Positions 1 to 64,000 of a DNA stretch of 64,000 bases are shown here, piece by piece; positions within the stretch are counted from its first letter, which is position 1; each line of letters opens with the position of its first letter. The notes below the pieces were generated by a model. That model ran no database searches, was not told where the DNA came from, and saw nothing but the letters and a program-made list of their open reading frames with translations. The stretch is from Chitinophaga pinensis (GTDB taxonomy: Bacteria > Bacteroidota > Bacteroidia > Chitinophagales > Chitinophagaceae). Both the position numbers and the translations under genes were made by a program. The stretch is taken from NCBI GenBank assembly GCA_902167325.1, contig LR632930.1, positions 4,836,001 through 4,900,000 of the forward strand. The letters run 5' to 3'.

Positions 1-1
1 C

Positions 2-1117
2 CCCGAAGATTACGGCCGTGCCAACAAAGGCTTCTGTATGGGACTCAAAGCCCGTATCCTTATGTTTGCTGCAAGTAAGCTCTATAACGGCGGGCAGGAG
101 TCTATCGCCGGAGACAGAAAGTTGCTGGTTGGCTACGAAACCAATGACGTAACGCGCTGGCAAAAGGCGCTGGATGCCGCACAGGACGTGATCAGCACCG
201 GCTGGTACAAACTAGTGGAAAACAATGCGCCAACACCCGGCAGAGGGTTCTATGAGCTGTTCATCAACCGCGTGAACGACGAGTTTATTTTCCCTGCCAT
301 GGCCGGTAACAACCGCACCATGGAGGCGAACTTCCTCCCCCGTTCGCGCAACGGCAACGTGAACGGCTGCCCCAGCCTCAACGCAGCCAAGCGCTTCGGC
401 ACCAACAAAGGCCTGCCTATCAATGATCCTGCATCGGGCTACAACCCGGCAGAGCCTTTCAAGAACCGTGATCCCCGGTTCACCTACACCATCATCAACA
501 ACGGAGACAAATGGCGCACCAACGCCAGCAGCACCGCTTCTGCCATATGGACTTATGTGGGTGCCCCTACCGATGGTATGGATGTAAGTCTGGTTTATAC
601 CGGCATGTTCTTCCGGAAGTTCTGTAATGAAACATCTACCGCCAATGCCGGTACCAATACCGACCGTGTAATGCCTATTATCCGTTTTGCGGATATCCTG
701 CTCATGCATGCAGAGGCCAACATCGAACTGCAGAAGTATGAAGATGCTGCGGAAAAGATCATCATGGTCCGCAAGCGCGCAGGTATACAGCCTGGTGCCG
801 ATAACCGCTATGGACTTAAAGTAAGTTCGGATAAAGACTATTGGGACGGTGTTATCCGCAACGAGCGAGCGGTGGAACTGTGCCTCGAAGATTCCCGCTT
901 CTGGGATGTACGCCGCTGGAAAACAGCACCTGTGGAGCTGAATACCACCATCATGCGCCTGAAGATTACGAAAGGAACGGATGATAAGTTTACCTACGAA
1001 GAAATCCCGGTAGACAAAAACCCCTTCCGTGTTTTCCAGTCACTGCATTACTTCTTCCCCCTGCCCATGACAGAGGTTATGAAGAATACTAAAATGGTAC
1101 AGAACCCCGGCTACTAA
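2..1117 (+). CDS. SusD/RagB-family glycan-binding lipoprotein, C-terminal part (cut by window start)
   Basis: The frame is open from base 2, so the N-terminus and lipoprotein signal lie outside the window. SusD proteins sit on the cell surface and hand glycans to a SusC TonB-dependent transporter. The visible part has the family marks: an early helical ALKARILMFAAS-type segment, IRFADILLMHAEAN, an IRNERAVEL helix followed by FWDVRRWK, and the typical end FPLPMTEVMKN...QNPGY. A terminator follows, so this is the last gene of its unit. The SusC partner is presumably just upstream. Family assignment is firm; substrate is unknown. Confidence 0.9.
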   Translation, partial: PEDYGRANKGFCMGLKARILMFAASKLYNGGQESIAGDRKLLVGYETNDVTRWQKALDAAQDVISTGWYKLVENNAPTPGRGFYELFINRVNDEFIFPAMAGNNRTMEANFLPRSRNGNVNGCPSLNAAKRFGTNKGLPINDPASGYNPAEPFKNRDPRFTYTIINNGDKWRTNASSTASAIWTYVGAPTDGMDVSLVYTGMFFRKFCNETSTANAGTNTDRVMPIIRFADILLMHAEANIELQKYEDAAEKIIMVRKRAGIQPGADNRYGLKVSSDKDYWDGVIRNERAVELCLEDSRFWDVRRWKTAPVELNTTIMRLKITKGTDDKFTYEEIPVDKNPFRVFQSLHYFFPLPMTEVMKNTKMVQNPGY

Positions 1118-1140
1118 GCCTCTCTGCACTTCATCAGAAA

Positions 1141-1172
1141 GCCCGGCTCACCTTTGCAGCCGGGCTTTTTTT
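1141..1172 (+). terminator. Intrinsic terminator after the SusD gene
   Basis: An 8-bp GC-rich stem, GCCCGGCT paired with AGCCGGGC, with a nine-base loop, is followed by seven T. It starts 23 bases after the SusD stop codon. Confidence 0.85.
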
Positions 1173-1253
1173 ATACTCCGTTACGCCCAATACTTACATT
1201 TTTTATAGTACCACACAACGGGCCGCGCCTTTCTGTACGATGTATTACCACTG

Positions 1254-1261
1254 TAATTTTG
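1254..1261 (+). promoter_or_regulatory. Bacteroidota -7 promoter element placed for a leaderless start
   Basis: TAATTTTG matches the Bacteroidota -7 consensus TAnnTTTG. A TTTC-like -33 element lies about 21 bases upstream near 1229-1232. The box ends only four bases before the ATG at 1266, so transcription would begin at or next to the start codon. This is an inference from spacing. Confidence 0.5.
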
Positions 1262-1265
1262 TGGT

Positions 1266-1799
1266 ATGAAAACACTCGTCATCGTAACACACCCGGCACT
1301 GGAGAATTCAGTGATCAACAAAAGATGGATAGCGGAATTGGAAAAGCATCCGGAGAAATATCATATCCATTCCCTGCACGAAGTATACCCCGATGAAAAG
1401 ATCGATGTACTGAAGGAGCAGCAACTGCTCGAATCTTTCGACCGTATCGTTTTCCAGTTTCCTTTTTACTGGTTTAACTGTCCGCCGCTGCTGAAAAAGT
1501 GGCTCGATGAAGTATTTACCCACGGATGGGCGTATGGCAGTAAAAGCGGCTATAAATTAGGTGGGAAGAAGATAGGGCTGGCCATCTCTGCAGGTATAGA
1601 AGAAACGGGATATACACCGGAAGGCAAATATAAATACACCATGGAAACGCTCACCACGCCCTTCCAGATCACTTTCGAATATGTGAAGGCAGACTATAAA
1701 GGGATATATGTGTATTATGACATTGAACAGAACAGTTCCCCTGAATGGATTGAACAGAGCGTGGCGCCTTTCCTCGGGTTTATCGATAACCTGTCATGA
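1266..1799 (+). CDS. NAD(P)H:quinone oxidoreductase-like flavoprotein (flavodoxin_2 fold)
   Basis: A 177-residue cytoplasmic protein resembling the MdaB/KefF/YwrO group, which use FMN or FAD to transfer two electrons from NAD(P)H to quinones or related acceptors. The N-terminal strand-loop MKTLVIVTHP...S is the flavin phosphate-binding region. FQFPFYWFNCPPLLKKWLDE (about 64-83) followed by THGWAYG is the hallmark of this family. Length is normal for the short members. It stands alone between two terminators, behind a probable leaderless promoter. The physiological acceptor cannot be told from sequence. Confidence 0.85.
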   Translation: MKTLVIVTHPALENSVINKRWIAELEKHPEKYHIHSLHEVYPDEKIDVLKEQQLLESFDRIVFQFPFYWFNCPPLLKKWLDEVFTHGWAYGSKSGYKLGGKKIGLAISAGIEETGYTPEGKYKYTMETLTTPFQITFEYVKADYKGIYVYYDIEQNSSPEWIEQSVAPFLGFIDNLS

Positions 1800-1802
1800 A
1801 AA

Positions 1803-1832
1803 AGCCCGTTCCACTGATCAGCGGAACGGGCT
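1803..1832 (-). terminator. Terminator for the minus-strand DUF4440-like gene
   Basis: The ten-base arms AGCCCGTTCC and GGAACGGGCT flank a ten-base loop. Read on the minus strand the stem runs into a T tract. It lies between convergent genes and may also serve the plus-strand flavoprotein gene. Confidence 0.75.
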
Positions 1833-1856
1833 ATGTAATACGTTTATCTTCCCTGC

Positions 1857-2294
1857 TCAGGATGCGGGCGGCACCTTCACCGCCTGCCGGCCAATGAGCT
1901 TCCAGTGCTTACCCGACTTCGACCACACCATCATCACATACAGGTTTACATGACCGGCCTTTCCGCCATCGTTGGTATCTGCTGACAGCGTATGCCGTAC
2001 AATGGCTGTGGGGCCTGTGATAAGGATGGATTGCTCTGAAAGGTCCATCGTTACAAAATCACCTTTACCACTCACCAGGTAGTCTACAAACTGGGCCTGT
2101 GTTTCTATACGGCCATTGGAATGGCCATATGTGAGTGATGGACCCGTAAGGGCTTCGAGGGCGGGCTTATCAGCCGCGAGCATGGCGGTACGGAGCTGTG
2201 CAACAGCCGCTGCTACCGCCTGCTCGTCTTTCGACTGCGCGAAGGCCAGCTGGCTGAAGGCTGTAAGCGCAAGCAGGGAAAAGAATGCTTTCAT
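1857..2294 (-). CDS. Secreted SnoaL/DUF4440-like (NTF2-fold) protein
   Basis: A 145-residue protein with a clear signal peptide, MKAFFSLLALTAFSQLAFA-QS. That signal peptide decides the start: the frame stays open 39 codons further upstream, but that part reads as nonsense. The mature part has an N-terminal helix for alternating alanine and acidic residues, then a GHSNGRIETQAQFVDYL segment and repeated beta strands ending in WKLIGRQAVKV, as in NTF2-like DUF4440 proteins. These small cone-shaped domains bind or turn over diverse ligands, so function is open. It follows the M60 peptidase gene by 52 bases on the same strand and could be cotranscribed. Confidence 0.75.
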   Translation of the reverse strand: MKAFFSLLALTAFSQLAFAQSKDEQAVAAAVAQLRTAMLAADKPALEALTGPSLTYGHSNGRIETQAQFVDYLVSGKGDFVTMDLSEQSILITGPTAIVRHTLSADTNDGGKAGHVNLYVMMVWSKSGKHWKLIGRQAVKVPPAS

Positions 2295-2346
2295 GTTTTC
2301 ATGTTTGTGGAATCTTATCAATTTACAAAATCTTCCACATAAAACA

Positions 2347-3876
2347 TTACTGCGGCGGGAAGTTGTACGGCATCCATTCAGGGAGTGCGGCCAGTTCCTT
2401 TTCCACATCATCGCTGATGGGAATACCCCATTTCTCGAAGAACGGCGCCACGTTGCGGCCGCTTACTTTCGAAAAGGTTTTTGCCCACAGGTTGCGCTTC
2501 TGCTGATCGCCTTTCACATAACCGCCCGATGGGTCGGACGCCGCCAGTTGCTGGTATTCACGGAAGAACTGTTTGTATGTTTCCCAGCCAAATGCTTCCT
2601 GCAGCTGGCGGAACATGATGAGGCCAAGGAAGGGATCTTTCTGCCATTTGGTATACTCCGGTCCGGCAGCGAAATACTTCTTCATGGCAGCCTGTGTTTC
2701 GTCGTTGGAAACGCCGGTATGCGCATCGTCGCGGCCACCCAGTAACCGGTCGAACATATAGAGGGAGAAGAAGTTACAGCTCACTTCTGTAGTGCCGCCA
2801 AATACCCAGTCGTTATTCTGCATATTATGCCCGATCTCATGGAAGAAGCCCCAGTTAGCGCCGCCTTTGCTGCCTTTCAGGAGCTTTGTGGGGTTGGCGA
2901 TCACATCGGCAGACAGCATCTTCCTCGACGGGGAATGGTGGATCATGATGGGATAACCGCTGTGCATGAAGCCACCGCCGATATGTTCATCGATCACCAT
3001 GCGCTGCGGCCGGTAGAAGGGCTGCGGAATCTGCGCCAGCTCCATTTCTCCACCCACAATCAGATCCCACAACTGCAGCACACTTTCGGGATCGCTTACC
3101 TGCCGTAAAATGGAATCGGGGATGGTGAGCACCACTTTACCGGTAGCCAGCTCGCCCCAGGGTGCTTTGCTGGCAGCCAGCTGTGCCTGCCATTCTGCTG
3201 CCGTGGTTTTACCGGCTATGAAGAGCGGGGCCTTTACTGCCCGGGCTATCTTCACATCCGCCGTCCACGAATCTGATTTAGGCGGTGCAGTGATGTAAAT
3301 GAGTCCGCCGAAGGGAGACGTGATGCGCATGGATTTCTTACGGATCGTATCTACCCGAACAATGTTGGGCAGGCGCCGCCAGTCTTCCCCGCCGGCTACC
3401 CAATAGTTGAGATTATCGGAATGCGCGCCGATCTGGAGGCATACATCTTTCCCCAACAGCGACTCCGGCACCGTTACTTCGATGTACTCCCCGGCAACTG
3501 CGTAAAGTCCGGTACTGTACATGTTATTACGCCATGGCTGTGAGAAGTTCAGTTTGGATACAACAGGTACCAGGGCATCGGAGATCTTATTATGCGCGAT
3601 GGATACCGTTTGCGTTACCCTTGTGGCACGCTTGTCTACCGTACCGGGGAAAATGGCTGCGGAGGGATGTGCGGGAATGCGGGCATAGTCTGCAGAGGCG
3701 AGGTGTTCCTTGCTCCAGTCGCGCACGGCTTCACGCATTTCTTTGTCTTTCACGGAAAGCCTGTTTTCAGGCGTAATGAGGATGTTGGCGGGCGTGAGCT
3801 GCTGCGCGCCGGCCGTCAGCGCTGCCATTACCATGGCGCAGCTGAGAGTGGTTTGCCTTATCATAAGAGTAGTCAT
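2347..3876 (-). CDS. Secreted M60-family (enhancin-like) zinc metallopeptidase
   Basis: A 509-residue protein with an N-terminal signal peptide ending near ...LTAGA-QQ. An internal Met at residue 5 (MIRQTT) is an equally good start. The zinc motif HEIGH lies at residues 346-350 with catalytic Glu347, and the third-ligand candidate Glu364 sits in GGTTEVSCN, the spacing seen in the M60 gluzincins. The N-terminal half is beta-rich (about 110-215), as in M60 proteins with an accessory beta-sandwich. Known M60 enzymes cleave mucin-like O-glycoproteins. Export and catalytic residues are visible; action on glycoproteins is inferred from the family. Confidence 0.85.
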   Translation of the reverse strand: MTTLMIRQTTLSCAMVMAALTAGAQQLTPANILITPENRLSVKDKEMREAVRDWSKEHLASADYARIPAHPSAAIFPGTVDKRATRVTQTVSIAHNKISDALVPVVSKLNFSQPWRNNMYSTGLYAVAGEYIEVTVPESLLGKDVCLQIGAHSDNLNYWVAGGEDWRRLPNIVRVDTIRKKSMRITSPFGGLIYITAPPKSDSWTADVKIARAVKAPLFIAGKTTAAEWQAQLAASKAPWGELATGKVVLTIPDSILRQVSDPESVLQLWDLIVGGEMELAQIPQPFYRPQRMVIDEHIGGGFMHSGYPIMIHHSPSRKMLSADVIANPTKLLKGSKGGANWGFFHEIGHNMQNNDWVFGGTTEVSCNFFSLYMFDRLLGGRDDAHTGVSNDETQAAMKKYFAAGPEYTKWQKDPFLGLIMFRQLQEAFGWETYKQFFREYQQLAASDPSGGYVKGDQQKRNLWAKTFSKVSGRNVAPFFEKWGIPISDDVEKELAALPEWMPYNFPPQ

Positions 3877-4179
3877 CTTTCAGGTAATATACGGCACCCG
3901 TATAATCGTTTCCGCTCAATTTGGATGAACGGCTGAATTTGTCGGTGAGCCTTAAGGCCGTGGAAGGCTGTCAACAGGTAGTCTGGAGGCAGTCTAAAGG
4001 CAGTGTAGAGGCAGTCTACACCCAGTAAAAAGGCCGCCCCAAGGCAGTAACAAGGCAGTCTGGACGTAGGAATCGAAGAAATATTTACCTAAAAACGGCC
4101 AAAATGGCCAAAACGGACACTCCCTTTGGCGGTTGACCGTCTTTCTGCTACTTTCGAATTGCCGGGATGAGGGGCTAAC
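3877..4179. other. Intergenic region with a repeat array
   Basis: This stretch between the M60 and metY genes holds no convincing gene. The M60 promoter should lie next to 3877-3950. An 11-bp-period repeat array occupies about 3954-4074. The rest up to the metY terminator shows no feature I can name. Confidence 0.6.
3954..4074 (+). repeat. Tandem array of degenerate 11-bp units (array 1)
   Basis: Consecutive 11-mers fall in register: 3965-3975 aggctgtcaac, 3976-3986 aggtagtctgg, 3987-3997 aggcagtctaa, 3998-4008 aggcagtgtag, 4009-4019 aggcagtctac, 4020-4030 acccagtaaaa, 4031-4041 aggccgcccca, 4042-4052 aggcagtaaca, 4053-4063 aggcagtctgg. A looser unit lies on each side. The consensus is AGGCAGTCTAA. 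The period is exact while the sequence drifts. It is not coding. Related arrays occur at 27597-27900 and 58882-59079. Confidence 0.85.
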
Positions 4180-4211
4180 AAAAAAGGGCCGTCTCAAAGA
4201 GAGACAGCCCC
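4180..4211 (-). terminator. Terminator of metY
   Basis: On the minus strand GGGCTGTCTC pairs with GAGACGGCCC around a short loop and is followed by six T. It starts 25 bases after the metY stop codon. Confidence 0.85.
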
Positions 4212-4235
4212 GTTATCGCATACGCGTTACAATGA

Positions 4236-5552
<1,317 letters not shown>

Positions 5553-5709
5553 CTACAAAATAAGTAGACTGTTTGGATTATCAAAATAAAAAGACCGGGA
5601 AAAGATCCGTTCGTCAAGGCGATATGGCGGAACATCAAAGGCTTTTGCGCAGCAGTGGAGGATTTGCGTGCTTTACGGTACAGATTTCATCACCCAAAAA
5701 AACATACCC

Positions 5710-6189
5710 ATGCAACACAAATTCTTTTTCAGCGCCCTTACTGCCCTGCTGGGCATATTCGCCTTCGCCTCCCTGCAGGCCGGTGGCGGAAGGGACTCTT
5801 TCAAGGTTTACCTGAACAACAAACTCATCCATGAGCAGTATGTAGGCATGGAAATGCCGCTGGATAAGCTTCAGCTCGATGAGAGCAACCTGCAGGATAA
5901 GCTGACCTTCCATTACAGTCATTGCGGCAGGATCGGAACCGACCGTAAGCTCTCGGTGAAAGATGCTGCCGGGAAAACGTTGCGCGAATGGAAGTTTACG
6001 GACGCCGAGGGCAAGCAATCCGGCATGGCGGTACCGGTAAAAGAATTGTTAGCGCTCCGCCAGCAGCATGTATCTTTCTTCTACACCGCCACTGAACTGC
6101 CTAAGGGGCAGCTTATGGCCTCCTTCCGCCTTCATACTTCCGCCACTTCCTGGGTACCCGGACATTCGGTTTTGGCACTAATTTGTTAG
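5710..6189 (+). CDS. Small secreted protein of unknown function
   Basis: A 159-residue protein with a signal peptide, MQHKFFFSALTALLGIFAFA-S, which fixes the start. The open frame upstream has no such signal. The mature part is a predicted beta-rich domain (FKVYLNNKLIHEQYVG..., LTFHYSHCGRIGTDRKLSVKD, LREWKFTDAEGK). I do not recognise a named family, but similar proteins are common as periplasmic orphans in Chitinophagaceae. It ends nine bases before the START-like gene and probably shares its transcript. Confidence 0.65.
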   Translation: MQHKFFFSALTALLGIFAFASLQAGGGRDSFKVYLNNKLIHEQYVGMEMPLDKLQLDESNLQDKLTFHYSHCGRIGTDRKLSVKDAAGKTLREWKFTDAEGKQSGMAVPVKELLALRQQHVSFFYTATELPKGQLMASFRLHTSATSWVPGHSVLALIC

Positions 6190-6198
6190 CTTTAAGGT

Positions 6199-6672
6199 AT
6201 GTCGCGCACATACCGTATACGTAAAACACAATTGTTACCTGTAGGTCCGGGTTTGGCCTGGGAGTTCTTCAGCAACCCGGCCAACCTCCAGCACATTACT
6301 CCGCCCCGGATGGGCTTCACCGTTATCAGTGAACCACATCAGGGGCGGATTTATGCCGGCCAGATCATCGAATATCGCCTCAAACCCGTACTGGGCATCC
6401 CTATGTACTGGATGACGGAGATAACCCGGGTAGATGATGGCCGGATGTTCATCGATGAGCAACGCTTTGGCCCCTACAGCTTCTGGCACCACCAGCACCA
6501 TTTCGAGGCCAACGGCAAGGGTGTACTGATGACGGATATCGTTCATTACCGCATCCCCTTCGGCTGGCTGGGCGATATTGCCAACTCCCTCTTCGTACAG
6601 CGCCAGCTGGACGACCTTTTTACCTACCGCACTTCCGCGGTAGATAGTCTGCTGGAAAACAAAGGCGGATAA
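6199..6672 (+). CDS. SRPBCC (START-like) ligand-binding domain protein
   Basis: A 157-residue cytoplasmic protein. The START/polyketide-cyclase pattern is clear: AWEFFSNPANLQHITPPRMGF near residues 20-40, GQIIEYRLKPVLGIPMYWMTEI, FIDEQRFGPYSFWHHQHHFE, and a C-terminal helix FVQRQLDDLFTYR. These proteins bind hydrophobic ligands in a deep cavity. Members with the PYxxWHHxHxF stretch are often annotated as ligand-binding or cell-division-inhibitor-like proteins, without proven substrates. It is close behind the small secreted protein gene. Confidence 0.8.
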   Translation: MSRTYRIRKTQLLPVGPGLAWEFFSNPANLQHITPPRMGFTVISEPHQGRIYAGQIIEYRLKPVLGIPMYWMTEITRVDDGRMFIDEQRFGPYSFWHHQHHFEANGKGVLMTDIVHYRIPFGWLGDIANSLFVQRQLDDLFTYRTSAVDSLLENKGG

Positions 6673-6716
6673 AGCTGGCATTTTCAGGTGGAATTTTCTA
6701 CTTTCATGCACTTCTA

Positions 6717-7784
6717 ATGTTCATGAAAACTGATCATATGTTCCGTTCCTTTCTGGCCCTGTCCCTCCTCGCCTGCTGCTCCGCCAGCGCCCAGCAGATT
6801 ATTCCGCAGCTCGACGCGCGCGATTTCATCATGCAAAACCCTCCGGTACCGGAAGTGCATGCTTCCACTATCGTTGAGCTGGATAAAGGGAAACTGCTGG
6901 CAGCCTGGTTTGGCGGCACGGAAGAAAGCCATAAAGACGTGGGTATATGGACTGCAGTTTTCGAAAACGGACGCTGGAGCCAGCCAACGGAACTGGTAAA
7001 CGGTGTTATCAGCGAAACACTCCGCTACCCCTGCTGGAACCCCGTACTGTTCCGTACCAAAGCGGGCAAACTTTTCCTCTGGTATAAAGTAGGGCCTAAT
7101 CCCCGCGAATGGTGGGGCATGATGATGCACTCCACCAACAACGGCAAAACATGGAGCAAGCCGGAGAAGCTGCCCGACGGTATGCTGGGCCCCATCAAGA
7201 ACAAGCCCGTTCAGCTGGCGAATGGTGATATCCTCTACCCTACCAGCACCGAAAGCGTGGATAAGAACATCTGGAAAGTACACCTCGAAAAATCCGATAA
7301 AAACGGTGGCAACTGGTCGCATATTGCTGTGCCTAATGATACGTTTCAGGCTATTCAGCCCAGCATCCTCCATTATCCGCACGACAGCCTGCAGCTCCTT
7401 TGCCGCAGTAAAAATAACTTCGTGGTACAATCCTGGTCGGCCGACAATGGTAAAACCTGGAGCGCAATGACCGCCACACAACTGCCCAACCCCAATTCCG
7501 GGACCGATGCACTGACGCTCAGTAATGGCTACAAGCTCATCGTTTACAACCCCACTACCCGTGGCAGCAAATGGTCTGACGGTAGAGCTAAGCTCAACGT
7601 GGCCGTCAGCGAAAATGGTGTGGAATGGAAAGACATCCTCCAGCTGGAGAAGGGTGAGAAAGGGGAATTCAGCTATCCGGCAGTGATTCAGACGAAAGAC
7701 GGCCGCGTGCATATCACTTACACGGCAGATCGTAAGAATGTGCGGCATGTAGTGTTCAGGCTGGATACGCTTACCAGGGAATAA
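6717..7784 (+). CDS. Secreted sialidase-like protein (BNR/Asp-box six-bladed propeller)
   Basis: A 355-residue exported protein. The start is ambiguous: the third Met (residue 8) directly begins the signal peptide MFRSFLALSLLACCSASA-QQ, while the first Met is kept here. Asp-box-like repeats STNNGKTWSKPEKL and SADNGKTWSAMTAT are visible. Conserved segments include VPEVHASTIVEL, AWFGGTEESHKDVGIW and PCWNPVLFR, found in BNR_2-type sialidase-like proteins of Bacteroidota. Whether it removes sialic acid or acts on another sugar cannot be decided. The gene runs head-on into the membrane-protein cluster with a two-base gap and no visible terminator. Confidence 0.75.
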   Translation: MFMKTDHMFRSFLALSLLACCSASAQQIIPQLDARDFIMQNPPVPEVHASTIVELDKGKLLAAWFGGTEESHKDVGIWTAVFENGRWSQPTELVNGVISETLRYPCWNPVLFRTKAGKLFLWYKVGPNPREWWGMMMHSTNNGKTWSKPEKLPDGMLGPIKNKPVQLANGDILYPTSTESVDKNIWKVHLEKSDKNGGNWSHIAVPNDTFQAIQPSILHYPHDSLQLLCRSKNNFVVQSWSADNGKTWSAMTATQLPNPNSGTDALTLSNGYKLIVYNPTTRGSKWSDGRAKLNVAVSENGVEWKDILQLEKGEKGEFSYPAVIQTKDGRVHITYTADRKNVRHVVFRLDTLTRE

Positions 7785-7786
7785 TG

Positions 7787-8266
7787 CTACTTAAAAAACC
7801 TTCTGGCAGGTGTTGCTTCGGGCAACGCAACCTTCCAGGCATGTCTTACTTTCCATAGCGCGCGGAGGTAGAAGGCTGTTATTGTGATGGCACCACATTC
7901 AATGAATACCATTGTCCATATGATGTGATGATAGAAAAACAGATCATACACCAGGAGACCGGTAAATACACACACAACGCATACCGATGACCATACAGCC
8001 AGTGGAAGTGCCCAGCGCCGTTCAAGCATAAGCCCAACGGTACTAATGCCACTGAAAAGGCCAATGGCGATACAGCCCGGTACCGTTATGCCATCTATTT
8101 TCACGAAAGCTAATGCGATTATTAACAAACCATACAGGATCAGCAGGGAAAATAACAGGATAATAAAAGCCACTGCTTTGACCCATCCGGGCAGCAGTTG
8201 CGCGCGGGATGGTGGCGCATCGGGAACGTTTAGCAGCAGATCTGCAGCGTGTGGAACATTGGTCAT
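7787..8266 (-). CDS. Four-helix membrane protein of a tandem paralogue family (copy 5)
   Basis: 159 residues. The ATG at 8266 is preferred over the TTG two codons upstream. Four hydrophobic segments are visible (about 34-54, 63-82, 92-112 and 118-138). It shares with its four upstream neighbours a soluble N-terminus ending in a PxxRxxLxPxW motif (SRAQLLPGWVKAV) and a basic C-terminus (LRALWKVRHAWKVA). No named family is recognised. It is the last gene of the minus-strand run that begins with the DeoR regulator. Confidence 0.7.
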   Translation of the reverse strand: MTNVPHAADLLLNVPDAPPSRAQLLPGWVKAVAFIILLFSLLILYGLLIIALAFVKIDGITVPGCIAIGLFSGISTVGLMLERRWALPLAVWSSVCVVCVFTGLLVYDLFFYHHIIWTMVFIECGAITITAFYLRALWKVRHAWKVALPEATPARRFFK

Positions 8267-8337
8267 AAGCAAAATGTTCAGGGTTGAAAATGGGATATAA
8301 TTCAGTTAAAAGCTCATGTCTGTTAAAATACGGATGA

Positions 8338-8835
8338 CTATTTTATTAGTGGCTCCGGTTGCGCCTGTAACCATTGCCTGCGGATGTTGAAAGCATGAAA
8401 TGTCCATACTGCGATGCAGCCTGCCCATGTCAGCGTAAGGAAAAGCATGAAATAATCTGTCAGGTCGGAGTAGGCTTCAATGGAGAGGCTGTCCAGCGAG
8501 ATGATTGTACGTAAGATACCCAATACCATTGCCCAATAGACAGCATGTTTCTGCTGCAGGAAAAACAACAACGCAGGCACAGCAGTAAAGATGATAATGA
8601 GTAACCTTACTCCCATGTAATAAAAATAGCTGTTGTACGAAAGCAATGCAGTTACAGATTCAATCACCATGACATAGCTGAGCATCCTGAAAATATGTAT
8701 CACACCAAGGAGCAAAAGCAATACATTCATGGCTTTGAACCATACTGGCATCAGTTGCCACCGGGTGGGTGGTTTGAAAGCTGCTTCAGGGAGCTTATCT
8801 TCTTTTCCGGATGTGATGTACTGTTGATGCGTCAT
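8338..8835 (-). CDS. Four-helix membrane protein of a tandem paralogue family (copy 4)
   Basis: 165 residues with four hydrophobic segments. The conserved junction TRWQLMPVWFKAMNVLLLLLG leads into the first helix. The C-terminus has the family pattern FHAFNIRRQWLQA. Sequence identity to the other copies is low outside these two motifs, so the duplications are old. Function is unknown. It lies 25 bases downstream of copy 3. Confidence 0.7.
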   Translation of the reverse strand: MTHQQYITSGKEDKLPEAAFKPPTRWQLMPVWFKAMNVLLLLLGVIHIFRMLSYVMVIESVTALLSYNSYFYYMGVRLLIIIFTAVPALLFFLQQKHAVYWAMVLGILRTIISLDSLSIEAYSDLTDYFMLFLTLTWAGCIAVWTFHAFNIRRQWLQAQPEPLIK

Positions 8836-8860
8836 ATCAGTTATCCAGTTTTAAAATTAC

Positions 8861-9340
8861 TTATCTACACCGCATTTTCCATTCCTGCTGTATCAGGAAC
8901 AGACGGATAGTGACACTAATGAGGAGCAAAAGAAATATCAGCGCAAAAATAAACCCGTCCCAGCTCTGATCCCTTACAGTGCCCACTGTCGCAATTACCA
9001 TAAACACTGCCATGATGCAGGAAGGGATTATCATGAACACTACAGCATGCTTCCAGCGGCTCCATAACAGGACGCAACCTGCGGAAATCCAGTAGCCGAA
9101 AGTTACAATCACAGCTAATGCGACCCGATACAGAATTACATAAGTTCTCCCTAAGTTTTCATCCCCATCTTCTAAAATCAGGCCTGCACAAACTGAGGCA
9201 AATATCAGGCTCATCAGTAAAGTAAATGCCAGCATAAGATGCATCCACCAGGGCATTAGGTCCGCGCGGGGAAGCTTTGTATCAAACTCTTCGTGCGGGA
9301 TCAGGTCGGGTTGTAAATCCGGAGTGGAATGTTGCAGCAT
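8861..9340 (-). CDS. Four-helix membrane protein of a tandem paralogue family (copy 3)
   Basis: 159 residues. LPRADLMPWWMHLMLAFTLL marks the entry to helix 1, the WSRWKHAVVFMIIPSCIM segment separates helices 2 and 3, and IRLFLIQQEWKMRCR closes the protein. The SRWKHAV...IPS motif is also seen in copies 2 and 1 (FRWKYAVDSCLIPA and the HTMKVAIPSM equivalent), which supports common descent. Function is unknown. Confidence 0.7.
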   Translation of the reverse strand: MLQHSTPDLQPDLIPHEEFDTKLPRADLMPWWMHLMLAFTLLMSLIFASVCAGLILEDGDENLGRTYVILYRVALAVIVTFGYWISAGCVLLWSRWKHAVVFMIIPSCIMAVFMVIATVGTVRDQSWDGFIFALIFLLLLISVTIRLFLIQQEWKMRCR

Positions 9341-9374
9341 AATGACGAATTTCAGGGGGTACAGGGGATAATTT

Positions 9375-9818
9375 TCATTTCGCAGTCATACGGATACGAG
9401 TGGCATGCCTCCACTCCTTCCGCACTTTAAAAAGCCAGTATACATACAGCACATGTATACCGGTGAATACAAGGCCGTAAATGATGAAAAAAGGATTAGT
9501 CAGTAAGATTCCGCTAGCCAACATCGCAATTACCATAGCAGTATGAAACAAAGCCGGGATAAGACAACTGTCTACCGCGTATTTCCAGCGAAACCATATG
9601 AGTATGCAACTGATCACAAACCATAGCATAAAAAGCATCCATGTAATCAGGTAAATGCCATTGGCGTCGAGCGGTATACTAAAATTCAGCTGAACAATTG
9701 CAGCGGCCTGTGCAACGTGTGCCCACCAGGGCATCAATGCTGAACGAGGCCTTGTGGCAATTTGCTCAACTCCCGGCAGGAGGTCTTGCTGTTGGATGTT
9801 GGTTTGAAGTATCTGCAT
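9375..9818 (-). CDS. Four-helix membrane protein of a tandem paralogue family (copy 2)
   Basis: 147 residues, the shortest copy. The soluble N-terminus ends in RPRSALMPWWAHVAQAA. Mid-protein FRWKYAVDSCLIPA and the end YWLFKVRKEWRHATR match copies 1 and 3. Helix 1 is less hydrophobic than in the other copies. Function is unknown. Confidence 0.7.
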   Translation of the reverse strand: MQILQTNIQQQDLLPGVEQIATRPRSALMPWWAHVAQAAAIVQLNFSIPLDANGIYLITWMLFMLWFVISCILIWFRWKYAVDSCLIPALFHTAMVIAMLASGILLTNPFFIIYGLVFTGIHVLYVYWLFKVRKEWRHATRIRMTAK

Positions 9819-9901
9819 GGTACAGGTAAATAAAACTTAAAGATCATTACGCCAGATTGCATACTCTCAGTTAATCTTTATCAGTGCAGAGAAGGACGGA
9901 T

Positions 9902-10375
9902 CTAGCTGATCCGGGATGCATCCTTCCACTTTTTGCGGATACGGAAAGTATGCACCATTACCGCAATGAGGACGATAGCATGCATCACAACTAAAAAACT
10001 CAAAGCCATGCTTTCCCCGCTTGCATAAATCCCAACGATAGCGATAATCCCCAGCAACAAGCTCAGGATCATGGAAGGGATTGCCACTTTCATGGTATGG
10101 TCAGACTGGGCATGGAACATGAAACGCACTACCACCATAGCCACTGAAGACAGGAGGTAAATGGAATAGGTTACAATGAGAACGATACGGGTGTCTTCGT
10201 CCGCTTCATTCGCCTGCCGGAATAATGCAGGAATAGAGAATAATTCCCTGATGTAATAGAAAAGGAGCAGTCCAAGGCAAATTTTAAACCATCCCGGCAT
10301 CAGTTCAGGCCGGTAGGTAACAGTGCGGATGTCGGAATCATGCAGCAGATCTTCCTGCGGGGTAATTTCGGGCAT
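9902..10375 (-). CDS. Four-helix membrane protein of a tandem paralogue family (copy 1)
   Basis: 157 residues. The N-terminus is acidic and carries YRPELMPGWFKICLGLLLFY at the first helix. The third helix region has MKVAIPSMILSLLLG and the end is FRIRKKWKDASRIS. It starts 36 bases after the DeoR gene stops, so the regulator and this first copy probably share a transcript. Nothing suggests an enzyme; no charged residues repeat within the helices. Confidence 0.7.
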   Translation of the reverse strand: MPEITPQEDLLHDSDIRTVTYRPELMPGWFKICLGLLLFYYIRELFSIPALFRQANEADEDTRIVLIVTYSIYLLSSVAMVVVRFMFHAQSDHTMKVAIPSMILSLLLGIIAIVGIYASGESMALSFLVVMHAIVLIAVMVHTFRIRKKWKDASRIS

Positions 10376-10411
10376 AGGTTGGGTATAAGGGATATATATG
10401 TTGTCAGAAAA

Positions 10412-11182
10412 TTACACAATTACCACTTCAATTCCCATATCCTCCAGCAATTTCACCATATGTTCGGAGATGCCTTTATCGGTGATGATCTGGTCTACTT
10501 CTTCGAGACGGCAGATGCGCCCGAAGCCGCGTTTCCCGAATTTGGAGGAATCGGCCAGCACAATGGTTTTCTGCGCGGCGCGGATCATTTGCTGGTTCAG
10601 ATGTGCTTCTGCGATGCTGGTAGTGGTAAGTCCAAACTCCACATCAATACCATCTACCCCCAGAAAGAGTTTGGAGCAGGAGAAATCTTCCAGGATCTTT
10701 TCTGCATACGGACCGGCAACGGACGAAGAGTTATTACGAATAACGCCGCCGAGCTGTACTACTTCAATTTCATGATAACGGTTGAGTTCAAGGGCTACGT
10801 TCAGTGCGGAAGTAATGATCATCAGCGGACCACGGGGCTGGAGTTGCTTGGCAAGTGCCAGTACAGTAGTGCCGGATGCGATGATGATGGCATCGCCGGG
10901 AACAATGAGCGAAGCGGCCAGTTTGCCGATGTTGTGCTTCTCCTCACGGCGGATCTTCTCCTTTTCATTAACAGGCTTGTCATTCGTATAGGGATTCTGG
11001 ATAGTGGCGCCACCGTGAGAACGGTATAGTAGAGATTTATCTTCCAGCAGCTTCAGATCCTTTCGAATTGTTACACCTGAAACATCCAGCTCCTTACATA
11101 ACTCCACTACATTAACATATCCTTTTTCATACAATCTGCTCAAAATGAATTTGTGACGCTCCGCAATATTGATCATTGACAT
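10412..11182 (-). CDS. DeoR/GlpR-family transcriptional repressor
   Basis: A 256-residue regulator. The N-terminal winged helix-turn-helix spans about residues 5-60 (VVELCKELDVSGVTIRKDL, then LLYRSHGGA, the DeoR signature). The C-terminal sugar-phosphate sensor domain is complete: GDAIIIASGTTVLALAKQL is the phosphate-binding loop and LGVDGIDVEFGLTTT the ligand loop. Such repressors are released by a phosphorylated sugar. It is divergent from the SusC/SusD pair at 11653, which is the likely target. The membrane-protein run lies downstream on its own strand. Confidence 0.88.
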   Translation of the reverse strand: MSMINIAERHKFILSRLYEKGYVNVVELCKELDVSGVTIRKDLKLLEDKSLLYRSHGGATIQNPYTNDKPVNEKEKIRREEKHNIGKLAASLIVPGDAIIIASGTTVLALAKQLQPRGPLMIITSALNVALELNRYHEIEVVQLGGVIRNNSSSVAGPYAEKILEDFSCSKLFLGVDGIDVEFGLTTTSIAEAHLNQQMIRAAQKTIVLADSSKFGKRGFGRICRLEEVDQIITDKGISEHMVKLLEDMGIEVVIV

Positions 11183-11652
11183 TGGGTATTTTATTTCGGT
11201 TAAACGTAGAATTTACCTTGACGGTATATTGAATATCAATCTTTTTCTACCGATAGTCTGTTTGGTGATCCCCAAAATACGGCAGTTTTTCCGAATTCCG
11301 TTCAATTGAACAGACCGGCATATCAGCTTATCAATTCCTGCACATAGATAATTCCATCTCTTTCAATAAACAACATTTTCCCGGGAATTTTTCCTGCAGG
11401 CAAACTGCTTTATCCTGACGGCCGACCGCCGGTCCCGCAAAAATGTTTCGAATAGTTTGCTTTTGTTATATTTTTATTAGTTTTGGAACGAAACGAAAGG
11501 ACATAAAAGTCGAAATCGATATATAATATAATACTGATACTATAAACGGAAACAATGACTGTACCACGAAGCCAACGCCGGGGCACCTGCCCCGGTTTAT
11601 TCCTCCTTATCATCAACCAGATCTGATCACTATTCAAACACGTTAAAAATCA
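11183..11652. promoter_or_regulatory. Divergent regulatory region between DeoR gene and SusC/SusD pair
   Basis: 470 bases without a gene. It contains a perfect 12-bp palindrome GTTCAATTGAAC at 11300-11311, a candidate repressor operator. The likely SusC promoter has TTTG at 11456-11459 and TAGTTTTG at 11478-11485, separated by 18 bases. The implied 5' leader of about 160 bases is AT-rich (around 11510-11545) and ends in a GC-rich segment before the ATG. The promoter elements match the Bacteroidota consensus; operator use is inferred. Confidence 0.55.
11456..11485 (+). promoter_or_regulatory. Probable promoter of the SusC/SusD pair
   Basis: The -33 element TTTG and -7 element TAGTTTTG (TAnnTTTG) are spaced by 18 bases, close to the usual 19. 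A repeat-like CGAAACGAAA follows directly downstream. Confidence 0.55.
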
Positions 11653-14600
11653 ATGAATATGAAGCTTGCCAAGCCATCCTTCATGCGCCGGCTCCGTGCC
11701 GCCGCTTTCGGGATCTTCTGCCTTGCATCCCTCCAGCTCCACGCGCAGGACGTTCCCGTATCCGGGAAGGTGACCTCCGCGGGCGACGGCGTACCACTTA
11801 TGGGCGTCAGCGTCCAGATACAGGGTACCTCCAAAGGAACCGCCACCGATCAGAACGGACTTTTCAAGATCAGCGCCCCCGTTGGCGCCATCCTGAAGCT
11901 CTCCTTCATAGGCTACCTGCCCACTGAAGTGAAAGTATCCAAAGCTGCCGACATCAGCATCCAGTTGCAGGAAGACGTGCAGAAGCTCAATGAAACGGTA
12001 GTAGTAGGATACGGCACCAAGAAAAAAGCCACGCTCACCGGGGCTATCGCCATGGTAGATGCCGCCCAGCTGGAAAACAGGCCTGTTACCAACGTATCCA
12101 ACGCCCTTTCCGGAACGCCCGGACTCTTCGTGAACCTCTCCAACTCCCAGCCCGGGGTAGACCGCTCCACCATCCGTATCCGCGGCGTAGGAACGCTCAA
12201 CAACAACAATCCGCTGGTGCTGGTAGACGGTATCGAGTATTCCATGGACGAGCTGAATCCTAACGATATCGAATCTATTTCCGTATTGAAAGACGCGGCA
12301 GCTGCCATCTATGGCTCCCGTGGCGCCAATGGGGTAATACTTGTTACGACCAAGAAAGGAAAAGGCGCCTCAAAAGTGAACTACAGCTACTATCGCGGAA
12401 TGCATAAAGCCACGTACCTGCCCGATGCTATCAATGACCCGCTTGTATATATGCGCACTAAAAACCAGGCGCTTAAAAACATCGGTAAAGCAGTAGAGTA
12501 TTCCGACGCACAGCTCAAGGAATATGAAGAAAACATGGCCAGCGACCCTTTTACTTACCCGTCCAACGACTGGTATAAGATTGCACTGGACAATGGTTCG
12601 ATCCAGAAACATGACCTCAGCATCTCAGGGAGCGCCGAAAAATATCAGTACCGCCTTTCGCTTGGTTTCCTCGACCGTGATGGTATTATGTTCGGTCCTG
12701 CCAACCATGCCAAAAATTATTCCCTCGGCCTGAATGCTTCCATGAATGTGTCCAAGCGCCTCAAAGCCGGGATCACGCTCGACGGTTACTACCGCCAGTA
12801 CACCCAGCCTACATACAATACTTTCTGGGAAGCTATGAGCCGTACACTGCCCATCCTCACCGATACACTGAAAGACGGCCGCTACGGCAATTCCTGGATG
12901 CGTACAGAAGGCCGTAACAACTGGGAACATCCGCGCCTCTTTGCTTACGGCGCCACCAGCACCAAGGTCGTACAACGTTTCCTCGCTACGGTGTTTGCGG
13001 AGTATCAGCTGCCATTCGACATCAAGTACAACATAAAATTCGGTGTCGATAAATACGATGGTTTGCTCACAACCAACACACCACGCCTGCAAACCTTTAA
13101 CCCTAAAACCGGCGCGGCAACTAACTGGAACAGTCCGGCTACGGCCCCCCGCTATGGCAAAACTGACGAAAACGACCTGGCCATCCACTTCTACAATACG
13201 CTCGACTGGGGAAAAACCTTCAATGGCAAGCATAACATTACGGCCATGATAGGATCGGCATACGACAACTTCGATAAAGACCAGTTCGACGCTACGATGA
13301 CAGGTTATATCGACGGCCGTCTCAGCGCTCTCGATGCAGGCCTTATCTGGAACTCAACCGGTGGTAACACCACCCGCGATGTATTGATGTCTTACTTCGG
13401 CCGCGCAGGCTATGAGTACGACTCAAAGTACCTCTTTGAATTCACCATGCGTGCAGACGGCTCCAGCCGCTTCGCACCGGACAAGCGGTGGGGATACTTT
13501 CCTGCTGCATCCGCAGGCTGGCGCATCGACCGTGAAAGCTTCTTCCAGTCCAGGTTCATCGACCAGCTGAAGCTCCGAGCATCCATTGGCCAGCTGGGCA
13601 ACCAGGCAGTGAGCCTCTACAGCTACAGCACATCTGTTCAGGTGCGGGAAGATTACAGCTTTGGTGGCAACATTGTTCCCGGAGCTGCGGTTAAAGCCAT
13701 CTCCGACCCGTCTATCAGCTGGGAAACTACCACTACCTACAACGGTGGTGTAGATATGAACCTCTGGAAAAACAGGCTTGCGGTTACGGTAGATGTGTAT
13801 AAAAAACGTACCGACGGCATCCTCCGCGCCGTGAACTTCCCCGCCCAGGTAGGTAACCTCACCGGTCCCCAGCGCAATGTGGGAACGGTTGATAACACCG
13901 GGTATGAAGTAACGCTGCAATACAAAAACAACATCCGCCAGGTGAACTATGGAGTATGGGGTAATATGTCTTACAATAAGAACAAAGTAGTTGACCTGGA
14001 CGGCGAAGTGATCTACAGCGGCGGCACCATCATTAAGGAAGGATACCCGCTCAACTCGTGGTACCTGCTGCAGTCTGACGGTTATTTCCAGTCGCAGGAA
14101 GAGATCACCAATCACGTAAGACAGGCCGGTAACCCGCGCCCGGGCTTTATCCGGTATAAAAATGCCAATGGAGACAAGATCATCAACGGCGATGACCGTG
14201 TGATCATGAACGCCTCTTCCATTATGCCGAAATACACTTATGGCTTCGGTCTTAACGTAGAATACAAAGGCATCAGCCTCACTTCCGCATGGCAGGGTGT
14301 TTCAGGCATTAAGGTTTACCCCAGGGCCAACCTGGCAGTGCCTTTCAATAACGGCGCAAACGCAACCTGGGAATGGACGCGCGACACCTGGTCTGAAAGC
14401 AACCGCAATGCACGCCTTCCTCTGCTGACACCCGGCGACCAGTCGAATTTCACCGAGATGTCTGACTTCTGGCTGCGGAGCGGGGATTACCTGCGCCTGA
14501 AAAACCTGCAGCTCATGTACGCAATCCCGCAGTCGCTGCTGGACAGGATCCGGATCAGCAAACTGTCTGTTTACGCCAACGCGGAAAACCTGCTGACCAT

Positions 14601-14706
14601 CAGCAAGTATAAAGACATGGATCCGGAATCGCTCACGAACCGCAACGACCTGTACACATACCCGATGCTGAAAACATTCACGGCGGGTTTAAACGTCACT
14701 TTTTAA
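11653..14706 (+). CDS. SusC/RagA TonB-dependent outer-membrane transporter (no STN domain)
   Basis: 1017 residues. The signal peptide ends near LQLHAQD. A carboxypeptidase-like regulatory domain follows (VSGKVTSAGDGVPLMGVSV, about 34-115), then the plug with VVVGYGTKKKATLTG and LVDGIEYSMDELNPNDIESI (about 118-235) and a 22-strand barrel to the terminal ...AGLNVTF. There is no STN domain, so it is not a sigma/FecR transducer; control by the divergent DeoR protein is more likely. It imports oligosaccharides bound by the SusD partner encoded 18 bases downstream. Substrate is unknown because no enzyme gene is linked. Confidence 0.93.
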   Translation: MNMKLAKPSFMRRLRAAAFGIFCLASLQLHAQDVPVSGKVTSAGDGVPLMGVSVQIQGTSKGTATDQNGLFKISAPVGAILKLSFIGYLPTEVKVSKAADISIQLQEDVQKLNETVVVGYGTKKKATLTGAIAMVDAAQLENRPVTNVSNALSGTPGLFVNLSNSQPGVDRSTIRIRGVGTLNNNNPLVLVDGIEYSMDELNPNDIESISVLKDAAAAIYGSRGANGVILVTTKKGKGASKVNYSYYRGMHKATYLPDAINDPLVYMRTKNQALKNIGKAVEYSDAQLKEYEENMASDPFTYPSNDWYKIALDNGSIQKHDLSISGSAEKYQYRLSLGFLDRDGIMFGPANHAKNYSLGLNASMNVSKRLKAGITLDGYYRQYTQPTYNTFWEAMSRTLPILTDTLKDGRYGNSWMRTEGRNNWEHPRLFAYGATSTKVVQRFLATVFAEYQLPFDIKYNIKFGVDKYDGLLTTNTPRLQTFNPKTGAATNWNSPATAPRYGKTDENDLAIHFYNTLDWGKTFNGKHNITAMIGSAYDNFDKDQFDATMTGYIDGRLSALDAGLIWNSTGGNTTRDVLMSYFGRAGYEYDSKYLFEFTMRADGSSRFAPDKRWGYFPAASAGWRIDRESFFQSRFIDQLKLRASIGQLGNQAVSLYSYSTSVQVREDYSFGGNIVPGAAVKAISDPSISWETTTTYNGGVDMNLWKNRLAVTVDVYKKRTDGILRAVNFPAQVGNLTGPQRNVGTVDNTGYEVTLQYKNNIRQVNYGVWGNMSYNKNKVVDLDGEVIYSGGTIIKEGYPLNSWYLLQSDGYFQSQEEITNHVRQAGNPRPGFIRYKNANGDKIINGDDRVIMNASSIMPKYTYGFGLNVEYKGISLTSAWQGVSGIKVYPRANLAVPFNNGANATWEWTRDTWSESNRNARLPLLTPGDQSNFTEMSDFWLRSGDYLRLKNLQLMYAIPQSLLDRIRISKLSVYANAENLLTISKYKDMDPESLTNRNDLYTYPMLKTFTAGLNVTF

Positions 14707-14724
14707 TCCAATCAACCCGATCAT

Positions 14725-16305
14725 ATGCAAAAGATTTGGACCATCGCAGGCGGCATGCTGCTCATGATATCCACCAGCTGCAACAAAGACCTGCTGAACA
14801 CCACACCTAACGACCGATACGAGGAAGCTACTTACTGGCAAACGCCCGAAGCTGCCAGCGCCTGGCTCAACAGCTGCTATTCGGTATTGCGTAATGATGG
14901 TGTATATGGCGGCAAAGGCTCCAACAACGCCACCGTACTCTGGGAAGAGTGTATGACACCCAACCAGTATGGTAATACTATCAACTTCGGTACTATCGCC
15001 CGCGGCGATCATGGCGCCTCCACTTCCGGGATTATTGTTTCCCGCTGGTCGGATGCCTATGGCGGCATCGGGCGGTGCAATACCCTGCTCGCCAAAGTGG
15101 ACGGTGTTCCGGGTATGACCGAGGCAGGAATTAAGCGCATGAAAGGAGAAACTTACTTCCTCCGTGCCCTGTATTACAACCTGCTCACTACTTACTATGG
15201 TGATGCACCGCTCATCCTGGATCCTCCCAATGAAGATGCACAGGAAAAACTGCCCCGCACACCCCGTGCCCAGGTAGTAGCGCAGATCCTGAAAGATCTC
15301 GACAGTGCTGCTGCCAAACTGCCCAACGGCTACGCCATTATCACCGATAAAGGACGTGTTACCAAAGGTGCAGCCCTGGCATTAAAAGCCCGCGTGCTGC
15401 TTTTCGAAGCAAGCCCGCTGATCAACAAAACAAATGATATTCAGAAGTGGAAGGATGCCGAGCTGGCTGCCAAAGCCGTGCTCGACCAGGCTGCAGCCGC
15501 AGGGTACAAACTCTATCCGGATTACCGCAGCCTGTTCCTCCCCGAGAATGAGAATAACAGCGAAGTTATATTCGACGTGCAGTATATGTTCCCCAACCAG
15601 GGCAGCTCTTTCGACCTCATCTGCCGTCAGTATAATACAAACGCACCTACACTGGATCTGGTAAATGCTTATCCTATGCGCAACGGCCTGCAGATCACCG
15701 ATGCCGGTTCCGGCTTCGACCCTGCAAAACCATACCTCAACCGTGATCCGCGTCTTTATGCTACCCTCACCTTCCCCGGTGATACTTATATGGGCGCTGT
15801 GATCGATGAGAAGCGGTTCGCCATCACTGGTTTCGGGATGAAAAAATTCAGCATCTACGACCGTGAAACACCTCCTACAGATAAGGCTTCGCTGGTTGGC
15901 GGCCAGTCTTTCACCAACTTCATCGTGCTTCGACTGGCAGATGTGATGCTGATGTACGCGGAAGCACGCAACGAATCTACCGGTGCCGACAATACTGTAT
16001 ATGCTGCCCTGGACAGCATCCGCAAACGGGTGAACATGCCTTTCATCACACCAGGCCTCGGCCAGGCAGCGATGCGGGAAGTGATCCGCCGCGAAAGAAG
16101 AATCGAACTGGCAGGAGAAGCTACGTACTATAACGACATCCGCCGCTGGATGACCGCCGAAACTGTGTTGAATGCAGATGTGAAAACACATAACGGCTCC
16201 TTTAAAGAAAAGCGGAAGTTTGATAAAACAAGGGATTACTGGTGGCCCATCCCAACAGGGGAGCGCGAACTCAATCCCAACCTTGAACAGAATCCGTTCT
16301 ATTAA
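14725..16305 (+). CDS. SusD/RagB-family glycan-binding lipoprotein
   Basis: 526 residues. The lipoprotein signal peptide ends in LLMISTSC with lipidated Cys19. The SusD architecture is clear: YWQTPEAASAWLNSCYSVL near the N-terminus, KGETYFLRALYYNLLTTYYGDAPL (about 139-162), KGAALALKARVLLFEAS, VLRLADVMLMYAEARNES and the end WWPIPTGERELNPNLEQNPFY. It is the surface partner of the SusC encoded just upstream. A terminator follows. Confidence 0.93.
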   Translation: MQKIWTIAGGMLLMISTSCNKDLLNTTPNDRYEEATYWQTPEAASAWLNSCYSVLRNDGVYGGKGSNNATVLWEECMTPNQYGNTINFGTIARGDHGASTSGIIVSRWSDAYGGIGRCNTLLAKVDGVPGMTEAGIKRMKGETYFLRALYYNLLTTYYGDAPLILDPPNEDAQEKLPRTPRAQVVAQILKDLDSAAAKLPNGYAIITDKGRVTKGAALALKARVLLFEASPLINKTNDIQKWKDAELAAKAVLDQAAAAGYKLYPDYRSLFLPENENNSEVIFDVQYMFPNQGSSFDLICRQYNTNAPTLDLVNAYPMRNGLQITDAGSGFDPAKPYLNRDPRLYATLTFPGDTYMGAVIDEKRFAITGFGMKKFSIYDRETPPTDKASLVGGQSFTNFIVLRLADVMLMYAEARNESTGADNTVYAALDSIRKRVNMPFITPGLGQAAMREVIRRERRIELAGEATYYNDIRRWMTAETVLNADVKTHNGSFKEKRKFDKTRDYWWPIPTGERELNPNLEQNPFY

Positions 16306-16330
16306 TCATATAGTACGTGAGTAACGTGGA

Positions 16331-16366
16331 AAAAAGAAAAAGCGGAGCGCTCTCGCTCCGCTTTTC
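16331..16366. terminator. Bidirectional terminator between SusD and amidase genes
   Basis: The arms AGCGGAGCG and CGCTCCGCT enclose a CTCT loop. T-rich sequence follows on the plus strand and an A-rich run precedes it, so it can serve both convergent genes. Confidence 0.85.
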
Positions 16367-16393
16367 TATTATAAGTGGGTTAGTAAGTAGCAG

Positions 16394-17215
16394 CTATAAC
16401 GCTTTTTGCATAACGCTCATCAGGATCTTCCGCGAACCGTCTGTAAGGGAAGCCGGAGCGGTCATGGAATCTCCCGGAACGAAGTGCCGCTTAAAAGCCT
16501 GAATGGCGGCCGTGGTATCCTGCAGGTCGTAACCGATGAGGCGAAGTGCCTGCAGGTGATTGAAATTGTCGGGCACAGCAATGCGGGCAGTATCATCATA
16601 CCAGAGACCGAATCCTTTTTCTGCCAGCTGATTCCAGGGGAACTGCACACTGGGGTCGTTTTTACGGCGGGGTGCAATATCACCATGGCCGATGAAGTTA
16701 ACCGCGGGGATATTATACCGCCTTTTGAGCGTATCCAGCACAACGAGCAGGCTGCGGATCTGCAGACTGTCGAACGGTTCAAATCCATTATTATCCAGTT
16801 CTATACCGATAGACGAAGAGTTGATATCCGTAATGCTGCCCCATTTGGATATGCCGCCGTGCCATGCGCGCAGATAATCATTGAGCATGTGATGCACGGT
16901 ACCATTCCGGCAGATGACATAATGCGCACTTACCTGTGTGCGTTCCAATGTAAATGTACGCAGCGTTTGTTCACAGGAATTCTGTGCGGTATGATGAATG
17001 ATTACGTAGTTGGGCTTACGCAGGTTGAAGTTTACAGTACCCGCCCAGGCGGGAGCAGCAACAGCCGATATGGGAATATTATCCGGTTGGGCCTTCACCA
17101 CACCCGACCACTTTTTGGCTTCGGCGCGGTATACTTTATTCGTTACTTTGTACGGCTGTGGCGAGCAGGCGCCCGCTAATGCTACAGCTGTCAGGATGAG
17201 CATTTTCTTCCTCAT
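16394..17215 (-). CDS. N-acetylmuramoyl-L-alanine amidase lipoprotein (Amidase_2/AmpD type)
   Basis: 273 residues with a lipobox LAGAC (Cys17). The amidase_2 zinc site is visible: VIIHHTAQ near residues 71-78, HYVICRNGTVHHML, the WHGG-like AWHGGISKWG segment, IGIELDNNG, and FIGHGDIAPRRKNDP, which carries the second His and the Asp. The enzyme cuts the bond between MurNAc and L-Ala in peptidoglycan. The lipid anchor and signal peptide place it in the periplasm, so it likely serves peptidoglycan turnover rather than cytosolic AmpD recycling. About 60 residues after the zinc domain form a helical tail. Confidence 0.9.
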   Translation of the reverse strand: MRKKMLILTAVALAGACSPQPYKVTNKVYRAEAKKWSGVVKAQPDNIPISAVAAPAWAGTVNFNLRKPNYVIIHHTAQNSCEQTLRTFTLERTQVSAHYVICRNGTVHHMLNDYLRAWHGGISKWGSITDINSSSIGIELDNNGFEPFDSLQIRSLLVVLDTLKRRYNIPAVNFIGHGDIAPRRKNDPSVQFPWNQLAEKGFGLWYDDTARIAVPDNFNHLQALRLIGYDLQDTTAAIQAFKRHFVPGDSMTAPASLTDGSRKILMSVMQKAL

Positions 17216-17308
17216 ACCTAAATCTACGGAAATTTAACTTACCATAACGGGTATACTCAGCTTCGGGTATTGTTAGGTTAGCGATTATTTCCGTTCTTTG
17301 GAGCCGAT

Positions 17309-17962
17309 ATGAAAACGATCCTTTGGTATACCCTGAAACTTTGGCTAATTGCCGCACTGCCCCCATTTGTTTTCGTTAGTTATTATCTGATAGCCATGAC
17401 GAACGGGTCTGTTGCAGTTGCGTTGGCAAAAAGTAAGTATATCCCGCTCTACCCCATTCCTGCTGCATTATTTGCCGGTTTTTGCGCACTAAGACTGTTC
17501 AACACCAGCATCAGCGTGTACCAGCGTAAAGCCATGATCTGGCTCTGTGCCGTGATGGGCCTGGTACCTTTGTCTGTTTTCATGCACAACAACAGCGAGG
17601 CTTTCTTTACCCTGCTCCTGTACTATTTTACGATGACGATAGCCGTACTACTGGTTAAAGTTCCTTCTTCTCCCCGATTCCTTCCCCGCCAGTCGCTCCG
17701 CGGCCGGCATGTTACCCTGAAGCCGGATAATGAGTTAAATGCCTGGCGCGGTATCATCGTGTCCGGCTTGCATACACTACCCATCCGTCTGAAGCTCGAC
17801 CGGAACGCCCCATATCCTCAGCTGGAATGCCATTCACTGGAGAGAGATGATATTTTCAGCAAGATATCGGCTTATGTGCCGGTAAGAGTGAGAGCATATC
17901 TCCCCGGGGAGGAAAAACCGCTCTTTTCGGGTGTCCTTGAAATTGACCATTCCCTGAACTAA
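17309..17962 (+). CDS. Membrane protein of unknown function
   Basis: 217 residues. Four hydrophobic segments occupy the first 125 residues (about 9-30, 46-65, 76-92 and 100-120). A soluble C-terminal part (about 130-217) is beta-rich, with RHVTLKPDNELNAWRGIIVSG and VPVRVRAYLPGEEKPLFSGVLEID. I do not recognise the family. It is a single gene between divergent and tandem neighbours. Confidence 0.65.
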   Translation: MKTILWYTLKLWLIAALPPFVFVSYYLIAMTNGSVAVALAKSKYIPLYPIPAALFAGFCALRLFNTSISVYQRKAMIWLCAVMGLVPLSVFMHNNSEAFFTLLLYYFTMTIAVLLVKVPSSPRFLPRQSLRGRHVTLKPDNELNAWRGIIVSGLHTLPIRLKLDRNAPYPQLECHSLERDDIFSKISAYVPVRVRAYLPGEEKPLFSGVLEIDHSLN

Positions 17963-18060
17963 CGGCATTCATTTTGTAGCAAACAGTTACATTACGGCCA
18001 TGTAGCCTAAATTTTCAGTAAATTTCCGGAGAATCATGGCCTGATAAACAGCTGTTTTCT

Positions 18061-19614
18061 ATGTCTTACCTACTGTCGCCACTCCGCACGGTGCTTATTT
18101 ATTTTGCTGCCGGTGTGCTTTGGATATTACTAACCGACTCCCTGCTGCAGTGGCTCGCCGAGCAATCGCCGTCGCTCATGCTGGGAGGGCAATATGCCAA
18201 AGGCTTCCTTTTCGTTCTCCTTTCTTCGGTACTCCTGTTCCTTTTACTGTCCAAATCGCGCCGCTCTGTGCGTACGCTTGAAATGGCCTATATGAGGGTG
18301 TTCCGGGAAAGCCCGCAGCCCATGTGGATCTACGACAAGAAGACGCTGGAATTTGTAGATGTGAATGATGCAGCCATCCATCTCTATGGATATACGCTGG
18401 AAGAGTTCCTGACCATGAACATCCTCCAGATCCGCCCGCAGGAAGACGTTCAGAAGGTCCTTGACGCCACACGCTTCGCCACTTCCGGGTTCCAGAATTT
18501 CGGCACCTGGAAGCACCTGAAGAAAGACGGCACACTACTGTTTGTAGATATCCGCACCTTTGGCACGCATTATAAAGGCCGCGAAGTGGAAATCGTCAGT
18601 ATCGCGGATGTAACGGATAAACACCTTGCTTTTGAAGCCCTTTCCCGCCAGGAACTGCTGCTTAATTCTATCATCAACAGCACCACCGACCTCATCTGGG
18701 CGGTAGACGACCGTAAGCATTACACCGCCTTCAACAACGCCTTCCACGATAGTATACGGATATTTAAAAGCCAGGAAGTGCATGTGGGCGGCCCATTGGT
18801 AAAAGGCGACAGCGAAGCGGAAATCAACCGCTGGAACGAATATTATAACCGCAGCCTCCGCGGAGAAGTACATACCATCGAAGAATCCCTCGAACTGGAA
18901 GAAATGGGCCTCGCCTATGCGGAGATCACCTTCCACCCTATCCGCAAACAACACCGGATCGTAGGCGTATCCTGCTTTGCGCGCGACATTACCCAGCGTA
19001 AACATCAGGAGCTTACCCTTCAGAAAGCCCTTGACCGTTACGAAATGGTAACCCTTGCCACCAGCAACGTTATATGGGACTACGATATCGTTTCCAATAC
19101 CATGCACTGGAACAATAACCTCACCACTTTGTTCGGATACCGGAAAGCAGATGAAACGGAAGACTGGTGGCTCCATCATGTTCATCCGGATGATGCTCCC
19201 CGCGTTACCACAGGACTCACAATCGCCATTCAGGAAAAACGCCATACCTATTCCGCGGAATACCGCTTCCTCTGTGCCGACGGAAAGTACCGCCACATCT
19301 TTGACCGGGTGTTTATCATGTACAACGACGAAGGCAGCCCCATCCGTATGATCGGTGCCATGGAAGATATCGAGGATAAGAAAGTGTATGTGGAAGAACT
19401 GCAGAAAGTAGCCCATATGAGCTCACACAGCCTCCGCCGCCCCGTTGCTTCCATGCTGGGTGTGGTAGGCCTGCTCAACAAAGACAACCTCACCGACCCC
19501 GCTAACCTCCCGCTGCTGGCAGGTATCGAGAAAATTGCACAGGAGATGGACGAGATCATCCATACCGTTGCCGATAAATGCAACATGATTTTCAAAGACG
19601 TGGTAGACAAATAA
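18061..19614 (+). CDS. Membrane-anchored multi-PAS sensor ending in a dimerisation domain, without ATPase domain
   Basis: 517 residues. Two N-terminal membrane helices (about 8-28 and 44-62) are followed by three PAS domains: about 72-190 (FRESPQPMWIYDKKTLEFVDVN), 200-315 (INSTTDLIWAVDDR) and 325-445 (a PAS_3 fold with WWLHHVHPDDAPRV). The end has a HisKA-like helix, SSHSLRRPVASMLGVVGLL, with His456, and the protein stops about 60 residues later. No N, G1, F or G2 box of a histidine-kinase ATPase is present and none is found downstream. Such proteins occur in Chitinophagaceae and may work through a partner kinase. No response regulator is adjacent. Confidence 0.8.
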   Translation: MSYLLSPLRTVLIYFAAGVLWILLTDSLLQWLAEQSPSLMLGGQYAKGFLFVLLSSVLLFLLLSKSRRSVRTLEMAYMRVFRESPQPMWIYDKKTLEFVDVNDAAIHLYGYTLEEFLTMNILQIRPQEDVQKVLDATRFATSGFQNFGTWKHLKKDGTLLFVDIRTFGTHYKGREVEIVSIADVTDKHLAFEALSRQELLLNSIINSTTDLIWAVDDRKHYTAFNNAFHDSIRIFKSQEVHVGGPLVKGDSEAEINRWNEYYNRSLRGEVHTIEESLELEEMGLAYAEITFHPIRKQHRIVGVSCFARDITQRKHQELTLQKALDRYEMVTLATSNVIWDYDIVSNTMHWNNNLTTLFGYRKADETEDWWLHHVHPDDAPRVTTGLTIAIQEKRHTYSAEYRFLCADGKYRHIFDRVFIMYNDEGSPIRMIGAMEDIEDKKVYVEELQKVAHMSSHSLRRPVASMLGVVGLLNKDNLTDPANLPLLAGIEKIAQEMDEIIHTVADKCNMIFKDVVDK

Positions 19615-19713
19615 TTATTACCTGACTCCTCTGTTTCCAGTACAATCACTTCCGGGCAGTAAAGGGCAAGGGGGCGGGATGCGTATGTCGTGAAAGGACA
19701 GGTGAATAAGTTA

Positions 19714-20154
19714 TTAATTCGCCTGCGGCTGGGCCGTGAGGCGGTTTTCCCGCCAGTTGCGGTCGTAGTACACGAAGAAGTACAGCCAGATGGTACGGCT
19801 CAGGCGCATGAGGAGGGGCTGCATGATCACGAGCAGACCGGCGTTTACTGCCAGCCAGTACATCACGCTGTTATCGTGCAGGGAAAAGCCCAGCAGCACC
19901 CACCATGCCACGAAAGTAGATACACTGAGGGCGATGGAGAGCGCGTAGCTCACATATCCTGTTCCGAAGAAGAAGCCGGTTTCCGGTTCACTGAGCTGTC
20001 CGCATTCCGGACAGCGCTCGTTCATTTTCATGAAAGAGCCCAGTTTGTAGGGGTTAGATTCCGTGAAAAGACGGCCCCTGCGGCAGCGGGGACATTTGTT
20101 CTGCAAGGCACTCAAAATAACATTGGGCTTATGGTCGTTTCTTTCGGCACACAT
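19714..20154 (-). CDS. DUF983 membrane protein with zinc-ribbon-like cysteines
   Basis: 146 residues. Two CxxC pairs, NKCPRCRRG and ERCPECGQ, flank GRLFTESNPYKLGSFMKM as in DUF983, and two membrane segments follow (about 60-80 and 87-108). The family is widespread in Bacteroidota and Alphaproteobacteria with no proven role. Its start lies three bases from the end of the AraC gene, so the two form an operon. Confidence 0.85.
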   Translation of the reverse strand: MCAERNDHKPNVILSALQNKCPRCRRGRLFTESNPYKLGSFMKMNERCPECGQLSEPETGFFFGTGYVSYALSIALSVSTFVAWWVLLGFSLHDNSVMYWLAVNAGLLVIMQPLLMRLSRTIWLYFFVYYDRNWRENRLTAQPQAN

Positions 20155-20157
20155 AGT

Positions 20158-21027
20158 TTATTTGTTTAGGCTTTTTCTGAATTCTTCCGGCGTTTGGCTC
20201 ACATACTTCCTGAAAAACCGCGAGAAGTAGCTGTTATCAGGGAAGTTGAGTTCCGCCGCTATCTGAGCCACCGTTTTCTGCTCATTGGTGAGCAGTCGTT
20301 TGGCTTCGAGTAGTACACGTTCGCGGATCACCTCACCGGCAGTTTTACCAAGGAGGTCCTGGCAGAGGGCGTTGAGGTGATTAGGCGTGATATATAGCAG
20401 TTCCGCGTATTCGCGGGGCAGGCGCATGGAGCGGTAATGACGATTAATAAGGGCCATGAAGTTGCGCAGTACCAGTTGCTTCTGCTGTGGAACGCCGGCC
20501 GCCCCGTCGCGGGCGATGTGGCGGTCGGCCTCCAGGAACAGTTGCAGCAGCAGGGCGCGTACGAGATCCGGCTCGTTATCTTCGCCCGCCTGAAGGAGCT
20601 GTTCGAAGATGGCCATTATGACGGTCCTCAGCTTTTCGGGTACGGCCATTACCTGGTCCTGGCTTTGCCCGGAGAAGAACGGGAAGCGTTCCAGGTATTC
20701 AGGGTTGGCGAGGAACGACTGGAAGAATGCGGGTGAAAAATGCACCACATAACCGTCGGTTTCCGGGCCGAGGTGCCAGCTGTGGACCTGCCCCGGCGTC
20801 ATGAAATACAGCTGCCAGGGTTCTACGGGGAATCGGGAGAAGTCCATGGTATGGTACCCGCTCCCTCCGGTAAAAAGCACCAGATGGTAGAAAGAGTGGC
20901 CATGCTGTTGATGGACGCGCTGGTAGTTCTTTTTAAGATACGACCCCAGGCGCTCTGTGAGGAGATCCTGATGGCGGTGCCCATCGGAGATGGTGCAGAT
21001 ATCGTATACCGGGATGGAAGATTTCAT
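20158..21027 (-). CDS. AraC-family transcriptional regulator
   Basis: 289 residues. An N-terminal cupin-like ligand domain (about 20-150: HGHSFYHLVLFTGGSG, LYFMTPGQVHSWHL) is followed by a C-terminal double helix-turn-helix (about 190-289: YAELLYITPNHLNALCQDLLGKT and IAAELNFPDNSYFSRFFRKYVSQTPEEFR). This is the AraC/XylS pattern. It precedes the DUF983 gene on one transcript. The ligand and other targets cannot be read from sequence. Confidence 0.88.
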   Translation of the reverse strand: MKSSIPVYDICTISDGHRHQDLLTERLGSYLKKNYQRVHQQHGHSFYHLVLFTGGSGYHTMDFSRFPVEPWQLYFMTPGQVHSWHLGPETDGYVVHFSPAFFQSFLANPEYLERFPFFSGQSQDQVMAVPEKLRTVIMAIFEQLLQAGEDNEPDLVRALLLQLFLEADRHIARDGAAGVPQQKQLVLRNFMALINRHYRSMRLPREYAELLYITPNHLNALCQDLLGKTAGEVIRERVLLEAKRLLTNEQKTVAQIAAELNFPDNSYFSRFFRKYVSQTPEEFRKSLNK

Positions 21028-21162
21028 GACCTCACAAAGGTACGACGGAAGGGGCTGCGGTACTTTTCACATTTGGGGCTTTTATGGTACTATTTACCGG
21101 AGGACAAAGAATCCACCTGATAAATATCACGTTTTCAGGGGATTCGGGTGAAAAAACAACAA

Positions 21163-21420
21163 TTACGGTTCGGGAATGATGGGATTAATCAGGCCTGGGA
21201 ATTTAATTACCTCGAATTCGAGGGAATTAGAATTGGGATTGTTGATACTTTCCCAAATTCCCAGGAACTCTACTGTATTCCTGTTCCTCAACCAATGCTC
21301 AATGAAATAGTTGCCATCTTTTGCTTTAAGCATATCAGTAATAGATATGTAATCACTGTGGTTGCGATCCACTACAGCAATTGAAATACTTTCTACGTTA
21401 TTTACTCTCTTCTTTACCAT
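21163..21420 (-). pseudogene. Truncated KilA-N domain gene
   Basis: An 85-residue frame that starts like KilA-N proteins: YISITDMLKAKDGNYFIEHW followed by RNRNTVEFLGIWESINNPN and LEFEVIK. Complete KilA-N proteins continue for at least another 100-200 residues. Here the frame departs from the family after LEFEVIK and stops within about 12 codons. KilA-N is a DNA-binding domain of phages and mobile elements, so this is probably a remnant of one. The break falls at a palindrome that recurs 334 bases away. The ATG at 21420 matches the family's N-terminus. Confidence 0.65.
21204..21229. repeat. Palindromic repeat, copy inside the KilA-N remnant
   Basis: The core CCTCGAATTCGAGG is a perfect 14-bp palindrome, with AATTA-type flanks extending it to 26 bases. 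It is nearly identical to the copy at 21536-21571. On the minus strand it encodes the LEFEVIK segment, where the KilA-N frame loses similarity to its family. Confidence 0.6.
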
Positions 21421-21535
21421 AGTTCTACTTTTAAGGTTATCAATACAATGAATTATACTTTCATTAAATGCACATTCTTAAACAATCCCTTACCTGTACC
21501 TATCGGGAGTTAAGTTAACCCGAGCAGAAATCTGA

Positions 21536-21571
21536 TGTTTTAATTACCCCGAATTCGAGGTAATTAAAACA
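21536..21571. repeat. 36-bp near-perfect palindrome upstream of the Crp-type gene
   Basis: The left arm TGTTTTAATTACCCCGAA and right arm TTCGAGGTAATTAAAACA pair at 17 of 18 positions around GAATTC. It lies 48 bases before the Crp-type start codon and could be an operator, or one end of a small inserted segment, since a near-identical sequence lies at 21204-21229. Confidence 0.7.
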
Positions 21572-21618
21572 CTGCTCTCCCTAACACCTTTGAAATTTTC
21601 CCTAAATTGGGCTAAGAT

Positions 21619-22197
21619 ATGGACATCAAAACCCAACTCCGACAGCACTTTGCACAACTCGTTACCCTTACCGACGACGAGTTCGAACACATATGGCCGC
21701 ACTTCTCCCTTAAAAAGCTCAAAAAGCGCCAGTTCCTTGTACAGGAAGGCGATCATGTGAAGTACCACTACTTTGTCGCAAAAGGACTGCTAAAAGCTTC
21801 CTATACCGACGAATCCGGCAAGGAACATATCCTCCAGTTTGCCATGGAAGACTGGTGGATCTCCGACTACCTCGCCCTTTACAACAACACCCCGGCCACC
21901 CTCAGCATCGATTGTATCGAAGACAGTGAAGTGCTCACCCTCTCCGACGACGACCGCCAGAAACTCACCCGCGAAATCCACGCATTCTCCAACTTCTTCC
22001 TCCAGAAGAAAAACGCCGGATATGTAGGTCTTCAGCAAAGGGTGCTCCTCCTCCTCTTCAAGAACCCGCGCGAACGTTACGAACGCCTCCAGGAACTGCA
22101 GCCCCGGTTACTGCAACGGGTACCCAAAACCCTCCTGGCATCGTACCTTGGTGTTTCCCGGGAAAGCCTCAGCAGATTGTACCAGGGCGAACTGTGA
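21619..22197 (+). CDS. Crp/Fnr-family transcriptional regulator
   Basis: 192 residues. A cyclic-nucleotide-binding-like beta barrel spans about residues 25-115 (FLVQEGDHVKYHYFVAKGLLK, WISDYLALYNNTPATLSIDCIE). A shortened C-terminal helix-turn-helix has VPKTLLASYLGVSRESLSRLYQ. The phosphate-binding arginine signature of true cAMP receptors is not apparent, so cAMP need not be the ligand; Bacteroidota have many such members. It reads toward the DJ-1/PfpI gene, which has its own promoter and is a plausible target. Confidence 0.88.
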   Translation: MDIKTQLRQHFAQLVTLTDDEFEHIWPHFSLKKLKKRQFLVQEGDHVKYHYFVAKGLLKASYTDESGKEHILQFAMEDWWISDYLALYNNTPATLSIDCIEDSEVLTLSDDDRQKLTREIHAFSNFFLQKKNAGYVGLQQRVLLLLFKNPRERYERLQELQPRLLQRVPKTLLASYLGVSRESLSRLYQGEL

Positions 22198-22232
22198 CCC
22201 TGATCACACCTTTTTAGTGCGGCACCTCAACT

Positions 22233-22260
22233 TTTGCCTTGCCTGCCTGTTCTAATTTTG
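22233..22260 (+). promoter_or_regulatory. Promoter of the DJ-1/PfpI gene
   Basis: TTTG at 22233-22236 and TAATTTTG at 22253-22260 match the Bacteroidota -33 and -7 elements, with a 16-base spacer. The start codon follows 46 bases later. Confidence 0.6.
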
Positions 22261-22306
22261 TACCGTCAAAACGGCAACAACAATTGAACAAGCAAAAAGC
22301 AAGCAT

Positions 22307-22999
22307 ATGAACGTCCTCAAAATTCTCATTGTACTTACCTCCCATAGCCAGCTCGGCAATACCGGAGAAAAAACCGGCTTCTGGGTAGAAGAATTCGCAG
22401 CTCCCTACTACGCCCTGGCAGATGCCGGCGCGCAAATCACTATCGCCTCCCCACTCGGCGGGCAGCCACCCATCGATCCCAAGAGCGAACTGCCCGACTT
22501 CCAGACCGAAGCCACCAAACGCTTCTTCGCTGATAAAGCCCTGCAAGCCAAACTGGCTTCCACTGTAAAGCTGGATCAGGTGAACGCTGCAGATTATGAC
22601 GCAGTTTTCTACCCCGGCGGCCACGGCCCCCTGTGGGACCTTACCACCAATAAAGCCTCCATAGCCCTCATAGAGCAGTTCTACAACGCAGGCAAACCCG
22701 TTGCAGCCGTATGCCACGCTCCGGCAGTACTGCTTCACACGAAGAAAGACAATGGCGAGCCCCTCGTTAAAGGACTGCAGGTAACCGGTTTTTCCAACAC
22801 CGAAGAAGAAGCTGTGCAACTGACGAAAGTGGTTCCCTTCCTGCTGGAAGATGAACTGAAGAAAAACGGCGGACAATACAGCAAAGGCGCAGACTGGGGC
22901 AGCTACGTCCTGAAAGACGGGCACCTCATCACCGGCCAGAACCCTGCTTCTTCCGAAGAAGCGGCGAAGCAGTTGCTGACATTGCTGCAGAAGAAATAA
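22307..22999 (+). CDS. DJ-1/PfpI-family protein (Hsp31-like type 1 glutamine amidotransferase fold)
   Basis: 230 residues. The nucleophile elbow VAAVCHAPA has Cys136 and His137. The conserved acidic residue lies in KTGFWVEEFAAPYYAL (Glu28/Glu29), and FYPGGHGPLWDL is the Hsp31-like oxyanion region. Members of this clade act as glyoxalase III, deglycase-type or chaperone proteins against carbonyl stress; which applies here is unclear. It is monocistronic with its own promoter and terminator, next to a Crp-type regulator. Confidence 0.9.
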   Translation: MNVLKILIVLTSHSQLGNTGEKTGFWVEEFAAPYYALADAGAQITIASPLGGQPPIDPKSELPDFQTEATKRFFADKALQAKLASTVKLDQVNAADYDAVFYPGGHGPLWDLTTNKASIALIEQFYNAGKPVAAVCHAPAVLLHTKKDNGEPLVKGLQVTGFSNTEEEAVQLTKVVPFLLEDELKKNGGQYSKGADWGSYVLKDGHLITGQNPASSEEAAKQLLTLLQKK

Positions 23000-23029
23000 A
23001 CCCATATGGGTTTCATATTCGGAAACAAT

Positions 23030-23057
23030 GCCCGGAGGCTTTTGCCTTCGGGCTTTT
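23030..23057 (+). terminator. Terminator of the DJ-1/PfpI gene
   Basis: GCCCGGAGGC pairs with GCCTTCGGGC around a TTTT loop and is followed by TTTTG. It starts 31 bases after the stop codon. Confidence 0.85.
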
Positions 23058-23092
23058 GTGTCTTATCCGGGTAACACAGGCACCACATTACC

Positions 23093-23578
23093 TCATGGCG
23101 CCACCTGCACCTCTCCCGCAAAGCTCACCGGCGCACCATCCAGATCAATCTTCCAGCGCTCCTGCCTGATCCATTGCCGCACCATTCTGCGGCCGGTTGC
23201 ACTGGTCAGTAAAGCCAGGGGAGAAATGTATCCCAGGTATGCCCTTTCCGTTCGCATCCAGCGGTTAAAGAGCTGTATATCTCCACTGGATGCATACCCT
23301 TTCCCGTAAATGGTGAGGATTTCCTGAAAGCGCTCGCGCAGGGGCCTGTCCAGATGAAGCTGAAGTTTGTACTCCGGCAGCAGCAATGCGTCTATCTGTA
23401 ACACATGGCATAGCTCCAGCCAGGAGATCTTCGTCATTTTGGCGAACTCGAACAGCTGTCCGGATGCGAGCACCTTGCCGCCTAAAGCCCTCTGGCTGCG
23501 ACTGGGATGATAACCCAGATCAATAACGGATGCGGGGCATACGTGGTAATAAGGCAATTCAACAAATTGCGGTTCCAT
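23093..23578 (-). CDS. Orphan Xre/MbcA/ParS-type antitoxin-like protein
   Basis: 161 residues from the ATG at 23578; the 17 codons upstream do not fit. The C-terminal part (about 105-150) has the ParS/MbcA toxin-binding pattern: LFNRWMRTERAYLGYISPLALLTS followed by GRRMVRQWIRQE. The middle (about 35-95) resembles the atypical Xre-like domain of these antitoxins (LFEFAKMTKISWLELCHVL). The usual partner is a RES-domain NAD-degrading toxin in an adjacent gene; none is present on either side. An 80-residue unknown protein is encoded 92 bases upstream. It may be a solitary regulator or a leftover. Confidence 0.7.
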   Translation of the reverse strand: MEPQFVELPYYHVCPASVIDLGYHPSRSQRALGGKVLASGQLFEFAKMTKISWLELCHVLQIDALLLPEYKLQLHLDRPLRERFQEILTIYGKGYASSGDIQLFNRWMRTERAYLGYISPLALLTSATGRRMVRQWIRQERWKIDLDGAPVSFAGEVQVAP

Positions 23579-23670
23579 ATGGATTGGTTTTAATTTTATA
23601 GGGGAGTATAGGCTAACAAACCTGCACATACTGTGCAGTGATCTCTAAGGTTAACTTGCCGGGGCAAAAA

Positions 23671-23913
23671 TCACATACTCATTTGCGGCTGATACCGTGC
23701 GTACATTTCATCCAGTACATCGCCACACTGTTCGGTAAAGAATAACATATTGGCGCGGACTTCGCTGGTCCACATATCTGCATGGGCACTTCCCATGGCG
23801 GCCAGTAACAATTCCCAAAGGACTTTGCGTGCTTCTTCCGGAGCGGGATAACTTGCGATAAAGTCATCTATTACCGTGGAAGCGGGCCTTTCTGCTGCGG
23901 CTTGTCTCTTCAT
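23671..23913 (-). CDS. Small helical protein of unknown function
   Basis: 80 residues, without signal peptide or membrane helix. It reads as three helices (VIDDFIASYPAPEEARKVLWELLLAAM, MWTSEVRANMLFFTEQC, VLDEMYARYQ). The family is not recognised. It precedes the ParS-like gene on the same strand by 92 bases and may share its transcript. A hairpin at 23957-23979 lies in its leader. Confidence 0.55.
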   Translation of the reverse strand: MKRQAAAERPASTVIDDFIASYPAPEEARKVLWELLLAAMGSAHADMWTSEVRANMLFFTEQCGDVLDEMYARYQPQMSM

Positions 23914-24380
23914 ACATCAAACTTTTAAGTGTTAAAGTTTAGGTATCTGCTGAGTGCCGCAATCTTTTGAAAGATGCGGAACCCAACCTGCTTAATAGAG
24001 GTCCTAGGAGACCCAAGAGAGACAAGAAGGGCCCGCACCTGTAAGGTACAAGCCTTTCTCCAACAATTCTCTCTTATCTGAATTCCTAGGTTCCTATTAA
24101 GAGAATTAAAGAAAATGCTTAGTTATTTTCTGCTGATATTTTTGTGAAATCGAAAGTAGAGAAAAGAGAAATACAAAACGTTTTTGAGTGCATTTTTTTC
24201 ACCGAGAATATCTCCGAAAATCGGAGATTATTTTGGTCCATTTTTTATGCTTAAAATTCAGGCTCTTTCGTATATTCATACAATATAAATACGCCCTATA
24301 ACTCCAATTTAATACATTATTAACTGCTCACTACAATGAGCAACTATTCTAAACCCACAACTTAAAAGCAAACCCTCGCT
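23914..24380. other. Gene-free, AT-rich region with inverted repeats
   Basis: 467 bases with no credible gene on either strand. The left part holds a hairpin (23957-23979) and an extended interrupted stem (23991-24101). From about 24105 to 24380 the sequence is very AT-rich and presumably contains the promoter of the small secreted protein at 24381, but I see no clean TAnnTTTG box. Confidence 0.6.
23957..24101. other. Long interrupted stem-loop, possible structured RNA or miniature mobile element
   Basis: Three paired segments nest in order: CTTAATAG (23991-23998) with CTATTAAG (24094-24101), CCTAGG (24003-24008) with CCTAGG (24085-24090), and AAGAGAGA (24015-24022) with TCTCTCTT (24068-24075). 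Inside, ACCT (24037-24040) and AGGT (24044-24047) form a small apical hairpin. A separate hairpin, CCGC-AA-TCTTT with AAAGA-T-GCGG, lies at 23957-23979. The bulged rod recalls regulatory RNAs such as 6S, but I see no family signature. Terminal inverted repeats also fit a miniature element. Strand is undetermined. Confidence 0.4.
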
Positions 24381-24716
24381 ATGAAAAATGCCTACAAATT
24401 ATGCGTTGTATTAACGATGATTGCATGGAGCATTCCCTTCTCCAGCGCATTAGCCCAAAAGAAAATCGGAGAAGCCAAACTACCTACCGGTAAATACATC
24501 GTTGTATTCGATGATATGACCTGGATGTATCGGGATGTCAATAAGAGCGCACGGAAAACCAGCTTGGAAAGTAACAGAACAATACAGACTGTTAAGCCAA
24601 GTTACAAACCAACAGAATCCAGCAACAACTATTCCTCCACTTGCGGGGCCAGAACTAAAAAAGGAGGTGCCTGCAGAAGGGTTGTTAAAGGTGGCGGGAG
24701 GTGCTGGCAGCATTAA
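24381..24716 (+). CDS. Small secreted protein with C-terminal Cys3-His motif (DUF5763-like)
   Basis: 111 residues with a signal peptide ending ...SSALA-Q. The C-terminus has evenly spaced Cys88, Cys98, Cys108 and His111 in the form CxAxTKKGxxC...GGxCWxH, which matches the DUF5763 pattern in Bacteroidota and looks like a small zinc-binding knuckle. The linker between the two parts is rich in Ser, Thr and Asn. Export of a zinc-knuckle protein is unusual. Function is unknown. The gene stands alone in an AT-rich stretch. Confidence 0.65.
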   Translation: MKNAYKLCVVLTMIAWSIPFSSALAQKKIGEAKLPTGKYIVVFDDMTWMYRDVNKSARKTSLESNRTIQTVKPSYKPTESSNNYSSTCGARTKKGGACRRVVKGGGRCWQH

Positions 24717-25028
24717 TGAATCCACCGGCTGTCCCTTTACACTTTAATTTATACTAGTTTTAACATTCAAGTCCACTGGGCTAGGATCGGGATAATGCTG
24801 CCGGAAGTGCAACTCTCGGAACTAGGGTTACTCATCCTCTTTATCATCCTGAACATCCCGGAAATCCCTGAAACCGGACCTGCGGAGAAAAAGCCAGTAG
24901 CATAAAGTAATCATGTAAGGCTGATTTAAAATGCAATTATCAACTATGGCACGATTTTCAATATCAATATCTGAAACCATGGATTGATATCCCTTAAAAT
25001 CTCATTTATACCTTAAATCTCTCTCCTA
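24717..25028. other. Gene-free intergenic region
   Basis: 312 bases. A 36-codon open frame at 24795-24905 (plus strand) has a hydrophobic run and an upstream extension open to 24720, but no start signal or known similarity, so I do not call it. Nothing else is seen. Confidence 0.45.
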
Positions 25029-25439
25029 ATGATGCAATTTAATTTATACAGCCTGGTACACGCAGCAATGATCACCTTCAGCAGCTTTTACCCCGGAGAC
25101 TCTCCCCTCCCCGTCCATTCAAACACTGCCAGTACGGTGGAATGGAAAGTAATGAATGACCCAATCAAAATAACAGAAAATGACTATAAACTTCTGAAAG
25201 AAGATGAATACTCGATTGACCTTAAGATCGTTGACAGGAAAAAACTAAAAGCCCTGCAAAAGGCAACTCATCCAGTAATTCAGTTAACGGTCAATGGAAA
25301 GGAATATGTGGTTAGAGAAAACTATATGCTGAATGCATCCTTTCCGGCAAACTGCGATGCATTCTACACCGTGAATCAGGATGGTAAGATCGTTTGGGTG
25401 AAGACGAAGGTGATGAGTTTCAGGAAGATTCCAAGGTAA
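25029..25439 (+). CDS. Small protein of unknown function
   Basis: 136 residues. The N-terminus is weakly hydrophobic (LYSLVHAAMITFSSFY), possibly an export signal. The rest alternates charged strands and helices (ITENDYKLLKEDEYSIDLKIVDRKKLKALQ, PVIQLTVNGKEYVVREN). Either of the first two Met codons could start it. No family is recognised. Base composition is AT-rich compared with the flanking chromosome. Confidence 0.5.
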   Translation: MMQFNLYSLVHAAMITFSSFYPGDSPLPVHSNTASTVEWKVMNDPIKITENDYKLLKEDEYSIDLKIVDRKKLKALQKATHPVIQLTVNGKEYVVRENYMLNASFPANCDAFYTVNQDGKIVWVKTKVMSFRKIPR

Positions 25440-25482
25440 GAATAAGAACTAACCAAATACACCCAGGTTGATACTGTTTCTT

Positions 25483-26040
25483 ATGCCCATGCTAAAAATC
25501 AGAAGCAATTTTAATCAGACAGTACAGGAAGATGAACTTCATCTAAACTCTCTGTACATTTTATTTTCTGATATTGATAATATCGGAAGGCTTCTTTTTA
25601 ACACGGATGAAAAAGGAACCTGCTTTGTACATACGGCTGGTCCGGAATCTATTAAGCTTCAGCCATATATCAAGAAACATAAAGTGTCCAAAAAGCAGAT
25701 GGAGCGTTTGCTTTTAGAGTCATTCGACCTTAATATCTCAGATATTAATGATGCCGAATTGGGATGCCAGCTTACTTATGTATTAGCGAACCTGTTGCCA
25801 GATAATGATATCCTGATTGCGGGCCTTGCAGGCTTAGCTCCGAAATCAATAGCTTTCACTGCCGCACTTTGTAACAAACTCCTGATAACCACTACCAATA
25901 AATTAATTATCCTGTTACTCCAACCCGGTTATGACATTTCTCATAACGTAAACGGAAAGTACATTTTCCATAAAATAGAACATGGACAACTTCATGACAT
26001 TGATAAATGGCTCACGGATATTGAGCGAAGTCTACATTAG
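25483..26040 (+). CDS. Protein of unknown function
   Basis: 185 residues from the ATG at 25483; the frame extends five codons upstream only with a TTG. No signal peptide. A short hydrophobic helix lies at about 110-125 (DILIAGLAGLAPKSIAFTAAL) and another near 140. The acidic, non-repetitive sequence resembles many unnamed small-island proteins. The frameshifted small gene at 26130 follows 90 bases later. Confidence 0.5.
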   Translation: MPMLKIRSNFNQTVQEDELHLNSLYILFSDIDNIGRLLFNTDEKGTCFVHTAGPESIKLQPYIKKHKVSKKQMERLLLESFDLNISDINDAELGCQLTYVLANLLPDNDILIAGLAGLAPKSIAFTAALCNKLLITTTNKLIILLLQPGYDISHNVNGKYIFHKIEHGQLHDIDKWLTDIERSLH

Positions 26041-26129
26041 TAAAGTTTGGAAAGTAAACGATATGTTCAAAACCCGAAGACAAAAACTCAAATTAAAACA
26101 GGTTCTAAATGGGATTATATACTTTTATA

Positions 26130-26382
26130 ATGGACTTCAGGGGTGGAACATACATAAGCCAGATTCAGGAAAAAGATTTGATGCCTGCAATTCAACTATG
26201 GGCAGAAACACTATTGGTAGAGGAAATACAGTATCTGGGAGAAAGAGTAAAAATCACAGATTATCCAATTAGTAAAGGATGTTGAACCTATTGCAATAAA
26301 CACAACACGTAATGTGTGGGTTATTTCATTTTTCTCGAAAGCAGGGTATCACTATGTACATATTATTAAAACAATGGAATAA
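26130..26382 (+). pseudogene. Frameshifted small gene
   Basis: From the ATG at 26130 the frame reads MDFRGGTYISQIQ...AIQLWAETL...YLGERVKITDYPISK and then meets a stop at 26283. Shifting frame near 26275-26280 continues coherently, DVEPIAINTTRNVWVISFF and onward to ...HIIKTME with a stop at 26380-26382. Together that is about 84 codons with a protein-like composition throughout. The MDxxGGTYISQ start recalls small uncharacterised Bacteroidota proteins known to me only as hypotheticals. It is either a one-base indel mutant or a programmed shift at AGTAAAGGA. Confidence 0.5.
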
Positions 26383-26409
26383 AACTTCGAATGAGAAAAT
26401 CATAATAAA

Positions 26410-26433
26410 ACGGGCACCTAAACAGGTGCCCGT
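26410..26433. terminator. Bidirectional terminator upstream of rnk stop
   Basis: ACGGGCACCT and AGGTGCCCGT pair around AAAC. A-rich sequence lies on one side and T-rich on the other. It lies 27 bases beyond the rnk stop codon on the minus strand. Confidence 0.8.
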
Positions 26434-26459
26434 TATTGTTTAATTTCCAATTAGAGCTA

Positions 26460-26858
26460 TCAGTCTCGTTCGTTAAACACTTCTTTGATCGTAAACTTTT
26501 TCTTCCCGCCGGGTACCTGCCACATTACTTCCTGGCCTTTGCCAAAACCAATGAGGGCTACGCCTACGGGAGCCATTACGGATATCTTGCGTTGTTTGAT
26601 GTCGGCTTCTTCTGGCATTACGACGGTGATCTCCATCTCCTTCGGACGGTCCGATTCCTGGACGATCACGCGGGAGTTGAGGCGCACCACATCTGCGGGG
26701 AATGCGTCTTTGCTCACCAGCTTGCCTTTCCTGAAATCCGCCAGCAGCGATTCCACTACTGCGGGGCCGAAAGCACTCTCTCTCGCACCTTCCTGCAGGC
26801 AGGCATGGATCACTTCAAAGTCATCCTTCCTGAAAATAGGTTGCTGTTTCTTTTGCAT
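26460..26858 (-). CDS. rnk: Rnk-like nucleoside diphosphate kinase regulator (GreA/GreB C-terminal fold)
   Basis: 132 residues. The C-terminal half has the GreA/GreB-type FKBP-like domain: VVRLNSRVIVQE, MEITVVMPEEADIKQRKISVMAPVG and ALIGFGKGQEVMWQVPGGKKKFTI. The N-terminal half is a short helical stretch, not the long coiled coil of GreA, so it is Rnk-like and binds RNA polymerase without transcript cleavage. Bacteroidota commonly carry such a stand-alone protein. A terminator follows. Confidence 0.85.
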   Translation of the reverse strand: MQKKQQPIFRKDDFEVIHACLQEGARESAFGPAVVESLLADFRKGKLVSKDAFPADVVRLNSRVIVQESDRPKEMEITVVMPEEADIKQRKISVMAPVGVALIGFGKGQEVMWQVPGGKKKFTIKEVFNERD

Positions 26859-26914
26859 TGTAAAAGATTTAATTAGTTATAATAAATGTGTTGATGTTCT
26901 TCCGGCGCAGTTTT

Positions 26915-27097
26915 TTACTTCGCACCGGGCTTCCGGAACATTCCTATGATGGCTATCAGCAGCAATGGCACGGAAATATACAAAGCCCGGTACCAGCTCG
27001 TGTTGCCCGTTAGCGCTGCCCGGAGGATCAGGGCGTTGGCAAAAACGGAAACGAGCAAAATCATGCCGCCGATGGAAACCCTTTCCCGAGTTTGCAT
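26915..27097 (-). CDS. Small two-helix membrane protein
   Basis: 60 residues with hydrophobic segments at about 10-28 and 37-54 (ISVPLLLIAIIGMF) and a basic tail. The start is a clear ATG. No family is recognised. It lies 56 bases upstream of rnk on the same strand and could be cotranscribed. Confidence 0.5.
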   Translation of the reverse strand: MQTRERVSIGGMILLVSVFANALILRAALTGNTSWYRALYISVPLLLIAIIGMFRKPGAK

Positions 27098-27140
27098 CTG
27101 CGCAATTCTTTAAGCATCGAAAATAAAAGCAGTAAAAAAC

Positions 27141-27175
27141 CCCTGAACCCCGGAGAAATTGTTATCGGTTCAGGG
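27141..27175 (-). terminator. Minus-strand terminator
   Basis: CCCTGAACC and GGTTCAGGG pair around a 17-base loop. On the minus strand the stem is followed by six T. It presumably served the now broken outer-membrane protein gene. Confidence 0.65.
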
Positions 27176-27403
27176 TTAGCGTATTAAAGTCCTTAAAGTT
27201 TGAGAAGTAATACAACTTCTTGCAAAACGTACGGAAAGCCGTGCTGATACAGGCATACAACAACCCTGCTTCCGGCTTGGCATACCGGACAGCGCGAGAA
27301 ATGGGCTGTATGTTCAATCCTGACATTAGACAAATATAGGAAAAATTCCCCGTAAGACAAACCCGGCGGTGCCCAAATACCACTAACCGCCGGTAATTAT
27401 ATG

Positions 27404-27565
27404 TTAAAACCTGATCCTGGTGCCCGCATTCAGCCCCAAACCGCCAATATTGATATAACTCTTCAAATCATTCGCAGGCGCGTTATCGTTCTTATAATTG
27501 GTTTTAACACCCGTTGCACCCACTGGCGTATTGGAGTTCATAAGCGTTCTATCCTTACTTAACGA
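27404..27565 (-). pseudogene. C-terminal fragment of an outer-membrane beta-barrel protein
   Basis: The last 50 or so residues of a minus-strand frame end in SYINIGGLGLNAGTRIRF, with alternating hydrophobic residues and a terminal Phe, as in outer-membrane barrels. Nothing upstream continues a barrel; the frame runs into the 11-bp repeat array. It is read as a remnant whose 5' part was lost. Confidence 0.4.
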
Positions 27566-27596
27566 TTTAGGTGTTGAAAGGTTTTGACAACGTCTG

Positions 27597-27900
27597 AAGG
27601 CCGTGTCAGGCACTCGTGAAGAAGTCTAATCAGGGTCAAATCCGGGTCTAATAGAAGTGGCAAGGCCCGGGCAAGGGAGTAACAAGGCTCCCAACAAAGG
27701 GCTACGCGGCTGTTGTAAGGCCGTAACAAGGGGGTGAAAGGGTAATTAAACAGGGGGTAAATGGGAGTTACAGAGGGGTTAACAGGCAGTGAAGTATACA
27801 GGAACTCCCCGGTAAACTAACGGTAACTATACAGTAACCGTACAGTAAAGGTGGACTTGATGCGGAGTTAATGCGTATCTGATCTGTAGATGATATATAT
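27597..27900 (+). repeat. Long tandem array of degenerate 11-bp units (array 2)
   Basis: About 27 units stay in an exact 11-base register from 27597, for example 27597-27607 aaggccgtgtc, 27663-27673 aggcccgggca, 27674-27684 agggagtaaca, 27718-27728 aggccgtaaca, 27784-27794 aggcagtgaag, 27828-27838 tatacagtaac and 27872-27882 tgcgtatctga. Units share a central GT and an A-rich end (GTAACA or GTAAA). Similarity fades beyond about 27900. The array is non-coding and in the same orientation as array 1. Confidence 0.85.
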
Positions 27901-28044
27901 CTGATAGCAGGCATATAAAGGGAAGAAAGCGTGCCTGCAACGCATAGAACCGGCTGGCGGAGGAGTTGCCTGCCGTGTAATTTATGGGGCCGTATTGTTT
28001 GATAATGAATTACTTGCAACAAAATTTCCTGTAATGGCGGTGGG

Positions 28045-28809
28045 TTATTCCCGCGGTACGTGAGGCTGATCGTTCTTAGCGGGAGCGGTATTGCGGGATG
28101 GCTCAGGCTGCAGTTTGAGCAGCTTCTTACGGGTATGTGATTTTGTAACCACTACTTCCGTCGTTATGTCTTCAACAACAGCAATAATATCTGCTGCATT
28201 AAGCTTCCGGTCGTAAGACAGGCCGTCTTTCAGGAAGGTCCTCACCTGCAGGGTGATCAGCAGTGTACCTTTGCCGGGTACATCTACCGTCATATCCGCC
28301 CCTTCGAAGGGTTGCTCCAGGTCGATGTGCAGCACGTCTGCATCCATGCCTGTTACAGTACGGGGGGCGAAATCGATCCGGGTGGCGATGAGTTTTACTT
28401 CCATGCGCACGGCGTTTCCAAAGCCCTGTAGCTTTTGAGCAGGGATATGGAGTTTACCATCCTGAGAAAGTACAGGCAGTTCCGGGAAGAACTTCTCAAT
28501 ACCGGCATGCACGTTGAAGCGGAAGCCCTTCACGCCGGCATGGTTATTTCTGCCCGCGGCTACGATGGTACTGTTCAGCCGGTTCACGATCTGCCCGTCG
28601 CAAAGGATATCGATACCCGGAGCAAGCGCGCTGCGGATAAGGGCGCCTTTGCGGCTGGCAGCACCAAACCATTGTGCGGCACGACGGGTATTAACCGTTT
28701 GCCTGACCGTTTCCGGCGCAGAGCGTAAACAGAACTTACCGTTCCGCTTGTAAGCAATCACATTACCGACTTTACCGGTAAATGTGATGACAGAAGTTAA
28801 AAAAGCCAT
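28045..28809 (-). CDS. Bacteroidota-specific protein of unknown function (DUF6266-like start)
   Basis: 254 residues from the ATG at 28809 (seven codons after an alternative ATG). The N-terminus FTGKVGNVIAYKRNGKFCLRS, followed by an Arg/Ala-rich helix RRAAQWFGAASRKGALIRSAL, resembles DUF6266-type proteins, where a GKVGxVVxY strand and an arginine-rich helix recur. The rest is beta-rich. No signal peptide or membrane helix. Function is unknown; some relatives occur near secretion or phage-tail-like genes, but no such neighbours are here. Confidence 0.55.
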   Translation of the reverse strand: MAFLTSVITFTGKVGNVIAYKRNGKFCLRSAPETVRQTVNTRRAAQWFGAASRKGALIRSALAPGIDILCDGQIVNRLNSTIVAAGRNNHAGVKGFRFNVHAGIEKFFPELPVLSQDGKLHIPAQKLQGFGNAVRMEVKLIATRIDFAPRTVTGMDADVLHIDLEQPFEGADMTVDVPGKGTLLITLQVRTFLKDGLSYDRKLNAADIIAVVEDITTEVVVTKSHTRKKLLKLQPEPSRNTAPAKNDQPHVPRE

Positions 28810-28950
28810 TACATTCAGATTTTGTTGCAACTGAATATACGAAAATTATGCCGGATCGTAAGGAGTCCTACACGTAAACAGGTTCTTCCATAATCGGAAG
28901 AACCGCTTCTGCTTATGATGCTAAGATATAAAGGGGGCGGGGAAATGAAA

Positions 28951-30141
28951 TTAATGTGAAAACTGCGTTCCCGGCTGTGGCCAGCGCAGGAAACGCCGGG
29001 TGAGGATCTGGTAAACGATCAGCAGCCACAGCAGCAAACTGGGCATCGCCTTCGCCGCATACGGCACCACCAGGTTCTTCTTCACCCACGACGTTACGAG
29101 GTCGGAATGCGAAAAACTGGTTCCGATCAGCAAATACACGAAGAAGATGTTAGCCGCCATACTCCGCGGCTGCAGCATGAACCAGATACAGGCCGCCGGG
29201 AAGGCGATGATATAAGTGGGAGATTCAGAACTGCTGCTGTATAATACCGTAAAGATCAAAGTTGAGCAAAGGATCAGTAACTGATACCGAACATCATCCT
29301 TATACTTCAGCCAGATGTACTGCGCACCAAACAGCACCAGCGCAGGGCCTATCACAAAGAGATTAGACAGATGCGGAAGGCGGAAGGTGCGCTTGATGAA
29401 GCCCATCGCGGAAATATCCTGCAGCACAATGCCCTGTTCGATATTGGCATTCTTATCGTTCTTATAGACCAGTGCATGGTACCAGTCTTCATAACATTGT
29501 ACAATAAACCTCGGAGATGAAATGGCCATGGGCAGCACAAACAGCACCACACCCCACACAATCAGGCTTCCAATGAGTTTGAGCTTATGCCGGGAGAAGA
29601 AGAAGAATGCCAGTCCTACGATACCATACAACTTCGTGAAAGCGCCGAACATGATGAAGAACGCGGCCCAGAAGTCTTTCTCCTTGCGCATCAGCGTATA
29701 GGCGAAGATGATACAGGAGGCAATGATGGGGTTAAACTGGTAGTAGCTGCTGGCGGCCATGAGTTCATGGCTGGCAAATATCAGGATAAGGTTTTGTTGA
29801 ATACGGTTCAGCGGCAGCTGCCGGATGGCGAAGAAGAGTACGGTGGCATTGGTAAGCATCCAGAGGACGCTTCCCAGCCAGTCCGGCATTAGCGCGAAGG
29901 GCGCAATGAGCACGCTGAAAAGCGGCCCGTACATGTTCACATCGAAATATTCGGGATAAGGCCCGTAGAGGTTCTGACCGTTTACGGTATGAATGTAAAC
30001 GTGCTTGAAAATGGTGTAGTTGTTGAAATTGTTGACGGCGAATTCCTTCACCCCCACTATCAACGACAAACCGAACCAAAGCAACATTGCCAGCCATTCC
30101 TTTTCGCCCAGCCAGGCCAGTGTGATCCGTTTCTTCGACAT
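28951..30141 (-). CDS. GT87-family (DUF2029) membrane glycosyltransferase
   Basis: 396 residues with about ten membrane helices. The family pattern is visible in FNNYTIFKHVYIHTVNGQNLYG (first periplasmic loop with Asn/His in place of the usual acidic pair), MYGPLFSVLIAPFALMPDWLGSVLWML, and FFIMFGAFTKLYGIVGLAFF. GT87 enzymes transfer mannose or arabinose-type sugars from polyprenyl phosphate on the outer face of the inner membrane. Single gene, with no glycan cluster around it. The catalytic acidic residue typical of GT-C enzymes is not obvious, so activity is less sure than family. Confidence 0.75.
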   Translation of the reverse strand: MSKKRITLAWLGEKEWLAMLLWFGLSLIVGVKEFAVNNFNNYTIFKHVYIHTVNGQNLYGPYPEYFDVNMYGPLFSVLIAPFALMPDWLGSVLWMLTNATVLFFAIRQLPLNRIQQNLILIFASHELMAASSYYQFNPIIASCIIFAYTLMRKEKDFWAAFFIMFGAFTKLYGIVGLAFFFFSRHKLKLIGSLIVWGVVLFVLPMAISSPRFIVQCYEDWYHALVYKNDKNANIEQGIVLQDISAMGFIKRTFRLPHLSNLFVIGPALVLFGAQYIWLKYKDDVRYQLLILCSTLIFTVLYSSSSESPTYIIAFPAACIWFMLQPRSMAANIFFVYLLIGTSFSHSDLVTSWVKKNLVVPYAAKAMPSLLLWLLIVYQILTRRFLRWPQPGTQFSH

Positions 30142-30210
30142 GATGATTTTATTGAATACGGGCGCAAAATAGTAAAATCATCCCATAACTCACATCAACA
30201 CGCCCCGAGG

Positions 30211-30672
30211 TTATTTTTTATCCGTCGCTATTTTAATAACGATCTTCCGCACCTTCCCGGATCTGCCGGAGATAAGGTTGGGCATGTGCAGGTCTGTAGG
30301 ATAGAAGATCGCGAAATCGCCCGGTGTAAGCTTTGTGTAGAAAGATGGCCGGTCGGCATACAGCATAAAATCGTCGGCATCATCGTACGGACGGCTAACA
30401 GTTTGCCCCCTTAGCATATCATGCCCCACCAGCTCCTCTCCCGCTACGATGTATTGTACATCAATATGTTTGCGGTGCGATTCCATTTGTTCGCCTTCGG
30501 CGGGGATGGTATCGTATTCATTGACGATGGCGAAGATGCGATCGCCTTCTATGCTGTGTTTCCCTTTGTCCAGTTTAGTGAGGTCGGTGTTCCGGAGCCA
30601 CTGGAAGGCGGTTTGGAAGCGTTCGCCGAGTCCGGCGTATAGGTCTGCGTTTGCTAAAGTGTCTATGATCAT
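30211..30672 (-). CDS. YhcH/YjgK/YiaL-family protein
   Basis: 153 residues of a cupin-like fold. Signature pieces are WLRNTDLTKLDKGKHSIEGD, ESHRKHIDVQYIVAGEE and FAIFYPTDLHMPNL, which carry the conserved His and Glu metal ligands. Members include NanQ (YhcH), reported as an N-acetylneuraminate anomerase; others work on unidentified sugars. The gene lies 52 bases downstream of an AraC gene on the same strand, so it belongs to that regulator's transcript and probably helps the sugar pathway encoded across the divergent promoter. Confidence 0.85.
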   Translation of the reverse strand: MIIDTLANADLYAGLGERFQTAFQWLRNTDLTKLDKGKHSIEGDRIFAIVNEYDTIPAEGEQMESHRKHIDVQYIVAGEELVGHDMLRGQTVSRPYDDADDFMLYADRPSFYTKLTPGDFAIFYPTDLHMPNLISGRSGKVRKIVIKIATDKK

Positions 30673-30724
30673 AAGAAAGATTGGCGGGCAATATACGCCG
30701 TTTCCCCGTTCCGCAAAGCCGGAA

Positions 30725-31609
30725 TCAGGCGCCCCTTCGTAAACGGTATTGCTGGGGCGATACGCCCATGAGCTTGCTGAACATCCGGGAGAAGTAATAC
30801 GGATCTTCCACCCCCACTGAAAATGCGATCTCTTTGATCCGCATATCGGTAAACAGCAGGTACTGACAGGCTTTCTGCACTTTCAGGTGATGGAAATACT
30901 CCAGCGGCGAATACCCCGTGCGCTTCCTGAACACCGCGGAATAGTGACTGGCGGATAGGTTGGCAGAGGCCGCCAGGTCTGCCAGCGTGAGCGAAGCCGT
31001 CAGGTGCTCCCGCATATGGGAGATCGATTGCTCCACTGCATCGTGCGTTTCATGCTTTTCCGAAAGACTGAACGGCTCTTCGAACAGGAAGCTGGCCAGG
31101 TAATGCCAGAGGCACATATTGGCGTAACTGAGGTTATCACTCCCATAGCCTCGCTCCAGGCTGGCGTATATATCTTCAAACAGCCCCAGCCGCTTCTGCT
31201 GGAAGTTCACCTGCCCCATATAGCCCCCAAAGCGGCGCTCCATGGAGGCTACGGCATCCCCTGCACGCGGACCTTTAAAATGCACCCAGTAGATCGTCCA
31301 TGCATCGGTATCGTCAGACGCATAGTGGTGGGGGCGCCCGGCGGGGATGAGGATGAAATCTTCCGGTCCAAGGTGATACTCCCTGCCGGCAACAGTGGCC
31401 GTTCCACGGCCTTCGCGGCAATAGATGAGGATGTGCTGGTCGGTACCATGGCTCCTTTCCCGGAAATGGTACCGGGCTTTCGGGTAATAACCGATATCGG
31501 TGATATACAGGCTGCTAATGAGCGGGTCGGCCGCGCAGGGACCGGCTATGACTTTCTTTGGCAGCACAATGGCACGCTGCCCTTCAAAGCCTTCCTTCTT
31601 CCGGATCAC
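30725..31609 (-). CDS. AraC-family transcriptional regulator
   Basis: 294 residues starting at a GTG; a stop lies four codons upstream and no ATG is available nearby. The N-terminal cupin (about 45-170) has HILIYCREGRGTATVAGREYHL and ILIPAGRPHHYASD. The C-terminal AraC domain (about 190-290) has LADLAASANLSASHYSAVFRK and IAFSVGVEDPYYFSRMFSKLM. This cupin type senses sugars. It is divergent from the transporter, DUF5107 and GH2 operon; a perfect direct repeat in the shared intergenic region is a likely binding site. Confidence 0.9.
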   Translation of the reverse strand: MIRKKEGFEGQRAIVLPKKVIAGPCAADPLISSLYITDIGYYPKARYHFRERSHGTDQHILIYCREGRGTATVAGREYHLGPEDFILIPAGRPHHYASDDTDAWTIYWVHFKGPRAGDAVASMERRFGGYMGQVNFQQKRLGLFEDIYASLERGYGSDNLSYANMCLWHYLASFLFEEPFSLSEKHETHDAVEQSISHMREHLTASLTLADLAASANLSASHYSAVFRKRTGYSPLEYFHHLKVQKACQYLLFTDMRIKEIAFSVGVEDPYYFSRMFSKLMGVSPQQYRLRRGA

Positions 31610-31724
31610 GACGGGTTATTTTTCATAATAAAATCCATGTATTAACGAATATGGCACTGTTCAGGATAAAGATATAAAAAATATGGAATCATAAGATCGT
31701 CCATCATAACCATAAGAATACCCA

Positions 31725-31755
31725 TTGAACCCCTGCCAGGTAATTCCAATATTTG
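31725..31755 (+). promoter_or_regulatory. Probable promoter of the sugar transporter operon
   Basis: TTG at 31725-31727 and AATATTTG at 31748-31755, one mismatch from TAnnTTTG, are separated by 20 bases. The direct repeats at 31763-31799 lie immediately downstream. Confidence 0.4.
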
Positions 31756-31762
31756 TAGGATG

Positions 31763-31799
31763 ACTTTCCACGCCAATTTTTTCCATTACTTTCCACGCC
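31763..31799 (+). promoter_or_regulatory. Direct repeat, probable AraC-type operator
   Basis: ACTTTCCACGCC occurs twice, at 31763-31774 and 31788-31799, 25 bases apart in the same orientation. AraC-family proteins commonly bind two direct half-sites. It lies in the divergent region between the AraC gene and the transporter operon. Confidence 0.6.
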
Positions 31800-31885
31800 G
31801 CGTTTATCGCGGGCTATCCGGGTATTACGGATATACACAGGTACAGCAAGTACAACAGAACCGGTTCCAACATCAATAGAAAAGC

Positions 31886-33226
31886 ATGCAGAAAACGACA
31901 TTCCATCACCGCTACATCCTCGGTATTTCCTTCATCTCCGCTTTAGGCGGCTACCTTTTCGGCTTCGATTTCGCCGTGATATCGGGGGCACTGCCCTTCC
32001 TCCGCGAAACATTTGAACTGAGTGCCTGGTGGGAAGGCTTCCTTACCGGCTCCCTTGCGCTGGGATGTATGGCAGGCTGCGCCATGGCCGGGGCACTGGC
32101 AGAGCGGTATGGCCGTAAACCCGGCCTCATGCTGGCCGCCCTCATCTTCACCCTGTCGTCTTTAGGCATGGCCTTCTCCAATACCTTCACCATGTTCACT
32201 ACCATGCGCTTTGCGGCAGGCATCGGCGTGGGCATGGCATCGATACTCAGTCCGCTTTACATCGCGGAAATATCCCCCGCCCATCTGCGCGGGCGCAATG
32301 TATCCATTAACCAGCTCACCATCGTAATAGGCATCCTTGTCACCAACCTCGTGAATTACTTCCTTGCCGGTAAGGGCGAAGATGCCTGGCGCTGGATGTT
32401 CGGACTGGGCGCCGTTCCCTCCTTCATCTTTTTACTGGGCGTATTGCGTTTGCCGGAAAGTCCGCGATGGCTGGCTTCCCGCGGGCGTTACGATGAAGCA
32501 TCCAAAATCCTTTCACGCATTGGCTCCGGCGATTTCGCGGAGAATACGATCAGTGATATCCGCGCATCCCTGACTGGCCAAAGCCGCGCCACCCTGAAGA
32601 TGGTGTTCAGCAAGGCGGTACGCCCTGCAGTAGTAGTGGGCATTGTACTGGCCGTGTTCCAGCAGCTGTGCGGTATCAATATCGTATTCAATTACACCTC
32701 CACCATCTTCGCTTCCGTAGGTGCCGATCTCAACAGTCAGTTGTTTGAAACGATCTCCATCGGCATCGTGAACCTCGTATTTACCCTCGTGGCTATGTGG
32801 CAGGTAGATAAACTGGGCAGAAGGCCGCTCATGCTGGTGGGTTCCCTCGGACTTTCCATCGTGTACATCGTGCTGGCGCTGTTGCTCGAACAGCAGGCCG
32901 CCGTGGGCCTTGTATCGGTGTTTGTGCTGGCAGCCATTGCGCTGTATGCTACCTCACTGGCACCGGTTACCTGGGTGCTCATCTCGGAGATTTTCCCCAA
33001 TAAGGTGCGTGGACTGGCCTCGTCTGTAGCAATTGTGGCACTGTGGGGCGCTTATTTCATCCTCGTATTCACCTTCCCCATACTGGCCGAAAAGCTCGGT
33101 ACTTACGGACCCTTCTACCTGTACGCGGGCATCTGCCTCCTGGGGTTCCTCTTCGTACGCAGCAAAGTTTCGGAAACGAAAGGCAAAACATTAGAACAAC
33201 TCGAACATCATTTAACCGGACATTAA
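31886..33226 (+). CDS. Sugar porter-family MFS transporter
   Basis: 446 residues with 12 membrane helices. Sugar porter signatures are complete: RYGRKPGLM between helices 2 and 3, LYIAEISPAHLRGRNVSINQ after helix 4, PESPRWLASRGRYDEA before the central loop, QQLCGINIVFNYTSTIF in helix 7, DKLGRRPLMLVG between 8 and 9, and ISEIFPNKVRG. It imports a monosaccharide with protons (XylE/GalP-like). First gene of a three-gene operon, with 10 bases to the next gene. Confidence 0.92.
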   Translation: MQKTTFHHRYILGISFISALGGYLFGFDFAVISGALPFLRETFELSAWWEGFLTGSLALGCMAGCAMAGALAERYGRKPGLMLAALIFTLSSLGMAFSNTFTMFTTMRFAAGIGVGMASILSPLYIAEISPAHLRGRNVSINQLTIVIGILVTNLVNYFLAGKGEDAWRWMFGLGAVPSFIFLLGVLRLPESPRWLASRGRYDEASKILSRIGSGDFAENTISDIRASLTGQSRATLKMVFSKAVRPAVVVGIVLAVFQQLCGINIVFNYTSTIFASVGADLNSQLFETISIGIVNLVFTLVAMWQVDKLGRRPLMLVGSLGLSIVYIVLALLLEQQAAVGLVSVFVLAAIALYATSLAPVTWVLISEIFPNKVRGLASSVAIVALWGAYFILVFTFPILAEKLGTYGPFYLYAGICLLGFLFVRSKVSETKGKTLEQLEHHLTGH

Positions 33227-33236
33227 ACTAATAGCA

Positions 33237-36200
33237 ATGAGCATTAACGCTGTGAAGGTTTGGGAAGAAAATATCCTGATCCCGACTTACGGGACAGGCA
33301 CACCCGACAAAAACCCCATGTTCTTTGAAAAAAGAGTGTATCAGGGTTCCAGCGGGGTGGTATATCCCAACCCTGTCATAGAAAAGATCATGGACGAAAA
33401 GCAGGACGTGGAATGGAAAGCAGTATTCCTTGAAAACCGTTACCTGAAGATCATGATCCTGCCTGAACTGGGCGGGCGTGTACAAATGGCGTTCGACAAA
33501 ATCGGCAACAGGCATTTCATATACTACAACCAGGTTATAAAACCAGCACTGGTAGGCCTTTGCGGCCCGTGGATCTCAGGCGGCATAGAATTCAACTGGC
33601 CTCAGCACCATCGGCCAAGTACTTACGAAGCGGTAGACTTCACCATCGAAGAAAATGCTGACGGCAGCAAAACCATCTGGGTGAATGAGATCGAAAAGAT
33701 GTTCCGCACCAAGGGCATGGCAGGCTTCACCCTCCACCCTGATAAAGCATATCTCGAGATTACCGGCAAACTATACAACCGCACGCCGCTCCCGCAAACC
33801 TTCCTGTGGTGGGCTAACCCTGCGGTGAAGGTGAACGACGATTACCAGTCTGTTTTCCCACCGGATGTACATGCCGTATTCGACCACGGCAAGCGCGACG
33901 TATCCTCCTTCCCCATTGCCACAGGCACTTATTATAAAGTAGATTACGCACCCGGAACGGATATATCCCGGTATAAGAATATTCCCGTTCCTACTTCTTA
34001 CATGGCCATCCGGTCGGAATATGATTTCGTAGGCGGGTATGAGCATGATACACAGGCGGGCGTACTCCATGTGGCAGACCATCACATCTCCCCCGGTAAA
34101 AAACAATGGACCTGGGGGCATAGTGATTTCGGGAAAGCGTGGGATAAGAACCTGACGGATGAAGACGGTCCGTATATAGAACTGATGACCGGCGTTTACA
34201 CCGATAACCAGCCCGATTTCTCGTGGCTCATGCCATACGAGGAGAAATCATTCACCCAATACTTCCTGCCCTACCGCGAGCTGGGCCTGGTGCAGAACGC
34301 CAGCAAAGACCTCCTGCTGCACAGTACCCCTGAAAACGGTACGCTGCCCGTGAAAGTGTATGCCACCGGTCCTGAAACCAACCTTACCCTGCAGGTAAGT
34401 GTGAAAGGAGAAGTGGTATTTAAAGAAGTGTTCAGCGCATCGCCAGAACAGGTCTTCCGGCAACACATCCCGCTGCCGGAAGGCATTGCTGTGTCTGATA
34501 TAGAAACCGTGATACTGGGAGCTGACGGTAATCAAAGGCTCCGTTATCAGGCTGCAGCCCCGCAGGAAACTTCTATTCCTGCACCTGCTCAGGCAGCGCT
34601 GTCTCCGGCAGATACGGAAAACAACGAACAGCTCTTCCTTACCGGCATGCACCTTGAGCAGTACCGGCACGCTACCTACTCGCCGGTTGACTATTACAAC
34701 GAAGCCCTCCGCCGCGATCCGAAAGATGCGCGGTGCAATAACGCCCTTGGTGCCTGGTACCTCCGCCGTGGCCGGTTCGCCAAAGCAGAAAAGTTCCTCC
34801 GCAAAGCCGTGGAAACGCTCGTACAACGCAATCCCAACCCTTATGACGGGGAGGCGCTTTACAACCTCGGTCTTTGCCTGCAGCTGCAGGGCAGGTTGAA
34901 CGATGCGTATGAGCAATTCCATAAAGCGGTATGGAACAGTGCCTGGCAGGATAGCGGGTACTTTGCCCTTGCCCAGATCAGCATAGCCCGCAAAGATTAT
35001 ATAACGGCACTGCAGCAGATCGACTGGTCCATAGACCGCAACGGGCGCAGTAACAAAGCCCGTGCACTGAAAGCCACTATCCTCCGTAAGCTGGGCCGTA
35101 CCGAAGAAGCGCTGGCCGTTTGTACGGAAGGCCTCCGCAGGGATCTTTTCAACCTCGGCCTGTATCATGAGCAATGGCTTACCTATGATAAAGCCGGTAA
35201 CAGCGAAGCGGCAATCAATGCTAAAAGCACCCTCCTCCGCCTCGCACGCAACCACGCCACCAATTACCTGGAGCATGCGCTGGATAATGTCGCGGCAGGA
35301 TTGTATGACGAAGCCATCAGCTGGCTGAAGTTATTACCTGAAAATTCCTCTCCCCTGCAATACTACTACCTCGCCTGGTGCTGCCACCATACCGGTGATG
35401 CGCCTGCCGCACTGCAATACCTCCGGCAGGCAGCGGCGGCAAATCCCGCATACTGCTTCCCTAACCGGATGGAAGATGTGAACATCCTGCAATACGCCAT
35501 CCGCACCAATGCCGCTGACGATAAAGCCCCTTACTACCTCGGCTGCCTCTGGTATGACAAGAAGCAATACGATGAAGCGATTGACATGTGGCAGGAATCC
35601 ATCCGCCGTGGCGGACAATTCGCGACGGTGCACCGCAACCTCGGCATAGCGCTGTACAATAAGCGCAACGATGCCAAAGGCGCGTTGGAACATTTCGAAA
35701 AAGCATTCTCACTCGATACTACCGATGCCCGCGTGCTGATGGAACTCGACCAGCTCCACAAACGCGTGGGTTCCCCCGTAAAAGAGCGGCTGGCACGTTT
35801 GGAGCAATATCCCGCCGCAACAGCCCTGCGCGACGATCTGTATCTCGAACATGCTGCACTATACAACTTCATCGGAGAATACGAAAAGGCGCTGGCGCTC
35901 ATCCTGCAGCGAAAGTTCCACCCATGGGAAGGTGGCGAAGGCAAGGTATCCGGCCAATACGTATATGCCTTAACCGCCCTCGCCCGTGAAGATCTGGCTG
36001 CCGGTAAACCCGAAGCCGCTATAGACAAACTGCAACGCGCCCAGGAATGGCCCGACTCACTCGGCGAAGGCAAACTGTTCGGCATCCGGGAAAACGATGT
36101 GCATTACTGGATGGGCAAAGCATATGAAATGCTGCATCAGCCAGCCGAAGCAGCGCAATACTTCCAGCTGGCCACTGTGGGCACCTCTGCCCCTACGGCT

Positions 36201-36572
36201 GCCATGTATTACAACGATGCGCCGCCGGAGAAGATCTTCTATCAGGGCCTTGCATGGGCCGCGCTGGGCAATCCCGACAATGCAGAAGGCATTTTCCGGA
36301 ACCTTATTGCATATGGCGAACAGCATGCGCAGGATGAAGTACGCATCGAATACTTCGCGGTATCCCTGCCCGACCTGCTCATCTTCGAAGACGATCTCAA
36401 CGAACGGAACCGCCTGCATTGTGTGTTTTTGAAAGGGCTGGGTTATCTTGGCCTCGGAAAAGAAACAACTGCAGCAACTGCTTTCAAAGAAGTGCTCGGT
36501 AACGATATGCATTTTGGTGCAAAGGCGCACCTGTCCATTATTGAAGAAAAAACAACGGCAGCATCCGTTTAA
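33237..36572 (+). CDS. DUF5107 domain plus TPR-repeat protein
   Basis: 1111 residues without a signal peptide. About residues 1-330 form a DUF5107 domain, a mutarotase-like beta-sandwich: LENRYLKIMILPELGGRVQMAFDK, GPWISGGIEFNWPQHHRPS, and a HxxPGKKQWTWGHSDFGKAWD stretch are its hallmarks. From about 480 to 1090 there are at least a dozen TPR helices (for example ARCNNALGAWYLRRGRFAKAEKFL and APYYLGCLWYDKKQYDEAIDMW). Some DUF5107 proteins are thought to process carbohydrates, but I know no proven activity. The operon position between a transporter and a GH2 enzyme suggests sugar handling in the cytoplasm. Confidence 0.85.
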   Translation: MSINAVKVWEENILIPTYGTGTPDKNPMFFEKRVYQGSSGVVYPNPVIEKIMDEKQDVEWKAVFLENRYLKIMILPELGGRVQMAFDKIGNRHFIYYNQVIKPALVGLCGPWISGGIEFNWPQHHRPSTYEAVDFTIEENADGSKTIWVNEIEKMFRTKGMAGFTLHPDKAYLEITGKLYNRTPLPQTFLWWANPAVKVNDDYQSVFPPDVHAVFDHGKRDVSSFPIATGTYYKVDYAPGTDISRYKNIPVPTSYMAIRSEYDFVGGYEHDTQAGVLHVADHHISPGKKQWTWGHSDFGKAWDKNLTDEDGPYIELMTGVYTDNQPDFSWLMPYEEKSFTQYFLPYRELGLVQNASKDLLLHSTPENGTLPVKVYATGPETNLTLQVSVKGEVVFKEVFSASPEQVFRQHIPLPEGIAVSDIETVILGADGNQRLRYQAAAPQETSIPAPAQAALSPADTENNEQLFLTGMHLEQYRHATYSPVDYYNEALRRDPKDARCNNALGAWYLRRGRFAKAEKFLRKAVETLVQRNPNPYDGEALYNLGLCLQLQGRLNDAYEQFHKAVWNSAWQDSGYFALAQISIARKDYITALQQIDWSIDRNGRSNKARALKATILRKLGRTEEALAVCTEGLRRDLFNLGLYHEQWLTYDKAGNSEAAINAKSTLLRLARNHATNYLEHALDNVAAGLYDEAISWLKLLPENSSPLQYYYLAWCCHHTGDAPAALQYLRQAAAANPAYCFPNRMEDVNILQYAIRTNAADDKAPYYLGCLWYDKKQYDEAIDMWQESIRRGGQFATVHRNLGIALYNKRNDAKGALEHFEKAFSLDTTDARVLMELDQLHKRVGSPVKERLARLEQYPAATALRDDLYLEHAALYNFIGEYEKALALILQRKFHPWEGGEGKVSGQYVYALTALAREDLAAGKPEAAIDKLQRAQEWPDSLGEGKLFGIRENDVHYWMGKAYEMLHQPAEAAQYFQLATVGTSAPTAAMYYNDAPPEKIFYQGLAWAALGNPDNAEGIFRNLIAYGEQHAQDEVRIEYFAVSLPDLLIFEDDLNERNRLHCVFLKGLGYLGLGKETTAATAFKEVLGNDMHFGAKAHLSIIEEKTTAASV

Positions 36573-36586
36573 ATCACAGGAACATC

Positions 36587-39286
36587 ATGCTAAGAATATT
36601 CATCATCAGTCTTTTTACAGGCATTGCCACTACCGCCGGTGCGCAATCCCTGCCACTTGCAGGTACCTGGCAATATGCCATTGACTCGCTTGACCAAGGG
36701 ATCTCCGAAAACTGGCAGAACCGCCAGTTCCCGCAAACGCTGCGCCTCCCCGGTACGCTGGACGATGCCCGTGTAGGTGATAAGCCAACCCTTTCGGCAG
36801 ATTCCCTCACCCGCAACGTGATGCTCATGCTCTCCCGGAAACACCGGTACATAGGACCGGCATGGTATGCCCGCGAAGTGGTAGTGCCGCAAAACTGGAA
36901 AGACCGCCACGTATCCCTCCTGCTGGAACGCGCCCTGTGGACCACCCGCGTATGGATCGATGGAAAGGAAGCCGGTACACAGAACAGCCTGAGTGCTCCG
37001 CACCGCTATCACCTCGGCCAGCTACTTACACCAGGTAAACACCGCATCGTGATCCGCGTAGATAACCGGAAGCAATACGACATGAGTTCCAACAACATGG
37101 CGCACGCCTATACCGACGGCACGCAGATCATCTGGAACGGATTGCTCGGCAGGCTCGAATTACAGGCCCATACAGCCGCACAGCTCAGCGATGTACAAAC
37201 GTACCCCGATCTGCAAAACCGCATACTTCGAATTACTGTAAACATAAACAACCAGGGTCCCGTATCCACGGGAAACCTCCTTCTTTCAACCGGCAAGCTG
37301 AAGCAAAGCGTACCCGTACAGTTACAGGAAGGCAGCAACAGCGTTACTGCGGAACTGAACGTTCCGGAAGGTTTCGCGGAATGGGATGAATTCAAGCCCG
37401 TGCTGCATACCCTCACCGCAGAGCTGAAAACTCCGGCTGGTAATGATCGTATTCAACAGCGCTTTGGCTGGCGGGCAGTTACCAATCAAAATGCACAGCT
37501 GCAGATCAATGGCAAGCGCATGTTCCTGCGTGGTACACTGGAATGCGCCATCTTCCCCCTTACCGGCCACCCTCCTATGGACAAAAAAGGCTGGGCAAAA
37601 GTATTCACCTCCGCCAAAGCGTACGGTCTCAACCACCTGCGCTTCCACTCCTGGTGCCCGCCCGAAGCAGCCTTTGCCGTGGCAGACTCCATGGGCTTCT
37701 ACCTGCAGGCAGAGCTGCCCTTCTGGAATAACAACGCCGGGAAAGACACCGCCATGAATGCCTGGCTGGCACAGGAAGGGGAAAAGATCTCCCGCGAATA
37801 CGGGCATCACCCATCCTTCGTGTTCTTTAGCATGGGGAATGAACTGGAAGGGAACTTCGACTGGCTCGAAGAAATAGTAGCAAAGCTGAAGAAAACCGAT
37901 CCCCGCCATTTGTACTCCACCACTTCTTTCACTTTCCAGGGTGGTCATGGCAACTGGCCGGAGAAGGGCGATGAGTTCTTCATCACCCAGTGGACTAAAA
38001 AAGGATGGGTACGCGGTCAGGGTATCTTCAACAGCATCGCTCCTTCTTTCAACAACGATTATACGAAGGAAACGGAAGGACTCCCCGTTCCTATCATCAC
38101 GCATGAAATAGGACAATATTCCGTGTTCCCCAACATGGACGAGATTAAGAAATACACCGGCGTGCTCGACCCACTGAACTTCAAAGCCGTAAAGAATGAT
38201 CTGCAGCGGAAAAACCTGCTGCATCTGGCTCCGGCCTTCCTGCAGTCGAGCGGTAAGTTTGCAGCGTTGCTGTATAAAGAAGAGATTGAGCGGGCTATGA
38301 AAACGAAGTATTTCAGTGGCTTCCAATTGCTGGACCTGCACGACTTCCCCGGCCAGGGCACTGCCCTCATCGGTATCCTTGATGCCTTCTGGGAGTCTAA
38401 AGGGCTTATTACGCCTGCTGAGCACCGCATGTATTGCCAGCCAGCAGTACCGCTCCTGCGCTTTGAGAAAGCCACTTACCACAACAGTGAGACATTCTCA
38501 GCCGAAGCAGAAACTGCCAATTTCAGCGGTGGCATCCTCAAAGGCATTACCCCTGAATGGACAGTTCGAGATCATACCGGGAAAGTGCATTTCAAAGGCA
38601 CGCTGAGTAAACAGGACATCGACGAAGGTACCGGCCAAACACTGGGCAGCTTCCGGTTCCCGCTCAGTACTATCCTTCGCGCTACCGCGCTCACTATTAC
38701 CTTACGTATCGGAGAGCGTCATAACGAATGGCGCATCTGGGTATATCCTGCTCAACAAAACACAACTTATTCCGGAGTGCATTACACCCGCTCTATTCCC
38801 GAAGCCATGGGTTGGCTGAAGGAAGGCAGGAAGGTTCTGCTAAATCCCGATACGGCACAGATCCGTGGGGTAGACGGCCGGTTTGCGCCGGTGTTCTGGA
38901 GCCCGGTGCATTTCCCGAACCAGCCCGGTACCATGGGCATCCTCTGCAATCCGAAGCACCCGGCACTGGCAGATTTCCCCACAGCGGCATGGTCCGACTG
39001 GCAGTGGTGGCACCTCATCACGTCCTCTAAAACCATGATCCTCGATGAGCTGCCTGAAATAGACCCCGTTGTGCGTGTGATTGATAACTTCTTTAAGAAC
39101 CGTAAAATGGCGAATGTGATTGAAGTGAAAGTGGGTACCGGCAAACTGATCCTGGTATCAGCGAACCTCTCTGCCGGCATTGCGGCGGAGCAGCTGAAGC
39201 ATAGTCTTATGACGTATATGCAGGGGACTAAGTTTCAACCGAAGGTTGCACTGACGGAAGCGCAGGTGCAATCGTTACTACGATAA
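36587..39286 (+). CDS. Secreted glycoside hydrolase family 2 enzyme
   Basis: 899 residues with a signal peptide ending TTAGA-QS. Order of domains: sugar-binding jelly roll (about 25-195: WYAREVVVPQNW, RVWIDGKEAG), immunoglobulin-like domain (about 200-300), TIM barrel (about 300-600) and a C-terminal beta domain. FFSMGNELEG gives acid/base Glu419, and VPIITHEIGQ gives nucleophile Glu507, the GH2 pair. LRFHSWCPPEAAFAVADSMGF is typical of Bacteroidota GH2. Exact specificity (beta-galactosidase, glucuronidase or other) is not readable. Last gene of the operon. Confidence 0.88.
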   Translation: MLRIFIISLFTGIATTAGAQSLPLAGTWQYAIDSLDQGISENWQNRQFPQTLRLPGTLDDARVGDKPTLSADSLTRNVMLMLSRKHRYIGPAWYAREVVVPQNWKDRHVSLLLERALWTTRVWIDGKEAGTQNSLSAPHRYHLGQLLTPGKHRIVIRVDNRKQYDMSSNNMAHAYTDGTQIIWNGLLGRLELQAHTAAQLSDVQTYPDLQNRILRITVNINNQGPVSTGNLLLSTGKLKQSVPVQLQEGSNSVTAELNVPEGFAEWDEFKPVLHTLTAELKTPAGNDRIQQRFGWRAVTNQNAQLQINGKRMFLRGTLECAIFPLTGHPPMDKKGWAKVFTSAKAYGLNHLRFHSWCPPEAAFAVADSMGFYLQAELPFWNNNAGKDTAMNAWLAQEGEKISREYGHHPSFVFFSMGNELEGNFDWLEEIVAKLKKTDPRHLYSTTSFTFQGGHGNWPEKGDEFFITQWTKKGWVRGQGIFNSIAPSFNNDYTKETEGLPVPIITHEIGQYSVFPNMDEIKKYTGVLDPLNFKAVKNDLQRKNLLHLAPAFLQSSGKFAALLYKEEIERAMKTKYFSGFQLLDLHDFPGQGTALIGILDAFWESKGLITPAEHRMYCQPAVPLLRFEKATYHNSETFSAEAETANFSGGILKGITPEWTVRDHTGKVHFKGTLSKQDIDEGTGQTLGSFRFPLSTILRATALTITLRIGERHNEWRIWVYPAQQNTTYSGVHYTRSIPEAMGWLKEGRKVLLNPDTAQIRGVDGRFAPVFWSPVHFPNQPGTMGILCNPKHPALADFPTAAWSDWQWWHLITSSKTMILDELPEIDPVVRVIDNFFKNRKMANVIEVKVGTGKLILVSANLSAGIAAEQLKHSLMTYMQGTKFQPKVALTEAQVQSLLR

Positions 39287-39313
39287 TAATTTTGCAATAT
39301 ATAATGTAGCACG

Positions 39314-39338
39314 GCCGGAATTCCTTCCGGCTGTTTTT
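39314..39338 (+). terminator. Terminator of the GH2 operon
   Basis: GCCGGAA and TTCCGGC pair around TTCC and are followed by TGTTTTT. It starts 27 bases after the stop codon. Confidence 0.7.
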
Positions 39339-39341
39339 ATT

Positions 39342-39385
39342 AAAAAAGGCTTGCAGTAAGATACATCCTACTGCAAGCCTTTTTA
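39342..39385. terminator. Second strong bidirectional hairpin terminator
   Basis: AAAAAGGCTTGCAGTA pairs with TACTGCAAGCCTTTTT, a 16-base arm with A and T tails, around a short loop. It insulates the GH2 operon from the minus-strand RHS remnant. Confidence 0.85.
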
Positions 39386-39486
39386 CTTCGGGTACTGCCC
39401 GTCTTCACATTACAAATACTTCTTCGCCTCTGTACAGTACTTTAAACCTGTGGGTTTATGTCCAAACCAACACCGACAGACGACCA

Positions 39487-39999
39487 TTATGACAATAAAT
39501 CAACAACTACCTGTTTCTGGTCCATATCTATATATAGTTTGTTTTGATCTATTTCAACACGCTCTATTAAATCAAACAACATATCTTTTAAAATCACCCC
39601 TTCCCTACTGATTATCCTTAAAAAAGTCTCCTCTAAAACCAAAAGTTGTCCTTCGTTAATCAGATAAAGCCCCATCAAAGGAGATGTAATCTCTAATTTT
39701 GCTTTGATTTGCATTTCGTGATTAATCAAATAAATATTTTGCCCTGTGTCTATTACAATCAAGTCCTCCCAAAACAAAATATTCAGATTATCGTCTTGCT
39801 GATCGCTACCAAAAACTATGGAAAAAATTGGATCCCGTGTCAATGAATGTAAGCAGACACAGCAATAAAAGAACTCTCCATAATCCTCTTCCAGTTCTAT
39901 TGAATGTATCGAATTCTGATTGGCGCAAAATTTTACAGCTTCCTGTAAATTAGAAAACTTATAGACTTTTAAGTATTTGTTATTACATATACGTTTCAT
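39487..39999 (-). CDS. Probable immunity protein left at a collapsed RHS toxin locus
   Basis: 170 residues. The start at 39999 is set by a strong ribosome site six bases upstream (40006-40011) and by an ATGA overlap with the RHS remnant's stop. No signal or membrane segment. The sequence mixes beta strands (FFYCCVCLHSL, ILFWEDLIVIDTGQNIYLINH, IISREGVILKDMLFDLIERV) as in small beta-rich cytoplasmic immunity proteins, but I recognise no family. The position directly behind an RHS-type gene on the same strand is where a cognate immunity gene would be. The toxin itself is gone, so the role is inferred from context. Confidence 0.55.
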   Translation of the reverse strand: MKRICNNKYLKVYKFSNLQEAVKFCANQNSIHSIELEEDYGEFFYCCVCLHSLTRDPIFSIVFGSDQQDDNLNILFWEDLIVIDTGQNIYLINHEMQIKAKLEITSPLMGLYLINEGQLLVLEETFLRIISREGVILKDMLFDLIERVEIDQNKLYIDMDQKQVVVDLLS

Positions 40000-40438
40000 A
40001 ATAATCCTCCTATTAATTTTATGGTGATCAATCTGCTTTCCTCCCAAATGCTTTCCACCATTACGCCTCCCCTAGGTCCCATTAAAAGGGACTCACGCAA
40101 AAATCGGTTCACGCTCCTGGTGATAACACCACCAGCGTTCAAAGACCATCCCAACCCGACCCAACTAGCTACTTCGCCCACCTTTATACCACTGGCATTG
40201 TAACTCAGGCTTATGGGTAAGGTAAACCCGTTCAACTTCAACTCATACAGCGGAACACTAATACCAGGAACCCCTGAAAACCCGTCTGATGGATATTCTG
40301 CATATGCACCTAATGCCGCAGCAGTTGGGGCTGGAGGAATGACAGCCCTAATTTTCTGCCCTTCAGCAACCGATTGTGCAAATACGTTAACAGAACTAAA
40401 AAGCACTGATGTAATGGCTAACAAAATTTCAACTTCAT
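39996..40438 (-). pseudogene. RHS/YD-repeat polymorphic toxin gene, reduced to its N-terminal region
   Basis: The product has a signal peptide and then PGISVPLYELKLNGFTLPIS, LSYNASGIKVGEVASWVGLG and WSLNAGGVITRSV, the N-terminal hallmark of large Bacteroidota RHS proteins of well over a thousand residues. After about 115 residues the family pattern stops, followed by about 25 unrelated residues and a stop that overlaps the next gene. The signal peptide starting at the ATG of 40438-40436 is itself out of frame by one base: a four-T tract (40423-40426) would need five T to give MKLKFLLAITSVLF. Internal deletion plus a frameshift make it a pseudogene. Confidence 0.7.
40006..40011 (-). promoter_or_regulatory. 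Unusually strong Shine-Dalgarno site
   Basis: AGGAGG on the minus strand sits six bases before the ATG at 39999. Most genes here lack a recognisable site, so this stands out and fixes the start of the probable immunity gene. Confidence 0.75.
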
Positions 40439-40725
40439 TTTGTAGATATATTTACCATACCGATAAACCTTATCCGAAGCAATATTTCACTAATAAAATA
40501 GGTTTTGATTGGAAATGGGTTACAAAACCGAGAGTTTCACTGGAATACAGGGATTAATTTCTACAGGTATATTGGGGACGTAATTAAATGATAATTTTTG
40601 TTCTTGGCAAATCCCTGCAAAAACTTAACATTGAACCAGGCTATATTCCCTACCGGGCACCTAATGCCTCTTGTTTATCTCCTCCTACCCCTTCTCAGTT
40701 TAACACCGTTAAAAGACGTTATCAT

Positions 40726-40763
40726 AAAAAAAGCCCGTGAGGGCAAAATCGCTCCCACAGGCT
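40726..40763 (-). terminator. Terminator of the phosphatase-rich SusCD operon
   Basis: On the minus strand AGCCTGTGGG pairs (with G-T pairs) with CCCTCACGGGCT and runs into seven T. It starts 20 bases after the last stop codon of the operon. Confidence 0.8.
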
Positions 40764-40782
40764 ATAAATAAGGAAAAAGGAA

Positions 40783-42426
40783 TCAGGGTTTATCCACCCT
40801 TATCGCTTCCCCTATCACGTGCCCAATATTTCCGCTGGGAACCTGAATGTTCAGGAGGGCGGCTACGGTAGGTGCAATGTCCGTCATACCCATGGTGCGG
40901 AAGCTTCTGCCACCGGCATTGATGCCCCAGCCCATCCAAACCAGCGGGATGTGGGAATCGTAGGGATACCACAGTCCATGCGTGGCACCTGTCCTGCTGC
41001 CACCTTTTACGCCGGAGTGCATGATGTAGCCGATATCACCACCGCGTTTGCGGTTGTAGCCGTTTTCCAGCATGGTTTGCAGCGGTTCATGTAAACCCGC
41101 GGCTCCCAACTCCGTGAGCCATACGGCATCGGAGATCTCCGGCACTTCGCGCAGCTTCTGAATCACCAGAGCGGCAACTGCTTTCAGGTCTATGTTCTTA
41201 GCGGCGAAAGCCGGCCGATCGAGGTAGAGCTGATCTGCTGAAGAAGCGATGATGCCTTTCTTAATACCAAATGTTTGCTCGATGGCTTCGTTGATTTCTT
41301 TCACGATGGCGCCGCCGTTGTAAACGCCTGTGGGCAGCTTATGCTCCTGCAGGTAGCCGGGGGATTGGGATACGCCATGGTCTGCGGTGATAAAATAGGT
41401 CCAGTTGCCTTTACCGAAACGGCCATCGAGGTACTGGAAGAATTCTCCCAGCTCTTTATCGAGGCGGAGGTAAACATCTTCTGTTTCAATGGAATTAGGA
41501 CCAAACTGGTGGCCAACTGCATCGGGCGAGGAAAAGCTCACGGCAAGGAAGTCCGTGAACTTACCGCTGCCCAGTCCGTAGCCTTCGATAGCTGCTTTAG
41601 CGAACTCGAAAGTGAGGGTATTGCCTTGTGGTGTGGAGCGGATGGAGCCATTCTCCTTACCGGCAAAGCGGTGCGGGAATACAGGGCCGGATTCATGTTT
41701 GAAGCTGTTCTCGTAATCCTTGTTATCGGCCTCGCTGAGGGTATAGGTGGCAATGGGGTACATGGTTTCCCAACCATTGGCCAGCAGCTTCTCAGGGCGC
41801 TTGGCTGCGTTATATTTCTTAGCCCAGTCAGGGAGGTCCTGCATATAAAACGTGCTGGATATCCAGTTACCGGAATCGCCATCGTACCAGAAAGCCGCAT
41901 TGGCAGCGTGGCCTGCGGGGAGGATGGAGCCACGGTCTTTCAGTGCTATGCCCACCACCTTGCTCTGGTATTGCGTGGCAATGCGCAGCTCGTCTGTCAC
42001 GGTGGTGGTCATCATATTCTTTGGAGACATACCGCCTTTGGTGGCGCCGTTGCCTACAGGGGTTACCGTGCTGTCTTCCGTGCAATACACTTCCCTTTTC
42101 AGCTCGCGGCTATACCAGCCGTTGCTGATGATACCATGTACTGCAGGCACGCTGCCTGTATAAACAGAGCTATGGCCGCAGGCGGTAACGGTAGGTGAAT
42201 AGTTGATGTAGGCCTGTTCGCAACGGAAGCCTTCGCGCAGCAGACGCTTGAAGCCGTTCTGGCCGTAACGGGTGCTGTAGCGGTAAAGGAAATCCCAGCG
42301 CATCTGGTCTACCATCATCCCCACTACGATCTTAGGACGGGGAGCAGGTTGCGCCTGAACGGCGGATACGGATAGCAGGATAATGGCTATTCCGGGAAGC
42401 GCGCGGCGGAAGAAAGTCTGTATCAT
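40783..42426 (-). CDS. PafA-like alkaline phosphatase (alkaline phosphatase superfamily)
   Basis: 547 residues with a signal peptide ending AVQA-QP. VVGMMVDQMRWDFL carries metal-binding Asp40. The nucleophile is the Thr81 in PTVTACGHSS, and LKDRGSILPAGH supplies the Lys/Arg pair that marks PafA-type phosphomonoesterases. ADHGVS and GATHGLWYPYDSHIPLVWMG complete the zinc sites. PafA enzymes are periplasmic, calcium-activated and hydrolyse phosphate monoesters broadly. Last gene of the ECF sigma-controlled operon. Confidence 0.88.
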   Translation of the reverse strand: MIQTFFRRALPGIAIILLSVSAVQAQPAPRPKIVVGMMVDQMRWDFLYRYSTRYGQNGFKRLLREGFRCEQAYINYSPTVTACGHSSVYTGSVPAVHGIISNGWYSRELKREVYCTEDSTVTPVGNGATKGGMSPKNMMTTTVTDELRIATQYQSKVVGIALKDRGSILPAGHAANAAFWYDGDSGNWISSTFYMQDLPDWAKKYNAAKRPEKLLANGWETMYPIATYTLSEADNKDYENSFKHESGPVFPHRFAGKENGSIRSTPQGNTLTFEFAKAAIEGYGLGSGKFTDFLAVSFSSPDAVGHQFGPNSIETEDVYLRLDKELGEFFQYLDGRFGKGNWTYFITADHGVSQSPGYLQEHKLPTGVYNGGAIVKEINEAIEQTFGIKKGIIASSADQLYLDRPAFAAKNIDLKAVAALVIQKLREVPEISDAVWLTELGAAGLHEPLQTMLENGYNRKRGGDIGYIMHSGVKGGSRTGATHGLWYPYDSHIPLVWMGWGINAGGRSFRTMGMTDIAPTVAALLNIQVPSGNIGHVIGEAIRVDKP

Positions 42427-42446
42427 GAAAGGGTTTTATTGCTTGT

Positions 42447-44585
42447 TTATTCGATCACTTTGAGGTACCGTGCCATCCAGTAAGGCAGCAGGTATTCATC
42501 CCCCGCCAGCTCACTGCGGCCGCCGTTACCACCATCTAACTGAAACGCATTGGCGTTATGGCGGTGAAGCGGCTGCTCATCTAACGGGATCAGTGTTTCG
42601 GTAGACTGTCCACGGAAGTTTTCGGGCAGGAATGTAAGGTCTTTCCTGTGCGAGTTCTTCGTTTTCCAGCTCACCATATCCATGGGGAAGGTCTTCAGCC
42701 ACCAGATGGTAGCTTCTTCATCGAAATCGCCCGCCGTAGCCTTAGTTATAAGGTTCCACACTGCGTTCTTCTCCGGCCGCTCCATCTCCCAGTGGTTGCG
42801 GATGGCACCGGCGAAGAGTTTCTTCATATCCTCTGTGAGTGCATAGCGGTAAAGCACCCAATAGGTCAGGAAAGCCATTTCATCGTCGGAGTGGTTCCAG
42901 CCGCCGGTACCCATATCTATGCCGTCGTGAATATAGCCCGGCGTATGGGCGATCTTCCGGTAATCGATCTGGATGTTCTGAAGATAGTGATGTTTATTGA
43001 GCAATTTAAGGGTTTCTGCTTTGTACTTTTCCTTGCCGGTGAGGGCGTAAGCCAGTTGGAGTCCGGCTACGATGGTGGTGCTGCCGAGGCGGCGGTCGCC
43101 AATGGTTTCGGGATACCAGTTGATGTATTCCGGGTTCCAGCGGCCCCAGAGGGTGGGCTTGTTATCGATATCTACCAGGTAGTACTTGTTATCGATAATG
43201 TGGGTCATGATCTTATCCATGAACGCAGCTACGCGCTGCTTCTCGTCCTGCGTTTCTGCAACCATTTCATTGAGTACTGCGGCTATCCATATGTAAGCTA
43301 CGAACTCATCGCTGCTGGTATGACCTTTCCATTCCCATTCCGGATCAGGCGAATCGCGCCAGCGTTCAGGGTCTGAGTTCTTATAACCCTTCCGCTCGAA
43401 TGTGCGGCTGGGGAAACCTTTCAGCTGGTTGATGGAGAGTATCCTTTCAAAAGCCTCGAAGGCCTCCCAGGCATAGCGCTTGGCTTCCGGCTCGCGGGTA
43501 GTGCCGTAGCGGAAAGCCTGACTGCCGAGGTAGAAAGCGCTCCACAGTCCGTCGTTATCCGTATCCGCCATTTCTGCCGTGCGGAGGTCGCCCGGGGTAA
43601 GGAGGTGGATGTTGGAGATGAAGCCGTAACGGATATGGCGCAGGCGGATCTTGCGTTGGAAGTAATCGGTTTTATCGGCCAGTGAATGTTTGCGGAAAGC
43701 GATCTTGTTCAGTCCGGAAGGCGTGAGGATCCAGATATTGCCATCCGCGTCGGCCGACAAATCTTTCACCTCATCCTGATCCAGCCAGCGCTTTGAAGCG
43801 AAGTAACGGTATCCCCCCGATCCGTTCTCCGTAAAAGCACCTTCAGGGGTTCCGGCCCAAACCTTACCACCGGCCACCATCAGGCGGCCCACAGCAGGCA
43901 CCGGCACCTTACGCTGCAGGGTCATAGCCGTATCACCGTTCCCGCGACGGATGGCGTAATAACCTGCAGGCGTTCCAAGCAGTATATCCGTACCGCGGAA
44001 AGCGACGGTCTGCACGTCTTTCCCGGCGTGTAAGCGTTGTAATTGTCCACCTGCAATGCGATAGAGCGCGCGGGGTGTAAGTGCATAGAAAATGCCATCG
44101 TGGATAAAGAGCTCCCGCACCCCTTCTTCCGGCGCAGTGATCTGCTGAATGCCTTTGCCTTCTGTAAGTGCCATAGCGCCCTTCCCGGAAAGCAGCGCAT
44201 TACCGGCAGCGTTCACCACCGCGCGGTCGTATTTACCGGCGGGGAATGTTACGTACGGGATACCGGCGTAGCCATTGGTGATGAGTTTATCCTGTAGCAG
44301 GTAGTAAAGGTGGCCATGGGTTTCCTGAACGGTAACATCCACGGGTACCTTATCCGCCAGCGGCCGGTACCGCACATCTTTTACCACATCATTCCCACTG
44401 AGGTAATAAAAGCCTTCTTTGGCCAGAACGTGCACCGTGTTATTGTAATCGGTGAGCAGTTTCACGGGATGTATGCCCTGGGGCAGCGGGTATTTCTCGG
44501 AAACAGCCTGAAGGAAGGGCTCATCCGGCCCGGAAGCCCATGCGGGTGCAGAAATTGCCAGCAGGCAAAACAGGATCTTATGCAT
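42447..44585 (-). CDS. Secreted two-domain protein: beta-propeller plus helical (alpha/alpha) barrel
   Basis: 712 residues from the ATG at 44585, chosen because it starts the signal peptide MHKILFCLLAISAPAWA-S; twelve codons upstream are not conserved in type. About 30-310 is a propeller of short WxG-type strands (ALYRIAGGQLQRL, NIWILTPSGLNKIAF). About 320-712 is a helical barrel (AYIWIAAVLNEMVAETQ, STTIVAGLQLAYALTGKEKYK, MGTGGWNHSDDEMAFLTYWV) like glycosidases or lyases of the six-hairpin type. No exact family is recognised and catalytic residues cannot be named. The operon suggests glycan degradation. Confidence 0.6.
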   Translation of the reverse strand: MHKILFCLLAISAPAWASGPDEPFLQAVSEKYPLPQGIHPVKLLTDYNNTVHVLAKEGFYYLSGNDVVKDVRYRPLADKVPVDVTVQETHGHLYYLLQDKLITNGYAGIPYVTFPAGKYDRAVVNAAGNALLSGKGAMALTEGKGIQQITAPEEGVRELFIHDGIFYALTPRALYRIAGGQLQRLHAGKDVQTVAFRGTDILLGTPAGYYAIRRGNGDTAMTLQRKVPVPAVGRLMVAGGKVWAGTPEGAFTENGSGGYRYFASKRWLDQDEVKDLSADADGNIWILTPSGLNKIAFRKHSLADKTDYFQRKIRLRHIRYGFISNIHLLTPGDLRTAEMADTDNDGLWSAFYLGSQAFRYGTTREPEAKRYAWEAFEAFERILSINQLKGFPSRTFERKGYKNSDPERWRDSPDPEWEWKGHTSSDEFVAYIWIAAVLNEMVAETQDEKQRVAAFMDKIMTHIIDNKYYLVDIDNKPTLWGRWNPEYINWYPETIGDRRLGSTTIVAGLQLAYALTGKEKYKAETLKLLNKHHYLQNIQIDYRKIAHTPGYIHDGIDMGTGGWNHSDDEMAFLTYWVLYRYALTEDMKKLFAGAIRNHWEMERPEKNAVWNLITKATAGDFDEEATIWWLKTFPMDMVSWKTKNSHRKDLTFLPENFRGQSTETLIPLDEQPLHRHNANAFQLDGGNGGRSELAGDEYLLPYWMARYLKVIE

Positions 44586-44602
44586 CTTTTGGTTGCTTTG
44601 TT

Positions 44603-46867
44603 TTATTGTTTGATTAACCACACCTCCGCGACGCGGGAATGCTGCCGCCAGTTGAGGTGCTCTTCATCTATAGGGTCCCACGTAAGGAGCAGTGTTCCGG
44701 TTTTGCTGAGTGCCTGTGGTACGGGAAATTCTTTGATCTCTCCCGTTCCCTTACCGTATACCGAAGGCGTGAGGCGTTGCCCGTTAGCACGGAGCAGGCT
44801 TTCGCCGTAGCCGGTGATGCGCACGGTGTATTGTGCGGTGGTATCGAGGCGATCGTAACGCATGGCAGTGGGCCAGCGCATGCTCGTCATCCACGACAGC
44901 CGTTTGCGGCTCATGCCGCCCTCCCACCAGTCGAACCCGGGGTTATCACTCCGGCGCATCAGCGGATCGGTACGGAGGTCTTCCCCACGCACCACATGCG
45001 GGCTTTTTCCCACATGCCCTACATCGTCATAGAAACTACCAATGCCGGGTTGCTCCCAATGCGCGAGGGTATCAATGGCTAAGCGCTGTGCTTCGGCCGG
45101 CAACTGGCGGATGCGTTTGAATTCATCTTCTATCCACCAGCGGTTATTCAGCGGCCGGTCAAGGAAGTCGAGTACGGCGCCTCTTTCATTCCCGGAAGCT
45201 TTGTATTTAGCTACGCTCGTTTGCAGGGATACGGAGCGGAACAATGCATCGCAGAGAGCAACGATCTTACTGCGCCAGGCGGGCTGCACACAGCTGTCGG
45301 CCTGCCGGAGTATACGCTCCGCAGCATCTATTGCCTGCGGACCGGCCAGCAGCGCTTCACAGGCTGCGCGCTCCAGCTCCGTTTCACGGATCTGCCGGAG
45401 CCGGGTATAAGCATCGTAATAAGCGCGGAGTAATAACATCTGCCAGCGCCAGTTGCCTTTCAGCGCAGGAGCTGCAGCTTCCAGCTTTTGCCAGTGGCTT
45501 AATGTGGTGGTGATACTTCCATTCTCTACAATGCTGCCTTCCCAGTTCTTCTCCAGAGCAAGCACACCATCTGCCGCCGCATCCTTCACGGCAGCGCCGA
45601 AGAAGAAACCGGTGTATTGGCGCACCATCTCACGCGGATCAGCCGAAGCGTTCCAGCCAAGGAGGTTCCAGATCATCTTGTTCAGATCATCGTGTGCGCC
45701 ATCTGAATAACCAATGAATCCGTCGATATAAGGGGCAATGGCGCGGTAGGCAGCCGTGTAATAGTACGGTTGCGGGTTCACCGGCTCCCGGCCCAGTGTG
45801 AAGGCAAATGCCGGATCCCACCAGGACACGGGGAAGTCGCAGCGAACGGTATGTGTGATATCGGGATAATGGCGCAGTTTGTATTGGGCAGGTAAAGCCG
45901 CACGGGTATCTTCCGGGGAAGGACTGCCCGGACCTACCACCAGCCCCGCCAGCCATTTGGGCGAACGGGAACGGATGTATTGATACACGTAATTACATTC
46001 GTCCGGTGTGTACCCCTGCAGCGAAAGCCAGATGCCCGCTTTGGCATGATGTTTTTGCAAAGGTGCCGCCAGTTCTTCCAGCAAGGGGATCACCAGCTCC
46101 GGCGGATTATCGCCGGGGTCTCCGCCGGGGAAGAACACCGCATCCAGCCGTGGACTTTCCCTGAACAGCGTATCGAACTGCAGGAGGAAATGATTTCTCT
46201 TAGTTATATCCTTCAGATCGAATGATGCAGGCGTCCATACCCAGAAGTCGGCATCGTAGCGTTGACAGCTTTCCGACATCTTGCGCGTCATTTCCCGGGA
46301 AGAGATCGTGAAATGCGGACTTTGCGGCATGAAAGGAATGGCTTCGATGCTGTTGGCACCGAAAATAAGTTGTTCGCGGATGTACTGGTCGTATTGCGCC
46401 GCAGTCCACCCGTCGTAGGAATTAGCGAGGTTGCGGTAACCGATCTGGTGCCCGCGTACCGCCTTTTCCGGCACCGCCCTTTCATTTATGGCATCCGGCA
46501 ATATCACTGCCCCTTTAGCCCAGTCCATCATCCGCAGCAGCCTCCCTGCGCCATATAACAGCCCCCGTTTGGGAGAGCCTGATATATGCAGCACTCTTCT
46601 GCCCTCCTGCGTGGTTAACTGCAAATGATACCCTTCGTCTGCCCCTGCTGATGCTTCCATCACCACAGCATCTCCCTTTACTGGTAATTGTGTTACCAGC
46701 GGCCAGAGCAGCCCGGTACGGCGGAATACTTCTTCCTGCAGCACCTTCCCGGCGATCTGCCCCTGCTGGCAAACAATTACAGGCTGCCTCCACAGCCCGC
46801 CCGGCGTGTTACGGATTGCCAGGCAGGCGTGCGGGAGCAGCAAGAGCATCAACAGAATTTTCCTCAT
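44603..46867 (-). CDS. Secreted glycoside hydrolase-like protein of uncertain family
   Basis: 754 residues with a signal peptide ending HACLA-IR. The first 130 residues look like the small beta domain that precedes hexosaminidase and glucuronidase barrels (LHISGSPKRGLLYGAGRLLRMM). A TIM-barrel follows (about 135-430: GHQIGYRNLANSYDGWTAAQ, GANSIEAIPFMP, DAVFFPGGDPGDNPPEL, KAGIWLSLQGYTPDE). The middle is helical and the last 130 residues form a beta-sandwich. It resembles the GH20/GH84/GH67 super-group, but I cannot place it in one family. Its ATG overlaps the preceding gene's stop by four bases. Confidence 0.65.
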   Translation of the reverse strand: MRKILLMLLLLPHACLAIRNTPGGLWRQPVIVCQQGQIAGKVLQEEVFRRTGLLWPLVTQLPVKGDAVVMEASAGADEGYHLQLTTQEGRRVLHISGSPKRGLLYGAGRLLRMMDWAKGAVILPDAINERAVPEKAVRGHQIGYRNLANSYDGWTAAQYDQYIREQLIFGANSIEAIPFMPQSPHFTISSREMTRKMSESCQRYDADFWVWTPASFDLKDITKRNHFLLQFDTLFRESPRLDAVFFPGGDPGDNPPELVIPLLEELAAPLQKHHAKAGIWLSLQGYTPDECNYVYQYIRSRSPKWLAGLVVGPGSPSPEDTRAALPAQYKLRHYPDITHTVRCDFPVSWWDPAFAFTLGREPVNPQPYYYTAAYRAIAPYIDGFIGYSDGAHDDLNKMIWNLLGWNASADPREMVRQYTGFFFGAAVKDAAADGVLALEKNWEGSIVENGSITTTLSHWQKLEAAAPALKGNWRWQMLLLRAYYDAYTRLRQIRETELERAACEALLAGPQAIDAAERILRQADSCVQPAWRSKIVALCDALFRSVSLQTSVAKYKASGNERGAVLDFLDRPLNNRWWIEDEFKRIRQLPAEAQRLAIDTLAHWEQPGIGSFYDDVGHVGKSPHVVRGEDLRTDPLMRRSDNPGFDWWEGGMSRKRLSWMTSMRWPTAMRYDRLDTTAQYTVRITGYGESLLRANGQRLTPSVYGKGTGEIKEFPVPQALSKTGTLLLTWDPIDEEHLNWRQHSRVAEVWLIKQ

Positions 46868-48087
46868 GGTTTCATCAGATTCGTCAGCGTATTCTGACGG
46901 CCGGCCTGCTTCTGCAGTTTAAAAGCATCGTGCAGCGCCCCGTCTACTGTATAGGAACTATAATGTATGGCTTTGTCATCCACCCGGATGATCTGGTAAA
47001 ACTGTTCGTGCGAGCCGGTTTTATGCATCCACGGCGCGGGGTCTACTTCATACATCTTCGGCCCGCTGACAGACACTACGTATACCGGACCCTGATTCCC
47101 TTCCCGGCCACGGGCATAGGTATGATCGTGCCCGGTGAGTACGAGATCTACTTTGTATTTGTCCAGCAACGGCTTGATATGATCCCGCACGAATTTATTA
47201 TCGCGCGTTTTTTTGGTAGAGAGTACAGGGTGGTGGAAGGTAACTACCGTCCAGCGGTTCCTGTTTTCTTTCAGCACCTGCTCCAGCCAGTCGCGCTGCA
47301 GGTGAAGCAGTCTTTCATTGATCTCGATCTCCTGAGAATTGAGGGAGATAAACCGCACACCCTGTACATCGCTGTAATAGCAGGTTTCTTCCAGTCCGGC
47401 AGGACCGTTCTCCGGCAATGTGAACTGTGGCCGCCAGAAGACAGACACCACGCCGCTATCGTTCGGGTAATAGTATTCATGGTTGCCGGGCGTCATCAGT
47501 CCGGGTATGGAAGCATGTACAAATGATCCGGCTTCGAACCACTGTTGCCATTCGTTGTAATTATTGCCGCGGTTCACGAGATCGCCGGCGTGGATGATGA
47601 GCTTAGCGTCCGGAGCGGCAGACCATGCTTTGCGTATGGCCCGCGACCAGAGGGAGAGCAGGTTGGTTTGCGCATCGCCGAGGTAGATGAACGAGAACGG
47701 CTGTCCGGGCAGGCCCGCGGTGCGGAACTGGAACCATTCGCTCCAATGATCGCCTTTGCCAACGCGGTAAGCGTATTCCGTATTAGGCTGCAGGTCGTTA
47801 AACACCACATGATGGTAACGCACGGCCAGTGTGTCAGATATTACGCCAGTGGTACCCGCCGCTTTGCGTGCTGCCTTCGCAGTAAAAGCGGGATCGGGCG
47901 TGGAGGGTGCGATCTCGGCATAACTACTGTCTGCCGCTGCATGCGTGCGCCAGGTGATGGCTGCAGAGCGGGCGGGGTCAGCAGTTACGTTGAGTACGAT
48001 ATTGTCGGGCCGGGCCTGTTGGGCGCTTGCCTGTTGCAGTAAAAAGCAGGTGGCGATGAGCCACCTGCCTGAGTGGATTATTTTCAT
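46864..48087 (-). CDS. Purple acid phosphatase-like metallophosphoesterase
   Basis: 407 residues from the ATG at 48087, where the signal peptide MKIIHSGRWLIATCF...ASA-QQ begins. An N-terminal fibronectin-like domain (NIVLNVTADPARSAAITWRT) precedes the metallophosphatase core: FIYLGDAQTN, IHAGDLVNRGNN, TPGNHEYYYP, VTFHHPVLS and LTGHDHTYARG supply the five metal motifs of purple acid phosphatases. It should release phosphate from monoesters in the periplasm. Operonic with the SusD gene (eight-base gap) and the glycosidase-like gene (ATGA overlap). Confidence 0.88.
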   Translation of the reverse strand: MKIIHSGRWLIATCFLLQQASAQQARPDNIVLNVTADPARSAAITWRTHAAADSSYAEIAPSTPDPAFTAKAARKAAGTTGVISDTLAVRYHHVVFNDLQPNTEYAYRVGKGDHWSEWFQFRTAGLPGQPFSFIYLGDAQTNLLSLWSRAIRKAWSAAPDAKLIIHAGDLVNRGNNYNEWQQWFEAGSFVHASIPGLMTPGNHEYYYPNDSGVVSVFWRPQFTLPENGPAGLEETCYYSDVQGVRFISLNSQEIEINERLLHLQRDWLEQVLKENRNRWTVVTFHHPVLSTKKTRDNKFVRDHIKPLLDKYKVDLVLTGHDHTYARGREGNQGPVYVVSVSGPKMYEVDPAPWMHKTGSHEQFYQIIRVDDKAIHYSSYTVDGALHDAFKLQKQAGRQNTLTNLMKP

Positions 48088-48095
48088 AGATAGTT

Positions 48096-49562
48096 TTACT
48101 TGAGATACCACATGAGGGTGGTTTGCTTATCTTCCCCGAACACGGCTATTGCACGCTGATATGCTTCTCCATTCACGCGCATTTCATTATCAGGGTACAT
48201 ATAACGCTTAGGCAGGTTGGGTGATGCGGCCAGCGGACCCAGTACGAATACGGGGAAGCCGGTGCGGCGGTGATCGAACCAGCCTTCGGCACCTTTCAGG
48301 AACATGGCGATCCATTTTTGCCCGATGAGCTGCGAAAGGGTACCGTTGTATTTCACAGATACCTGATCGAAGTAATTAGCTGCTTCTGCCGTTGTAAGCA
48401 CACCGTAGTACCGCATGTTGGCGCGGATACCGTCGTAGTACAATACCTCTGCAGTTTTACCCGGTACAGTGATCTTACCTGCCTGTGCGGCCTCTGCGAG
48501 GATGAAGCATACTTCTGCATACGTCATCAGTGACGCGGCCAGCATGGGGTCCACATCTTTGTTGAAGAGCGGGGCCAGCAGGGAAATCTTTTTGTTACCG
48601 CCGTTATAATCATAAGGAGCCTGTATTGCATTGGGAACACCTACATATTCTCCGGGATCAACCGTACCACGCTCTGCTACAGGGGCAACCCATGCCTGCA
48701 GGCGGGGATCGTTGCGGAGCTTCAGCGCTTCCACAATCTCTTTACTGGGTTTACGCTTATCGAACTCGTCGTAGGCATTGCCGGTGAGTCCGCCGGGCCA
48801 GCTGTTCTCTTTCAGTTTACCGATATAAGGTACTTCGGCGTTATCTCCATTGGCTTCGAAAATGGGATACTTCGCTTTATCGTTTACAATGGCCTGCATC
48901 TCCGTGAAGGCGGCAGGATAGTTTTTAGACATGCGCAGCAACAAGCGCAGGCGTAATGAGTTGGTGAACTTGCGCCACTTCATCACATCGCTTTTGTACA
49001 ATACGTCCTGATCCTTGTTGATGGTTTTCTGCTGGCCCGCCAGCTGATCGTTGGCTTCGCGCAGTTCCTTTACCAGATCGGTATAGATCTGCTCCTGCCG
49101 GTCGTAATCCGGGCGGATAAGGCCTTCTGATTTCGACAGCAGGGCTTTGGAATAGGGAATATCACCGTAGAGGTCTGTGGCATATGCGAAATTGAACACG
49201 CGCATCACACGGGCATAGGGCAGGTACTCCGGCTGGTTGAACCACTCGATCATCTCGAACAGGCTCTTGTTGTAAGACAGCCGGCTGTAAATACCATCCC
49301 AGTTCTGCGGGCCCCAGTTGAACTTATCGTTGCCTTCGTTACGCACCATGGTGATGTAACGGCCGGCAGAGGCGGGCCTGTCCATATAAGCCTCGCGCTG
49401 GTAATCCGTAGCGGTGGAAACGATTACGGAAGACAAGAGGAATTCCGGGTTGATCTTTTCCGCACCGTTGGGGTTGACGTTGAAATCTTCGATGTCTTTG
49501 CCGCATGCACCCAGCATCAGCAGGGCGGGTAAGGCGAGATATTTGAAAGGTATGCGTGGCAT
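48096..49562 (-). CDS. SusD-like nutrient-binding lipoprotein (SusD/RagB, PF12771-type)
   Basis: 488 residues with lipobox LMLGAC (Cys20) and the start DIEDFNVNPNGAEKINPEFLLSS, typical of the SusD_RagB variant with the NxNPN motif. WDGIYSRLSYNKSLFEMIEW, AYATDLYGDIPYSKAL, SLMTYAEVCFILAEAAQAG and the C-terminal RRTGFPVF...LPKRYMYPDNEM are also characteristic. It is the surface-binding partner of the SusC encoded 18 bases upstream. This SusD subtype is not restricted to polysaccharides; some act on peptides or other nutrients. Confidence 0.92.
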   Translation of the reverse strand: MPRIPFKYLALPALLMLGACGKDIEDFNVNPNGAEKINPEFLLSSVIVSTATDYQREAYMDRPASAGRYITMVRNEGNDKFNWGPQNWDGIYSRLSYNKSLFEMIEWFNQPEYLPYARVMRVFNFAYATDLYGDIPYSKALLSKSEGLIRPDYDRQEQIYTDLVKELREANDQLAGQQKTINKDQDVLYKSDVMKWRKFTNSLRLRLLLRMSKNYPAAFTEMQAIVNDKAKYPIFEANGDNAEVPYIGKLKENSWPGGLTGNAYDEFDKRKPSKEIVEALKLRNDPRLQAWVAPVAERGTVDPGEYVGVPNAIQAPYDYNGGNKKISLLAPLFNKDVDPMLAASLMTYAEVCFILAEAAQAGKITVPGKTAEVLYYDGIRANMRYYGVLTTAEAANYFDQVSVKYNGTLSQLIGQKWIAMFLKGAEGWFDHRRTGFPVFVLGPLAASPNLPKRYMYPDNEMRVNGEAYQRAIAVFGEDKQTTLMWYLK

Positions 49563-49580
49563 ATCCGTATAATTTGCGGT

Positions 49581-52500
49581 TTAGAAATTGAATCCGAGTT
49601 TAGCACCGAAAGAACGGGTGTATGGGAGCGACCAGCTGCCTACACCCTGCCCGATGGCGTTGTTCGACACCGTCATTGCGGTTTCCGGATCATAGCCCAT
49701 ATCGGCGGCCGTCCAGGTAAACAGGTTGCGGGCAATGAGCGAGAAGTTGAGATTGCTGATCGGCAAACGGCCCAGTATCTTCTTCGGGAAATTATACGTG
49801 AGCGATGCTTCGCGGAGCTTCACATAAGTAGCGTCGAAGGTGGAACGGCTCAGGTAATCCCAGTAGTAAGTACCGTAATACGCTTCGGGATCAAGGATCT
49901 GGGTGTTGGCTTCATACTTGCCGGTAGCGTCGTTATACACATAACCATACAGGATGCTGCCATCGTTACGGCGCTCACCGGAACCATCGGTCCAGGCAAG
50001 GCCGCCCGTAGCCTGATCGCGGCCGGGCAGTGTGGTCTTGGTACGGCCATCGCTCAGGAGGTTCTTGGCTACATAACTGTGGAACTGTCCACCCTGCCGC
50101 CAGTCGATCAGCACATTCAGTGCAAAGCCTTTATAGCTGAAGGTATTGGAGAAGCCAACCTGGTAATCGGGATTGAAGTTGCCGATCTTCGTCCATACGC
50201 TCAGGCGGGTGTATTCACCACCATCGTTGATCAGCGGTTCGCCTTTATGCTCGCCGTCGGGCACTGTAGCCCAGCTGCGGGCATACATGTTACCCATCTC
50301 TTCTCCTACCCTTGCTTCGAACTGCACGCCTTCAGAGCTGCCGAGGATGTACTCCTTCATGCCTTCTCCGAGCGACAGTACTTTATTCCTGTTACGGGTA
50401 AAGTTGGCAGACACATCCCACTGGAACGCACCTTTCACAGGTGTGCCGGTAATGGTTGCTTCAATACCACGGTTCCGGATCTCACCGCCGTTGATCAGCT
50501 TCTGGTTGTAACCGGAGGCCATGGTGGTGCCGATGCGAATGAACTGGTTGGAGGTAACCGCATTATACCAGGTCACATCCAGTCCGAGGCGGCCGTTGAA
50601 GAAACGGAAGTCTGCACCTATTTCAGTGGATGTGGCGATGAGCGGTTTAAGATTGTTGTTCAGCAATGTAGCGTCCTGCGTGGCTTTCTTGGCGGTATTC
50701 CAATCCTGCCCGAACAGGAATGTATTATACAGTTGATGAGGGTCCGGCTTGCCGCCTACCTGCGCCCAGTTGGCGCGGATCTTGGCGAAGTTGAGCGGAC
50801 CGGACTGTATCTTCAGCATATCGCTTATCACCCATCCCAGTGAAACGGAGGGATAGAAGTAGGAGTTGTTATTGGAAGGCAATGGGCTGGCCCAGTCGTT
50901 ACGCGCTGTCAGATCAAGGAAGAGGTAATTACGGAAGCTCACCTGACCCATTCCGTATACGCTGTTGATCCTTTGCTCCCAGAAGTTGGTGGTATTTCTT
51001 ACAGAACCGGCGGCAGCGTTGCCGATGTTATAAAGCTTGGGGATAGATAATGCATCCGCACCCTGGAAAGTAGACTGTCCTTTCTGATGCATACGGTTAG
51101 CACCACCAGCGATGCTGAAGAAGAAATCGGTGTTGATATGACGCTGGTAAGTGAGCAGGAAGTCTGTATTCCTTTCGGTGAACTTCTCAGTTTCCATGGA
51201 ATAGGCACCTCTGGGGTTACGTACCGATCCGAAGGGGCGTTTGCTCTCGCGGATCTCGTTGTAGGTATCCATAGCGGTGCGGCCCATGAGGGTCAGTCCT
51301 TTTGCCAGTTCGATGTTCACTTCCACGTTGCCTAACAGGCGGTCGCGGTTGAAGCCGTTGATGAACTCGTAAGCCACAAAGAAGGGGTTATCGACTGTAC
51401 CGGGCACATGTGAATATTGTTTACGGCCTTCTTCTCCCGGGAGCCAGTAGTTGCGCAGTTTCTTAACATCCACGTTAGGCGTGGTGGTGTATACGATGTT
51501 GCTGGCGCTTTCGCGGTTGAAGGTAGGCCTGTTGTCGCTCTTATTATTGGTATAACCCACGTTGGTGCTCACCTTCACTTTAGGATGCAGCACATAGCCT
51601 GCGGAGAGGTTGAGGGTATTACGCTTGAGGTCGGTATTGGGTACGATCCCTTCGTTGGTGAGGTTGGTGTACGACAACCGGAAGTCACCATCTTTATTAG
51701 CGCCGGTGATGGCGATGTTGTTGGTGAGCGTGAAACCGGTCTGGTAGAAATCTTTTTGCCGGTCGGGGTACGAAACCCAATCTGTAGGGATGCGGTTGCC
51801 GCTGCCATCGAGCGGACTATCCCACTGCACATGCTTGGTACCGATATCCAAACGGGGTCCCCATGAAGCGGTAGAAATGGTTTCAGTAGTACCGGGGCGG
51901 TTACCCGATCCAAACTCGTTCTGGAACTGCGGGAACAGCCAGGCCCTGTCGAACATGGCCGAAGAGTTCACCGATACACCGAGTCCTTTCTTGGCACCGC
52001 TGCCGGATTTGGTGGTGATGAGGATCACACCGTTCAGTGCGCGGGTACCATACAACGCGGAGGCGCTGGCACCTTTCAGTACGGTAACGGTGGCAATATC
52101 ATCGGGGTTGATGTCGGAAATGGGGCTGCCATAATCTACCACACCACGGCCTACAGGCTCTTTCGGACTGCGTACCCCACCGGCGATGGGCACACCGTCT
52201 ACCACGTACATGGGGTTGTTATCGCCCTGGAGACTGCGTTGTCCGCGGATGGTTACAAATACAGAGGCGCCGGGGTCAGAAGAAACGGCGCGTACGTTTA
52301 CCCCGCTCACTTTGGCAGACAGGGCGTTGGCCACGTTCACTTCCTTCACGGTAGCTACCTGATCGCCTTTGAGAGTGGCGATGGAGTAGCCCAGTGCTTT
52401 CTCTTCTCTTTTAATACCGAGGGCGGTTACCACCACACTGTTCAGTTCCTTTACGTCGGATACCAATGTGATGTTCACATCGCCCCTGCCTGCGGCCTTC

Positions 52501-53033
52501 TCCTGTGTTACAAAGCCCACAGAGCGGAATACCAGTACCGAGGCAGCGCCCGCCACGCGGATGCTGTAGCGGCCCAGGTTGTTGGTGGCAGTACCGTTGG
52601 AGGTCCCTTTTTCATGGACGCTCACACCGGGCAGTGGCTGGCCGTCGGCATCGGTTACCAGACCCGATACGGAAAGATCAGCGGTTTTGGATGCCGTAGG
52701 TGAAGCAATAGTACGGATGGCATAATCGTGCGCAGAAATGCGTACGGCTTGCAGGCCTGCGGGGACCAGTGCTTTGGCCAGCTGCTCATCGAGCTGGGCA
52801 GAAGGGATACGGGCAAACCTGTCGGCTACCCATTTGCCCTCTACCTGGGCGGCGGAATAGCTGAAGCCCACCTGCAGGTTGTTTTCAAGGGCGGTGAACA
52901 TCTCCCGGAGGGAGATCATGCCGGCATGGCGGCGGGCATCATTGCCGCGCACCATGGCGTCCTGGGCGTGAGATTCCGCACACGCAAGCAGGATGCAGAG
53001 CACCGCGCAAAGCTTCGTAAAGCTCTTTTGCAT
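49581..53033 (-). CDS. SusC/RagA TonB-dependent transporter with STN signalling domain
   Basis: 1150 residues. After the signal peptide an STN (secretin/TonB N-terminal) domain spans about 40-110 (LREMFTALENNLQVGFSYSA), then the carboxypeptidase-like domain (VSGLVTDADGQPLPGVSV) to about 200, the plug (SVVVTALGIKREEKALGY, YVVDGVPIAGG) to about 330 and the barrel ending SFGAKLGFNF. The STN domain makes it a transducer: substrate binding outside is passed through the FecR anti-sigma factor to the ECF sigma encoded upstream. Import substrate is unknown. Confidence 0.94.
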   Translation of the reverse strand: MQKSFTKLCAVLCILLACAESHAQDAMVRGNDARRHAGMISLREMFTALENNLQVGFSYSAAQVEGKWVADRFARIPSAQLDEQLAKALVPAGLQAVRISAHDYAIRTIASPTASKTADLSVSGLVTDADGQPLPGVSVHEKGTSNGTATNNLGRYSIRVAGAASVLVFRSVGFVTQEKAAGRGDVNITLVSDVKELNSVVVTALGIKREEKALGYSIATLKGDQVATVKEVNVANALSAKVSGVNVRAVSSDPGASVFVTIRGQRSLQGDNNPMYVVDGVPIAGGVRSPKEPVGRGVVDYGSPISDINPDDIATVTVLKGASASALYGTRALNGVILITTKSGSGAKKGLGVSVNSSAMFDRAWLFPQFQNEFGSGNRPGTTETISTASWGPRLDIGTKHVQWDSPLDGSGNRIPTDWVSYPDRQKDFYQTGFTLTNNIAITGANKDGDFRLSYTNLTNEGIVPNTDLKRNTLNLSAGYVLHPKVKVSTNVGYTNNKSDNRPTFNRESASNIVYTTTPNVDVKKLRNYWLPGEEGRKQYSHVPGTVDNPFFVAYEFINGFNRDRLLGNVEVNIELAKGLTLMGRTAMDTYNEIRESKRPFGSVRNPRGAYSMETEKFTERNTDFLLTYQRHINTDFFFSIAGGANRMHQKGQSTFQGADALSIPKLYNIGNAAAGSVRNTTNFWEQRINSVYGMGQVSFRNYLFLDLTARNDWASPLPSNNNSYFYPSVSLGWVISDMLKIQSGPLNFAKIRANWAQVGGKPDPHQLYNTFLFGQDWNTAKKATQDATLLNNNLKPLIATSTEIGADFRFFNGRLGLDVTWYNAVTSNQFIRIGTTMASGYNQKLINGGEIRNRGIEATITGTPVKGAFQWDVSANFTRNRNKVLSLGEGMKEYILGSSEGVQFEARVGEEMGNMYARSWATVPDGEHKGEPLINDGGEYTRLSVWTKIGNFNPDYQVGFSNTFSYKGFALNVLIDWRQGGQFHSYVAKNLLSDGRTKTTLPGRDQATGGLAWTDGSGERRNDGSILYGYVYNDATGKYEANTQILDPEAYYGTYYWDYLSRSTFDATYVKLREASLTYNFPKKILGRLPISNLNFSLIARNLFTWTAADMGYDPETAMTVSNNAIGQGVGSWSLPYTRSFGAKLGFNF

Positions 53034-53054
53034 AAGTGTAAGTTTTAAAGATCT

Positions 53055-54032
53055 TTATTCTAGTATGATCGTATCGTTGTTTTCCCGCATCCTAAGTCCG
53101 TGTACTGTACACACGGCTTTCAGGAGCAGTTCCGGTGATTCCAGCGGTGCCGAGCCGGTAAACGGCAGCATTTCCATTCCGGGCCGCGCGAAGGTAATTT
53201 TCCGGCCGTAGAGATCTGCCATCCGGAGGGCCACTGTGGCCAGTGTTCCATCTCTGATTACCACTCTCTTTTCCATCCATGCGGTAAATCCATTTGCCGG
53301 CGACTGTGTGAGCGTAATACCAAGGGGGCTTTTCTGTAACAGATCTCCGGGCTTCATCGCTTTCCCACTGGCCCTTACACTGCCTTCCGCAAGGGCTATG
53401 GCAGCGGAATCGTGCCGGTTATATACATTAAATGCCGTACCGGTCACTTCCACATCGGTGAGGGAGGTATGCACTACAAACCGGGGGTGCAGCCCTTCCG
53501 GTGCGTGCTTCACTTTGAAATAGGCTTCCCCTTCCAGCTGTACCGTGCGCACATTGCCTGCCGTCATGGTACGGGGATATTGAATCGTTGAATTTGCGTT
53601 AAGCCATACTTCGGTACCGTCTTGCAACTTAATAGTGGTGGTTTCTCCGAATCCGGTGCGGAGCGTCAGCATCTCCCCTTCATTTGCCTTGTTTATCACT
53701 ACGATGGCAGTTATGGCAACTGCTGCAGCGGCGGTGGCGCCTATGAGCAGCCTTCTAATGAGGGGTGTACTTTTTTTACTGCGCTCTTCCGCATCCAGCA
53801 CATTATCAATGGCAGCTTTCACAGCATCCATCTCTAACGGGTCAGCATCCATGGCATGAAATCTGAAGGAGCGCACCATCAGCTGGGCTTCCCGCAGCAC
53901 TTCCCGTTTTTCGGGGTGGGCCGCTGCCCACTGTTCCCAAAACCGGGCAGCCGCATCGTCTGTCCGCTGCACCCAGCGCTGGAAGGAAGCTTCCGCCGCA
54001 AAATCCGCCGCTTCGTAATCTTGATATGACAT
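53055..54032 (-). CDS. FecR-family anti-sigma factor
   Basis: 325 residues. A cytoplasmic N-terminal domain (FAAEASFQRWVQ...WAAAHPEKREVLREAQLM) is followed by one membrane helix (about 93-112, LLIGATAAAAVAITAIVVI), the periplasmic FecR domain (RTGFGETTTIKLQDGTEVWLNANS, EGEAYFKVKH, VEVTGTAFNVYN) and a C-terminal DUF4974 domain (ATVALRMADLYGRKITF). It holds the sigma factor inactive until the STN domain of SusC signals. It lies 21 bases before the SusC gene and 81 after the sigma gene. Confidence 0.93.
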   Translation of the reverse strand: MSYQDYEAADFAAEASFQRWVQRTDDAAARFWEQWAAAHPEKREVLREAQLMVRSFRFHAMDADPLEMDAVKAAIDNVLDAEERSKKSTPLIRRLLIGATAAAAVAITAIVVINKANEGEMLTLRTGFGETTTIKLQDGTEVWLNANSTIQYPRTMTAGNVRTVQLEGEAYFKVKHAPEGLHPRFVVHTSLTDVEVTGTAFNVYNRHDSAAIALAEGSVRASGKAMKPGDLLQKSPLGITLTQSPANGFTAWMEKRVVIRDGTLATVALRMADLYGRKITFARPGMEMLPFTGSAPLESPELLLKAVCTVHGLRMRENNDTIILE

Positions 54033-54113
54033 AATTAAGCCTTGTACATAAGAAGGAGGCGTACAAGGGAGGAAATACCCTCAGGAATAAGGAACTTTTT
54101 TTAAACTATTTTT

Positions 54114-54707
54114 CTACCGGCTGAAAATCAATGCCTCAGCACCTGCCAGCAAAGGCTTCAGCTCGGTAAGGGCGCGGTACACGAGGGTCCGGGCATACTT
54201 CACCGCTTTGAGCTGCATCACTTCGGCGATCTCATCGTACGACAAGCCTTCATAAAACCGCAGGTATACCGCCTCTTTCTGCCGGAGCGTAAGCCTGTCC
54301 AGCGTTTGCTGCATATGGCGTTCAGCGAGGGCAGCCGTCTGCCGGCTGATCAGGTAACTTTCCGGGGAAAGTTCCAGCATAAACACCGGCGTATGCTCTT
54401 CCGGAAGGGCACGGGTATAGGGAACTTTGTCTAAAGCACGTACCAGCTTGCGCCGAACGGAAACGAGGAGATAACTTTTCGGTTTATCCGGTGTACCCGG
54501 CATGGCACGGCGGAGGTAGAGATCGGTGAAGAAGTCCTGCAAGGTGTCTTTAACCAGCCCGGTATCGTGCGTGAAGCGGCTGCAATAGCGGAACAGCAGC
54601 GGGAAATACCGCCGGTAGATTTCGCTGAATGCATCTCTGTCTCCTTCCCGGAGACGATCCCAGAGGAACCTGTCGTCTTGCTGCTGGTAAAAGGCGCCGG
54701 TGGTCAT
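54114..54707 (-). CDS. ECF-type RNA polymerase sigma factor
   Basis: 197 residues. Region 2 is REGDRDAFSEIYRRYFPLLFR with TLQDFFTDLYLRR (about 20-70). Region 4 is LTLRQKEAVYLRFYEGLSYDEIA followed by YARTLVYRALTELKPLL (about 135-190). This Bacteroidota ECF subgroup pairs with FecR and SusC. It heads the operon and should activate it. Upstream, TTGG and TACATTTC spaced by 19 bases look like a promoter for a housekeeping-type holoenzyme. Confidence 0.92.
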   Translation of the reverse strand: MTTGAFYQQQDDRFLWDRLREGDRDAFSEIYRRYFPLLFRYCSRFTHDTGLVKDTLQDFFTDLYLRRAMPGTPDKPKSYLLVSVRRKLVRALDKVPYTRALPEEHTPVFMLELSPESYLISRQTAALAERHMQQTLDRLTLRQKEAVYLRFYEGLSYDEIAEVMQLKAVKYARTLVYRALTELKPLLAGAEALIFSR

Positions 54708-54733
54708 AAAGCGGTAATTTAGGAATAAGGATC

Positions 54734-54764
54734 GAAATGTAAACTACATACCCTTCTCTGCCAA
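54734..54764 (-). promoter_or_regulatory. Candidate promoter of the ECF sigma gene
   Basis: On the minus strand TTGG (54764-54761) and TACATTTC (54741-54734, one base from TAnnTTTG) are separated by 19 bases, the usual Bacteroidota spacing. The ATG is 27 bases further on. Confidence 0.45.
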
Positions 54765-54802
54765 TCCAACCGATCTCCGGTAATATAACCTTTTATTAAT
54801 TT

Positions 54803-55744
54803 CTAAAAAGCATGCGAGATACCCGATACTTCCCGTATTCCCAGCCGCTCGCACCAGCCTTTAAAGTCGCGGTGGATGCTCTGGAGCGTTTCCTTTTGCT
54901 GAGGCGTAAGCTCCAGCACGTGAGCACGACTGATCGTGCGTACCGGTATGCCCCGCTGTTGCAGGAAATACTTGGCGCTCAGGGGGTATGCGATGTGAAT
55001 AAGCGGGTCTACCCTGCGCAGCTCCTCCTGTATCCACGCCACATCTTCCGCCTTCGAAGGGTCGTTGGCGTTATTGCAGAGCCATACCAGAATCTCCGGA
55101 TAGAAGTTCCCCGAAATGGATGACATGCCTGCAGCCCCCATGCGTAAAGATTCCACTGCGTTCGGCGTATGCGCGTCGTAGAACTCGAACTTCGGTTCTT
55201 TGATAATAGCCAGCTTCTGCCGTACGCTCTCTACTTCACAGCTCGTGTCTTTATGATAGATCAGCCGGTGGGAGGATAACAGTTTCTCCAGCAATTCGGC
55301 AGACAATACCCGTTTGTAGGGTGCGGGGCACTCATACAATCCGAGGGGGATATCACCCGTGAGGTCGCACAGTTGGTTGAAGCGGTCTACCAGCACCTGG
55401 TCAGGCTCATCCACATTCGCAAAATGTCCTGTGATCATAATTACCGCATCTACTCCGGTTTCGTGAATATTACGGGTAAACTGTGCCTTGTCGGCAATTG
55501 TAAGCCCGAAAGAGCCTGTGGCCACCACGGGCACGCGGCCGTTCACATAATCCACTACATGGCGGGTAAGCTCCAGCCGTTCATCTTCACTGATACTATA
55601 CATTTCCGAAGAGAGGCAATTGGCGAAAAAGCCTTTCACGCCTGCTTCGAGGTAAAAATCGATCAAATGCTCCACCATATCGAGATCAATACGCGCTTTC
55701 AGGTTAAAGGGCGTGATCATTACCGGTACGAATTTCTTTTGCAT
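54803..55744 (-). CDS. DapA/NanA-family (class I aldolase) lyase or synthase
   Basis: 313 residues in a TIM barrel. The Schiff-base lysine is Lys165 in LIYHKDTSCE, and the acid/base tyrosine is Tyr137 in PLGLYECPAPY. The N-terminal pattern VMITPFNLKARIDLDMVEHLIDFYLEAGVKGFF, shortened here to its core TPF...D...EAGVKGFF, is family-typical, but the usual GT-T-GE motif reads ANCLSSEMY, which speaks against dihydrodipicolinate synthase itself. N-acetylneuraminate or 2-keto-3-deoxy-acid cleavage is more plausible. It is followed upstream by a symporter gene 12 bases away, so uptake and cleavage are coupled. Confidence 0.8.
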   Translation of the reverse strand: MQKKFVPVMITPFNLKARIDLDMVEHLIDFYLEAGVKGFFANCLSSEMYSISEDERLELTRHVVDYVNGRVPVVATGSFGLTIADKAQFTRNIHETGVDAVIMITGHFANVDEPDQVLVDRFNQLCDLTGDIPLGLYECPAPYKRVLSAELLEKLLSSHRLIYHKDTSCEVESVRQKLAIIKEPKFEFYDAHTPNAVESLRMGAAGMSSISGNFYPEILVWLCNNANDPSKAEDVAWIQEELRRVDPLIHIAYPLSAKYFLQQRGIPVRTISRAHVLELTPQQKETLQSIHRDFKGWCERLGIREVSGISHAF

Positions 55745-55756
55745 AACAAACAGGGT

Positions 55757-57292
55757 TTAAGAATTGGTTTGAAGACGGCGCTGCATCCGGGAATAGAGCA
55801 GTCCCATCAGGAAAATAGTCAGCGTGCCTACCACGATGACCATATTAATATGCAATGTGCTCCGGAATCGCTGCAGATCTTCCGGAAGGTATTTAGACAA
55901 GCTCATCCATAAGATGACGAGGATACCCGTAATAGTTGCCGCCACTGCCGCGGCGTTCTTTGCTTTGGAAATGATCCCCAGCAGGAAGAGGCCCAGCATG
56001 CCCCCGGCGAAGATGCCGGAAAGCTCCCACCACATATCGAGGATGCTCTTCACCCCTATCATGGCGATGCCGAAAAAGATGGCCAGCACACCTGTTACCA
56101 CGGTAGCCAGGTGCAACACGCGCATTTCTTCTTTAGGCGATGTTTCAGGCCGTACATAACGCTGCCAGATATCTTTGAGGAACACCGTGGCCGAACTGTT
56201 CATCCCGCTGCTGAGGGTACTCATGGCCGCGGAAAGGATGGCGGCGATGATAAGGCCCAGTAGTCCGGCGGGCACTTTCTTCACCATAAAATATGGCAGG
56301 ATCTTATCCCCGTAATCCGCCGGTGTTAAGGAAGCCGCAGCCACGCCTCTTTCAACGGCCGCCTGCTGCCGCACGGCATCCAGCATCTCAGGATGCTGCA
56401 GGAAGTAAGCATACAGTGCGGTACCAATAAAGAAGAACACCGCGCTCACCGGCAGGTACCAGTATACACACAGCCACACACTCCGCGCGGCTTCCTTTTC
56501 GCTACGCGCAGCATGATACCGTTGTACATAATTCTGATCCATACCGAAATTGTTGAGGTTGATGAAGAACCCGTAAAGGAAAACCACCCATGCGGTAGAT
56601 GAACTGAAATCTGACAGACTTAAACTGCCCAGAGAGAACTTCCCTTCTGCTGCGCCCATTGTGAAAATATCGCTCACACCACCCTTCATCCCGTCTATCA
56701 CCAGCCAGAGGATCACAATGGCTCCGGCGGTTTTAATCAGTCCCTGCAATACTTCCGTCCATATCACTGCTTCCATGCCACCCAGTACGGTATATATGAT
56801 AATACATACACCGGTTACCGCCATGATGGTACGCATGTCCAGTCCGGTTAGCGCTTGCAATGCCAGTGCCACGCCGAAGAAGATGGAACCCATGCGCGCC
56901 AGCTGGGTGAGTATGAAGCATACCATGGCGTATGTTCGTGCCCATGGACCGAAGCGGTGTTCCAGGTGCGTATATGCGCTCACTTCACCGCTGCTGCGGT
57001 AAAAGGGAACGAAATACTTCGCGGATATCCAGGCGGCGGGTACCATCGACAAACTGAATACAAAAGCGTTCCAGTTACCGCCGAAAGATTTCCCCGGCAC
57101 ACCGAGGAAAGTATTGCTGCTAAGGAACGTGGCGTACAACGACAAGCCCAGTGCCCATCCCGGGATAGTGCCTGATGCTGTTGTAAACTGTGCCGCATTC
57201 TTGTTCTTTCTTGAAAAATATACGCCGATCAAAATCATACCCAGCAGGTACGTTCCGATCACCGCCAAATCTGTAACAGGCAGTTGATGCAT
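55757..57292 (-). CDS. Sodium:solute symporter (SSS family)
   Basis: 511 residues from the ATG at 57292, directly before the first helix (LAVIGTYLLGMILIGVYF). About 13 helices. Family motifs: FLSSNTFLGVPGKSFGGNW, YTVLGGMEAVIWTEVLQGLI (the SSS signature GGMxAVxWTDxxQ) and AAILSAAMSTLSSGMNSSATVF (the sodium site helix). The substrate is probably the organic acid or sugar acid handled by the aldolase encoded next. It is divergent from an AraC-family gene. Confidence 0.92.
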   Translation of the reverse strand: MHQLPVTDLAVIGTYLLGMILIGVYFSRKNKNAAQFTTASGTIPGWALGLSLYATFLSSNTFLGVPGKSFGGNWNAFVFSLSMVPAAWISAKYFVPFYRSSGEVSAYTHLEHRFGPWARTYAMVCFILTQLARMGSIFFGVALALQALTGLDMRTIMAVTGVCIIIYTVLGGMEAVIWTEVLQGLIKTAGAIVILWLVIDGMKGGVSDIFTMGAAEGKFSLGSLSLSDFSSSTAWVVFLYGFFINLNNFGMDQNYVQRYHAARSEKEAARSVWLCVYWYLPVSAVFFFIGTALYAYFLQHPEMLDAVRQQAAVERGVAAASLTPADYGDKILPYFMVKKVPAGLLGLIIAAILSAAMSTLSSGMNSSATVFLKDIWQRYVRPETSPKEEMRVLHLATVVTGVLAIFFGIAMIGVKSILDMWWELSGIFAGGMLGLFLLGIISKAKNAAAVAATITGILVILWMSLSKYLPEDLQRFRSTLHINMVIVVGTLTIFLMGLLYSRMQRRLQTNS

Positions 57293-57437
57293 TTCCTGAT
57301 GCTGTTGGTTGACAGGTCCATTCCTCACGTGGATTGTAATCACCGGATAGCTCCTCCGGTCAATGGCAAGTTGGGTAAATTTTTCGGGGGAAACAATGTT
57401 GATTGTTATGGAAAGAATAGCTTAAATTACTGCGGTA
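57293..57437. promoter_or_regulatory. Divergent promoter region between symporter and AraC genes
   Basis: 145 bases. An inverted repeat, ACCGGA (57342-57347) and TCCGGT (57355-57360), lies near the centre and is a candidate operator for the adjacent AraC-type protein. No clear TAnnTTTG box was found on either strand. Confidence 0.35.
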
Positions 57438-58295
57438 ATGAGTCAGAAAAGTGCCAACATCTCTACTGCCTGGACGCTCCCGGACCAGCTACAACGCAAG
57501 CTGGAAGCACATCCCCTCGGCCGCAACCTCTTCATCACCGCTATCCGTTTTTATCCAGAGAATGACGTAAAGGAATGGGGCGAGCCAAAAGGCGCACCCG
57601 GTTACACCCTGTTATATTCCGCCCATGGCAACGGCTGGTATGAAACCGATAACGGGCGCCATGTCGTAAAAGCCAATCAATATGTTTTGCTTTCGAGGAA
57701 CACGCCTTTCCGTTGCGGCCACGATGCCCGCACCCCCTGGCGCCTGTACACCGCGCAGTTTACCGGATTACTGGCAGATGAATTGTGCGACTATCTCACA
57801 AACGGACAACCGGTTCATACCACGCCTCCGCTCGTTGGCCGTGTTGCACAGTTCTGGGACATCCTCCACCATCTCGATCTCATGAATAATATCGAGAACC
57901 TGCTGTATGCTAACTTCCGTTTCTACAGCTTCCTCGGCACGTTCCGCCTCTCTGTATTTAACTATATGCAACAGGGATCCGACAACCAGATCGAGCAATG
58001 TATTCAGCTGATGAAGCAACAGCTCGATAAAAACCTCACACTTGCAGACCTCGCTTCTCAAACACATATTTCCGCATCCTACCTCTCCGCTATCTTCAAG
58101 GAGAAAACGCGTTACTCCCCTATCCAGCTATTCACTTCCCTGCGTATGCAGAAGGCCAGTCAGTTACTGAAAGAAACGAACCTTACCGTGAAAGAGATAG
58201 CCCAGGAAATGGGGTATCCGGATCAGTACACTTTCTCGAGAACGTTTAAGCTGATTATGGGTATTTCACCGAAAGGGTTCAGGGAGAAGAGTTAG
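57438..58295 (+). CDS. AraC-family transcriptional regulator
   Basis: 285 residues. The N-terminal cupin-like domain has YTLLYSAHGNGWYETDNGRH and VKANQYVLLSRNTPFRCG. The C-terminal AraC domain (about 180-282) has LADLASQTHISASYLSAIFKE and IAQEMGYPDQYTFSRTFKLIM. It is divergent from the symporter and aldolase genes and probably controls them. Confidence 0.9.
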   Translation: MSQKSANISTAWTLPDQLQRKLEAHPLGRNLFITAIRFYPENDVKEWGEPKGAPGYTLLYSAHGNGWYETDNGRHVVKANQYVLLSRNTPFRCGHDARTPWRLYTAQFTGLLADELCDYLTNGQPVHTTPPLVGRVAQFWDILHHLDLMNNIENLLYANFRFYSFLGTFRLSVFNYMQQGSDNQIEQCIQLMKQQLDKNLTLADLASQTHISASYLSAIFKEKTRYSPIQLFTSLRMQKASQLLKETNLTVKEIAQEMGYPDQYTFSRTFKLIMGISPKGFREKS

Positions 58296-58365
58296 GTTTC
58301 ACAGGTCTGATTTACTACAACAATGCTCCCCTTTCCTCTATTTTAGGGCTTTCACATGTTATTCA

Positions 58366-58481
58366 TTATCCAATGATAAAACTACCATCGTTCAGTGATC
58401 CTTCAGTCAACTCTGGTTTTCTCATCAAATGTGTTTCACCCATAAAGTGAATTAAACAGTCTTTTAAACTGGAAATAATAA
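58366..58481 (-). other. Doubtful gene remnant
   Basis: A short minus-strand frame of about 38 codons has a protein-like reading, SLKDCLIHFMGETHLMRKPE and onward, ending at 58366. It has an ATG at 58443 (25 codons) but no other support. It may be the 3' end of a lost gene. Confidence 0.2.
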
Positions 58482-58493
58482 ACCCTTAAGTAA

Positions 58494-58649
58494 ATGCAGA
58501 AGGCCCAAAAGTATGATGCCGTTAAAGAAGTGCGTGAAATTCGGGATAAGCTGAGTCCTGAATTTATGAATCATTCTGAGAAACTGAGAAAAGCCCTTAA
58601 AGGGGCCCGTGAGAAGTTCTTTCCTAAAAACGGAAGGAAAAGTTCGTAG
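58494..58649 (+). CDS. Small charged protein, antitoxin-like
   Basis: 51 residues, highly charged and helical: QKYDAVKEVREIRDKLSPEF, then KLRKALKGAREKFF and a basic tail. The YDAVxEVRxIRDxL start recalls short antitoxin components and similar orphan peptides in Bacteroidota and cyanobacteria. No toxin gene follows; the next 450 bases are gene-free. I infer this from sequence style, not from a firm family match. Confidence 0.5.
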   Translation: MQKAQKYDAVKEVREIRDKLSPEFMNHSEKLRKALKGAREKFFPKNGRKSS

Positions 58650-59099
58650 CTGTTGAAAGTATTCTTATTAACTTTTGTCTGATTCCTTAACCGTTCAACC
58701 ATCATGCACTATGATATTACTAGTAATAAATGCAGCATTTGTAATTGAACATCCTTAACGTCTCTCATGTTATATTTAAATGCTTGTACCTTTGCATAAA
58801 GACAATACTGCAATATTGGTTAACTGTAGTTGCAGATGCCGGACACTCCTCCTCTCTGCCTATCCGATAATACGATTTTAGCCACCTAACATACGCATCA
58901 AGTCCACCTCATCTCCACCTCATCTCCGCCTCATCTCCGCCTTTTATCCGCCTTACACCCCCATTAGACGCTGATTTCACCCGGTATAGACCCGGAGTTC
59001 ACCCCCTCTACACTGCCACCAACACTATTCAGGCAATATACCATCAATCTGGCACCTAAAGATGGTACCCAAATGGCAGTCTTCCTATTCTTCTCTGCA
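58650..59099. other. Gene-free region with repeat array 3
   Basis: 450 bases between convergent genes. The left half (58650-58870) is AT-rich with no gene I can support. The right half holds an 11-bp repeat array. No terminator hairpin was recognised for the minus-strand VOC gene. Confidence 0.55.
58882..59079 (-). repeat. Tandem array of degenerate 11-bp units, opposite orientation (array 3)
   Basis: On the plus strand the units are 58904-58914 ccacctcatct, 58915-58925 ccacctcatct, 58926-58936 ccgcctcatct, 58937-58947 ccgccttttat, 58948-58958 ccgccttacac, 58959-58969 ccccattagac, 58970-58980 gctgatttcac, 58981-58991 ccggtatagac, 58992-59002 ccggagttcac, 59003-59013 cccctctacac. The reverse complement (aggcggagatg in phase) matches arrays 1 and 2. 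The unit at 58882-58892 (ccacctaacat) also fits. Similarity decays beyond about 59024. Confidence 0.8.
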
Positions 59100-59471
59100 T
59101 CAAAAGCGGACTTTATCAAACTCAATCATCTCCACCCTGTTCCCAAAGGGATCACGGAAGAAGCAGCGTTCGCGGCCTTCAATCTTTGATGTGTAGGCGA
59201 TGGCGACGCCGTTATCCTGCAGGTAGGACTTGGCGGCTTCGAGGCTTTCTACTTCGAAGGCGGGATGGCGGCCGCTGAGCAGCTCGGTGGTCTTTTCTTC
59301 TTCCACCAGGTGCAGCTGGATGCCCGCTATTTCGTACCAGATAGCGTTGCGGGGGTGCTGGCCGGGTATTTCCTTAAGCCGGAGAAGGTCTCCGTAAAAT
59401 TGTCTGGCGGCGGCCTGCTGGCCGGTTGGGATCATGACGGCTACATGGTCGATCTTCGTAAAGCGTATCAT
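59100..59471 (-). CDS. VOC-superfamily (glyoxalase/dioxygenase fold) protein
   Basis: 123 residues from the ATG at 59471; the frame is open upstream but the VOC fold begins exactly here. Candidate metal ligands sit at the usual places: His9 (KIDHVAVMI), His54 (IQLHLV), His69 (RHPAFEV) and Glu113 (NRVEMIEF). RCFFRDPFGNRVEMIEF is the classic VOC end. Small stand-alone members act as glyoxalase-like, epimerase or resistance enzymes; the substrate is open. Confidence 0.85.
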   Translation of the reverse strand: MIRFTKIDHVAVMIPTGQQAAARQFYGDLLRLKEIPGQHPRNAIWYEIAGIQLHLVEEEKTTELLSGRHPAFEVESLEAAKSYLQDNGVAIAYTSKIEGRERCFFRDPFGNRVEMIEFDKVRF

Positions 59472-59552
59472 CCTCAGGTCGGTTTTTACTGTTCCGGCGC
59501 AAATATCCGTCAATCCGAAGAATTTTCCAGCTAAATATTTAGCAAAAGAATA

Positions 59553-59581
59553 GCCGTCCGGGAAACCGGACGGCCTTTTCC
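59553..59581 (-). terminator. Hairpin terminator of the epimerase operon
   Basis: A perfect nine-base stem, GCCGTCCGG with CCGGACGGC, encloses GAAA. On the minus strand it is followed by TATTCTTTTG. It lies 44 bases beyond the last stop of the operon. Confidence 0.65.
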
Positions 59582-59624
59582 ACACGTCTTTACGTTACAG
59601 TCAAAGGTATGATTTGACAGCTTC

Positions 59625-60491
59625 TTATGTAAATTTTCGTTTATAGAAAGCAGCCCCTTCATTGGCCAGCTCGTCTGCACTACCCGCCAGCGGCCGCCAG
59701 ATACAGGCCGCACGGGCCAGCTCTTCAGAAGGTTCGCCGAAGGTTTCGAGGACTACGGCACCACGGTAACCAATGTCTTCCAGCGCTTCCCGGATGGCCT
59801 GCCAGGGCAGGTGCCCCGTGCCCGGCGTGCCCCTGTCGCTTTCGTTGGCCTGCACATGGAGGAGCAGATTGCCCGCTTTGCGGATGGCCGCAGGGATGTC
59901 TTTTTCCTCTATGTTGGCATGGAAAGTATCGAACGAGAGGCGCAGCGATGGGTGATCCGCTTCCGCAATGAGCGCCAGCGCCTGATCGGTTGTATTGATC
60001 ATATCGGTCTCAAAGCGGTTCAGGGCTTCTACTCCCAGCAATATGCCATGGTCTGCGGCGGCTTTGGCGGCTATGCGCAGGTTCTCTATACACCAGGCCC
60101 GCTCCTGCCGCTTTTGTTCCGCGGGTACTATGCGCGTTTTACCTACTGCAGAATAGAGCGGTCCGCCGAAAAGCGGGCTGCCCGTTTTCTCCGCCAGCCG
60201 GATGCATTGCAGGATGTAATCCAGCCCTTCTTTACGGAATACGGCGTTATCGGAAGATATATCCCGCCGGGGACCGAAAGCCCCGCTAAGGGTGATATCC
60301 AGTCCGATATCGCGGGTCATGGAGATGAGGAGGTTCCAGTCGATCAGGTCTGCCTGCTCAACGGCTACTTCCACAATGTCATAGCCTGCGGCTTTGATCT
60401 TTGTCAGCAGGTGGAAGTCTGCCGTTTTGAAAGGCGATGCATATACGAACGTGCTGATGCCCGTCCGGATGCGGGGTTGCTGCGTCATCAT
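59625..60491 (-). CDS. Sugar phosphate isomerase/epimerase-family protein (AP endonuclease 2 fold)
   Basis: 288 residues in a TIM barrel. The metal-binding residues of the keto-sugar 3-epimerase type are apparent: Glu in VEVAVEQADL, Glu in LLGVEALNRFETD, Asp/His in LSFDTFHANIEEKD, His in GTPGTGHLPW and Glu in AVVLETFGEP. Related enzymes epimerise or isomerise keto sugars such as psicose or tagatose, or 3-keto-glycosides. The ATG overlaps the Gfo/Idh stop by four bases, so the two are translationally coupled. Confidence 0.85.
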   Translation of the reverse strand: MMTQQPRIRTGISTFVYASPFKTADFHLLTKIKAAGYDIVEVAVEQADLIDWNLLISMTRDIGLDITLSGAFGPRRDISSDNAVFRKEGLDYILQCIRLAEKTGSPLFGGPLYSAVGKTRIVPAEQKRQERAWCIENLRIAAKAAADHGILLGVEALNRFETDMINTTDQALALIAEADHPSLRLSFDTFHANIEEKDIPAAIRKAGNLLLHVQANESDRGTPGTGHLPWQAIREALEDIGYRGAVVLETFGEPSEELARAACIWRPLAGSADELANEGAAFYKRKFT

Positions 60492-61597
60492 TCGAAATCC
60501 GGTATTTGAATACGTTTACCACCGTTCATGGCCGACTCATGGGCACAGATGCCCGCACAGGTATAGTTGGCAGCCCAATGTGCGTCAACGGCCGACTCCC
60601 GGCCTTCCACAATGGCCGCCAGGAACTCCTGTACCAGGTGGGGGTGCGAGCCACCGTGTCCGGCGCCCTGCAGAAAGGATACGTGGTTGGGATCGTCTAT
60701 CTTCTCACGTTTTGTAAAATGCGCGATCTCAGGGATCAGAAGCGCATCGGTATCGGGGCACTCTATCCTGCGGGCATTTTCGCCGCCGTCGAATACGGCA
60801 TGCTCTTCGTCCTGCAGCTGCTCCCATTCGAAAGACATCTTCGTGCCGTATACGTCGTAGCTCTCGCGGTATTGCCGCACCACATCGAAGAGGGAGCGGG
60901 TAGCCTCCGCCACCACGTCGGAGTTCTTCAGGGTGAAGGTGGCGGTTTCCACAGCAAACGGACTGCCATACCGCGCGGCAAGATCCTCACTCAGGCGGCC
61001 GGAGCCATGGCATACCACGGATTCCGCTTTGGTATTGTTGATGCGCAGCAGCGGGGAAATAGCATGGGTCCCATTCAGCATCGGCGGGAATCCTTTCCAG
61101 TATTCATCCCATCCGGGCATGCTCATATCCTGTATGTGCGAGCCACGTACAAACTGGATGCGCCCCAGCTGGCCGGACTCTGCGAGCTGCAGACCGTAAA
61201 GGAACTCGCGGGTGTAAAGCGCGGTTTCCATCATCATATACGCTTTGCCGGATTTGCGGCGTGCTTCCACGATGGCTTTACAGTCTTCCACGGTCATAGC
61301 CATGGGAATGGTGCAGGCGGTATGCTTGCCGGCGTTCAGGCTGGCCAGCGTCATACGGGCGTGTTCGGGAACGGGTGTTACGATGTGGATGGCATCTACA
61401 TCGGCACGTTTGGGCACGTCATCAAAATTGGTGAAGATAAGATCGTCGTCGAGGTTGAAGCGCTCCTTCAGTTCTTTCAGCGTTGCCGGGTTCCGCGTGC
61501 AGATGCCCACACGCTTAATGGCGGGGTGTTTCTGATAGATGGGAATAAACTCTTTTCCGAATCCCATCCCTACAATTACAACCGTGATCTGTTTCAT
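60488..61597 (-). CDS. Gfo/Idh/MocA-family NAD(P)-dependent oxidoreductase with altered EKP motif
   Basis: 369 residues. The N-terminal Rossmann domain has VIVGMGFGKEFIPIY (residues 7-21) and DAIHIVTPVPEHARMTLASL. The C-terminal part has the alpha/beta dimer domain with FVRGSHIQDMSMPGWDEYW. The conserved Glu-Lys-Pro in the active site reads CTIPMAMT (95-102), so the usual catalytic lysine is replaced by Ile97. Some lineages of this family that process 3-keto sugars or act as lyases share such a change. It is coupled to the epimerase gene and follows ThuA. Confidence 0.85.
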   Translation of the reverse strand: MKQITVVIVGMGFGKEFIPIYQKHPAIKRVGICTRNPATLKELKERFNLDDDLIFTNFDDVPKRADVDAIHIVTPVPEHARMTLASLNAGKHTACTIPMAMTVEDCKAIVEARRKSGKAYMMMETALYTREFLYGLQLAESGQLGRIQFVRGSHIQDMSMPGWDEYWKGFPPMLNGTHAISPLLRINNTKAESVVCHGSGRLSEDLAARYGSPFAVETATFTLKNSDVVAEATRSLFDVVRQYRESYDVYGTKMSFEWEQLQDEEHAVFDGGENARRIECPDTDALLIPEIAHFTKREKIDDPNHVSFLQGAGHGGSHPHLVQEFLAAIVEGRESAVDAHWAANYTCAGICAHESAMNGGKRIQIPDFE

Positions 61598-61624
61598 AAT
61601 ATCCTGATTTTAGTAAGTGATTAA

Positions 61625-62338
61625 TTATCGGCGGCCCGCCCATTTAACGGCGTTCCGCAGCAGTGTCTGATACGCTGCCAGTTCATGTGATTTGGCATCA
61701 TGCCCTAATGCGAGGCCCACGATGCGTGCGTTGGGATGATCCACCACAAATACGGCCGGGTGAGTCACGCCTTTCTCATTAGTGCTTTGCGCCAGCACGG
61801 TGATCTTCGCGGCAGCGGGGTCGGCATTAAAGTGATACAGCTCATCGTCCAGTGTAAAGGATTTAGGTACTTTCTTCGTGACAGGATGCTTCCCTTTCAG
61901 CGTTACCGTAAACGGACCGTACTTCTCATGCGAGTTGCTGCCGCCACCAACGAGGCGGGCATTATATTCGGGCCAGTCTTTCCAGTTGTACCAGATGGCT
62001 GCATGTGCCAGTACCAGTCCCTTCCCTGCTTCGGCATGCGCGAAGATGGCGGTGCGGATAGCAGGATCTTTCAGGGGCTGGTTGTTACTCAGCAGCAGCA
62101 CATCGGTTTCAGGGAGGAGGCCTGTGATGGCAGAGGGATCATCGGTGTAAGTAATCTTTGCCAGTCCACCGCGCTCCAGAGTGGCAGCGTCTTCTACTTT
62201 ATACCAGCGGTTGAAATCGTGTGATCCGCCTCCGCCTACGAGTAATACACGCAGCGGAGCTTTTTGTGCGGCCAGCGGCAATGCGGCCAGCAGGAGTACT
62301 GCAACAAATAACTGACGGAAGAAGTGTTTTCTGTGCAT
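61625..62338 (-). CDS. Secreted ThuA-like (glutamine amidotransferase-fold) protein
   Basis: 237 residues with a signal peptide ending LPLAA-QK. The ThuA pattern is complete: VLLVGGGGSHDFNRWYKVED, LLSNNQPL, GLVLAHAAIWYNWKDW, SNSHEKYGPFTVTLKGKHPV, DELYHF and VGLALGHDAKSHEL. ThuA proteins take part in trehalose and other disaccharide 3-keto-glycoside pathways, probably as isomerases, though the activity is not settled. Gap to the dehydrogenase-like gene is five bases. Confidence 0.88.
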   Translation of the reverse strand: MHRKHFFRQLFVAVLLLAALPLAAQKAPLRVLLVGGGGSHDFNRWYKVEDAATLERGGLAKITYTDDPSAITGLLPETDVLLLSNNQPLKDPAIRTAIFAHAEAGKGLVLAHAAIWYNWKDWPEYNARLVGGGSNSHEKYGPFTVTLKGKHPVTKKVPKSFTLDDELYHFNADPAAAKITVLAQSTNEKGVTHPAVFVVDHPNARIVGLALGHDAKSHELAAYQTLLRNAVKWAGRR

Positions 62339-62343
62339 AATGT

Positions 62344-64000
62344 TTATTTAATGACTTGAAGAATTCCATTCATACCGCGCCAGTGGCCGGGGAAGGTGCA
62401 TACATAAGGGTAATCGCCGGGAGTGGATGGAGCCGTGAACGTGAGGCTCACCGATTCTCCGGGATTGAGCAGCCGCGTGTAATGCAGTACTTCCGGCACT
62501 TTGGGCACGTATTGCAGTTTAGACGCATTAGGGTCGCGCACCATGGCATCGGCTGCAGCACCTACTTTATTGAGTGTACCCGGTTTTATCAGGAGCAGGT
62601 TATGCTGCATCCCGTCGGGGTTCTCAAGGCGGATGGTCACTTTCTGACCGGCTTTTACGGTGAGCTTCTTCTTGTCGTACTGCATAATGTCTTTCACTAC
62701 TTTCAGATCTATCACCAATGCGGGCGCCGCTTCCGCGGAAGGCTTTGGTGCGGAGCGACTGAGCAACAGTGTTACATTACGTAACTGCCCGGCGAAGCGC
62801 TCATCGGTCTTCCATCCTTCTGCTTTTGCGGTAAAAAGGCCGGGGGCTTTACCGCTGCCGGCAGCTTCTCCGTTCACGAGCAGGCGCATGGCACCATTCT
62901 TCTGCAGCTGTGCTTCCACATCTGCCTTTTCGGGTAATGCGGATTCGGATACCGCGCTGTAGGATCTACCGGCCTGTACCACATCGAACTGCAGCTTATT
63001 ATCGCGTACTGCCAGCGTGTACCCGTTCTGCGCATCGCCCTGTGAGATGATGATCCCGGAAGGGCCTTTGCCTTCCCGGGTAGTACCCACCGCGGCCTTA
63101 ACCGTTATTTCCTTACCTGTCAGGTCAGGCGCGGCGGGCATAAATCCACGGGGATCGAGGGCGTAATCTTCATGATACAGCGCATCGATCAGCTTCTTAG
63201 TAAATGCGTTTCCGGGAACGGTGGTGGCTGCTGTGAGGAACCCTTTTTCATGACGCACCGCTGCCGCGAGGATGGCTTTGGCTAGGAAAGGGTCTTTGGC
63301 ATTCTGGGCAACAAGGCTCATCTTATACACCGCAGCACCTGCAATGTCAGACACTGGATATTCTACCAGCTGCTTCAGTGCAGCGAGGCGCACCTGCAGG
63401 TCCTTATCATTCAGGATACCGCTGTTCAATAATGCAGCCTGGCCCTTTGTGTTCTTCGGCAGTACTTCCGCCGCCGCTTTCCGCACACCGGAGGCCGGGT
63501 GCTTCAGAGCGGTTACGTATGCCTGGAAGGTAGCTGCATCTTCCAGCCCGAGGCCATGGAGTGTCCATAGGGCGTGTACCGCAGGACTGTTCAGCCCCAC
63601 CGCATCCACGCTCCTGTTGCCGGCTATCCTGCGGAGGGCAGGTGCCATCTGTGTCAGTTGTTCTTCCACGATGAGGCGTTGTGCCGTCATCCTCCAGAAC
63701 ATATTTTCATGCATCAGCCCCGTGCGCAGCGACGCCGTGTCCGTTCCGGACAGGCGTACCGGCACGTAGGGTTTCGCGTTTTTGTATACTACTCTGTAAA
63801 TACGGCCATGCGATACATCGCGGTGCTCGCTTTCGAAAGCATTGCCTTTACCGTGCGGCTGTTCCGTAAAGGGCAGGATCGTTTCGCGGGGAGCCTGTTC
63901 CTTCACGAATACGTTGTGCTGGATGATGAAGTTATACCAGTCGGCCACCCATACCGCGCCATCCGGACCGGTTTCCGCATGCACCGGCCCAAACCACTCA
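62344..64000 (-). CDS. Secreted dehydrogenase-like protein with HEAT repeats and C-terminal blue-copper domain (N-terminus cut by window end)
   Basis: 551 visible residues; the frame is open to the window edge. The first residues (WFGPVHAETGPDGAVWVADWYNF) are the end of a glucose/sorbosone dehydrogenase-type propeller. HEAT-like helices follow (about 90-225), then a beta-rich sugar-binding-like region (about 265-415), and finally an azurin-like cupredoxin (about 430-550) whose copper ligands are His in GMQHNLLLI, Cys and His in YVCTFPGHW, and Met in RGMNGIL. Such proteins oxidise sugars and pass electrons to the respiratory chain. It heads the ThuA, oxidoreductase and epimerase unit. Confidence 0.8.
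   Translation of the reverse strand, partial: EWFGPVHAETGPDGAVWVADWYNFIIQHNVFVKEQAPRETILPFTEQPHGKGNAFESEHRDVSHGRIYRVVYKNAKPYVPVRLSGTDTASLRTGLMHENMFWRMTAQRLIVEEQLTQMAPALRRIAGNRSVDAVGLNSPAVHALWTLHGLGLEDAATFQAYVTALKHPASGVRKAAAEVLPKNTKGQAALLNSGILNDKDLQVRLAALKQLVEYPVSDIAGAAVYKMSLVAQNAKDPFLAKAILAAAVRHEKGFLTAATTVPGNAFTKKLIDALYHEDYALDPRGFMPAAPDLTGKEITVKAAVGTTREGKGPSGIIISQGDAQNGYTLAVRDNKLQFDVVQAGRSYSAVSESALPEKADVEAQLQKNGAMRLLVNGEAAGSGKAPGLFTAKAEGWKTDERFAGQLRNVTLLLSRSAPKPSAEAAPALVIDLKVVKDIMQYDKKKLTVKAGQKVTIRLENPDGMQHNLLLIKPGTLNKVGAAADAMVRDPNASKLQYVPKVPEVLHYTRLLNPGESVSLTFTAPSTPGDYPYVCTFPGHWRGMNGILQVIK

Follow-up and report, generated by a model that had tools for sequence, protein, structure and literature searches.

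Intergenic 11-bp tandem arrays in Chitinophaga pinensis, some of them at the tail of a dispersed gene-carrying repeat element

We analyzed a 64-kb stretch of the Chitinophaga pinensis genome (contig LR632930.1, positions 4,836,001 to 4,900,000; hereafter the window, whose own coordinates are used below). The genome is a single contig of 6.28 Mb. A gene for a 254-aa protein lies on the minus strand at 28045–28809, and 3' of it come a conserved block that runs from the stop codon to an array (27907–28044, minus strand) and then the array itself, about 27 degenerate units of 11 bp that unit-by-unit alignment places in a single register at 27610–27906 (minus strand). The core of these units on the gene strand is TTTAC, and a conserved motif, (C)ATCAAGTCCACCT, which recurs 3' of the gene family, sits in register with the array at 27849–27862 (minus strand). 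Adjacent to the array, 27404–27613 (minus strand) appears to be left over from the C-terminal part of a longer gene; the coding stretch of C. deserti is longer here, and the C. pinensis genome seems to be short of about 1 kb ending near the array.

Over the 304 bases from 27597 to 27900, lag-11 self-identity reaches 0.502, whereas 1000 first-order Markov simulations give 0.268 (z = 8.8). The harmonics at lags 22, 33, 44, and 55 are also raised (z = 7.4, 3.7, 4.0, and 5.1), and no other lag between 2 and 59 exceeds z = 3. In sliding windows, the period-11 signal around the array spans 27578–27984. A preliminary description of this DNA had counted about 27 units in an exact 11-bp register, which is right within a unit or two for both number and coordinates, and the autocorrelation peak above control that it called for is present. 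It also held that the array is not a CRISPR, and we agree: the units follow one another head to tail, with none of the unique spacers that separate CRISPR repeats.

Period 11 appeared at only three places in the window, and periods 7–10 and 12–15 appeared nowhere in it at the same threshold. The other two arrays, on which the preliminary description was silent, lie at about 3930–4080 (signal 3903–4133) and about 58880–59060 (signal 58816–59088, with units like TCCACCTCATC); both are annotated without a strand, and neither has a gene copy alongside. To estimate abundance, we applied a fixed threshold to twenty 20-kb stretches chosen blind and to the window, 464 kb in all. This sample held 16 period-11 segments. 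The blind stretches, which together make up 400 kb, account for 13 of these arrays, an outcome that bears out the genome-wide search suggested earlier; scaled by proportion, the genome would carry roughly 200. Periods 7, 8, 10, 13, 14, 16, 17, and 19 gave no segment in the 464 kb at this main threshold. Periods 9, 12, 15, and 18 gave 5, 4, 1, and 5, and since these are multiples of three, such segments may come from coding sequence. Locally shuffled sequence (400 kb) yielded no period-11 segment at the main threshold. When the threshold was loosened it yielded 3, and the real stretches gave 17 period-11 segments and at most two for each other tested period (about two each for 7, 8, 10, 14, 16, and 17).

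The arrays are intergenic. ORFs of at least 120 aa cover 86% of the sampled sequence, and none of the 16 segments overlaps one by more than 40 bases, the two that touch one doing so by 1 and 25 bases. Nine of the 16 were called as lying between convergent genes, at least one of the nine wrongly by our crude ORF caller; the miscalled case is the window array, whose left neighbor is a GreA/GreB-type gene on the minus strand. All 20 loci fetched from 43 blastn matches showed period 11, and the carriers of arrays are dispersed, intergenic, and present in several near-identical copies.

The 254-aa gene is itself repeated, with 25 strong, full copies in the C. pinensis genome, none with an internal stop, and one weak partial match. 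The family occurs in 31 of 60 Chitinophaga genomes (C. pinensis included) and in 21 of 147 genomes drawn at the level of the family Chitinophagaceae. Pairwise dN/dS ranges from 0.11 to 0.29 in 13 of 14 pairs and is 0.39 in one near-identical pair, which indicates that the gene is under purifying selection. The window copy shares a conserved C-terminal RE and stop codon with its relatives: among 80 named loci, 68 encode RE as the final two residues and 54 have GGGAAT at the stop. The protein fits no Pfam or NCBIfam family, matches no PDB sequence, and at an E-value of 1e-5 is found on none of 72,556 plasmid or 50,697 phage records; PHROGs gave one weak match, to an entry of unknown function (E = 0.023), and Pfam searches of 62 relatives returned matches to four families, none of them in more than two members. 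We had suspected membership in DUF6266 (PF19781); the DUF6266 model matched neither the protein nor its relatives, genome searches with it matched no genome, controls included, and the literature searched yielded no mention of it. An AlphaFold2 model (mean pLDDT 82) predicts a beta-rich C-terminal domain. Foldseek found nothing for this model at an E-value of 1e-3 or better, and the best VIA-align scores (Z = 6.4, rmsd 3.3 over 96 residues) were with FnIII-like and other beta-sandwich domains, a range that may reflect just a common arrangement.

Gene, block, and array follow one another in a fixed order, with ATCAAGTCCAC in the block and the array at the 3' tail. The window array forms the far, non-coding end of one such element, a gene-carrying repeat whose copies are dispersed through the genome. 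An alignment of 30 of the 39 copies listed is almost free of gaps for 225 columns from the stop codon, and ATCAAGTCCAC stands near the end of this aligned block in 25 of the 30; in three aligned copies (L067, L141, and L144) it comes one unit (10–11 bases) later than elsewhere. ATCAAGTCCAC lies within 450 bases of the stop in 23 of the 25 C. pinensis copies and in 52 of the 80 named loci. On the left, many C. pinensis copies begin abruptly some 180 bases ahead of the start codon (TTTTCGAAAACTTCTAACCC). Of the 25 copies, 18 share TTCGAAA as a left end no more than 230 bases upstream, and the window copy is not among them; no inverted pair could be shown to accompany this end. In C. fulva (L196–L214), a 22-bp inverted repeat, GGATCAAGTTGAAAAGTTGGGG, flanks the copies, its ends lying about 1.3 kb apart. 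With up to 4 mismatches allowed, three of the 11 copies have both ends, seven have a single one, and one has neither; the pair was found in none of the remaining 69 named loci. Breakpoints of near-identical copies, measured from the conserved motif, show no single phase of 11.

Outside C. pinensis, arrays 3' of the gene are regular in a few genomes and sporadic or absent in the rest. C. deserti has 12 at 13 loci, Chitinophaga sp. E66 has 13 segments at 12 loci, and one MAG has an array at its only locus; C. cymbidii, C. ginsengisegetis, C. polysaccharea, and C. ginsengisoli carry them sporadically, and the remaining species among the 80 named loci have none. Since most gene copies outside C. 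deserti and E66 are without an array, the array is not needed for spread of the element. Period-11 arrays away from the gene are rare in the 80 named loci (4 segments, one of them at threshold), where segments of periods 7, 8, 10, and 14 are also present in a few species. Eight other Chitinophaga genomes, sampled at 40 kb each, had no period-11 array and some segments of periods 7, 8, 10, 14, 16, and 17. C. deserti had 3 period-11 segments in 80 kb and none of any other tested period. The monopoly of period 11 is thus a trait of C. pinensis and, in the 80 kb sampled, of C. deserti.

The C. pinensis arrays fall into two classes, those associated with the gene and solo arrays without it. The solo arrays form several dispersed families of near-identical copies, labeled F1–F7 here, and some of these are palindromic and MITE-like, the second arm repeating the units of the first in reverse complement. 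F1 arrays at L216, L221, L223, L224, and L226 terminate in GTTTTGCAAAAC, which recalls TTTTCGAAAA, the sequence with which the gene element starts on its left. A pooled alignment of 23 arrays beat 60 of 60 column permutations, and we considered a universal sequence motif; it was dropped because the signal proved to be carried by the gene-associated arrays. When the set was split, the motif shared by the 11 gene-associated arrays was reached by 0 of 200 permutations, the alignment of the 12 solo arrays alone was equaled by 12 of 200, and the two consensus sequences did not agree (p = 0.36). Common descent explains the motif of the 11 gene-associated arrays. As no motif is common to both classes, a protein, if one is involved, would read spacing and weak features, or there would be several proteins.

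We compared these loci with C. deserti XJ-2 (G058). The window array is 97.2% identical over 289 bp, with one-base gaps only at the edges of the aligned piece, whereas the gene and the flank beside it are 90.7% and 92.1% identical. The comparison of unit number proposed in the preliminary description thus found no unit gained or lost, and at 97% identity the letters here are conserved rather than drifting. Three further unconverted array pairs are 95.2, 93.8, and 90.6% identical, the last with a 25-base offset. With converted elements excluded and a crude ORF filter, arrays overall are 90.8% identical in aligned DNA, other intergenic sequence 91.1%, and ORF-covered sequence 90.4%; the aligned share of length is 97% for arrays and 79% for both other intergenic and ORF-covered sequence. 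Judged by these alignments, the conservation of the window array exceeds the average of its class, and arrays are generally not more conserved in their letters than other aligned intergenic DNA.

The genes themselves evolve in concert at some sites. At six (L049, L051, L053, L054, L063, and L065), the gene is only 72–84% identical to the copy at the same site in C. deserti, the flanks are 88–94% identical, and the gene is 98–99.6% identical to copies elsewhere in the C. pinensis genome; this pattern of high paralog and low same-site identity points to concerted evolution by gene conversion or recopying. Near-identical dispersed copies at 98–99.6% within the genome comprise L063, L065, L066, L068, and L069, and L051, L053, and L054. 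At L048, the element is absent from C. deserti, which has about 66 bases in place of 1199.

For the solo arrays, 24 sites could be compared: 9 of the 10 F1 sites queried, with L228 left out as a partial match, and 15 of 16 other sites, L243 having given no match. With the looser threshold, which gave 3 segments per 400 kb in shuffles, an 11-bp array was called in C. deserti at 21 of the 24, comprising all 9 F1 sites and 12 of the 15 remaining ones; C. deserti has none at L241, L242, and L220. Units differ between the species at 6 of the 21 shared sites, with three clear switches: at L224/L283 and L218/L287, where C. pinensis has F1, both arms of the C. deserti array consist of F6-like units, and at L244/L331, F3 corresponds to F5 units. 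At L217/L317, the corresponding gap in C. deserti holds a larger, different insert that contains an array of another family, and at L237/L325 and L239/L328, the degenerate units differ by eye only. The earlier claim that the period matters while the letters drift therefore describes these sister arrays and fails for the window array. The insertion at L317, an F3 site in C. pinensis, contains an 11-bp palindromic array and no recognized gene copy, and its ends resemble the C. fulva inverted repeat.

Gaps within arrays of the same family measure 11 (L226), 11 and 1 (L230), 10 (L216), 11, 1, and 10 (L219), 11 (L240, an F4 array), and 25 bases (L071). Six of these nine are thus of 10–11 bases, and the rest are two single bases beside an 11 and the one of 25; the events are few. 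Junctions are untidy at the sites where C. deserti lacks the element or array (L048, L241, L242, and L220). An 11-bp target-site duplication was considered as a source of units, and the coordinates at L241 were suggestive; the letters proved to be a chance overlap at two terminators. At L048, L217, L220, L241, and L242, the array or element directly follows a rho-independent-looking terminator, where C. deserti has none or another.

Among known systems, the centromere of plasmid R1, parC, consists of ten 11-bp direct repeats. These resemble the arrays in unit length and direct repetition, and are read by ParR binding in a row, but ParR/parC is one site per plasmid with its own parM and parR, whereas the Chitinophaga arrays are chromosomal and number an estimated 200. 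The nearest published system that we found is BrickBuilt, a MITE of Porphyromonas gingivalis with an internal minisatellite of 23-nt tandem units and 19 copies in one strain (PMC4596501). Both are from Bacteroidota and have dispersed intergenic copies with spacerless tandem units inside an element; BrickBuilt has a 23-nt unit and one sequence family (PMC4596501), whereas the Chitinophaga arrays number an estimated 200, are built on 11 bp, come in several unit families, and in one class accompany a gene. REP/BIME palindromes with their RAYT transposases are likewise many short palindromic intergenic repeats (PMC3733652), but the Chitinophaga units are tandem 11-mers, and the window array, which folds no better than shuffles, is not a palindrome of the 20–40 bp typical of REP. 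The RAYT profile Y1_Tnp (PF01797) has no match in the C. pinensis genome and matches in 5 of 14 control genomes; with no RAYT gene there, we do not place the arrays in REP/RAYT and regard them as a new form of intergenic repeat that belongs to no named family. TAACTGA heptamer repeats, intergenic in Beggiatoaceae, Cyanobacteria, and some Bacteroidetes, form about 170 sets of short tandem repeats in one genome, but unlike the arrays they consist of one 7-bp sequence, and most of those in the genome concerned lie immediately ahead of a start codon (PMC4679880). Bacterial DNA also has a genome-wide A/T periodicity of 10–11 bp, close to the array period, which some authors link to negative supercoiling, a reading disputed in part by PMC7537859; it is a statistical signal of dinucleotides or A-tracts, whereas the arrays are discrete, with tandem units in register (PMC4132750, PMC516772, PMC7537859, and PMC3940949). 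We found no publication on 11-bp arrays or gene-carrying elements in Chitinophaga among the matches listed.

We sought a reading that accommodates the period, the copy number, the gene–block–array order, the intergenic placement, the conservation of the window array in two species, and the replacement of units at some sister sites while the period stays fixed. A length of 11 bp exceeds the 10.5–10.6 bp per turn of relaxed DNA and is near the effective pitch of negatively supercoiled DNA. The reading that we favor, with confidence a little short of even, is that the arrays are helically phased, multi-site putative binding tracts of mobile elements, with their spacing under selection. Each array would be a row of weak putative sites one turn of negatively supercoiled DNA apart, and a putative protein would bind along one face, once per 11 bp; for the elements, such a row may serve as a terminus or a docking tract, and it would let the protein spread along the element end. 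Selection would keep the spacing, arrays would grow and shrink about 11 bp at a time, and copies would be homogenized within a genome by gene conversion or fresh copying. In favor of this reading, 11 is the only one of the tested non-multiple-of-three periods found in the C. pinensis genome; counting against it, no common motif joins the two classes, arrays overall are not extra-conserved, other periods turn up in tandem arrays elsewhere in the genus, and the element spreads in most species with no array attached.

The main rival, which we judge somewhat unlikely, explains much of the data without selection: an ancestral 11-bp array would have spread with mobile elements as a neutral minisatellite of common descent, with turnover of whole units and conversion preserving an inherited period. 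The solo families are indeed dispersed near-identical copies, conversion or recopying is active (paralogs at 98–99.6% against 72–84% to C. deserti at the six sites), and indels of about one unit occur; conversion between families could explain the swapped units too. Harder to accommodate are some 27 units at roughly half identity without one slipped base, the 97% conservation of the window array, unit families that have the period in common but no tested motif, and the lack of any other non-multiple-of-three period in 464 kb at the main threshold (about two segments each at the looser). It is improbable that the arrays act instead as structured single strands, RNA or ssDNA hairpins presenting the same face at each 11-bp turn of the A-form helix. 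As DNA, three solo examples do form hairpins that are much stronger than those of shuffled sequence (z = −4.7, −5.3, and −3.2), and both arms changed together at L224/L283 and L218/L287; the window array, the lone gene-associated array in the folding sample, folds no better than shuffles (z = −0.6 and −0.9), and at gathering scores nothing in Rfam matches the window.

An intrinsic bend from phased A-rich unit ends, as the preliminary description had proposed, is very improbable. Modeled wedge curvature shows a slight excess at the window array (5.5% of shuffles equally high) and at 58.9 kb (4.5%), but none at 4.0 kb (77%), and the test is a weak one. The unit ends were also said to recur on one face; at the model's 10.6 bp per turn, each 11-bp step turns about 13 degrees, so the units leave the common face of relaxed DNA. 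A coding repeat with an 11-residue period can practically be dismissed, although three units make 33 bases and coding is therefore possible, which makes the earlier argument that 11 is not a multiple of three a faulty one. The non-coding verdict itself stood: no ORF of at least 60 aa spans 27597–27900 on either strand, and an 84-aa minus-strand ORF (27768–28022) that covers part of the array is without a Pfam match.

Fixed period with changing letters is what would be expected of DNA read by its spacing and not by its sequence, and arrays with fixed spacing but swapped letters hint at something that reads or builds DNA by an 11-base ruler. Extending the favored reading of the arrays as phased binding tracts, there might be a genome-wide Chitinophaga system in which a putative protein reads, and perhaps builds, DNA by such a ruler, so that spacing and site are inherited while whole unit sets are replaced on both arms at once; we consider this extension unlikely as it stands. 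If a protein is behind the arrays, they would offer a natural setting in which to study the interplay of helical phasing, supercoiling, and the ends of mobile elements in bacteria; if the period is merely inherited, they would be an unusually orderly class of minisatellite. The arrays tag a large unnamed gene family, under purifying selection, that is copied and homogenized around Chitinophaga genomes.
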